Below, piece by piece: positions 1 through 32,896 of a stretch of DNA of 32,896 nucleotides (the first letter of the stretch is position 1; every line of letters begins with the position of its first letter). The notes below the pieces were generated by a model. That model was not told the DNA's origin. It saw only the letters and a list, made by a program, of their open reading frames with translations, and ran no database searches. The translations under genes and the position numbers were made by a program. Source of the stretch: Romeriopsis navalis LEGE 11480 (GTDB lineage Bacteria > Cyanobacteriota > Cyanobacteriia > Leptolyngbyales > Leptolyngbyaceae); assembly GCF_015207035.1 (NCBI RefSeq), contig NZ_JADEXQ010000070.1, positions 1 through 32,896 of the forward strand, in the 5' to 3' direction.

Positions 1-64
1 AGCTTATGATGCCACTCTACAAAACCCACTTAGACCAAAGCCGCCATCGTTCCCGAAACAATGA
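1..64 (+). CDS. Integrase C-terminal fragment (partial, cut by window start)
   Basis: Reading from base 2, the frame encodes the final 20 residues and stop codon of a tyrosine recombinase, identical to the end of the integrase at 11624-12463. The rest lies outside the window. Because it is followed by the att site and then by the element's left arm, it marks a second integrase copy (tandem element) or the same integrase seen again across a circular junction. Confidence 0.85.
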   Translation, partial: AYDATLQNPLRPKPPSFPKQ

Positions 65-90
65 GGGCGGAGCCAAAAGCCCCGCCCTCA
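62..90. terminator. Hairpin after integrase fragment
   Basis: A 9-bp perfect stem (TGAGGGCGG with CCGCCCTCA) begins in the integrase stop codon. It has no strong T-run. It would end integrase transcription before the att site and is identical to the hairpin at 12461-12489. Confidence 0.6.
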
Positions 91-188
91 TTGCGTTATT
101 AAACTAATACCCCCAGGGGAATTCGAAGCGGCGAGAGAAAAAACTTCCTGCAAATAGTTAGAGGCTAAAAATAGTCTTTTTGTTCTTG

Positions 189-665
189 CTATGCGGGGTA
201 GTCAATCTGTAACGCAATTTTGTCGATGCCTTTGTTCTTGAAACCCTTCATCCTCTGACAAAAATCCTTAAATGCAGGCGGGTTCACAATCACTGGGCAA
301 CCGGCGGATCCAGGGTGATTTGCGTCAATGTGGATCCCAAAATGGGATCGGCGCGTCCCATCCCCTAGAGATACCTCTGTGGGCAGAATTTCGAAGAACT
401 CACCGGCAATTCCAGGCACATCCGGCACCCATTCAGCGGTGGTCGAAACCCAGTAGTGCTGGATGCCGACTTTATCGGGTCGGGGAATCGGCCCTTTGGC
501 TACCCGGTCGTAGTCGCCGCGTTGCTGCCATTGCGGTAAGCCGGATGTCGCAATGTAGCGCTCAATCACAATGGGGCCATCCATCAGGAGCAATCGGCCA
601 TCAATCAGATTTGATGAGGGGCGTAAGTCGATATGGAATAGCAGGAAGGGGGTTTGTTTGGTCAT
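189..665 (-). CDS. L,D-transpeptidase-like (YkuD-type) protein, candidate endolysin
   Basis: The product is 158 aa with no signal peptide. The diagnostic stretch is HFGIHIDANHPGSAGCPVI: a histidine followed about 15 residues later by S-x-G-C, which resembles the His...S-x-G-C catalytic signature of L,D-transpeptidase/YkuD-fold and related phage wall-active proteins. Such enzymes form or cut peptidoglycan crosslinks through the cysteine. The gene overlaps the upstream membrane-protein gene by four bases (ATGA), the arrangement of a holin-endolysin pair, and is the last gene of the left arm. The assignment rests on this motif only; an internal virion wall-remodelling enzyme or an L,D-transpeptidase without a lysis role is possible. 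Confidence 0.6.
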   Translation of the reverse strand: MTKQTPFLLFHIDLRPSSNLIDGRLLLMDGPIVIERYIATSGLPQWQQRGDYDRVAKGPIPRPDKVGIQHYWVSTTAEWVPDVPGIAGEFFEILPTEVSLGDGTRRSHFGIHIDANHPGSAGCPVIVNPPAFKDFCQRMKGFKNKGIDKIALQIDYPA

Positions 666-970
666 AGTGATTCCCAGGGTTTAAGGGTTGGCGCATTTAG
701 CTCTGGCTTGCATTGACGGTCAATCAAAATAGAAACCGCACCACGCAGCTCAACAGTCACGGCAGTCAGTTCATCCACCTTCTTATCCAGGTCAACGACT
801 TGAATCTTCAGTTGGTCATTGCCGCGTTTCAGGTGGTTAAATTCACGCTCGGCGGCGAACTTCTTGCGCTGGGCATTGTCATAAAGTCGCCAGGCCGCAA
901 AGGAGGTGGAGCCAACGCCGATTAAGAAACTGCCGAGACTGGTAATGGTGGGAATATCGAGTTTGAACAT
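662..970 (-). CDS. Small membrane protein with coiled coil, holin-like
   Basis: The product is 102 aa. Residues about 8-28 form one hydrophobic segment rich in Gly, Ser and Ala, followed by a basic stretch and then a heptad-like region (about 38-80, LKRGNDQLKIQVVDLDKKV) likely to form a coiled coil. One N-terminal membrane helix plus a soluble coiled coil fits some phage holins and spanin-like accessory lysis proteins. The gene overlaps the downstream L,D-transpeptidase-like gene by four bases, so the two are probably co-translated. No Shine-Dalgarno sequence is obvious. Function is inferred from topology and position. Confidence 0.55.
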   Translation of the reverse strand: MFKLDIPTITSLGSFLIGVGSTSFAAWRLYDNAQRKKFAAEREFNHLKRGNDQLKIQVVDLDKKVDELTAVTVELRGAVSILIDRQCKPELNAPTLKPWESL

Positions 971-1032
971 AATGAGAGTGAGGAGACGATCAGAAAGGCA
1001 CCCAATTTCAGCCGGTTCAAGCGGTCAACGAA

Positions 1033-1062
1033 CAGAAGAAAAGGACCGCGTTATCGCGGCCC
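1033..1062 (-). terminator. Rho-independent terminator within the left arm
   Basis: On the minus strand, GGGCCGCG, loop ATAA and CGCGGTCC are followed by TTTTCTTCTG. It lies between the 228-aa gene (ends at 1093) and the holin-like gene (starts at 970), so the lysis-type pair may be transcribed at a lower level or from its own promoter. Confidence 0.7.
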
Positions 1063-1092
1063 CCGAGTAACACGATTTTTGCAGGTAGATGT

Positions 1093-1779
1093 TTAGTAGA
1101 ACTCAGTGAACACAGCTTCACCAGAATCGGCCACGTTGTCCCACAGAGCCATGACGGGGCCGCTGTAGTTATCAGGCAAGCTCATGTTGCCGCCAGGGGC
1201 GATCGTATACTTGCTGTTCTTGTTCACAGAGTCGCCAAAGTCAACAAACAATAGGTGCTTACCTTTGTTCTGAATCAGGCCGCTGACGCGGGAAAGGCGG
1301 GAGCCTAGAATCTGTGTTGCGTCGCCCACGGCTTGACCATGGATGACTTCGGCTTTGTTACTGCCAGTATCAGGATTGACGATATTCACGGTTGGTTCAC
1401 CTTTGGAGTTTGTGTTGGATAACGTGGCTAAATCGTCAGCATCAAGGCTTCCGGAATACTCCCAAATGCTGACCCGGCTTCCACTCGGCAGCCACCGCAC
1501 CGGGTGGAAGGTGAGTTGGTAAGGGCCGGTATCCGCCATCACGAAATATTGGTCATGCAGACTGACCGTTTTGCCTTCCGGATGGGTGATGCCTTGCCGC
1601 TTCTGGTACAGATACCCCGCCCGGTAATTATTGGAATTGAGCGAATTGGCGATTACCTTGACCCGAATCACCCGCGCGGTGAATAACGGCAGTAAATCTT
1701 GTCGCTGATTCACCGTGAACCGGGAAAACACGATGCTGGCTTTAAATCGCCATTTAATCGGGCTGAAGTCTAAAGGCAT
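1093..1779 (-). CDS. Putative structural protein, beta-rich, unknown family
   Basis: The product is 228 aa with no signal peptide and no cysteine. Composition and pattern suggest two beta-rich halves joined by a flexible Ser/Asn/Gly linker (about 115-140). The C-terminal part, with APGGNMSLPDNYSGPVMALW and the ending GEAVFTEFY, resembles a pattern I associate with small beta-sandwich domains of phage structural proteins; this is recollection, not a search result. The gene overlaps the upstream 86-aa gene by ten bases and is followed by a terminator, so it closes the block that begins at 5268. A virion surface or head-decoration role is an inference. Confidence 0.5.
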   Translation of the reverse strand: MPLDFSPIKWRFKASIVFSRFTVNQRQDLLPLFTARVIRVKVIANSLNSNNYRAGYLYQKRQGITHPEGKTVSLHDQYFVMADTGPYQLTFHPVRWLPSGSRVSIWEYSGSLDADDLATLSNTNSKGEPTVNIVNPDTGSNKAEVIHGQAVGDATQILGSRLSRVSGLIQNKGKHLLFVDFGDSVNKNSKYTIAPGGNMSLPDNYSGPVMALWDNVADSGEAVFTEFY

Positions 1780-2030
1780 ACGACATATTCGGTCTCTGGC
1801 TCATCCTCGGGTAGCCAAATCAAGCGGCGTTCAATATTCACCTGCATTTCGGCCACGGACTGAACCCCAGGCGGCAGGATTAATCCCACTTCCTGCACCG
1901 CTTGATCTACTTCCACTAATTCAATCTCCACATCATCCGGATGGGCGTCATGCTCAGTCAGCAGTTGCGCCATAAATGCTGACTGTTCAGGTGTGAGTTT
2001 ATGCCGAAGCGCGGAGACTGAATCAAGCAT
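1770..2030 (-). CDS. Hypothetical acidic protein, 86 aa
   Basis: The product is strongly acidic (DAHPDDVEIELVEVDQAVQE; PEDEPETE) with no membrane segment, cysteine-rich site or known motif. Its start codon overlaps the stop of the upstream 129-aa gene by one base (TAATG) and its end overlaps the start of the 228-aa gene by ten bases, so it is translationally coupled on both sides. That coupling is the main support that it is real. A chaperone or adaptor for its neighbours is possible, but nothing in the sequence shows it. Confidence 0.6.
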   Translation of the reverse strand: MLDSVSALRHKLTPEQSAFMAQLLTEHDAHPDDVEIELVEVDQAVQEVGLILPPGVQSVAEMQVNIERRLIWLPEDEPETEYVVCL

Positions 2031-2419
2031 TAGATGTACACCCGACGCTTCGGAATTCGCACGCCCAGGATTTCGCGGCCGCGGACGTTTTTACCAATCA
2101 GCTCTTTAAACGCCTTCTCAATGGAGAACGGGTCAACGAATACCCGCACAGTGCCCGCACCATCGGTTTGAGCCGCATTGGTGGCAGCATTGGGCGTCAA
2201 ATTCCGACCGGAAATCTTCAGACTCAGGCGGGGTAGTAGTTCACCGGCTTGGCCATAGATTAAGAAGCCTGCCCCTTTCTCTTTTACATCCTTGACCCCA
2301 AGGGACTTTTTAATCGGGTCATAGATATTTTTCTTACTGCGGAAAGCAATCCGCGCACCGCCAGTTTGAGCGCCATCGCTACCCAAACTCACGTAATAAT
2401 TGGAACGTTCGTTAGACAT
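2030..2419 (-). CDS. Hypothetical basic protein, 129 aa
   Basis: I do not recognise the family. The product is rich in Gly and Ala with many Lys/Arg residues and ends in a basic stretch (GVRIPKRRVYI). No signal peptide or transmembrane segment is visible. A GAGGTGA sequence lies about 11 bases upstream of the ATG, a usable though distant ribosome binding site. The stop overlaps the next start by one base. Its place between the proline-rich and beta-rich genes suggests a structural or DNA-binding role; this is inference. Confidence 0.6.
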   Translation of the reverse strand: MSNERSNYYVSLGSDGAQTGGARIAFRSKKNIYDPIKKSLGVKDVKEKGAGFLIYGQAGELLPRLSLKISGRNLTPNAATNAAQTDGAGTVRVFVDPFSIEKAFKELIGKNVRGREILGVRIPKRRVYI

Positions 2420-2462
2420 GATTTAGGGTTTCACCTCGTAATAAAAAACTAGATCGCCAGTT

Positions 2463-2705
2463 TTATGCCGGGATGTATACATCAGGCGTCAACGAAATCG
2501 TGCCAGCGGTGCCGGAGCTAGTTGCCGCGACGGTCGCCGTCAGGCTCATCGAACCCGCTTCCGGATCAAGCGCAACCGAAATTCCATTAACCGGGGTGTT
2601 GGGGTTGGCCAGGTTATAAGCCCGCTCCGCTTCTTCAAGCGCTTGGGCCACTTCAAACAGTTGGGCCTCTAAAGTTGTCGCAGTTGTCGTAATTGGTGCA
2701 GCCAT
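2463..2705 (-). CDS. Hypothetical small protein, 80 aa, helix then beta
   Basis: Residues about 5-35 form a likely amphipathic helix (TTLEAQLFEVAQALEEAERA). The second half is rich in Ser, Thr, Val and Gly and looks like beta strands. Composition is simple and acidic with no Cys, Trp or Lys. A good ribosome binding site (GGAGA, 8 bases before ATG) supports the start. I recall similar short proteins in other cyanobacterial genomes next to proline-rich genes, which would make this a conserved cassette, but I cannot confirm it here. The function is unknown. Confidence 0.65.
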   Translation of the reverse strand: MAAPITTTATTLEAQLFEVAQALEEAERAYNLANPNTPVNGISVALDPEAGSMSLTATVAATSSGTAGTISLTPDVYIPA

Positions 2706-2823
2706 GTTTTATGTCTCCAGATTGGGGGGTTGAGGCTCCATATACTTTGCCCTATAAACCCCTGAAATCAGCACGGAGACGACGCTTTGCAGGGTCGGCG
2801 ATTAAGTCCCGACTATTGACCTG

Positions 2824-3039
2824 CTAAATCGTTGATTGTGGGTCAATCCAGATACGATTCCCAATTTTTGTCGCCCACACTTTGCCCCGTTTTACACGCG
2901 ATTCCACACCTTTCACACTGAGGAAAAATCTCGCGGCATAGTCTTCAATCGAAATCAATCGTTCTAACTGCTCTCCACTTTGCACCCGTCTAGGTTTCCA
3001 AAGTGGCTTATAAATATTTGATCCAGATTGGTTTTTCAT
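2824..3039 (-). CDS. Excisionase-like / MerR-type helix-turn-helix protein
   Basis: The product is 71 aa from the ATG at 3039, which I prefer to an upstream in-frame start because GGA lies seven bases before it. The segment LISIEDYAARFFLSVKGVES followed by RVKRGKVWATKIGNRIWID has the layout of the small winged HTH found in excisionases and HTH_17-type proteins: Ser/Ala-rich recognition helix, then a basic wing around K-I-G-N-R. These bind near att sites and steer recombination toward excision. The gene overlaps the end of the 647-aa gene by 32 bases, so expression would be tied to the left arm and not to the integrase. A regulator of the arm is an alternative. Confidence 0.55.
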   Translation of the reverse strand: MKNQSGSNIYKPLWKPRRVQSGEQLERLISIEDYAARFFLSVKGVESRVKRGKVWATKIGNRIWIDPQSTI

Positions 3040-4951
3040 TCTTATTTCCAGCGAAGTATTTAGCAATCTTCGGTACTACCGTTATTTCTTTCAAGTCCTG
3101 CCCTTTCCGGACGTTATTACTTATCACCTCACCAATTCGCTTATTTGGATCAATTAGTATTTTCAATTTGTCAATCACTCTGTCTACTTCTTTCTCATCT
3201 TTTGCATTGACAATAAGTTTGGCATTGTTCGACAGTGTAACAACGCCAATCCTTTGGCCCTTGTCGTATTGAGGGAACAATGATGCGGTTGTTTCTGACT
3301 CATTTAGCAGGTAATAAGGGATAGAAATTGAGTATTTTGGTGCCCCAGTTTTACCATCATCAAACAGCTCGGCATACTGAACGACTAATTGCGGTGGGAT
3401 GTGGTCCAGCTTGATTTGATGTGCATCCGGTAATGCCGCATAAGCCTCCGTTTCAGTTGTGCATTGTTGCCCTTCTAAAATGGCTAATTTATTCAGCATG
3501 GTTTGCATGAATAACGCTTGATTCTCGGGCACTTCCAGCGAAAGTGTCGCAAATTCTGGTGTATTGGTTTCCGCATTACAACCTGTAAATGCCTGGTACG
3601 GTATCGTCACCGGCTTTTGGTCATTCAACGTATCGTGCATATCCGAGATGCACGGGTCTGCACACATATCGAACTGGGGCGGCGGTAACGGTGGCTGGGG
3701 CGGTAATTGAATCTCTGGCTCTGGTCGGGGTGGAACTTTGGGCAGTGGTGGCGGTGGTTGCGAAAGTGGCGGTGGCAGCTGGGGCGGTTGCGGCTGTTCG
3801 GGTTGGTTGAGGGGTGCCGGTTGAACTGGCTGGGGGCCAGGTGGGAGATAAGGGTCTTTCGGTAGCGGTTGACGGGGTTCTGGGCGCGGCTGCGCCGGTT
3901 GTGCCGGTTCCGCTTCGGGTCGGGGTGGGGCCGGTTGCGCCGGTTGTGGTTGGCGCGGATTCACCGGGTTAGGTGCGGGTAATGGTCCCAAAATCGGCGG
4001 TAGCTGCGGCTGTCCCTGGGGTGGTTGCGGTTGGGGGAAAAGTTGTGGTGGTAAATCGTCTTGTGGCGTATACAAGTCCGGTGGTAATTGGTCTGGGTCG
4101 GCCGGTTGACGGTCTACAGGGTTGGATTCTTGCTCAATGAACAGTCTGAAGGTGGCCGGGTCAATGTTAATCGAGGAACTGATCACACTATCCCCAAACT
4201 GAAAGGAGAAATTCAGAATGGCGATAAACGGACCACCAATTTCATTGATCTGGAAGCTGATTACATTGATGTAGCGGACACCGCGACGATTATTGGTGGA
4301 ATAGGCGATAAAGCCATAGACCACATTCGGATCTAAATCTACTGGCTGATTCAGCGGCAGGTCATAGGGCACATTCCAGTTCGGTTGGGGATTCAGACTA
4401 TTCGGGTTCTTCGGCTGATTCCACGGTGCCCAATCAAATAGCGGTCCCATTGGGTTATGGGGGCTATAGGGACTTAGCGGGTTCAGGAAGTCGCCAGGGG
4501 TGGGGATATTTTGAATTGGGGCCGGCAGAAAGGGCCGCACCGCGTTACCTGCATCACCCAATAGGGGAAACACTGCGGCGGCACCACCGGCACCGGCACC
4601 GCCACCCGGATTAGTCGGCTTTGGCCTTGGTGTTGGCCGGTCATAGCCCGGTGGGCGACGATTCACGGTCGGGGCGGGGTCTGCTGGTTTAGGCCGGTCA
4701 AAACTCCCACCCCGTGACCGGCCACCCGAAGGTTTCGGTTTGACGCGCGGCGAGGGGCGATAGGTGTTGGTGCCAGGGTTGGTGTGGCTGGGTGTGGCTT
4801 GCGGTGGGGATGGTGTGACCGGCTGACTCACAGGGCGAGGATAGACCCGCACCACATTATTTGAGGGAACAGCTAATGGCCCTGCTGGTGGTGCAGGGCT
4901 GACATTCAGCAGACGGGCGGGGGCGCGGGTGACGGTTGATGGTGCGGGCAT
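3008..4951 (-). CDS. Large proline-rich protein with globular segments, unknown
   Basis: At 647 aa this is by far the longest protein of the left arm. It has a Pro/Arg-rich N-terminal third (to about 115), a Gly/Ala patch (about 117-130), a beta-rich island (about 205-275, around GVRYINVISFQINEIGG), a long linker of Pro-Gln repeats (about 285-430), and a C-terminal domain of about 215 aa starting at CADPCISDMHD with a few cysteines. It has no transmembrane segment or signal peptide. Alternating rigid proline linkers and folded ends suit an extended fibre, spike or adhesin; an adsorption protein is my best guess. The C-terminal domain seems unique to this class. The gap to the upstream 101-aa gene is 11 bases. 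Confidence 0.6.
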   Translation of the reverse strand: MPAPSTVTRAPARLLNVSPAPPAGPLAVPSNNVVRVYPRPVSQPVTPSPPQATPSHTNPGTNTYRPSPRVKPKPSGGRSRGGSFDRPKPADPAPTVNRRPPGYDRPTPRPKPTNPGGGAGAGGAAAVFPLLGDAGNAVRPFLPAPIQNIPTPGDFLNPLSPYSPHNPMGPLFDWAPWNQPKNPNSLNPQPNWNVPYDLPLNQPVDLDPNVVYGFIAYSTNNRRGVRYINVISFQINEIGGPFIAILNFSFQFGDSVISSSINIDPATFRLFIEQESNPVDRQPADPDQLPPDLYTPQDDLPPQLFPQPQPPQGQPQLPPILGPLPAPNPVNPRQPQPAQPAPPRPEAEPAQPAQPRPEPRQPLPKDPYLPPGPQPVQPAPLNQPEQPQPPQLPPPLSQPPPPLPKVPPRPEPEIQLPPQPPLPPPQFDMCADPCISDMHDTLNDQKPVTIPYQAFTGCNAETNTPEFATLSLEVPENQALFMQTMLNKLAILEGQQCTTETEAYAALPDAHQIKLDHIPPQLVVQYAELFDDGKTGAPKYSISIPYYLLNESETTASLFPQYDKGQRIGVVTLSNNAKLIVNAKDEKEVDRVIDKLKILIDPNKRIGEVISNNVRKGQDLKEITVVPKIAKYFAGNKNEKPIWIKYL

Positions 4952-4962
4952 GGGTTGCGGGT

Positions 4963-5268
4963 CTAGTCAGTGGTGTAAGCGAGAGGAATGGTGCCGGTGG
5001 TGATTTCCTCGGCAAACGTCCACAGCTTGCCCGTTGTGGCCGCGTCATAGATGGGGTCGAGCGCCATGCTGATGCGGGGAATGATGCGCACAATATTGTT
5101 CGCGTCTTCAATCACGGGGATTTGCGCCACGTATATCGGATCACCCCCGCGTACTTCCACCACACTGGTATTACCAGCATTGGCCCGAATTACGGAAGCG
5201 GCCCAAACTGATAGCTGTTCAACAGTTGTAATCCCCGATGGGATGAGATTGCGGTCTAAGGTAGTCAT
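4963..5268 (-). CDS. Hypothetical protein, 101 aa, first gene of the left block
   Basis: The protein begins TTLDRNLIPSGITTVEQLSV and looks like a compact alpha/beta domain with no membrane segment. I have an impression of similar proteins beginning with DRN-x-IP in cyanobacterial genomes, always unnamed. It starts just inside an 11-bp inverted repeat (5272-5304) and is followed after 11 bases by the proline-rich gene, so it probably opens the operon running to 1093. No Shine-Dalgarno sequence precedes the ATG. A role with the proline-rich protein is likely from context only. Confidence 0.6.
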   Translation of the reverse strand: MTTLDRNLIPSGITTVEQLSVWAASVIRANAGNTSVVEVRGGDPIYVAQIPVIEDANNIVRIIPRISMALDPIYDAATTGKLWTFAEEITTGTIPLAYTTD

Positions 5269-5271
5269 TGG

Positions 5272-5304
5272 AGTATGTAGTGTTTATTACAAGCACTACA
5301 TACT
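5272..5304. promoter_or_regulatory. Perfect 11-bp inverted repeat before the left-arm block
   Basis: AGTATGTAGTG and CACTACATACT are separated by 11 bases. The repeat ends four bases upstream of the 101-aa start codon. On the minus strand TATAGT overlaps its distal end and could act as a -10 element. This is the size and position of a repressor or activator operator controlling the block. The core ATGTA/TACAT also occurs in the XRE operator at 8542-8587. Confidence 0.5.
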
Positions 5305-5492
5305 ATACCGGATCCGTTAGAATCCGGAAATAGACCATGTATAACTGCACAAGCCTCAATTCACTTTTTCATCCCCTGACGATCGTTTTCGCTAACTTCT
5401 CCATTGATGCGTTAGTAAAGATAGATATGAAAGGCTAATACCAGGCTTCATTGATCATGCTTAGCTGTGTTCCACTATTAATCAATTAATTC

Positions 5493-5726
5493 ATGCAAAC
5501 ACTCATTAAGTTTCAGAGCAGCCTCAATGGGCAGACCGTGGTGCAAGGCGCGCAATTTGTGCAATTGACGCAACAAGTAGGCTGTGCCACCGATAAGGTT
5601 TTTTTGGAACCACATGAGGCGATTGCCGTGGCTCATGCCATTCTGAGAAAGTATCAACCGACTGATGTCGCAACCTCTAGTACCAAGCCATACGGACAAA
5701 CTCAACAATTAACCACTTTGGTCTAA
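5493..5726 (+). CDS. Hypothetical protein, 77 aa
   Basis: I chose the plus frame over an overlapping minus frame of equal length because its composition is protein-like: a beta-like start (TLIKFQSSLNGQTVVQGAQF), then an amphipathic helix (EPHEAIAVAHAILRKY) and a polar tail. It has one cysteine and no known motif. There is no Shine-Dalgarno sequence. It is transcribed against its neighbours, so it would need its own promoter. The call is tentative. Confidence 0.4.
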   Translation: MQTLIKFQSSLNGQTVVQGAQFVQLTQQVGCATDKVFLEPHEAIAVAHAILRKYQPTDVATSSTKPYGQTQQLTTLV

Positions 5727-5750
5727 ACGCTTGAGTTTCCGGCTAATTGA

Positions 5751-5957
5751 CTAAAAATTTCCTTGTTCCCAGATCCGGATTTGACGATCCATTAACTTTT
5801 GGCATTCAAACGAGAAGAGTTTACAAAACACCGTAAACTCCTCCGGGGTCATGGAATCAGCAATTACGTCTAGTGGATTAGCCTGATTCGAAAATGCCTC
5901 ATCAAATAGGATTTCGGCAGCATTCTGGGCCAATCGGGCGTGTTCGGGTGAAGACAT
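5751..5957 (-). CDS. Hypothetical acidic helical protein, 68 aa
   Basis: I start at the internal ATG (5957), not the longer in-frame ATG at 6104, because the region before it is Ser/Thr/Pro-rich and un-protein-like while the part after it is a regular helical domain (SSPEHARLAQNAAEILFDEA; TPEEFTVFCKLFSFECQKL). No DNA-binding motif or membrane segment is visible. The choice places the inverted repeat at 6097-6121 in the leader. The function is unknown. Confidence 0.5.
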   Translation of the reverse strand: MSSPEHARLAQNAAEILFDEAFSNQANPLDVIADSMTPEEFTVFCKLFSFECQKLMDRQIRIWEQGNF

Positions 5958-6096
5958 CGTAACGGGCCGATAAAGAGGTACGGTAATCGGGCGCAATAGC
6001 ACACTCTTAAATTCAGTAAGCCCATCACTACAGGAAATAGAACGGGGAAAAGATGGAGTAGTCTTTGTTGATGGCGTTGATTGCAGTGTTAAGTTA

Positions 6097-6121
6097 AATT
6101 GCACTGATTGCTAGTGCAATT
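6097..6121. promoter_or_regulatory. 9-bp perfect inverted repeat, possible operator
   Basis: AATTGCACT and AGTGCAATT are separated by seven bases, upstream of the preferred start of the 68-aa gene. There is no adjacent T-run, so an operator is more likely than a terminator. Confidence 0.4.
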
Positions 6122-6128
6122 GTGTTTT

Positions 6129-6174
6129 TAAACCAGTTAAAAGGTTTTGTACCTCAGAGCATTTAACTGGTTTA
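6129..6174. terminator. 13-bp stem-loop at the end of the 106-aa gene
   Basis: TAAACCAGTTAAA pairs with TTTAACTGGTTTA across a 20-base loop. The stem is AT-rich and includes the stop codon of the gene ending at 6172. It could be a weak bidirectional terminator or an attenuator before the 68-aa gene. Confidence 0.45.
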
Positions 6175-6492
6175 TTTTCGCCTCAACGAGTTAACTAATC
6201 GCATCTGACGCAATTCGTCTGGGGAAAGACTTCCCATTTGGTGGTAAAGCCTGAAACCATCCACAAAATCACGGATGTTCTCCAACGAATCAAAGGAGTA
6301 GAGCCCGAATGCTGTTCTGAGGGTCATACATTTAACCCGCCTTTGTTCGGCTACTAACTGCAACACTTGCTCAAGTTCTGAGTTGCTACACTGATGGGCA
6401 TTAATCCAAAACCGACCACTGCGCTCTTTAACTGGAATTGAGTTAGATATAATCACCGTAACACCGTCTAATCGTAAGGATATAAGCGTCAA
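6172..6492 (-). CDS. Hypothetical protein, 106 aa
   Basis: The product has alternating beta-like and helical segments: SLRLDGVTVIISNSIPVKER, then NSELEQVLQLVAEQRRVKCM, then a C-terminal helix pair rich in Arg and Leu. Two cysteines (HQC, VKC) are not arranged as a zinc site. I do not recognise a family. It stands alone on the minus strand, flanked by a stem-loop downstream and about 160 bases upstream in which I see no further gene. Confidence 0.5.
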   Translation of the reverse strand: MTLISLRLDGVTVIISNSIPVKERSGRFWINAHQCSNSELEQVLQLVAEQRRVKCMTLRTAFGLYSFDSLENIRDFVDGFRLYHQMGSLSPDELRQMRLVNSLRRK

Positions 6493-6652
6493 AGAATTGC
6501 ATTTTGCTCAAAGAAATCTGCTTTGGCGAATTTTGCAATATTGAGTTTGTTTCCAACATGCAACAAAACAGTGGAGACATGGTGAATCAATTGATTTACC
6601 GGATTTACCCAATTAGAATCTAGATTGAGCTTGGTGTTACGACTAGATCATC

Positions 6653-6973
6653 ATGGATTACAAGCTCCAGAAATTAATCAGACTGCACGATGAAACAGAA
6701 TTTGCCATTAATCATACGTGCACAACACTGATGCTCATTGCCAAATCATGCAAATATCTTCAGCACCATTACTCGAAAGGCTTTACATCAAAACCGCTCC
6801 AGACTCCAATTGTGGATAGCACCGCAAATCGTATCCATGAAACTTATGCGCAGTGTGATCAATTGATTCAGAACGGGGTGAGCTTAATGTCGGAAATCTT
6901 GACCTATGCCAAGATTTCCGGACAAGCAGACGCGGAAGACTTTCAATTATGGCTGGCAAGTTCCAAGTGGTGA
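6653..6973 (+). CDS. Hypothetical helical protein, 106 aa
   Basis: The product is almost entirely helical, rich in His, Gln and Leu (LQKLIRLHDETEFAINHTCT; AQCDQLIQNGVSLMSEILTY). It has four cysteines without zinc-finger spacing, and no membrane segment. The ATG is not preceded by a clear ribosome binding site. It is one of few plus-strand genes among minus-strand ones and is followed by a complex inverted repeat (7006-7052). Unknown function; an accessory cargo gene is plausible. Confidence 0.5.
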   Translation: MDYKLQKLIRLHDETEFAINHTCTTLMLIAKSCKYLQHHYSKGFTSKPLQTPIVDSTANRIHETYAQCDQLIQNGVSLMSEILTYAKISGQADAEDFQLWLASSKW

Positions 6974-7005
6974 ATTGCATGGGCCGCAGAAGTCCCATGA
7001 AAAAA

Positions 7006-7052
7006 CACCATATCTAGTCAACTGCCAGCTGGCATTGTTCCTAGATATGGTG
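7006..7052. repeat. 12-bp perfect inverted repeat enclosing a 10-bp palindrome
   Basis: CACCATATCTAG (7006-7017) pairs with CTAGATATGGTG (7041-7052). The 23-base loop holds the perfect palindrome GCCAGCTGGC (7024-7033). A run of A precedes the left arm, which would be a T-run for transcription from the right. It may be a terminator between the convergent genes ending at 6973 and 7165, or a recombination or replication structure. Confidence 0.55.
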
Positions 7053-7164
7053 CTGAAATATCAAAGTAGTATCTGTATTACAAGATGTTTTAGGCCGGTT
7101 TTAGTCCACCCCTTGTAGTACAGTCACACTTTCAAGACTTGCAAGTGAGAACGAAGTCAAAGGG

Positions 7165-7356
7165 TTAGGTTAATTTAACAACCCCTTCCCCAGCCAATCG
7201 CTCCAGCAGTCGATTCGTGACGTGTGCGGATTTGAACCCGGCATACTTCATCGCGGTGCGAATACTGATCGACATGCCAGGAAGTAAGTTTGCCAATAAG
7301 TTGGCTTCGTAGGGACTGCGGGCGACATAAACCAAATCAGTTCGGATAACTGCCAT
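7165..7356 (-). CDS. Small winged-helix-like DNA-binding protein, 63 aa
   Basis: The second half (SIRTAMKYAGFKSAHVTNRL then LERLAGEGVVKL) has the pattern of a winged helix: helix, turn, recognition helix, then a short strand. AAGGT lies nine bases before the ATG. It is the last gene of a four-gene tight cluster (8188 to 7165), so it is probably a regulator co-expressed with the small proteins above. Fold-level call only. Confidence 0.5.
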   Translation of the reverse strand: MAVIRTDLVYVARSPYEANLLANLLPGMSISIRTAMKYAGFKSAHVTNRLLERLAGEGVVKLT

Positions 7357-7367
7357 AGCGATATACC

Positions 7368-7628
7368 TTAATAACCAGGGCCATATTTTGCTGGATACAC
7401 ATTGTCATGTGAGTCATGACTTGCATAATGAACATTATGCCGTTGATCGATACATTCTGGTTCATTTGAACCATCGCGATCAACATGAGTTGAAGGCACC
7501 CGTGATTCGATTTCTGCTGCTTGGACAGCGGAAACGTTGTCATAATGATTCCCACTATCTGTGTCACAGAAACTTCCCTGCTCTTGTGCATTTGCGTAAT
7601 CGACGTAAGCATGTGTTTCACGTGGCAT
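7368..7628 (-). CDS. Hypothetical hydrophilic protein, 86 aa, His/Asp/Asn-rich
   Basis: The composition is unusual: about ten His, many Asp, Asn and Ser, almost no hydrophobic core, two Cys. It looks disordered or metal-binding. Two other frames across the region are also open, so composition alone does not prove coding. Support comes from spacing: two bases after the upstream stop and eleven before the next start. No function can be assigned. Confidence 0.4.
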   Translation of the reverse strand: MPRETHAYVDYANAQEQGSFCDTDSGNHYDNVSAVQAAEIESRVPSTHVDRDGSNEPECIDQRHNVHYASHDSHDNVYPAKYGPGY

Positions 7629-7630
7629 AG

Positions 7631-7819
7631 CTAATTCCGCTCCTGATTAAGTTTGACGTTGTTCTGTTTGGCCCAGTCTTGTAAGGTCGGGCCGTCTGGT
7701 TTCTCATTGCCGTTTTCGTCTTCGTGCTGACTCTCCCAGTCCTGACGCTGGCTTTTGGAGAGATTCGTGATTGCGGTCATGTCGTCCGCCGGATCAGCCT
7801 CTTTCTTCTTCCAAAACAC
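7631..7819 (-). CDS. Hypothetical charged protein, 62 aa, GTG start
   Basis: The product is highly charged (FWKKKEADPADDMTAITNLS; ESQHEDENGNEKPDGP). It starts with GTG immediately after the stop codon of the upstream 122-aa gene, with no intervening base. It has no membrane segment or motif. It may be a small accessory or anti-host protein of the element; nothing in the sequence identifies it. Confidence 0.45.
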   Translation of the reverse strand: MFWKKKEADPADDMTAITNLSKSQRQDWESQHEDENGNEKPDGPTLQDWAKQNNVKLNQERN

Positions 7820-8188
7820 CTAAAGACCCTCTACAGCTACAGCTGAAGCACCGGAGTAGACGATCGACGCTAATCGCCCATCATTCATCCGGTAATAATC
7901 CGCGCGTTCATCCCGATAGTCTGGATATCCAAACTTCGACACCATGGCTCGATAGGACTGCGGGAAGGCAATCTCGCCCCGCTGAAGAATGCGTGACTGA
8001 CGCAGTGTTAAACCGTCGCCGGTACCATATGGGGTCATTGCCTGGGCAGTTGCTCCCAGGCGAGTGACTGAACCACGCGTCACATTCGGCGGCGCGCTGA
8101 AATCGGGCGCAAGTAGTGTGAGCACGATCGCACCAATGGCGATCGAAATTGAACGTGGGGTAATCCCACGCGGTTTAAATGCGAACAT
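7820..8188 (-). CDS. Putative exported or membrane-anchored small protein, 122 aa
   Basis: Residues 1-12 are basic and 15-30 hydrophobic (SIAIGAIVLTLLAPDF), like a signal peptide or signal anchor without a lipobox Cys. The mature part ends in a compact segment (FPQSYRAMVSKFGYPDYRDE ... RMNDGRLASIVY) reminiscent of the small BamE/SmpA-like fold in bacterial exported proteins, though similarity is weak. A GGAGG ribosome binding site lies seven bases before the ATG and can pair with an upstream CCTCC (8196-8224). It is first of the four-gene cluster. Possible superinfection-exclusion or envelope role; inference only. Confidence 0.5.
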   Translation of the reverse strand: MFAFKPRGITPRSISIAIGAIVLTLLAPDFSAPPNVTRGSVTRLGATAQAMTPYGTGDGLTLRQSRILQRGEIAFPQSYRAMVSKFGYPDYRDERADYYRMNDGRLASIVYSGASAVAVEGL

Positions 8189-8195
8189 AAAGAAG

Positions 8196-8224
8196 CCTCC
8201 GTTGGCTTTGACGGTTTACGGAGG
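8196..8224 (-). promoter_or_regulatory. Leader hairpin that can mask the ribosome binding site
   Basis: In the transcript of the 122-aa gene, CCTCCGT (8224-8218) can pair with ACGGAGG (8202-8196), which contains the Shine-Dalgarno GGAGG. A second short complement (CCGT, 8214-8211) competes for part of the same ACGG. This could switch translation, but thermodynamics have not been calculated. Confidence 0.4.
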
Positions 8225-8280
8225 TCATAGGGGGGGGTGTTACCGCACCCTTCCCGCCATAACCGAATTAACTTGTGTTT

Positions 8281-8312
8281 GAAAGCGTCTAGCTAATTAG
8301 CTAGACGCTTTC
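8281..8312. terminator. Perfect 32-bp palindrome spanning the repressor stop codon
   Basis: GAAAGCGTCTAGCTAA is followed directly by its exact reverse complement TTAGCTAGACGCTTTC. The XRE gene's stop codon (8301-8303) sits inside it. There is no loop beyond AATT and no T-run on the minus strand, so it is an atypical terminator. It may instead stabilise the 3' end of the repressor mRNA or be a protein-binding palindrome. Confidence 0.6.
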
Positions 8313-8537
8313 TGTTTTAGATGGAGAGAATGCTTCAACTAACTCTTCGTAAGTACATTGCAAGACCGTTCGAATAAGACTGAACTCTTGAGGAGTCCAA
8401 CTTGGAACGCGCCCAGCTTCCCACTTAGCAATAGTCGAAACAGACTTTCCTAGCTCACTAGCAAGTTGCTGCTGAGTAAACCCAGCACGTTTACGCAACT
8501 CCATAGGAGTAACCTCCCTTTTGCTAACTTCCTCCAT
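8301..8537 (-). CDS. XRE-family (HTH_3) transcriptional regulator, likely element repressor
   Basis: The product is 78 aa from the ATG at 8537. The HTH runs from MELRKRAGFTQQQLASELGK through SVSTIAKWEAGR, the classic Cro/C1-type pattern (R-x-x-x-G-x-(T/S)-Q-x-x-L-A-x-x-L ... I-x-x-W-E-x-G). The rest is a short helical tail, so it is a minimal repressor without a LexA-like cleavage domain. I prefer 8537 to an in-frame ATG at 8585 because the longer version would place the palindromic operator (8542-8571) inside the coding region. It lies between the two arms and probably autoregulates and controls the right arm. Confidence 0.85.
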   Translation of the reverse strand: MEEVSKREVTPMELRKRAGFTQQQLASELGKSVSTIAKWEAGRVPSWTPQEFSLIRTVLQCTYEELVEAFSPSKTESV

Positions 8538-8541
8538 TGTA

Positions 8542-8587
8542 ATGTATTCTGTTACTAGTAACAAGATACATGTAATGAAATACATGT
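8542..8587. promoter_or_regulatory. Operator region of the XRE repressor
   Basis: The centre is the perfect 14-bp palindrome TGTTACTAGTAACA (8550-8563). Two mismatched pairs further out it resumes with ATGTAT (8542-8547) and ATACAT (8566-8571), giving a 30-bp near-perfect dyad. ATACATGT occurs at 8566-8573 and again at 8580-8587, a 14-bp direct period. The dyad ends five bases upstream of the repressor ATG. Confidence 0.65.
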
Positions 8588-8727
8588 TCTGTCGTTTGCA
8601 TCCTTGGGGGACAACCTGTCAGCCACGACTAGTCCTTCAAGGCTGCATCTATTGTCCCAAACTGCCCGTGCATATCGTCCGTTCATGGATGACATGCAGC
8701 ATCAGTCCTGGGGCAGAGCTAACAAAC

Positions 8728-8770
8728 ACGCCGATCGAACTTTCTGCAAACCCAACTAAATCGGCGTTTT
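8728..8770 (+). terminator. Stem-loop with T-run before the 77-aa gene, possible attenuator
   Basis: ACGCCGAT (8728-8735) pairs with ATCGGCGT (8760-8767) across 24 bases, followed by TTT. It lies in the roughly 230-base gap after the operator, in which I see no gene. It could attenuate right-arm transcription. The long loop makes it uncertain. Confidence 0.35.
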
Positions 8771-8819
8771 GCAATCAGTGAAGAAAGTTTGGTCGGCTCC
8801 CTACCAGGAGTTATTCAAA

Positions 8820-9053
8820 ATGCCTACTGCACCAATGGTCCGAATGTCTTGGGTTGTAAAAGCTGGGCGAAAGAATGGAGTGGTGATCGCAGCACTGACA
8901 AGAGCATTTCCCATCACGAAAAATGACTGGAATAGTGCTGACCGACAAGCAATTTACAAACAAATTCACCAGCAAGCGATTCGCTATTATGGCGAGCTAT
9001 TAGCCGATACGGAAACGGCCTGGGTGTCGCTCCAGTGGGAATCCTACGCATAA
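8820..9053 (+). CDS. Hypothetical protein, 77 aa, first gene of the right arm
   Basis: I chose the ATG at 8820 over an upstream in-frame start because AGGAG lies nine bases before it. The product is basic at the N-terminus (VVKAGRKNGVVIAALTRAF) and helical in the second half (SADRQAIYKQIHQQAIRYYG), rich in aromatic residues. I recognise no family. Its terminator at 9054-9088 separates it from the primase, so it may be an early regulatory gene of its own. Confidence 0.6.
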   Translation: MPTAPMVRMSWVVKAGRKNGVVIAALTRAFPITKNDWNSADRQAIYKQIHQQAIRYYGELLADTETAWVSLQWESYA

Positions 9054-9088
9054 AAAGGCCCATCCGTTACCTCACAGATGGGCCTTTA
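9054..9088 (+). terminator. Rho-independent terminator
   Basis: AAAGGCCCATC pairs with GATGGGCCTTT across 12 bases, starting right after the 77-aa gene's stop codon. It is symmetrical with A-run and T-run, so it could work in both directions. Confidence 0.85.
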
Positions 9089-9112
9089 AGATTTATGTGC
9101 TCTATACAAAGC

Positions 9113-9132
9113 CGTGAAGTGAGGGCTTCACG
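9113..9132. repeat. 7-bp inverted repeat upstream of the primase gene
   Basis: CGTGAAG and CTTCACG are separated by six bases, about 130 bases before the primase-helicase start. It could be an operator or part of an origin, which in such elements often lies beside the replication gene. No iteron array is visible. Confidence 0.35.
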
Positions 9133-9260
9133 ACTTCCTGATAGTAACAGGACATTTTGAATCGACTCAAATTGTGACCGATTAAAGTCGCTCAGTGTTC
9201 TCGATTTTTTCCCTCAAAACAGTGTGTTTCCTGCCAAGTAAAACCACACCGAAAAGGATT

Positions 9261-11561
9261 ATGTTCAAAATTAGTGATCACGTAGAACTCGATTCTAACA
9301 ATCGAGCGGTATGTCCTGCCTGTCATCTATCCAAGGGCGTAAATTATCGAAAGCGCAACTTATCAGTTTTGGGTGACGGAGCCTACAAATGTCACCGTGG
9401 ATGCACCACCGATGAGATTCGAGCGGCATTAGGGCAGCAGAAGGAGCGACCGATTCCGACCAATTCATCTAAATCAGTGCGGAAGGCCACAACAGCCACC
9501 CCGCAGCAACTTTCAAAGGCTTCAAAGCAGTTGCTTACCTCCCAAAAAGCGCTCCCATGGCTGAATGCGCGAGGGATCCCAAATGAAGCGATCGAGCATT
9601 ACCGCCTGGGCATCGCCAGGGCGCAATGTGGTAGGGCCAAAGTTCCGAGTATTTCAATACCCATTCCAACAGATGACGATCGTACGCACTACTACACCAA
9701 AAAGCGTATTGCTCCGTGGCTTCCATCAGATGAACAACCAGAGGGATATAAAGACTGGTCACAGTATGGAATCCCGCAAATGGTTTATTTCACCCATAAA
9801 CCAGACAAAGCCATAGAAACGTATCTCTGCGAGGGGGAATGGGACGCTATCCGCCTGGGCTGGGAAATGGAAATGCGAAACTGTGAGGAAATCGCGGTGG
9901 CCTGCTTCACCTGTGGCGCCGGAAATGTGCCACCAGAGGATCAGCTGTCCCGGCTGCCGGGGAAAGTAAAAATCCTCTATGACCTGGACGAATCAGGGGC
10001 AAAAGGGGCCGCTAAAGTTCAAGACCGGATGAAGGACCGCGCATTCATCGCCACAGTGCCCCATCTGACAGACGCCCCGGCAGGCTGGGACATATCAGAT
10101 GCCCTCACCTGTGGTTTCACCGTCCCGGACATCAGCGAAGCGGCGAATAATGCTAAGCCTTGGACGGCGCCACAAAAGCCGAATGAATTACGATCGCGCC
10201 TGCTGACAAATGACGAATTACTTGAGCGCGCCCAGGATTTCGTCGAGTGGTTAGTTCCGGATGTTCTGACACCGGACGAATTATTTATTTTGGGTATGCC
10301 CCCCAGGGGCGGGAAATCACTTTTTGGCCTCACACTGGCAAAGGCTGTCGCAACTGGCGGCACATTCCTGGATCGGCCGGTGACTCAGGGCAGCGTCATC
10401 TACATCAACCTTGAGGACTCCGAAACCAAGATTAAACAGCGGCAAATCGCTCAGGGATGGGGCGAGAATGTGCCGGTCTACTGGCTCAATAAGTTCAAGC
10501 TGAGTGAACTCGATAAACTCGCTGAGCTCTCGGAAGATTTACCAGACCTACGTTTAATTGTGATGGATACGTTCTCACGCGTCCGTGATGATGGGGCCAA
10601 AGAATCATCTGCAGAACTGGGACAGATCCTTGAACCACTTCAAGAATTTGCCAAAGAGCGTGGTGTCTGTGTGCTGTTGATGCACCACACCGGTAAAGCC
10701 TCAAACATGGAAGGCCATGGTGCGGACCCCTTCGACATGCTGCGTGGATCAACTTCTATTCGTGCCACCTGTCGCGGTGCGATCGTCATCGTACCAGCGG
10801 AGCAAAGTTATCGACTATTGGCGGAGAACGGCTATAGCGATCGCCTCGATGTCAGCGTCAGAATTCACCCTGAAACGCTGGAATGGAAGCTGTTGGGTAA
10901 CTGGACACCCCGCGTTGATGGTGGGATGAAAGACCAAATCGTTGATCACCTGGCGTTAGTTGGTGAATCAACCACTGCGGAAATCTCAAAAGCCTTAAAT
11001 TTCAACGCCACTTCAGTCAGCACCATCATGAGCCGTCTACACCGAGATGGTGTTGTATCAAAACGTGGCGGCGGTGGCTGTCGCCCCGCTGTCTATACGC
11101 GTAGCTCAAACTTGCTCAAACAGCTTGAAGCACAGTTTAAGCATCCAAACCCAATTGCCTCAGGCTCTGTAGCTATTGCTCAAACAAATAATTTGTGTAA
11201 GGATTCTCCCGACAAAGTGGACAATCAGCCAAAAAGTGGACAACCCACTGTCCACATTTCAAAAATGTCGCCTACACACACTAAAGTGTTTGAGCAAAGC
11301 GGTAAACCTACAGCCACCGGGGATTCCAGCTCAAACAGCGATATTGAGTGTTTGAGCAAGTTTCGACAACCAGATACACAAACTTACGTATTTACCGAGG
11401 GTGGACAAGTTTATTACGAAGGCGACACCGCATCACTTGACCGGGTATGTGGAAGAAAGAAGTTGACGATCGTGGCGATCGGAGAAGAAAGCTGCGAGGT
11501 TTCCCATAAAAACTGGGTTGTGACTCAAACCATCCCCAAGACAGATTTACGCCCGGTTTAA
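9261..11561 (+). CDS. Zinc-finger/TOPRIM/AAA primase-helicase, element replication protein
   Basis: The product is 766 aa from the ATG at 9261, preferred over an upstream GTG at 9195 because the zinc domain begins right after it. Cys18, Cys21, Cys44 and Cys48 fit a primase zinc finger. A TOPRIM core follows (Glu191 in CEGEWDA; Asp241 and Asp243 in YDLDESG), then a RecA-like RepA/AAA_25 ATPase with Walker A GMPPRGGKS (345-353), Walker B LIVMD (Asp436) and MHHTGK (about 474). A winged helix (about 580-620) precedes a low-complexity tail to 766. This is a phage/plasmid primase-helicase that primes and unwinds element DNA. It precedes the integrase gene by 62 bases. Confidence 0.88.
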   Translation: MFKISDHVELDSNNRAVCPACHLSKGVNYRKRNLSVLGDGAYKCHRGCTTDEIRAALGQQKERPIPTNSSKSVRKATTATPQQLSKASKQLLTSQKALPWLNARGIPNEAIEHYRLGIARAQCGRAKVPSISIPIPTDDDRTHYYTKKRIAPWLPSDEQPEGYKDWSQYGIPQMVYFTHKPDKAIETYLCEGEWDAIRLGWEMEMRNCEEIAVACFTCGAGNVPPEDQLSRLPGKVKILYDLDESGAKGAAKVQDRMKDRAFIATVPHLTDAPAGWDISDALTCGFTVPDISEAANNAKPWTAPQKPNELRSRLLTNDELLERAQDFVEWLVPDVLTPDELFILGMPPRGGKSLFGLTLAKAVATGGTFLDRPVTQGSVIYINLEDSETKIKQRQIAQGWGENVPVYWLNKFKLSELDKLAELSEDLPDLRLIVMDTFSRVRDDGAKESSAELGQILEPLQEFAKERGVCVLLMHHTGKASNMEGHGADPFDMLRGSTSIRATCRGAIVIVPAEQSYRLLAENGYSDRLDVSVRIHPETLEWKLLGNWTPRVDGGMKDQIVDHLALVGESTTAEISKALNFNATSVSTIMSRLHRDGVVSKRGGGGCRPAVYTRSSNLLKQLEAQFKHPNPIASGSVAIAQTNNLCKDSPDKVDNQPKSGQPTVHISKMSPTHTKVFEQSGKPTATGDSSSNSDIECLSKFRQPDTQTYVFTEGGQVYYEGDTASLDRVCGRKKLTIVAIGEESCEVSHKNWVVTQTIPKTDLRPV

Positions 11562-11623
11562 TAACGGGCACCGTATTCGAGCATTTGTACTCTGCCTGAA
11601 ATTTATGTGACGTCTAGAACGAT

Positions 11624-12463
11624 ATGCCTGCCCCGCTCACTGCCCGTCAATGGGTTGATCTGCTACATGCAGACTATTTGGCCCGTGGTAAACGTGAATC
11701 GACTTGGAGAGATGAATACTGGAAAATTTACAAGCGTCTACCACTTTCCGAGCCGCTGACGCGGGAAACCTTGCATTCATTGGTTCTCAGTTCACCAGTC
11801 AACACCAGGAGCCGGGTTAGATTTTGTATGGCGATCGGAGTTCTGGCACGTTTTGCGGAGATTGAATATGACCCTTCTCCCTATCGCGGCAGTTACAACC
11901 CAAAAAGTGTTCAGCCCCGCGATATTCCCAGTGACGCACTAATCGTTGAGTCATTCGCTACGTTAAAGAATCCCTCATGGCGTTGGTTTTTTGGAATGGT
12001 TGCGGCCTATGGTCTCCGTCCTCACGAGGTTTTCCGCCTTGACCTTGACTTATTGCAGGCAGGGGATCCGGTGTGTCACGTTGGGGACAATACAAAAACG
12101 GGATTCCGTCGTGTGTGGGCCTATCACCCCGAGTGGTTTGAGCAGTTCAGCCTGCAATCGGTCAACCTGCCATCGATAAAGCTGGACCGGGAAAACCGCA
12201 AATTAGGTGAATCCGCCGCCGAATATTTCCACGAAACTGCACGGTTACCATTTCCTCTGTATAACCTCCGACATGCTTGGGCAATCAGAGCAACTCTTTA
12301 CGGTCTACAAGACGCCCTAGCTTCTCAACAGATGGGACATTCCCTCGAAGTACACAATCGCATTTATCAGAAATGGATAGGGCGAGCCGCACATCAAGCA
12401 GCTTATGATGCCACTCTACAAAACCCACTTAGACCAAAGCCGCCATCGTTCCCGAAACAATGA
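11624..12463 (+). CDS. int: Tyrosine recombinase (site-specific integrase)
   Basis: The product is 279 aa. The catalytic set is visible: Arg132 (GLRPHEV), Lys158 (NTKTG), Arg216 in YNLRHAW, His239 (MGHS) and the nucleophile Tyr248 (IYQKW). The usual first His of the HxLRH box is Tyr213, a substitution I associate with cyanobacterial integrases. The N-terminal half is a short helical core-binding domain. The gene ends 43 bases from the 3' end of tRNA-Glu, so the enzyme probably recombines at the tRNA 3' end, whose last 20 bases recur at 108-127. Proximity to att is typical of integrases. Confidence 0.93.
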   Translation: MPAPLTARQWVDLLHADYLARGKRESTWRDEYWKIYKRLPLSEPLTRETLHSLVLSSPVNTRSRVRFCMAIGVLARFAEIEYDPSPYRGSYNPKSVQPRDIPSDALIVESFATLKNPSWRWFFGMVAAYGLRPHEVFRLDLDLLQAGDPVCHVGDNTKTGFRRVWAYHPEWFEQFSLQSVNLPSIKLDRENRKLGESAAEYFHETARLPFPLYNLRHAWAIRATLYGLQDALASQQMGHSLEVHNRIYQKWIGRAAHQAAYDATLQNPLRPKPPSFPKQ

Positions 12464-12526
12464 GGGCGGAGCCAAAAGCCCCGCCCTCATTGCGTTATTA
12501 AACTAATACCCCCAGGGGAATTCGAA
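12400..12526. repeat. Right copy of 127-bp direct repeat (integrase tail, terminator, att)
   Basis: This copy is identical to 1-127. Here the repeat continues into the T-loop of an intact tRNA-Glu, so it is the attR-type junction. The part inside the tRNA is 12507-12526. Confidence 0.95.
12461..12489. terminator. Hairpin between integrase and tRNA-Glu
   Basis: TGAGGGCGG and CCGCCCTCA form a 9-bp perfect stem beginning at the integrase stop codon. It lies between the convergent integrase and tRNA genes and could stop both transcripts. Confidence 0.65.
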
Positions 12527-12579
12527 TCCCCGTCGCCTCCGTGAAAGGGAGGTGTCCTAGGCCTCTAGACGATGGGGGC
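12507..12579 (-). tRNA. tRNA-Glu (anticodon TTC)
   Basis: A 73-base cloverleaf can be drawn: acceptor GCCCCCA with TGGGGGT, anticodon loop CTTTCAC with anticodon TTC, T-arm GGGGA-TTCGAAT-TCCCC and discriminator A. CCA is not encoded. In cyanobacteria this tRNA serves both translation and, as glutamyl-tRNA, tetrapyrrole synthesis. Its 3' end is the integration site: the last 20 bases recur at 108-127. The gene is intact after integration. Confidence 0.95.
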
Positions 12580-12627
12580 GCATTAGACTGCTAGGCTTGC
12601 GTCTCAACGCTTCACTTCGCTTTAATA

Positions 12628-12656
12628 AAGATACTCAACCCCCGGAGCAATGTCAA
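12628..12656 (-). promoter_or_regulatory. tRNA-Glu promoter
   Basis: On the minus strand, TTGACA (12656-12651), a 17-base spacer and TATCTT (12633-12628) form a near-consensus sigma-70-type promoter about 50 bases upstream of the tRNA 5' end. Confidence 0.75.
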
Positions 12657-13020
12657 CAGTCTGATTAAAAAATCAGTTGAATTTCTGCCCAGCGCGGCGG
12701 CAGATTGTTTGTAGCTGCTCTGGGCAGGGCATTACATCGATTTGTGGAAGTGCTCGTTGCACAAAGTCATCCGGAAGCTTGCTATGAAATTTATGACGAC
12801 GTGGGGATTGTCTAAAATTCTTAGGAAGAATGCACAAAAATTCAATCAAATGGCAAATTCTATGTCAGAGTGTGCAATACCGCAGTAGTTTGTCTAGTAC
12901 TTGTCCAGGACAAACGTATAACTGTCCCTTCCCACTGCGATCGCCCGCGTAAAAGCGCTAGGTTAGGCCTACGTTGAGATCTTCAACGACCACGATGTCT
13001 GCCCGATCCGATTGAACACC
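12657..13020. other. Intergenic stretch without recognisable gene
   Basis: Between the tRNA promoter and the acyltransferase I find no open frame with protein-like composition and no RNA gene. It contains a HIP1-type GCGATCGC near 12938 and presumably the acyltransferase promoter. Confidence 0.6.
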
Positions 13021-13833
13021 ATGATTTCGTTCCAACAAGATTTTGCTGTGACTGCTAAATTCGAGCCCTTTACTTCTCCAATTTGGACTCCCATAGCGCC
13101 TAAGCCAACGGTCGCTGAGCCGTGTAATGCGAAGCCCTGCAAACGACCTCAGCCATCCCCTCGTCGATCGTCGGTTTCCCCGAGCATGGCAAATATCGCG
13201 TACACCTTAAGTCATCGCGCTTTACTACCGGCTTATTTCAATCAGATTCAGGTGACTGGGCAGGCTGACTTGCCGCAAAATGGAGCGGTAATTTTTGCCC
13301 CGACTCATCGATCGCGGTGGGATGCATTGTTGGTGCCTTATGCAGTTGGCCCGCAAGTGATTGGCCGTTATCCGCGCTATATGGTGACGGCGGATGAGAT
13401 GCAGGGGCTGCAAGGCTGGTTTATTCGGCGCTTAGGTGGATTTGCTGTTGATACTCGTTCACCGGGAATTTCGAGTTTGCGTTACGGCATTGATCTACTC
13501 CACCATCATCAGGCTTTAGTAATTTTTCCCGAAGGCGGTCAGCTTTTGGCAAATCGGCGTGCCGGCGTTAATCGACTGCATCCCGGTCTGGCACGGATTG
13601 CAGTGAAAGCCAGCCTCACCCAGCCGAATTGTGATGTGAAGATTGTCCCCATCGCGGTTAACTATAGCGATCCCCTGGTTGGACGTTGTGATGTTGATAT
13701 CCAAATTGGTCAGCCGTTGGTTGTGAGTGATTACCTTGAAACCAATGGTAAGCGTAGCGCTAGACGAATTACCCAGGATCTAGCAACCGCAATGCGTCAT
13801 CTGAGCCATCTGCCAGATCCCCTAGTTGTTTAG
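13021..13833 (+). CDS. PlsC-type 1-acylglycerol-3-phosphate O-acyltransferase
   Basis: The product is 270 aa from ATG 13021; a TTG nine bases earlier is less likely. The acyltransferase core begins near residue 58 (ANIAYTLSHRALLPAYFNQI). The catalytic HX4D motif is HRSRWD (His96, Asp101) in APTHRSRWDALLVPYAVG, and the second block is IFPEGGQ (about 171-177), which binds the phosphate of the acceptor. These enzymes add the second acyl chain to lysophosphatidic acid at the membrane. The first 55 residues are Pro/Ser-rich with no motif. The exact acceptor is not shown by sequence. Confidence 0.85.
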   Translation: MISFQQDFAVTAKFEPFTSPIWTPIAPKPTVAEPCNAKPCKRPQPSPRRSSVSPSMANIAYTLSHRALLPAYFNQIQVTGQADLPQNGAVIFAPTHRSRWDALLVPYAVGPQVIGRYPRYMVTADEMQGLQGWFIRRLGGFAVDTRSPGISSLRYGIDLLHHHQALVIFPEGGQLLANRRAGVNRLHPGLARIAVKASLTQPNCDVKIVPIAVNYSDPLVGRCDVDIQIGQPLVVSDYLETNGKRSARRITQDLATAMRHLSHLPDPLVV

Positions 13834-13854
13834 GATTCTTGGTTCGATCAAAAA

Positions 13855-13894
13855 AACAAGGGCCAGTTCCACAAAAATGGAACTGGCCCTTGTT
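13855..13894. terminator. Bidirectional terminator between convergent genes
   Basis: A perfect 17-bp stem (AACAAGGGCCAGTTCCA with its complement) has a six-base loop, an A-run before and T-rich sequence after. It serves the acyltransferase (+) and the LytR-CpsA-Psr gene (-). Confidence 0.92.
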
Positions 13895-13919
13895 GCTTGA
13901 ATGCTCAATTGGCGGGATG

Positions 13920-15431
13920 TTAGGAATCGGTTTGCTTGCGTTTCCGCAGTGCATCTTTGCCCAGTTGAATCGTCACATCGGAGGCGAGATCCCCAGTCGT
14001 TTCAATCCGTACTTCACCGAAGCCCAGGGCCTCACGAATCGCATTGGCCTTACGGCTATCGCCTTGTTGCGCCACAATTCGGGTAACGCTGAGATTTTCA
14101 TTCCAGGGTTGACCAATGCCGGTATCGGCATATCCGGCTTCACGCAGATTGCCCAGAATGTCCTGGGCCAGCTCGGGCTGTTCGGTGCCGTCTTGAATGG
14201 TAACGCGTACGCTTTCTGGTCGATCGTCACTTTCCTTCACAGTACCAAAGTTGAAATGCCGCGCCATAATGTCGTCGATGCGCGAGTAACTCGGCAACCA
14301 ATAGCTGGCATCGAATTCGCCCGGGTTACTAAACTCCCCTGGTAACATCAGCATTTGCGTATTTGAACGATTCACCTGGGCGCCATAGCCCACCAGTGCG
14401 ACTAGCTCTTCCACACTTAAGTTGGTATCGAGGTGAGACTGAATCACAGAAAGAATCTGCGGCAATCGTGTGATCGTCGCGGGGTTCAGCGCTTGCTCCA
14501 TTAAGGCACGCATGACAATCTGTTGTCGCTGAATCCGGCCAATATCACCGTACTCGTCATAGCGGAAGCGCAACAGTTGTAACACCTGATCGCCATTCAA
14601 CCGTTGCCGTCCAGCCTTCAGATTGATGTATAGGTGCTGACTGTCATCCTGATATTTCATGTCCTTGGGCACATGCACCGTAATGCCGCCGAGGGCATTG
14701 ACTAAAGCCTCCACCCCCTGGACATTGAGAATGACATAACGATCGATCCCCACTCCCCCGAGCAAGTTGCTGGCCGATCGTGCGGCCAGCGCTGGTCCCC
14801 CTTCCGCATTCGCATCATTAATTTTGCGAACGCCCACCCCTGGAATCTCGGTGCGTGTATCACGGGGAATTGATAAAACCGACAGCTTTTTATCTTCGGG
14901 ATTAAACCGAATTAACAACATCGTATCGGTAAGTCCTTCAAAGGAATTCACCAGTGAGTGATAGCCCTGATTTTGGAGTTCAGCCGGGATGTTGTCGAGG
15001 TCAGAAGACAAGACCTTGGTACCCATCACCAGAATATTCACTGGGCGAGTGAGCGCCGGCATTTTGAGGTTGCCAGTCCGCGAAATCTCGCCCTTTTTGA
15101 AAATGGATGCTTCCGCCGCCGTAAATTTCCGCTGCATCAGCGGTGTACTGGAAAGAGAAACTGCGAGTAGCGCCCCAGCAGTTGCCGACAATAAACCCAC
15201 ACCGGCCAGGCAGAGTACCAGCCAATTGACCCGACGCCCCTTTGATGTGGCTTTAGTCGTTTTTGGGGTTCTTCTGCCCATGCTGCCGTTGGTCGAATTG
15301 TTGACGGGATTTCGGACGATCGATGAGCGGGCAGATTGTGGTTGAACAGGGCGCTTGTTAGCTTTTTTCACGAGTTTCTTTCGCCAAACGAGTGAGAAGG
15401 GGGCGGTGCAACCAGAGTGGGAGTACTCCAA
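13920..15431 (-). CDS. LytR-CpsA-Psr family protein (cell wall glycopolymer transferase)
   Basis: The product is 503 aa from a TTG at 15431; the ATG at 15281 (residue 51) is an alternative that keeps all domains. A basic N-terminus leads to one membrane helix (about 68-92, WLVLCLAGVGLLSATAGALL). The LytR_cpsA_psr domain follows (about 125-300) with conserved arginines in SIPRDTRTEIPG and in LRFRYDEYGDIGRIQRQQ. A LytR_C domain lies at the C-terminus (about 405-495). Members transfer lipid-linked glycopolymers to peptidoglycan on the outer face of the inner membrane. The substrate in cyanobacteria is not settled. Confidence 0.9.
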   Translation of the reverse strand: MEYSHSGCTAPFSLVWRKKLVKKANKRPVQPQSARSSIVRNPVNNSTNGSMGRRTPKTTKATSKGRRVNWLVLCLAGVGLLSATAGALLAVSLSSTPLMQRKFTAAEASIFKKGEISRTGNLKMPALTRPVNILVMGTKVLSSDLDNIPAELQNQGYHSLVNSFEGLTDTMLLIRFNPEDKKLSVLSIPRDTRTEIPGVGVRKINDANAEGGPALAARSASNLLGGVGIDRYVILNVQGVEALVNALGGITVHVPKDMKYQDDSQHLYINLKAGRQRLNGDQVLQLLRFRYDEYGDIGRIQRQQIVMRALMEQALNPATITRLPQILSVIQSHLDTNLSVEELVALVGYGAQVNRSNTQMLMLPGEFSNPGEFDASYWLPSYSRIDDIMARHFNFGTVKESDDRPESVRVTIQDGTEQPELAQDILGNLREAGYADTGIGQPWNENLSVTRIVAQQGDSRKANAIREALGFGEVRIETTGDLASDVTIQLGKDALRKRKQTDS

Positions 15432-15751
15432 CTAAATCGGAATAATGATCCGGATTATATGTTGTCACTGCTGTGGTAGAGACCCCAAATATAGGTCATC
15501 TTGTCGGTGATGGCAGACAAATAACGCTAAGTGTTGGGAAACGGTATCAAAATTTTAGAGGCTTATCCGTAAAATCTGACAATCTTTTTTCCCTAATTGC
15601 AATCTTTCCGCCTAGCGATGGCCCCACCATTAATTTGCCACGACTTAATTGATCGCGGCTCATACGGGTCTTCCGGAAGCTACAGGAACACCAATGGCCT
15701 ATTGGCGAGGCTTCTGGTCGGTGCATAATGAAATAATAAATAGTTGGCTGG
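15432..15751. other. Intergenic stretch, no gene seen
   Basis: About 320 bases lie between the start of the LytR-CpsA-Psr gene and the end of the histidine kinase gene, both on the minus strand. It should hold the promoter of the former. A short palindrome (CTTCCGGAAG) lies near 15670. I see no coding frame. Confidence 0.55.
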
Positions 15752-17497
15752 TTAGGCTTTTGCCGCGTCCAGTGCGAGCGGGAGGGTCACGGTGAATCTT
15801 GTTTCATGATCCGATTTGCCTTCACACGGCTCGCTTGTTGCTGTGACATCACCATTCAGGTGCTGGAGTAGACTCTTAACCAGCGCAAGCCCTAGCCCAG
15901 TACCCGGTACAGCTTGCTGGGTCATGCCTTGACAGCGGCGGAATTTATCGAAGATTAAGGGCAATTCATCGGCCTCAATGCCGACCCCGAAATTCGTTAC
16001 CTGAATCACGACACTGTGATGATCCGGTTGCGATACATTGATACTGATCGCGGTGCTGGGATCAGCGTACTTACCCGCATTGGTAATCAGTTCAAGCAGA
16101 ATTCGCTTGACACTAGCTGCATCGGTTGATAACTGTGGCAGTTCGGGTGGAATTTTCAGATCTAAAGTTAATCCCTTCATGCCCCAACGCTGGTCGAAGG
16201 ACGAGCGCAGATTCTCGAACATTTCTGGTAAGTGAACTTCCTGGACTTGCATTGCGACCTGCTTCGTTTCCAATTCTTGCAATGCTAGTAAGTCATTGAC
16301 CAGGCTGGTTTCTTGGGCGCATTGCTTCTCGAGAATTTCAAGATAGCGACTGCGCTTCTCTTCCGGTAGGCTTGCTTCCCGGAGCATCCGAATCGCCATC
16401 ATCATGCTGGTCAAAGGCGTCCGCAGCTCATGACTCAACGTGCTGAGAAACTCATCCATGCGCTGGTTCATTTCGCGCAACTTTTCGATTTGCTTGCGCG
16501 TGATTTCATACAGCTTGGCTTGTAATTCGAGACTTTGCTGCAACTGAGCCGTGCGTTCTTCGACCAGCGACTCTACCTGACGCAGGGTTTCCGTTTGCAA
16601 AACGGCGGAACTTAATTGTGCTGCGAGTAATTCGAGTAGCTCAACTTCTTCAATCTGCCATTCATAATCTTGGCTCTTTTGAACGGTCAAAAAGCCCAAC
16701 ACCTTATTCTTACTTTCCAAAGGCACCATCAGCAGCGATGGCATGGACTTGGGTGATAATAATGGTGCGGTTTCTGGCTTCTTCAACGTTTCGGCAAACT
16801 GCTCGGCCTGGTTGAAGAGCAATGCCTGAGAGCCACCGGTCATCGCATGTTGGCAGAGGCCACAATCGGATATCCAGAAAGATTGACCGGGAACTACGCC
16901 GTTATGTCCGCTTGACGTCGCGGGTGCGGTATTCTCCTCGACTTCTGTGGGAAAGCGGGACCATTTTGCATCAATGATGACGCGGGCCTTGGGAATGCGT
17001 TCGCTCGATCGAATACTGTGTCGGGGATCCCAAAAACGAATCCGCAGCACCATGGCTTGGTCAACATTCAGAACTTGCGCTGTCCCCTCAGCCGCAATTT
17101 TGAGAATCTCGGATAGTTCGGTGGAATTCTGAATCGCCATCGTTAAGCGACGGATCAAGGCTTGATATTTGGCTTGTCGCTCGACTTGGTTATGCAAGCT
17201 CGCCACAAGTTCCTGGTCCTTATCTGGCCGGGTCAAACCTTCACTCGTGACGATCGGTTCAATAACGCTGGTGTCGTAAGGGGACATTTTCAGGGGCACT
17301 TGACTATCAGTGGAATGACTATCATCAGAAGCAAAATCTAGCGATACATGATTTGGTTCAGCGGCATGCTCCATGGGAGTCACCGATGACTGATCTTGAG
17401 ATTCCGCTGAGAAGGGCGAAACGTTCACTTGCATCCTGGTATTTTGCCAAATAAATGTCGATTTAAGTAGTGGTTGATGTACCTCGTTGGAGACCAT
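15752..17497 (-). CDS. GAF-domain sensor histidine kinase
   Basis: The product is 581 aa; the first ATG is used, Met22 is possible. About 95 residues of disordered polar sequence precede a GAF domain (about 120-300) with a Cys pair in DCGLCQHA. A coiled-coil linker (300-350) leads to HisKA with phospho-acceptor His356 in LSHELRTPLTS and a HATPase_c domain whose G2 box is GTGLGLALVKSLL (about 545). There is no transmembrane segment, so it is cytoplasmic. No response regulator is adjacent. The GAF may bind a tetrapyrrole, a cyclic nucleotide or nothing; no canonical bilin-Cys context is evident. Confidence 0.9.
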   Translation of the reverse strand: MVSNEVHQPLLKSTFIWQNTRMQVNVSPFSAESQDQSSVTPMEHAAEPNHVSLDFASDDSHSTDSQVPLKMSPYDTSVIEPIVTSEGLTRPDKDQELVASLHNQVERQAKYQALIRRLTMAIQNSTELSEILKIAAEGTAQVLNVDQAMVLRIRFWDPRHSIRSSERIPKARVIIDAKWSRFPTEVEENTAPATSSGHNGVVPGQSFWISDCGLCQHAMTGGSQALLFNQAEQFAETLKKPETAPLLSPKSMPSLLMVPLESKNKVLGFLTVQKSQDYEWQIEEVELLELLAAQLSSAVLQTETLRQVESLVEERTAQLQQSLELQAKLYEITRKQIEKLREMNQRMDEFLSTLSHELRTPLTSMMMAIRMLREASLPEEKRSRYLEILEKQCAQETSLVNDLLALQELETKQVAMQVQEVHLPEMFENLRSSFDQRWGMKGLTLDLKIPPELPQLSTDAASVKRILLELITNAGKYADPSTAISINVSQPDHHSVVIQVTNFGVGIEADELPLIFDKFRRCQGMTQQAVPGTGLGLALVKSLLQHLNGDVTATSEPCEGKSDHETRFTVTLPLALDAAKA

Positions 17498-17976
17498 CGC
17501 ACAATACCCTTACCGGGGGAGAGACCACGTCACCATTCGGTTGGAAACAGTAATTACACGGAAAAATATTCCAGTTAACTGTTTGCTTTAAACGATGTGA
17601 GCAATGTACCTCTAAGGTTACCGTGTTCACTCCGTATGCGTATCCGTAATTTCCCTACGATCTTGGGATTTTGATCGGATAAATCTGAGTCCTAACAAAT
17701 CAACAATGGGTAATAGGTTACACGATCGACTACGGAATGAACCGATGAAATATGCGTAATTCAGATACTCTAGTTCGTGGCAGTGGTGTGAGGTTAAATC
17801 GGGGATTCGTGTGATTAAGTGTCTGCAATGTGCAGTTTCCGAATTTCCTACTATCATGTGGCGGCACTGGCGCTGTGCACTGATTGGTTGAGAATGTTTC
17901 GGCCGACTGGATAGTGTAGTACGCTTGAACGTACAGCGTTCTCGCCTTGAAACGCCCCACCCCTATTTTCCGCGTC
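17498..17976. other. Divergent intergenic region, no gene seen
   Basis: The 479 bases lie between the divergent histidine kinase and HerA-like genes. Two overlapping minus-strand frames are open but have un-protein-like composition. I take this as a promoter region for both neighbours. Confidence 0.55.
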
Positions 17977-19653
17977 ATGAATTCCAAGACTTTAAATTAT
18001 GTAGTCGGTACGGTGAAGGGTCCGGGGGAAACGGGTAATCAGTATGTGTTTATTACCTCAGATAACCGTCATGCCCGGATCGGTGAGTATGTCTACTATG
18101 AGGTGCGCGATGGTAAAGCCGATCGCCGGATCTTGGGCAAGGTTTCTGCCCTGCGCTTGATTGATCATTTACCCGATCGACTGTTTGCGGATGCGGAGAT
18201 TAGTCCCCAAGCGATTGCGTCGCTCATTGGCATGACCCATGACAATCCGGAAATTTATGAAGTCGCGGTCGATGTGATTGGCTACTTTGATAAGAATTTA
18301 GGCTTTATGAATCCGCGTAAATCACCGGACCCTGGCGCACGGGTGTTTCTGGCGGATGACGTGATGTTGCAAAATGCGCTGAATCGTAAGTTGCCTGGTG
18401 ACTTGGGTTCGGCGGAGATCGGTTCCCTGCTGCTGCGGGAAATGGGCGCAGTGCCAGTGGCGCTAGATGTGAAGGAGTTGGTCAGTACCCATATGGCGAT
18501 TTTGGCGGGGACCGGATCAGGTAAGTCCTACACGGCAGGGGTGTTGATTGAGGAATTGCTGCGTCCTTATAATCGGGCGGCAGTGCTAATTCTGGATCCT
18601 CATGGGGAGTATCACACGCTGAGTGAGATTCAGGGGCATGAAGATTTCTTTGGGGAAGATGGCTATGCGCCTCAGGTGCGGGTGATTTCGCCGGATGAAA
18701 TTCGGATTCGCATGTCATCGTTGGATTATTACGACATGCTGACGCTGTTGCCCCAGACGACGGAGCGTCAGCAGGCAATTTTAGATAAAGGGTTTCAGAT
18801 TTTAGGCAAGCATCGATCGGGCCATCGCTGGAATGTGCAGGATTTAATTGCCGCAGTGAATGAGGCGGATACGAAGGTTGATGATGATGGGAATGAAACT
18901 GTCGGATCTTCGGCCCAGGCCTTGGAATGGAAGTTGCAGAAGTTGGAACGATCGCGCTATTTCCATGCGTTTGAGCACTCGATTTCGCCACGTGAGTTGT
19001 TTGAGCCGGGGAAGGTGACGATTCTCCAGATGAACGAGATTAGTCAAGAAGAGCAGCAGGTGATCTGTACGGCGGTGCTGCGGCAAGCCAATCATGCACG
19101 GATGGCGACCCACCGGGGCCAGACGGATGAAATGGATGAGAACCATTTGCCCTATCCGGTGTTTATTTTGCTGGAGGAGGCGCACCGCTTTGCCCCGGCC
19201 CATGAGCCGTCGCGTTGTAAGCAGGTGTTGCGAACGATTCTGAGTGAGGGACGGAAATTTGGAATTGGGATTGGGCTGATTACCCAGCGGCCGGGCAAGA
19301 TTGACTCAGATGTCCTGTCGCAATGTATGAGTCAGTTCATCATGCGGATTATTAACCCGGTGGACCAGGAGAGTCTGAAACATGGGGTGGAAGCTGCAGG
19401 GCGCGATTTGCTCAAAGAATTACCGGCTTTGACCAAGGGGCAAGTGATTGTGTCCGGCGCCTGTGTGAATTCGCCGGTCTTATGTAAGGTGCGTACCCGC
19501 TTGACTCAGCATGGCGGTGAGACATTGAATGCGCCCGAAATGTGGCAAAAGCATTTTCAAGGACATCAGATTCAGGCACGAAAGATTGAAGAAGCGCCAG
19601 TATCAATGCCGAAGAAGCCGGTACGCGTGGGGCGCGGGCGCAGTGTGGATTAG
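17977..19653 (+). CDS. HerA-like (DUF87/HAS-barrel) hexameric ATPase
   Basis: The product is 558 aa from ATG 17977, preferred to TTG 17947 because the HAS barrel (VVGTVKGPGETGNQYVFITS) begins directly after it. Walker A is GTGSGKS (about 178-184) and Walker B is VFILLEEAHRFAP, followed by an arginine-bearing segment (SEGRKFGIGIGLITQRPGKI). HerA-FtsK family members translocate along DNA as hexamers and in archaea act with the NurA nuclease in end resection. No NurA-like gene or anti-phage partner is next to it here, so it may be a stand-alone housekeeping ATPase. Confidence 0.88.
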   Translation: MNSKTLNYVVGTVKGPGETGNQYVFITSDNRHARIGEYVYYEVRDGKADRRILGKVSALRLIDHLPDRLFADAEISPQAIASLIGMTHDNPEIYEVAVDVIGYFDKNLGFMNPRKSPDPGARVFLADDVMLQNALNRKLPGDLGSAEIGSLLLREMGAVPVALDVKELVSTHMAILAGTGSGKSYTAGVLIEELLRPYNRAAVLILDPHGEYHTLSEIQGHEDFFGEDGYAPQVRVISPDEIRIRMSSLDYYDMLTLLPQTTERQQAILDKGFQILGKHRSGHRWNVQDLIAAVNEADTKVDDDGNETVGSSAQALEWKLQKLERSRYFHAFEHSISPRELFEPGKVTILQMNEISQEEQQVICTAVLRQANHARMATHRGQTDEMDENHLPYPVFILLEEAHRFAPAHEPSRCKQVLRTILSEGRKFGIGIGLITQRPGKIDSDVLSQCMSQFIMRIINPVDQESLKHGVEAAGRDLLKELPALTKGQVIVSGACVNSPVLCKVRTRLTQHGGETLNAPEMWQKHFQGHQIQARKIEEAPVSMPKKPVRVGRGRSVD

Positions 19654-19691
19654 TCGTGAACTTTGGTCCGCAGGCCCAGATAATTTGACGT

Positions 19692-19719
19692 TTGTCGCCC
19701 TCGAGTTTTTGGCTAGAAT
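19692..19719 (+). promoter_or_regulatory. Candidate promoter of a leaderless gene
   Basis: TTGTCG, a 16-base spacer and TAGAAT end six bases before the ATG at 19726, so transcription would begin at or next to the start codon. There is no Shine-Dalgarno sequence. Confidence 0.4.
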
Positions 19720-19725
19720 AGCGAT

Positions 19726-20268
19726 ATGAATACAGAAGAACTACTCAAGGCGATCCTGGACGAAATGCGATCGCCCCATCGGTCTCCCGTTACGTTAGGG
19801 TTTGGTCATCCGCCGAAACCCCGTTATATCTATGCCAATCGTCAGTATAGTGATTGCCTTTGGTACTTCTGGAATGGGGCAAAAAGTGAGCATGAACCGA
19901 TCGCGCATCAAGCCCTAACGGGTCTAATTGAAAAGCTGGAAATTGAAACCAAGGAATTTCGCGGTAAGCCTGATCCGAAGGTGAATTTATCAATCCGAGC
20001 CGATCGTCCGTACATTATCCAAGCGGGATTCGATACGCTGTTTGCCAAAGGCTTGCTCTATACCTTGTCTCGCTTACCAGCCGAAGCGTTTCGCCAACCA
20101 GTGACGATCGCTGTTGAACCCGGTGAGACGGAGCAGGTGTTGTTCTGCCGCATCTACAATCCCAGCACCGGAAAATCTGTTTATGCGCCCTATCCCGATG
20201 AAGTCGATTGGGTGGCAGTCAGCCAACGGGCGATCGATAAGATCCAAACAGCTCAGGCGACTGGATAG
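19726..20268 (+). CDS. Conserved-looking unknown protein, 180 aa
   Basis: The product is a soluble alpha/beta protein with no signal peptide or transmembrane helix. Well-formed segments include PPKPRYIYANRQYSDCLWYF, LNGLIEKLE-type helices, and a C-terminal beta region (VTIAVEPGETEQVLFCRIYN). I do not recognise a family. Base composition matches the flanking core genes, and the gene sits between HerA and DAHP synthase with its own candidate promoter and terminator, so it is probably a resident cyanobacterial gene. Confidence 0.75.
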   Translation: MNTEELLKAILDEMRSPHRSPVTLGFGHPPKPRYIYANRQYSDCLWYFWNGAKSEHEPIAHQALTGLIEKLEIETKEFRGKPDPKVNLSIRADRPYIIQAGFDTLFAKGLLYTLSRLPAEAFRQPVTIAVEPGETEQVLFCRIYNPSTGKSVYAPYPDEVDWVAVSQRAIDKIQTAQATG

Positions 20269-20280
20269 TAGCCTGAGCTG
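20249..20280. terminator. Stem-loop overlapping the end of the 180-aa gene
   Basis: CAGCTCAGGC pairs perfectly with GCCTGAGCTG across 12 bases that include the stop codon (20266-20268). It lies between convergent genes. There is no strong T-run. Confidence 0.65.
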
Positions 20281-20323
20281 TTAGCGTCATGACATCTTTG
20301 AATGTCAGATGTTAGTTGGGGGC

Positions 20324-21409
20324 TTAAACGGCGATCGGACTGCGAACGATTGTTGCTAAGGAGTGCAACATCTCGGTCGTTGTCTCAAAACTCACGCAAG
20401 CATCAGTCACACTCTGACCATAGGTGAGGCAGTCTAATACCGACTTACCCTCGGGGATTTTGTCTAACTTGGGTAACGACTGATTGCCTTCGACTAAGTG
20501 ACTCTCGATCATCACGCCCATCAAATTCACGGAGCCTTGACCAGCTTGCTCCACGAGATCTTGAATGACGATCGGTTGACGGCGATAGTCTTTGTTTGTG
20601 TTGCCGTGGCTGCAATCAACCATGACGCGTGTTGCTTGGCCATTTTTACTCAGTGCGGATGAGGCGCTGTCCAAATTTTCACGATCGTAATTCGGGCCAC
20701 CTTTGCCGCCGCGCATGACCAAATGACAATCGGCATTGCCTGTAGTTTTGACAATGCTGGCGAGTCCCTCACGGTTGATCCCCAGGAAGTGGTGGGGATG
20801 ACTGGCCGACAACATGGCATGGATGGCGATCGTAAACCCACCATCGGTGCCGTTCTTAAAGCCCACTGGCATCGACAGACCAGATGCCATCTCGCGGTGA
20901 GTTTGGCTTTCGGTGGTCCGCGCACCGATCGCCGTCCAGGAAATTAAGTCGGCAATATATTGTGGCGTAATCGGATCCAATAGCTCTGTGGCACAGGGCA
21001 TCCCCATTTCCGCTAGCTCGCGCAGCAACCCCCGCGCTGTGCGTAACCCCGTGTTGATGTCGTAGGTGTTATCCAAGTGGGGATCGTTAATTAAGCCTTT
21101 CCAGCCAGTGGTGGTGCGGGGCTTCTCAAAGTACACCCGCATCACAATTTCGAGTTTGTCGCCTAAGGCTTCCCGCAAGGGCAGCAGCTTTTTGCCGTAT
21201 TCCAGTGCCGCATTGACGTCATGCACGGAGCAGGGGCCAACGATCACGAGTAGTCGCTCATCTTCATTGCGCAGGATTTTGCGAATCCGATCGCGCGTTT
21301 CAGCGACCAAGTTCGCGGCTTTCTCAGACAGCGGCAATTCCGCCTTCAAACTAGCGGGGGTCATTAATGCACGCGTCTCAACAACGTGAAGGTCATTTGT
21401 TCTTTGCAT
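20324..21409 (-). CDS. aroF: 3-deoxy-7-phosphoheptulonate (DAHP) synthase, class I
   Basis: The product is 361 aa from ATG 21409 (MQRTNDLHVVETRALMTPAS), which matches the usual N-terminus of the AroF/AroG/AroH type; in-frame starts at 21427 and 21448 are weaker. Family blocks are present: VGPCSVHDVNAALEYGKKL, RVYFEKPRTTTGWKGLINDP and SVNLMGVMIESHLVEGNQ. The enzyme condenses phosphoenolpyruvate with erythrose 4-phosphate at the entry to the shikimate pathway in the cytoplasm, with a divalent metal. The feedback specificity (Phe, Tyr or Trp) is not evident, so the aroF label is provisional. Confidence 0.93.
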   Translation of the reverse strand: MQRTNDLHVVETRALMTPASLKAELPLSEKAANLVAETRDRIRKILRNEDERLLVIVGPCSVHDVNAALEYGKKLLPLREALGDKLEIVMRVYFEKPRTTTGWKGLINDPHLDNTYDINTGLRTARGLLRELAEMGMPCATELLDPITPQYIADLISWTAIGARTTESQTHREMASGLSMPVGFKNGTDGGFTIAIHAMLSASHPHHFLGINREGLASIVKTTGNADCHLVMRGGKGGPNYDRENLDSASSALSKNGQATRVMVDCSHGNTNKDYRRQPIVIQDLVEQAGQGSVNLMGVMIESHLVEGNQSLPKLDKIPEGKSVLDCLTYGQSVTDACVSFETTTEMLHSLATIVRSPIAV

Positions 21410-21497
21410 AGGAGGGGTGGTTATCATCAAGCAGTTTAAAGACAACACTGCCCCGTCAGACTTTTGGGCTTACGACAGCAGCTGATTTACACGACTG

Positions 21498-21523
21498 GGT
21501 TGCAAAATAGCTCAGGTGCAACC
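21498..21523 (-). promoter_or_regulatory. 7-bp inverted repeat in the DAHP synthase leader region
   Basis: GGTTGCA and TGCAACC are separated by 12 bases, about 90 bases upstream of the start. It could be an operator or leader hairpin. No leader peptide is evident. Confidence 0.3.
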
Positions 21524-21650
21524 TTTAATCAATCTAGCAGGCGACTTAACGCTCTCGCTAGCCACTTCGCCTGAACTGTAGATTTACTACCAATTTTGCT
21601 GACATCATTTTTTGTCTGAACTGCCTCATTTCAAAACAGAATTCCTACAC

Positions 21651-21681
21651 TTGCGAAGATCCGGAGGACTACTGCTACAAT
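21651..21681 (+). promoter_or_regulatory. rpsN promoter, extended -10 type
   Basis: TGC-TACAAT (-10 at 21676-21681, with the TGn extension) is preceded by TTGCGA at 21651-21656 with a long 19-base spacer. It leaves a leader of about 55 bases before the rpsN ATG. Confidence 0.5.
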
Positions 21682-21743
21682 GGAAAACGCTGTGATTTTT
21701 TCAGCAAAATTAATCTTCAAACAAATGGGTAAAGACGCATTCA

Positions 21744-22046
21744 ATGGCTAAGAAAGCAATGATCCAGCGCGAACGGAAGCGCGAGAAAATGGTTGCAAAG
21801 TACGCAGCGAAGCGTGCAGCACTGAAAGAAGCATTTGATAAGACTTCGGATCCAAGCCAGAAGCTTGAAATTCATCGCCAGATTCAGCGCTTGCCGCGCA
21901 ACAGTGCGCCTTCCCGTCTGCACAACCGTTGCTGGATGACTGGCCGTCCGCACTCTGTTTATCGTGATTTTGGTCTATCGCGCCACGTCATTCGTGAAAT
22001 GGCTCACGAAGGTTTACTACCGGGCGTTGTCAAGTCCAGCTGGTAG
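21744..22046 (+). CDS. rpsN: 30S ribosomal protein S14
   Basis: The 100-aa protein is of the long zinc-independent S14 type: [20 protein letters not shown] at the start, [20 protein letters not shown] in the middle and [17 protein letters not shown] at the end. It lacks the CxxC zinc ribbons of the short form. S14 binds 16S rRNA in the head of the small subunit. As is common in cyanobacteria, the gene is monocistronic, outside the S10-spc cluster, with its own promoter and a downstream terminator. Confidence 0.98.
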
Positions 22047-22166
22047 GTTGAAAAATCATGACGCCAAGCCAATTGGGGTTTGGCTGAATTGGTTTGGAGG
22101 GTAGAAAGATTCTGTGGAGAGTCGGTCTACCCTAATTTTTTGGTAATTTCGGATGGTTAATCGAAA

Positions 22167-22210
22167 AAAGAACCCCTCAGATGGATTTTGGTCATCTGAG
22201 GGGTTCTTTT
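22167..22210. terminator. Strong rho-independent terminator after rpsN
   Basis: AAAGAACCCCTCAGATG pairs with CATCTGAGGGGTTCTTT across nine bases, with A-run before and T-run after. It probably acts in both directions for rpsN and the 134-aa gene. Confidence 0.95.
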
Positions 22211-22236
22211 AGTTAATCAATTGGGTTTACGCTGCT

Positions 22237-22641
22237 TTAACTTAACGAGCCATCTGACTGTCCACAACAGCGGCTATCGATCCCAATACTTTCCATTACC
22301 AATGCGCTTACTGCATTGGCGACGGTAAAGTTGCCAAAAAAGCTTTTAGAAAAGTCATAATTCTCTAGCTCTGTCACGAGTGCCATGACGAGTGTGATCA
22401 TGTCCGTCTCGCCTTCAATTCGCTGTCGCACATAAATTTGCGAGGCGCGCTGGGCAATATCGGCGTTCACCGCTTCCGGGATAAACTCTTCATCGAGCCA
22501 TTTATGGAGACTTTCCCGCAACCACTCGCCTTCTTGCTCTGGCTGATCCGCGATCGGCAATGCAACATTTGGAATAATATTTGGAATGTCCGAATCAGAT
22601 TGAGTCATGCTGCTGGCCAAATTCCCATGAGCTTGGAGCAT
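22237..22641 (-). CDS. Conserved-looking unknown acidic protein, 134 aa
   Basis: The product is soluble and acidic, with a variable N-terminus (Met12 at 22608 is a possible start), then a helical domain: EGEWLRESLHKWLDEEFIPE, QIYVRQRIEGETDMITLVMA, TELENYDFSKSFFGNFTVAN. I have an impression of similar proteins in many cyanobacteria, without function. It is divergent from the cyclotransferase-like gene, with 68 bases between starts. No motif suggests catalysis. Confidence 0.7.
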   Translation of the reverse strand: MLQAHGNLASSMTQSDSDIPNIIPNVALPIADQPEQEGEWLRESLHKWLDEEFIPEAVNADIAQRASQIYVRQRIEGETDMITLVMALVTELENYDFSKSFFGNFTVANAVSALVMESIGIDSRCCGQSDGSLS

Positions 22642-22709
22642 TGATTAATAGCAATCCAAACTATAGCAGGATCAAACGGCGATTAACCGTTACAAAATGC
22701 AACTAGCTT

Positions 22710-23165
22710 ATGCACTTTTATTTCGCCTATGGTTCAAATCTTGATCAAGCTCAAATGTGCCGCCGTTGTCCTGGCTCAAAGCTCGTGGGTGCTGGGGCTT
22801 TAGCCAAGCATCGTTTGGACTTTACCCGCTACTCAAAACACTGGCAAGGTGGCGTTGCGGATGTCGTGCCGGATGTCACCCAGGAAGTCTGGGGATTGAT
22901 CTATCATCTCAGTGCGAATGATCTGGGATTGTTGGATGGCTATGAAAGTTATCCGATGGGTTACGATCGCACCCAAGTCACCGTCAAAATTGCGGACCAT
23001 TCATGGCTCGAATCAGTTTGGGTCTACCAAGTGGCCAAAAAAAAGTCCTTTATGCCACCGCACTCGAAATATCTGGGGATTATCCAATCAGCCGCCGAGC
23101 AGTGGAATTTTCCGGTTCACTATCGCCGCCACCTTGACCAGATTGAAAAGGCCACTCATGGGTGA
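22710..23165 (+). CDS. Gamma-glutamylcyclotransferase-like (AIG2/GGCT) protein
   Basis: The product is 151 aa. It starts with MHFYFAYGSNLD, the YGSN substrate loop of the GGCT-like fold (7-10). Glu79 in LDGYESYP is the expected catalytic acid. Length matches the family. Members release 5-oxoproline from gamma-glutamyl amines or amino acids in the cytosol; the true substrate cannot be read from sequence. It is followed by about 950 bases of non-coding and decayed sequence. Confidence 0.85.
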   Translation: MHFYFAYGSNLDQAQMCRRCPGSKLVGAGALAKHRLDFTRYSKHWQGGVADVVPDVTQEVWGLIYHLSANDLGLLDGYESYPMGYDRTQVTVKIADHSWLESVWVYQVAKKKSFMPPHSKYLGIIQSAAEQWNFPVHYRRHLDQIEKATHG

Positions 23166-23298
23166 TTTATAAAGAATGCTGTCCTAGAGGACTACCAAAC
23201 AACAATCGCTGAAATATTTTGTTTGGGGTGGCGCGCTCCAGCTTTTTACCGATCGTGCTCTGTTCAGGAGCTTACCAAGGTTGACGACTGATATTGTT

Positions 23299-23691
23299 TT
23301 GAATCAAACATCTGTGTATTTAATTGCAACTCATCCATTGCGATCATAGTCGCCAGATCATTTCCAATATCGTAATCAACATATGTGAGAAATGGCTGAT
23401 TATGTGAAAGCGATTAACGGCAGCACGATCGGTATGGGCGATTTAAATTGTGTCGGTGTGGTCGCCGTGCTCCCCAAAAAACGTTCAGACGGCGGGAGTA
23501 AAAACACTCGCTAGGGATTTGGTGTTCGGCCAATGTGGTCGATGGATGTGCCGCTATTGCCGATGCCGATCGAGCATTGCTTCGTCAGGCATAACGTGAA
23601 GGTGTTGCGTAATCGCATTGGCCCTGATTGTGCTTCGGATCACCCTGTGCTCATAGCGGAATTAAAGATAAAGATATCGCCATTCTGGTGA
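23299..23691 (+). pseudogene. Decayed endonuclease/exonuclease/phosphatase (EEP) family gene
   Basis: One continuous frame shows the C-terminal half of an EEP-family protein interrupted by three stops at 23347, 23386 and 23512. Recognisable in order: VYLIATHPL (family block with THP), then RNQHM and MADYVKAINGSTIGMGDLN (the G-D-x-N catalytic block), then after the third stop GFGVRPMWSM, MPIEHCFV and ASDHPVLIAEL (the S-D-H-x-P catalytic block). The frame ends at a TGA at 23689. There are no frameshifts across about 390 bases. The N-terminal half with the catalytic Asn and Glu is not identifiable upstream. Such proteins cleave nucleic acids or phosphoesters; this copy is inactive. Confidence 0.8.
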
Positions 23692-24114
23692 ATTTTGGAG
23701 GAACTTGCGGGGTCGTCCGCAGTTTATCGATCGAGCGTTGCCGGGAGAAACCTGTCGGAAGGTAGGGGGCGGGGAGAAGTCGTTGAGCGACATACATTGA
23801 TCGCTGTAATGTCTGCCTAGTCGTATCGTATTGATCTTGTTACGAAGTTGATGCTGTTGCTTTGGGGCTTTTTCCGCTGGAGCCAGATAGGTTGCTCATC
23901 CTGGATGGGTAGATGTGGTTGGTTGATCTCTACCACAGGGGATGAGTCGTAGGCTAGATGCCACTGGTTTGTGGTCTTTGTTACCAATGGTGCAGTAAAT
24001 CGTGCATTTTTGGCCTGTTGGCACTTGACAACCGCTAATTGGCTAGGTTACGCGATTCGATCCATCGTGCATTCTATTGCTTGCATTCCAAACCTTAATT
24101 TTTGAATCTCCCGT
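23692..24114. other. Intergenic stretch before the NRPS, no gene seen
   Basis: The 423 bases have no open frame of protein-like composition and no clear remnant. A short inverted repeat (GGTAGA...TCTACC) lies near 23910-23936. This should hold the NRPS promoter. Confidence 0.5.
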
Positions 24115-27100
24115 ATGTCTTCTAGACTTGAACCGACAACTCTGCACTACTGGCAAGCACGATTACGGAACTTGCCGTTGGAGCCGCCCGTGCCCCATGA
24201 TTCGGACTCAACGAGTGGGGCGGCGCAGTCGTGGGCGACGGTTAATTTTGGGGAAGATACCAGTCTTCAGTTATTGCGTCTTGCAGCGGCGCTGGCAGTC
24301 GATGTTGATGACGTGGCGATCGGACTCTGGTTGCTGTTGTTATGGCGTTATCGTGTGCAGGCGCCGCTGGTCTGTTGTACCTATGTTGACCAGTCGCAGC
24401 AGTTCCCGTTGCAAGTCAGATTTGAGCCGGATACGTCAATTGCTCAAGCCTTACAGCGGGTTATATCAGAGCGACATCAGTCAACTGATATGGCACTATC
24501 GCCGACGGATTTGCTCACCCTTGCCCAACAGCAAAATCTCGATGCGATGGATCTCTGGGGCCGCATTGGATATGTGGTCGGTGATTTTGATTTGCCAGTT
24601 GATTCACCACTGGGTTTGTTGTTGCAAATCCAACCGACTCAAGCTGAAATCCGCTTGCAATATCGTTCAGAGGGAATTGCACCGGCAATGGTGAGTCGCT
24701 TAGCGCAGCATTATGCCGTGCTCTTGGCGGCGGCGGTGGGTGATGGTGAACAATCGATCGCCACGGTTAACTATCTGACTGCATCTGAGTTGGATCAGTT
24801 GCGCCATCAGTGGAACTCGTCGCCACAAGATTATCCGCGTACTTGGACAATCCATGATTGGTTTGAATATCGGGTAACCCAGAATCCGCAGGCAATCGCC
24901 CTAATTGATGGTGATCAAGCGGTGACTTATGAGGAACTGAACGCTCGCTCGAATCAACTAGCACACTATTTACGTAACTTAGGTGTGCAGCCCGATCAAC
25001 TGGTCGGTGTGGCCCTCGATCGTTCAATCAATTTATTCGTGGCTTTCCTGGGTGTACTGAAATCCGGTGCCGCCTACGTTTCCCTCGATCCTTCCTATGC
25101 CCAAGAACGCCGCGCCTATACGCTGAATGATGCCCAAGCGCAGCTTGTGCTGACCCAGGAAAGTCTGCTGTCACTCATTCCCCAGACTGCGGCGCCAGTT
25201 ATTCCGCTGGATCGTGATTGGTCCGTGATTGATCAATATTCACCGAATAATCCGGTGGCAGTGGCAACACCCGATAATTTGGCCTATGTGCTCTATACCT
25301 CGGGTTCCACAGGTAACCCTAAGGGCGTGATGATTCAGCATGGTGGGCTGGTGAATCATGCCGCAGCCGTGGCGCGGGAGTTTGCGATTCAACCGAACGA
25401 TCGCATGTTGCAGTTCTGTAATATTGGCTTCGATATTATTGTGGAGGAACTCTATCCGACGCTGGTGAGTGGTGCGACGTTGGTGCTGCGGCCCGAATCG
25501 ATTGCCTCTTCAATGCGGGATTTCTGGGACTTTGTGGAGCGTCAGAAAATCACCTTGCTCGATCTGCCGACAGCGTTTTGGCATGAAGTGGTGAATAGTC
25601 TCGTGACGTGTGATCGGGTGTTCCCGAAATCAGTGCGACTCGTCTGTGTGGGCGGTGAGAAAGCATCGCGGACGGCCTATGCCCAGTGGAAGGAGCGGGT
25701 CGCCCCCCAGGTGCGCTGGTTGAATACTTATGGTCCGACCGAGACCACAGTGAGTGCAACGTGGTGCGATCCCGATAAAGATGGATATACGCTGGACATG
25801 GGGGAAGTGCCGATCGGGCTTCCATTGGCCAATTATGAAGTCTATGTCCTTGATGAACGGCAACAACTTTTGCCGGTTGGGATTCCGGGGGAGCTGTGCA
25901 TTGGGGGCCCAGGGGTCGCACGTGGCTACTTAAATTTGCCGGAAAAAACAGCGGAACGGTTTATCGCAAATCCATTTAATGCTGACCCCCAGGCACGGTT
26001 GTATCGCACCGGGGATGTGGTGCAGTTCTGCCCGGATGGGATGTTGGAATTCATTGGCCGATCGGACTTCCAGGTCAAAATTCGCGGCTTCCGAGTCGAA
26101 TTGGGTGAGATTGAAGCCAAACTCGAAGAACATCCGCAGGTGCGTCAAACCGTATTGCTGGCGCAGGAACGGGCTAATCGTAAGGTTTTAATTGCTTACG
26201 TGGTTCCCCAAGTCGGTGTCAATCTGGATGCCAAAGATTTGGGTCACTGGTTGCAGGAGCGGTTGCCGAACTACATGATTCCCAGCCAGTTTATTGTGCT
26301 GGATGCTTTGCCCTTGACCCCTAATGGCAAAGTCGATCGGAAAGCGCTACCAGAACCGGCCATCAGTAGTCGGGAGACGGCGGGATTTCAGCCGCCTGCG
26401 GATGCTTTAGAGATGTCGTTAGTGCGGCTTTGGGAAGAAATTCTGGGTGTCCCCGTGGATGTGACGGATAACTTCTTTGAACTGGGTGGTCATTCGCTAT
26501 TGGTTGTCCGACTGTGTGATCAGATTGAACAAACCCTCCATAGTCGTGTGTCGCCCATGGCGTTGTTTCGATCGCCCACGATCCAACAATTAGCGCGACA
26601 GATTCGGCAGGATGTGACCGAGAATGACGCGCAGTCGAGTGCGGTGGTGATTCAGGCGGGTGCGGAGACGCATTACCCACTATTTGCCATTCATGTGTTG
26701 GGTGAAGGTGGACGTTTCTTCCGTCCCCTGGCCCAAAATATGGGTTTAGAGCAACCCGTATATGGTTTAGCGGCTCAGATGATGGATACGGACACGGCCC
26801 CACCCAATCGGGTGGAAGACTTAGCGGCGTTTTATATTAACGAAATGCAGCTGATTCAGTCGGAAGGGCCGTACCATATTGTCGGGATGTCCTACGGTGG
26901 AATTATTGCCTATGAAATGGCCCGGCAAATGGAGCGGCTGGGGCTACCAATTGGCTTAGTCGGTTTGCTCGATACCTATGGGCCGAATCAGATCGAGAAT
27001 TTGCCCAGCGGCGATCGGCTCAAAGCCCATTGGCGATCGGCCTGCGCCCAGGGCCGCCGTCGGTATCTCAAACATAAAATCCGCAGTGCTATAAACCGTC

Positions 27101-27465
27101 GCACCGAAAAACTCCATTGCGCCTATGGCGGACTCCGTCAGAAAATGGGCCGTCAAGTTTCCTATGAGTTGCAATACAAAATGATTATTGCGGAAAATGT
27201 GCGTGCTGCTGACGCCTATCATCCCGGTCCATTTGGCGGCCGACTGTCGTTATTCCGAGCAACGGATGCGGTGTTTTATCCGCCTGCTTATTTGGAGAGT
27301 GGTCTGGGTTGGCGTAACTTAGCGGGTCAGCTGGATATTTATGATGTGCCGGGTTGTCATATGACAATGGTGGAAGAACCCCAGGCGCAATCGCTAGCGG
27401 GAGAAATGTGTCGGGCGATGTCACAGGTTGCCGGGTCGAGCCAGACATCACGCGCGCCCCGATAG
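24115..27465 (+). CDS. Single-module non-ribosomal peptide synthetase (partial C, A, PCP, TE)
   Basis: The product is 1116 aa. Residues 1-235 resemble the C-terminal half of a condensation domain but lack HHxxxDG. The adenylation domain (about 245-750) has YTSGSTGNPKG (395-405), FDIIVEELYP (439-448), NTYGPTETTVSATW, YRTGD and NGKVDRK. The carrier domain follows (LGGHSL, phosphopantetheine Ser794), then a type I thioesterase (GMSYGG, Ser926; HM near 1082). It would activate one amino acid, hold it as thioester and release it by hydrolysis, cyclisation or transfer. No other biosynthetic gene is adjacent. The hand-read specificity code is D-I-E-D-V-V-T-V-S-K, which I cannot match to a substrate. 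Confidence 0.92.
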   Translation: MSSRLEPTTLHYWQARLRNLPLEPPVPHDSDSTSGAAQSWATVNFGEDTSLQLLRLAAALAVDVDDVAIGLWLLLLWRYRVQAPLVCCTYVDQSQQFPLQVRFEPDTSIAQALQRVISERHQSTDMALSPTDLLTLAQQQNLDAMDLWGRIGYVVGDFDLPVDSPLGLLLQIQPTQAEIRLQYRSEGIAPAMVSRLAQHYAVLLAAAVGDGEQSIATVNYLTASELDQLRHQWNSSPQDYPRTWTIHDWFEYRVTQNPQAIALIDGDQAVTYEELNARSNQLAHYLRNLGVQPDQLVGVALDRSINLFVAFLGVLKSGAAYVSLDPSYAQERRAYTLNDAQAQLVLTQESLLSLIPQTAAPVIPLDRDWSVIDQYSPNNPVAVATPDNLAYVLYTSGSTGNPKGVMIQHGGLVNHAAAVAREFAIQPNDRMLQFCNIGFDIIVEELYPTLVSGATLVLRPESIASSMRDFWDFVERQKITLLDLPTAFWHEVVNSLVTCDRVFPKSVRLVCVGGEKASRTAYAQWKERVAPQVRWLNTYGPTETTVSATWCDPDKDGYTLDMGEVPIGLPLANYEVYVLDERQQLLPVGIPGELCIGGPGVARGYLNLPEKTAERFIANPFNADPQARLYRTGDVVQFCPDGMLEFIGRSDFQVKIRGFRVELGEIEAKLEEHPQVRQTVLLAQERANRKVLIAYVVPQVGVNLDAKDLGHWLQERLPNYMIPSQFIVLDALPLTPNGKVDRKALPEPAISSRETAGFQPPADALEMSLVRLWEEILGVPVDVTDNFFELGGHSLLVVRLCDQIEQTLHSRVSPMALFRSPTIQQLARQIRQDVTENDAQSSAVVIQAGAETHYPLFAIHVLGEGGRFFRPLAQNMGLEQPVYGLAAQMMDTDTAPPNRVEDLAAFYINEMQLIQSEGPYHIVGMSYGGIIAYEMARQMERLGLPIGLVGLLDTYGPNQIENLPSGDRLKAHWRSACAQGRRRYLKHKIRSAINRRTEKLHCAYGGLRQKMGRQVSYELQYKMIIAENVRAADAYHPGPFGGRLSLFRATDAVFYPPAYLESGLGWRNLAGQLDIYDVPGCHMTMVEEPQAQSLAGEMCRAMSQVAGSSQTSRAPR

Positions 27466-27480
27466 GTTTAGTCCGGAACA

Positions 27481-27526
27481 GCGCCTGGAGTCGAAGAATA
27501 CGTCGGCATTTTTCGACTCCAGGCGC
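27481..27526. terminator. Strong terminator between NRPS and prmA
   Basis: GCGCCTGGAGTCGAA pairs perfectly over 15 bp with TTCGACTCCAGGCGC across 16 bases. It lies between the convergent NRPS and prmA genes, so it probably serves both. Confidence 0.85.
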
Positions 27527-27534
27527 GGGCGTAA

Positions 27535-28422
27535 CTACAGGCGTCGAATATTCATGCAAGTCCAGTCGCCCCGTTTCCAGAGCGCGGCGACAAACCAACC
27601 ATTGCCTTCTAGCACGTCGGCAACGCCCTTGGCTTGGTCCAGTAAGATGCCGCTGAGAATGCCCCAGGTTTCGGGTTTGACGATCGGTGTCCACTGCGGA
27701 ATCAGATCAACAATAATATCCGCGAGAATGTTACAAACAATGCCATCAACTGGTTCTGGCACCATTGGCAAAAGTGCTTCGACGCTGCCAGTGGCGACCA
27801 ATAATTTTGCTGGGTCAAGCTGGTTGCGGATGATATTTTCTAGCGTTGCATTGGTCGCTAATGGATCGGTATCAACGGCGTAAAGTTGTTTCGCGCCGAG
27901 TAATAAGGCGCCCACGGATAATACGCCCGAGCCACAGCCGAAATCGGCAATCACAATTTCTTCTGGCTGTGCCTCGAGGCGCATTTCTAAGGCTTCAAGG
28001 CATAGCTGTGTGGTTGCATGTTCCCCTGTCCCAAAAGCTACACCAGGTTCCAGCGTCAGAATCTTGCGATCGGTTTGAGGAACGGGTAACCAAGCCGGGT
28101 GAATCAGGAAGTGATCGCCGATTTCCCGGGGTTCCCATTGTGCTTTCCAAGTTTGGGACCAATCTTCTTCTTCAATTAAGCCCCAGCGCACCGCTGGAAC
28201 GGGCTGCTGCATGGTCAGCGCATCTTGGCGAATGGAGAGTGAGAGGGCAGCCAAATCAAGCACGTGGGCTTGGGCTTGGGGGTAATAGGCCAGCATTTTG
28301 GCCGTATCGCCTTTGCGTTCACTCGATGAACCTTTGCAGCCGAACTGTTCGAGTCGCCAAAACATTGCCTCTTCTAAAGTTGTGTCACAGACGACTTGAA
28401 TTTCCCACCAACTATTTGCCAT
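27535..28422 (-). CDS. prmA: Ribosomal protein L11 methyltransferase
   Basis: The 295-aa product has the normal PrmA length. The N-terminal part is the L11-recognition domain and the C-terminal part a Rossmann-fold SAM methyltransferase: LEPGVAFGTGEHATTQLCLE (PrmA signature), then motif I IADFGCGSGVLSVGALLLG and the N-I-L-A motif in GIVCNILADIIVD. PrmA trimethylates lysines and the N-terminus of ribosomal protein L11. The gene is downstream of serA in the same direction, separated by a hairpin, so probably transcribed separately. Confidence 0.96.
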   Translation of the reverse strand: MANSWWEIQVVCDTTLEEAMFWRLEQFGCKGSSSERKGDTAKMLAYYPQAQAHVLDLAALSLSIRQDALTMQQPVPAVRWGLIEEEDWSQTWKAQWEPREIGDHFLIHPAWLPVPQTDRKILTLEPGVAFGTGEHATTQLCLEALEMRLEAQPEEIVIADFGCGSGVLSVGALLLGAKQLYAVDTDPLATNATLENIIRNQLDPAKLLVATGSVEALLPMVPEPVDGIVCNILADIIVDLIPQWTPIVKPETWGILSGILLDQAKGVADVLEGNGWFVAALWKRGDWTCMNIRRL

Positions 28423-28458
28423 GTCTGCCTGCTTTGAAGGGATGTTTCGGCGATCGAC

Positions 28459-28504
28459 GGCTGACGGCTGGAGCCGGTGTAATCATCGGTGCCAGCCGTT
28501 AGCC
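28459..28504 (-). terminator. serA terminator
   Basis: GGCTGACGGCTGG pairs with CCAGCCGTTAGCC with one mismatched pair, across 20 bases, nine bases after the serA stop codon. There is no clear T-run. Confidence 0.6.
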
Positions 28505-28512
28505 ATAACACT

Positions 28513-30093
28513 TTAGAGCGTTACGGTATAGGCATCGGTAATACCCGCCACCTGCTTGATTTCATTCAGAATGTTGTCCGGTAAGGGGTCATCCAAACTG
28601 AGGACCATGACTGCATCACCGCGCACGATTTTGCGCCCGACTTGCATACTGGCAATGTTCACATTGAAACTGCCCAGCAGTGAGCCGATCCGACCGATCA
28701 AACCGGGCATATCTTTATGCAGGGTAAACAGCATATGACGACTCGGCGGTACGTTGATCGGAAAATCATCCAGGCTAGTCACCCGCATTTCTTCATCACC
28801 GAGGAGTGCACCATCAACGGAATGTTCACCCAAATTGCCGGTTGCGACCAAGCGCAATGAACCCGAGTAGTCGCGGCTTGACTCATCTTTGGTTTCAGTG
28901 ACGTGAATGCCCCGCTCCTTGGCTTCGATGCTGGCGTTCACATAGTTCACCCGCTCTTGCAAGGCATGGGAAAGTAATCCTTTCAGTGCGGCAACAACGA
29001 TCGGCTGGCTCTGGGCGGAAGCGAGATCCCCACGCAGGGTGATATTCAACGCCTCAATTCGACCACCGGCAAGTTGTCCAACCAGATTGCCCAAGGTTTC
29101 GGCGAGTTGCAGATAGGGCTTGAGCTTCTCGACAACGTCGGGTCGCAAACCGGGAATATTGACGGCCGATCGCGCCGAGTTCCCCAACAGCACATCGCGA
29201 ATTTGTTCGGCGACATCGATCGCCACGTTCACCTGTGCTTCCTCAGTGGATGCGCCCAAGTGCGGGGTGAGAACGATCTCGCGTCCCAGATCGCGCAATG
29301 GTGATTCACCCAGCGGCTCACTTCCATAAACATCAATTCCGGCACCGCCCAGGCGACCTTCTGCTAACGCTGTGGCTAAGGCCGCTTCGTCAATAATGCC
29401 ACCCCGAGCACAGTTAATAATCCGGGCCGTTGGCTTCATCTTCGCGATCGATTCCGCGTTAATCAGATTTGCCGTTTCCGGTGTTTTGGGAATGTGCAAT
29501 GTGACATAGTCGGAGTCCCGGAGTAGCACGTCCATTTCGACGAGCTGACAGTTCAGTTGATCTGCTCGTTCTGCCGAAACAAAGGGGTCAAACGCCAGCA
29601 ATCGCATACCCATGGCATGGGCAACGGTGGCGACATGTGCCCCAATTTTCCCGAGGCCCACGACCCCCAAAGTTTTCTTATAAACTTCTACACCGGTAAA
29701 GGCCTTGCGGTTCCACTTGCCTTCCTTCATCGAAGCGTCAGCGGCAGGAATATAGCGCGACATCGACATCATCATTGCGAGGGCATGTTCCGCCGCCGCG
29801 ATTGTGTTGCCTTCGGGGGAGTTGACGACGACAATCCCTTTGCGCGTTGCCATGGTGACATCGACGTTGTCGACGCCCACGCCGGCCCGGCCAATGATTT
29901 TCAGTTTTTGGCCGGATTCAATCACCTCGGCGGTTACTTGCGTTCCAGAGCGAATCATCAGGGCATCATATTCCCCGATTACTTCTACGAGCTGCTCTGG
30001 ACTCAGGTTCGTTTTGACATCGACCGTCGCCACTTGAGACAGAATATTTATCCCCACCTGATCGATCGGGTCAGAAACCAACACCTTCAACAT
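28513..30093 (-). CDS. serA: D-3-phosphoglycerate dehydrogenase
   Basis: The product is 526 aa from the ATG at 30093 (MLKVLVSDPIDQVGI), the long type 1 form. The NAD-binding motif is GVVGLGKIGAHVA; catalytic elements of the D-2-hydroxyacid dehydrogenases appear in NCARGGIIDEAAL and in LTPHLGASTEEAQ. An intervening substrate-binding domain and a C-terminal ACT domain (HMLFTLHKDMPGLIGRIGSL) follow, the usual site of serine feedback. It catalyses the first step of phosphorylated serine synthesis in the cytoplasm. The divergent neighbour is a PLP-dependent threonine/serine dehydratase-like gene. Confidence 0.97.
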   Translation of the reverse strand: MLKVLVSDPIDQVGINILSQVATVDVKTNLSPEQLVEVIGEYDALMIRSGTQVTAEVIESGQKLKIIGRAGVGVDNVDVTMATRKGIVVVNSPEGNTIAAAEHALAMMMSMSRYIPAADASMKEGKWNRKAFTGVEVYKKTLGVVGLGKIGAHVATVAHAMGMRLLAFDPFVSAERADQLNCQLVEMDVLLRDSDYVTLHIPKTPETANLINAESIAKMKPTARIINCARGGIIDEAALATALAEGRLGGAGIDVYGSEPLGESPLRDLGREIVLTPHLGASTEEAQVNVAIDVAEQIRDVLLGNSARSAVNIPGLRPDVVEKLKPYLQLAETLGNLVGQLAGGRIEALNITLRGDLASAQSQPIVVAALKGLLSHALQERVNYVNASIEAKERGIHVTETKDESSRDYSGSLRLVATGNLGEHSVDGALLGDEEMRVTSLDDFPINVPPSRHMLFTLHKDMPGLIGRIGSLLGSFNVNIASMQVGRKIVRGDAVMVLSLDDPLPDNILNEIKQVAGITDAYTVTL

Positions 30094-30330
30094 GATCACA
30101 CCTATGCCCTTTCTATTTTGGGCTTTTCATCTACAGCAATTGTGGTCACAAAAGTTGTACGAACTTCCTGCCTGTTAAGCAATTTATAGAAGCCGTTCCC
30201 CCATGTCCGTAGAGTATTCTAAGGCATACTATTGTGCGCTCTGGTCAATCAGGGGAAAGTTTTTGGGATTCGGCTGATCAACTGAATCACGGCGGGTAAA
30301 TTTTGTTGTGCCATGGGGGGTATAAAGCCG

Positions 30331-31344
30331 ATGACGATTGCTTATGCTGAGATTGCAGCGGCGGCCGAACGGTTGGCGGGGATTGCTCATCAAACGCCTG
30401 TTCTAACTTCCCAGATGGTGAATCAGCAGACCCAAAGCCAGGTGTTTTTCAAATGTGAGAATTTCCAGCGGACTGGGTCGTTTAAGTTTCGCGGTGCTTA
30501 TAATGCCCTCGCGCAGTTATCCGTGGAGCAGCGTCAAGCCGGGGTGGCCGCTTTTTCCTCGGGGAATCATGCCCAGGCTTTAGCCTTGGCGGGCCAGCTT
30601 TTGCAGATTCCTGTGACGATCGTGATGCCTGAGGATGCACCGGCAGTGAAGCAGGTGGCAACGCGGGGCTATGGTGCAGAAATTGTGTTCTATGACCGGG
30701 CCACCGAATCGCGCGAAGTGATTGCACAGGAGCTAGCAGCGGCAAAGCAGTTGACATTGGTTCCCCCGTTTGACGCGGCGCCGGTGATTGCCGGGCAGGG
30801 TACCGCCGCTAAGGAACTGATTGAGGAAGTGGGCGAATTGGATGCGCTGTTTGTCTGTGTTGGTGGTGGCGGGCTGATCGCCGGTAGCGCGATCGCGTCG
30901 CGACAGCTCCTGCCCCAGTGCGAAATCATTGGGGTCGAGCCGAAAAAAGCCGATGATGCGACGCGATCGTTTAACAGCCGCACATTGCAGCGGGTTGAGC
31001 ATCCTAATACGATCGCTGATGGTGCGCGCACGAATTGCCTCGGCGAACTGACATTTCCGCTGATCTTGGCCAATGTCGACTATATGGTCACAGTTTCTGA
31101 TGCTGCGATCGTTCGGTCGATGATGTATCTCTGGGAACGGCTGAAGATCGTCGTGGAACCAACCGGAGCATTGGCGGCCACAGCGTTACTCGAAGGAATT
31201 ATGTCAATGCCCGGAGCCCGCATTGGCGTGATTATTAGCGGCGGCAATGTGGACTTGAAGCAGGCCGGAAAACTGTTTGCCCAAGCGAATCCCAAAAAGC
31301 CAAAATTCAACACAAAATTACCCCTGACCTGGGAGATGTCATGA
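30331..31344 (+). CDS. PLP-dependent threonine/serine ammonia-lyase-like enzyme
   Basis: The product is 337 aa from ATG 30331, preceded by a GGGGGG tract ten bases upstream; an ATG at 30313 is less likely. The PLP lysine lies in RTGSFKFRGAYNAL and the glycine-rich phosphate loop is VCVGGGGLIAGSA. There is no C-terminal ACT domain, so it is the short catabolic or serine-racemase-like type, not the regulated biosynthetic IlvA. It could deaminate threonine or serine, act on 3-hydroxyaspartate, or racemise serine. Divergence from serA suggests a link to serine metabolism, but this is inference. Confidence 0.88.
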   Translation: MTIAYAEIAAAAERLAGIAHQTPVLTSQMVNQQTQSQVFFKCENFQRTGSFKFRGAYNALAQLSVEQRQAGVAAFSSGNHAQALALAGQLLQIPVTIVMPEDAPAVKQVATRGYGAEIVFYDRATESREVIAQELAAAKQLTLVPPFDAAPVIAGQGTAAKELIEEVGELDALFVCVGGGGLIAGSAIASRQLLPQCEIIGVEPKKADDATRSFNSRTLQRVEHPNTIADGARTNCLGELTFPLILANVDYMVTVSDAAIVRSMMYLWERLKIVVEPTGALAATALLEGIMSMPGARIGVIISGGNVDLKQAGKLFAQANPKKPKFNTKLPLTWEMS

Positions 31345-31410
31345 TGCCGGCCATCCCCAGGGTTGGCGTTGCCGCTGAATCAGGCTAGTTGTGGTGCCGA
31401 TCGAAGCGCA

Positions 31411-31767
31411 CTATTGCACCTGAAATTTGTTCTGTTCTTCGTCCACTTTCGGTAAGCCCATACTGTAGTTGACCGTGCGACAGTTGAGGTTGTAGGACAC
31501 CTCACCTTTCATCAGCATCGATCGCACTAAATGCTCCAAGTCAGACCCAATGCGGCGCAAGTTATAGTCAGTCAACTCGGCGCCACTAAAGCTCTCGACT
31601 AATTCGTCAAATTTCCGATAAATCTTCTGAATTGCATCATCAGGCCAGATCAGCTCATTATCCGGGTCAATATCGAGGGTTAAGACCGAATCACTGGGGA
31701 CTAACTCGTTATCCTTCACCTCAGCGGAGAAGATATGGATATGACGGGTTGTAGACTTGGACATCAT
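31411..31767 (-). CDS. ndhM: NAD(P)H-quinone oxidoreductase subunit M
   Basis: The product is 118 aa. The whole length matches NdhM: TLDIDPDNELIWPDDAIQKI, then SGAELTDYNLRRIGSDLEHL and GEVSYNLNCRTVNYSMGLP. NdhM is one of the oxygenic-photosynthesis-specific subunits of cyanobacterial NDH-1, on the hydrophilic arm, and supports respiration and cyclic electron flow at the thylakoid. Met2 at 31764 is an equal start. It stands alone, as ndh accessory subunits usually do. Confidence 0.97.
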   Translation of the reverse strand: MMSKSTTRHIHIFSAEVKDNELVPSDSVLTLDIDPDNELIWPDDAIQKIYRKFDELVESFSGAELTDYNLRRIGSDLEHLVRSMLMKGEVSYNLNCRTVNYSMGLPKVDEEQNKFQVQ

Positions 31768-31887
31768 AGGACGAATCGCTGGCAGGTCAGTTAAACGGCT
31801 AAGGTAGAAAATCCTTAATGATTATTGTAAAGCCCCAGGCTCAATAACGACCGATCACATCGCTAAATCCCCGCTATATCTTTGCCC

Positions 31888-32568
31888 ATGACTGATGCCC
31901 TGAAGCTGCTGTTTATCCGTCACGCCCAATCGACCGGGAATCTCGAACGTCGAATGCAGGGGCATGGGGACTATCCATTGACTAATCGTGGGCGATCGCA
32001 GACGCGCCAGTTGGCTGAGCGGCTCCGAACGGAGAATTGTGTGCCGACCGCGATCTATACCAGCCCGCTCAAACGCACTGTTCAAACAGCGGAAATTCTG
32101 TGTAATGCCTTTGCCTCAGAGCGGCTAGTCGAGTTTTCAGTGCACTATGTGCCGGAGTTAGCCGAATTTCAGAATGGTGTTTTTCAGGGCTTAACCTGGG
32201 ACGAAGCGAAGGCGCAGTATCCTGACCTGTGCCATCAGTTGGAAACCCATCACGATTGGATTGCGATTCCTGAAGCCGAAACGTTGCAAGATGCCCGCGA
32301 TCGCGCTCAAACAATCCTCAATCACATTCTGACGAACTATCAGAATGGTGATTGTGTCTGGCTTGTCAGCCACAGTTGGATTATGCAGCATTTGATTTCG
32401 GAACTGTTGGGTAGCCCGCGCTCATGGCGACTAAGGGTGCAGAATACGGCGATTTTTGAGTTTTGGATTGATCAGTCGCGCTGGCATCGATCGGATATCA
32501 ATCAACTCAATACAGATCTATGGCAGATAGTTCGATTTAATGATGTGAGTCATCTTGATTGTGACTAA
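31888..32568 (+). CDS. Histidine phosphatase family protein (phosphoglycerate mutase-like)
   Basis: The product is 226 aa from ATG 31888; a TTG six bases earlier is unlikely. The catalytic RHA (11-13) lies in LLFIRHAQSTGNLE, the second Arg in SPLKRTVQTAE, the acid in VPELAEFQNGVFQG and the second His in LVSHSWIMQH. This is the branch-1 histidine phosphatase set with a phospho-His intermediate. Substrate may be phosphoglycerate, a sugar phosphate or a nucleotide; sequence does not decide it. It is 121 bases from the divergent ndhM start. Confidence 0.9.
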   Translation: MTDALKLLFIRHAQSTGNLERRMQGHGDYPLTNRGRSQTRQLAERLRTENCVPTAIYTSPLKRTVQTAEILCNAFASERLVEFSVHYVPELAEFQNGVFQGLTWDEAKAQYPDLCHQLETHHDWIAIPEAETLQDARDRAQTILNHILTNYQNGDCVWLVSHSWIMQHLISELLGSPRSWRLRVQNTAIFEFWIDQSRWHRSDINQLNTDLWQIVRFNDVSHLDCD

Positions 32569-32689
32569 TTTGGTCATCGACCTCTTTGGATCCGCAAAAT
32601 CGCTATTATGGGAGGCGGCTGATTTGTTTGTCCCGGTTACAGACTCGGTTTGATTTGTTCATTGTTATTTTGATGTGAGAGCAGTTCCT

Positions 32690-32896
32690 ATGGTCGCCAA
32701 TGCTGTGAATGAAAGTTTAAGACAGGCTTATCAGGGAAGTGTATCTGCCATTATTCAGATTTTGAACGATCGGCTGTTGGGGACTGGCGTGCGGACCCGC
32801 GCAATTTTTGAAGGTCGGATATTACAACTGCTATGTGAAGCGGCAAAACCAGAACAACTTGATCAAGACGTCTTAATTCAACAGGTGAAAGATATC
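32690..32896 (+). CDS. N-terminal part of an unknown protein, cut by window end
   Basis: An open frame from ATG 32690 runs to the last base (69 codons). It begins VANAVNESLRQAYQGSVSAI and continues through a segment with IIQILNDRLLGTGVRTRAIF. The pattern (small helical repeat with a bipartite Ala/Leu core) resembles N-terminal domains I associate with unnamed cyanobacterial multi-domain proteins, but the family cannot be fixed from this part. Confidence 0.65.
   Translation, partial: MVANAVNESLRQAYQGSVSAIIQILNDRLLGTGVRTRAIFEGRILQLLCEAAKPEQLDQDVLIQQVKDI

Follow-up and report, generated by a model that had tools for sequence, protein, structure and literature searches.

What can a lone NRPS module make when half of its condensation domain is missing and no partner gene lies beside it? 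The question is raised by a single gene in the window, the whole stretch of DNA that we analysed (32,896 nucleotides), which is the whole of contig C70 in a 251-contig genome rated 99.5% complete. We propose, with a probability of roughly 0.55, that its product is an intact stand-alone C*-A-PCP-TE enzyme (C*, truncated condensation domain; A, adenylation domain; PCP, peptidyl carrier domain; TE, thioesterase) that loads a basic amino acid, which the TE most likely releases onto a small acceptor.

The synthetase frame is intact and uninterrupted over 1116 codons, and an in-frame stop stands four codons 5' of its ATG (Table 1). Pfam matches follow one another in the order Condensation (residues 10-90 against profile positions 195-277; the score of 22.1 bits falls short of the cut-off, 30.6), AMP-binding (250-606), AMP-binding_C (665-739), PP-binding (769-829) and Thioesterase (855-959), and thus include the AMP-binding domain and the carrier domain with its attachment serine that make up an NRPS module. 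The Thioesterase family match comes with a Ser-Asp-His triad, as in type I NRPS thioesterases; the triad is read by motif and alignment only and, with Pfam spanning residues 855-959, the domain end is approximate. The A, PCP and TE motifs are intact, and the PCP and TE named in a first-pass annotation of this DNA are both found by Pfam and by motif. Pfam detects no docking domain in the protein, TubC_N or other. Codon usage is native-like (CAI 0.779, against 0.724-0.82 for the neighbours); a foreign origin by composition is unsupported, given that GC content and codon usage match those of the neighbouring genes.

Table 1 The synthetase gene and its domains (positions in the window), with other proteins that carry a truncated C domain
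Feature	Positions	Strand	Basis
Single-module NRPS gene, 1116 aa, half C - A - PCP - TE	24115..27465	+	ORF and Pfam
Truncated C* (C-terminal lobe of a condensation domain, without HHxxxDG)	24115..24819	+	Pfam, alignment, upstream tblastn
Adenylation core, code DIEDCGTVSK (last K in the C-terminal subdomain)	24862..25932	+	Pfam, alignment, tree
AMP-binding_C (C-terminal subdomain of the A domain)	26107..26331	+	Pfam
Peptidyl carrier domain, LGGHSLL motif, phosphopantetheine site Ser794	26419..26601	+	Pfam and motif
Type I thioesterase, GMSYGG Ser926, LLDTYG Asp953, GCHMTM His1082	26677..27414	+	Pfam, motif, alignment
Other truncated-C proteins: 3021-aa C10 protein of the same genome, G381, G040, G551, G517, G596			Alignment

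The N-terminal 235 residues had been described as the later part of a C-like fold lacking HHxxxDG, a description borne out by alignment to eight full C domains from this genome. Only the C-terminal lobe is present, shortened internally, and the HHxxxDG block found in each of the eight is wholly absent; no HHxxxDG-like motif occurs anywhere in the 1116-aa synthetase. The protein therefore lacks the complete C domain with HHxxxDG of a condensation-competent module and has the arrangement of a truncated-C (C*) initiation module, in which a C lobe without its N-lobe stands right before the A domain. Searched alone, the 235 residues match other synthetases with best E-values of 1.9e-6 and 2.2e-8 in two samples, and the BLAST alignments continue from residue 8 into the A domain, so the likeness to half a C domain is above chance. 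Single-sequence AlphaFold prediction of residues 1-239 gave a mean pLDDT of 35, too low for a usable model.

A complete C domain encoded upstream, which the first-pass annotation had named as a point that could count against its reading, was looked for and not found. In tblastn searches with the N-lobes of the eight C domains the best E-value across the window was 0.065, the few matches being dispersed and at chance level, with no match between positions 23166 and 24114, and with the C-lobes two of the eight matched the half-C stretch of the synthetase (E 3e-4 and 3e-6). A frameshifted or hidden N-lobe 5' of the synthetase is thus ruled out by the missing N-lobe match and the in-frame stop. 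The upstream stretch does hold remnants of a decayed endonuclease/exonuclease/phosphatase gene (23392-23673, + strand; Pfam E 0.0038, below the cut-off).

Truncated C domains of the same type stand before an A domain in at least six other proteins, one of them in the same genome (Table 1); the truncation has Pfam support in G381, G551, G517 and G596, and was recognised in G040 by alignment only. The loading module of the thermoactinoamide synthetase is drawn with a "C*, truncated condensation domain, probably inactive", and this C* has been suggested to influence the A domain (PMC7253712). ThdA of that synthetase resembles the present protein in having a truncated, probably inactive C domain right before A-PCP, but continues to further modules, whereas here the TE follows the PCP immediately and no partners were found (PMC7253712). 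The half C is a recurrent and published trait of initiation-type modules and so does not by itself point to unusual chemistry.

Pocket residues were read by alignment to a GrsA segment, which we take as the position ruler. On this ruler the code is D-I-E-D-C-G-T-V-S-K, and the acidic residues that had been noticed at two pocket positions fall at 239 (Glu) and 278 (Asp). The code thus has the D235, the E239 and the D278 (or S278) of basic-amino-acid domains, again on the GrsA ruler; it had been left open whether it would match a common substrate, and its signature does match Arg, Lys or Orn, although none of the published codes compared is identical to DIEDCGTVSK. The pair Glu239 and Asp278 has been described as typical of Arg, Lys and Orn domains (PMC12283262, PMC5311044), and the A domain falls in a supported clade of D235+E239 domains, described below; of the proposed "basic or unusual substrate" the first half therefore stands and the second does not, and the pocket cannot be called odd. 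Most Arg domains have D235, A/V236, E239, D278, I/V/L299, G301, A322, V/I330, T/D331 and K517; DGEDHGTVVK appears in the paragraph on Lys, DGEDHGTVTK is given for Orn and DMEDVGSVDK for Orn and also Lys, and domains that activate alpha-amino acids retain Asp235 (PMC12283262). Thr322 is shared with the Lys code DGEDHGTVVK and the Orn code DGEDHGTVTK, as against the Ala322 of the Arg cluster, and for this reason Lys or Orn is slightly favoured over Arg as the predicted substrate.

The best PDB chain for the pocket region, and hence the closest solved A domain, is ApnA A1 (4d4g, E 7.3e-24), followed by CmnG (E 2.1e-11). The first A domain of ApnA activates arginine and tyrosine and has been crystallised, and Table 2 of the same paper gives DVEDIGAIEK with Arg and DVEDIGGVEK with Arg+Lys for ApnA A1 (PMC5311044). 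The ApnA A1 codes mostly have E239 with S or D at 278 and go with Arg alone or with Tyr, Lys and others, but ApnA A1 belongs to a multimodular line and its residues 236, 299, 322 and 331 are unlike those of the present pocket (PMC5311044).

A tree was built from 69 A domains picked by similarity to the synthetase or by presence in the same genome, leaving out rows that covered too little of the query A domain, X-bearing rows and duplicates. All seven domains with D235+E239, this one included, form a single clade (support 97/94, 98% of 200 bootstrap trees), which is a clade of D235+E239 domains only, in a tree without a characterised Lys or Arg reference. Its six nearest relatives among the 68 others, at 44-48% identity, are exactly the six others with D235+E239. 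D278 is present in five of the seven, L127 having E and L046 having G at this position. The A domain sits on a long branch (0.87; the median is 0.4) and pairs with L127 at weak support (86/38). For L107 of G517, position 239 reads E in the code taken from BLAST and L when aligned; this domain is without D235 and lies outside the clade. The surroundings of L130-L133, four related A domains of basic type, gave no clue to a product. The pocket is best read as an ordinary basic one, which probably activates lysine, ornithine or arginine.

The order half C - A - PCP - TE recurs in proteins of 1127 aa in G517 (L117:8076-11459) and 1146 aa in G596 (L118:140-3580), which align with the synthetase over nearly their full length at 32% and 33% identity, respectively. 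Two such proteins is a minimum, counted from 11 inspected candidate regions (four of nine in one set and all seven of another), and the G596 gene begins 140 bases from its contig end, where an upstream partner is possible. Both differ from the synthetase in being without Asp235 and outside the D235+E239 clade, and they therefore probably have other substrates; the missing Asp235 would argue against an alpha-amino acid (PMC12283262). As the three proteins do not group together in the 69-domain tree, this domain order seems to have had more than one origin. In G517 (C2, L117:8076-12762) the same-order protein lies directly downstream, on the same strand, of an HPPD-like (hydroxyphenylpyruvate dioxygenase) gene, a neighbour that suggests an aryl or keto acid substrate for this Asp235-less protein. 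In G596 (C136) the genes on the 3' side start, by eye, like photosystem II psbA and psbD. A match on a Planktothrix plasmid (H9, 98% query cover) was rejected as a stand-alone half-C protein because it lies within a longer CDS (44047-48273) directly behind other NRPS genes.

The sequence supports the domain order, the motifs, the lack of a C active site, the lack of partners on the contig and a basic-type pocket, and from these we infer activity, substrate, brace role, acceptor and product. The A domain would adenylate Lys, Orn or Arg and load the adjacent PCP; the truncated C, unable to condense, would do no more than brace the A domain structurally; and the type I TE would discharge the aminoacyl thioester, in the likeliest case onto an amine or alcohol that is small and diffusible, with side-chain lactamisation as the next likeliest route. 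Of the possible outcomes we favour transfer to a small acceptor, at perhaps one chance in three, ahead of a lactam or dimer and then of no defined function. By analogy, amino-acid transfer to small acceptors by one-module enzymes has precedent in MysE, which is NRPS-like and joins serine to mycosporine-glycine to give shinorine (PMC10614408), and in the fungal one-module AneB, in which the C domain carries out the transfer (PMC10720950).

Alternatively, the TE might cyclise the basic amino acid to an Orn or Lys lactam, or couple two of them into a diketopiperazine or dimer. This would suit a terminal TE with triad motifs and a predicted substrate that brings its own side-chain nucleophile, and a review covers A-T-TE enzymes in which two tethered keto acids are coupled (PMC10720950). 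However, the reviewed cases use keto acids, whereas the D235 of this pocket speaks for an alpha-amino acid (PMC12283262), and no dimerising A-T-TE enzyme with a basic amino acid appears in the portions of the literature examined; we consider the lactam or dimer unlikely, if still worth serious weight.

The genomic record bears more on whether the gene is a remnant of a larger synthetase gene, left over or in decay, with no defined product. No orthologue of the N-terminal 235 residues was found in the samples searched, the best match beyond the gene itself being that in G517 (E 2.2e-8, 25% identity); the survey of single-module homologues proposed in the first-pass annotation yielded the same domain order at least twice and no orthologue. 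Any match to these residues occurs in 13 of 58 and 27 of 386 genomes at E <= 0.001 (own genome included), and in 2 of 42 (own included), 16 of 388 and 10 of 387 at E <= 1e-5; the samples overlap and cover part of the phylum, and in the 386-, 388- and 387-genome sets the best seven candidates or fewer per genome were scored. The one genome searched in the order of G040 had no match (0/1). A pattern scan of genome contigs matched five stretches and confirmed none as a relative, and is weak in that it demands exact short peptides. The neighbouring genes prmA and serA lie side by side in all 29 relatives' loci, and in all 29 the synthetase is missing beyond prmA (within 1.5 kb), although L081 covers only 300 bases and L091 has a distant A-domain match (24%); prmA is present in 57 of 58 genomes, own included, and the loci compared were the own locus and 29 others. 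The contig ends 5.4 kb past the synthetase.

On this evidence the gene may be young or a decaying fragment. Its isolation, the empty site in relatives, the adjoining traces of the decayed nuclease-like gene, the missing N-lobe and a crude scan that found no sigma-70-like promoter upstream (0, with 4.7 expected by shuffling) are in keeping with decay; the unbroken frame, the intact A, PCP and TE motifs, the native-like codon usage and the identical domain order in two other lineages speak against it and leave the fragment reading rather doubtful.

As to partners, the gene had been called an orphan, which holds within the window. Among the scanned window proteins no natural-product genes were recognised; housekeeping genes were seen, several proteins had no family, and tblastn with NRPS/PKS proteins matched nothing in the window outside the synthetase ORF. 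The contig's cyanobacterial gene content includes an NdhM gene, and positions 17947-19653 (+) encode a HerA-like helicase (its top NCBIfam match scores 196.6 bits, where the curated cut-off is 970). Nothing near the synthetase can be recognised as an acceptor gene. By Pfam and tblastn, the window shows neither the docking domains nor the clustered partners of a multi-protein line; partners on other contigs are possible, and C1, C8, C10 and C61 carry other NRPS loci. An in-trans loader for one of these lines (C8, C10 or C61) would fit the presence of such loci and the half C - A module with a related pocket on C10, but the protein start has no docking domain by Pfam, its own TE would release the amino acid and the C10 line already has basic-type A domains, which makes this role improbable.

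The C10 cluster of the same genome (G000:C10, about 62-81 kb; L051:129-9194, minus strand) encodes a 3021-aa NRPS of the order TubC_N - C - formyltransferase - half C - A - PCP - C - A - PCP - TE, with the formyltransferase in line, the truncated C in mid-protein and the code DAEDIGTVVK in the A domain after it; a PEP-mutase-like gene lies in the same cluster. A literature search for DAEDIGTVVK and six six-letter DxED strings gave no match. A second single-module NRPS-like protein is encoded on C1 (G000:C1, 102415-106557; L053:7415-11557), with 1380 aa, a complete C domain, the code DLYPFSLVW and, by eye, a TE-like end; a related A domain (L019, DLYKFSLVW) occurs in G029 of the same family.

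A MysE-like role seems least probable of all. MysA belongs to the DHQ-synthase family, and just two places in this genome (99.5% complete) fall in that family, with no MysA-type gene recognised: one is AroB-like by eye, and the other, which we take to be EboD, has an ebo-like context by eye. This second gene lies near 85390 on C7 (G000:C7, L057), with UbiA-like and TIM-barrel-like frames in the same 3.3-kb locus, which has the look of an ebo operon. The domain order of MysE is presumably A-T-TE. Addition of the amino acid to mycosporine-glycine, giving mycosporine-lysine or mycosporine-ornithine, was set aside on these two genes, judged by eye, with very little weight left to it: MysE itself is NRPS-like, is cyanobacterial and joins an amino acid to a small acceptor, but it is serine-specific and sits in a mys cluster, whereas here the pocket is basic, a half C is added and the pathway gene is not recognised (PMC10614408).

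Our preferred reading is therefore an intact enzyme acting on its own, which would load a basic amino acid and pass it on, most likely to a small acceptor. A bolder version, tentative and as a whole unlikely, is that an enzyme charging itself with Lys, Orn or Arg makes an undescribed conjugate by TE transfer to a small acceptor, and that the C lobe has been retained several times over, in independent events, as a brace for A-domain specificity. The enzyme is of a known sort, with half C and basic pocket both already described, and it leaves the general view of NRPS function unchanged. Should it be active, the enzyme, compact and genetically isolated as it is, would lend itself to studying how a TE deals with a basic aminoacyl thioester where no condensation domain takes part, and it adds one more case of a C lobe kept before a loading A domain, in which a brace role would be easy to test by deletion.
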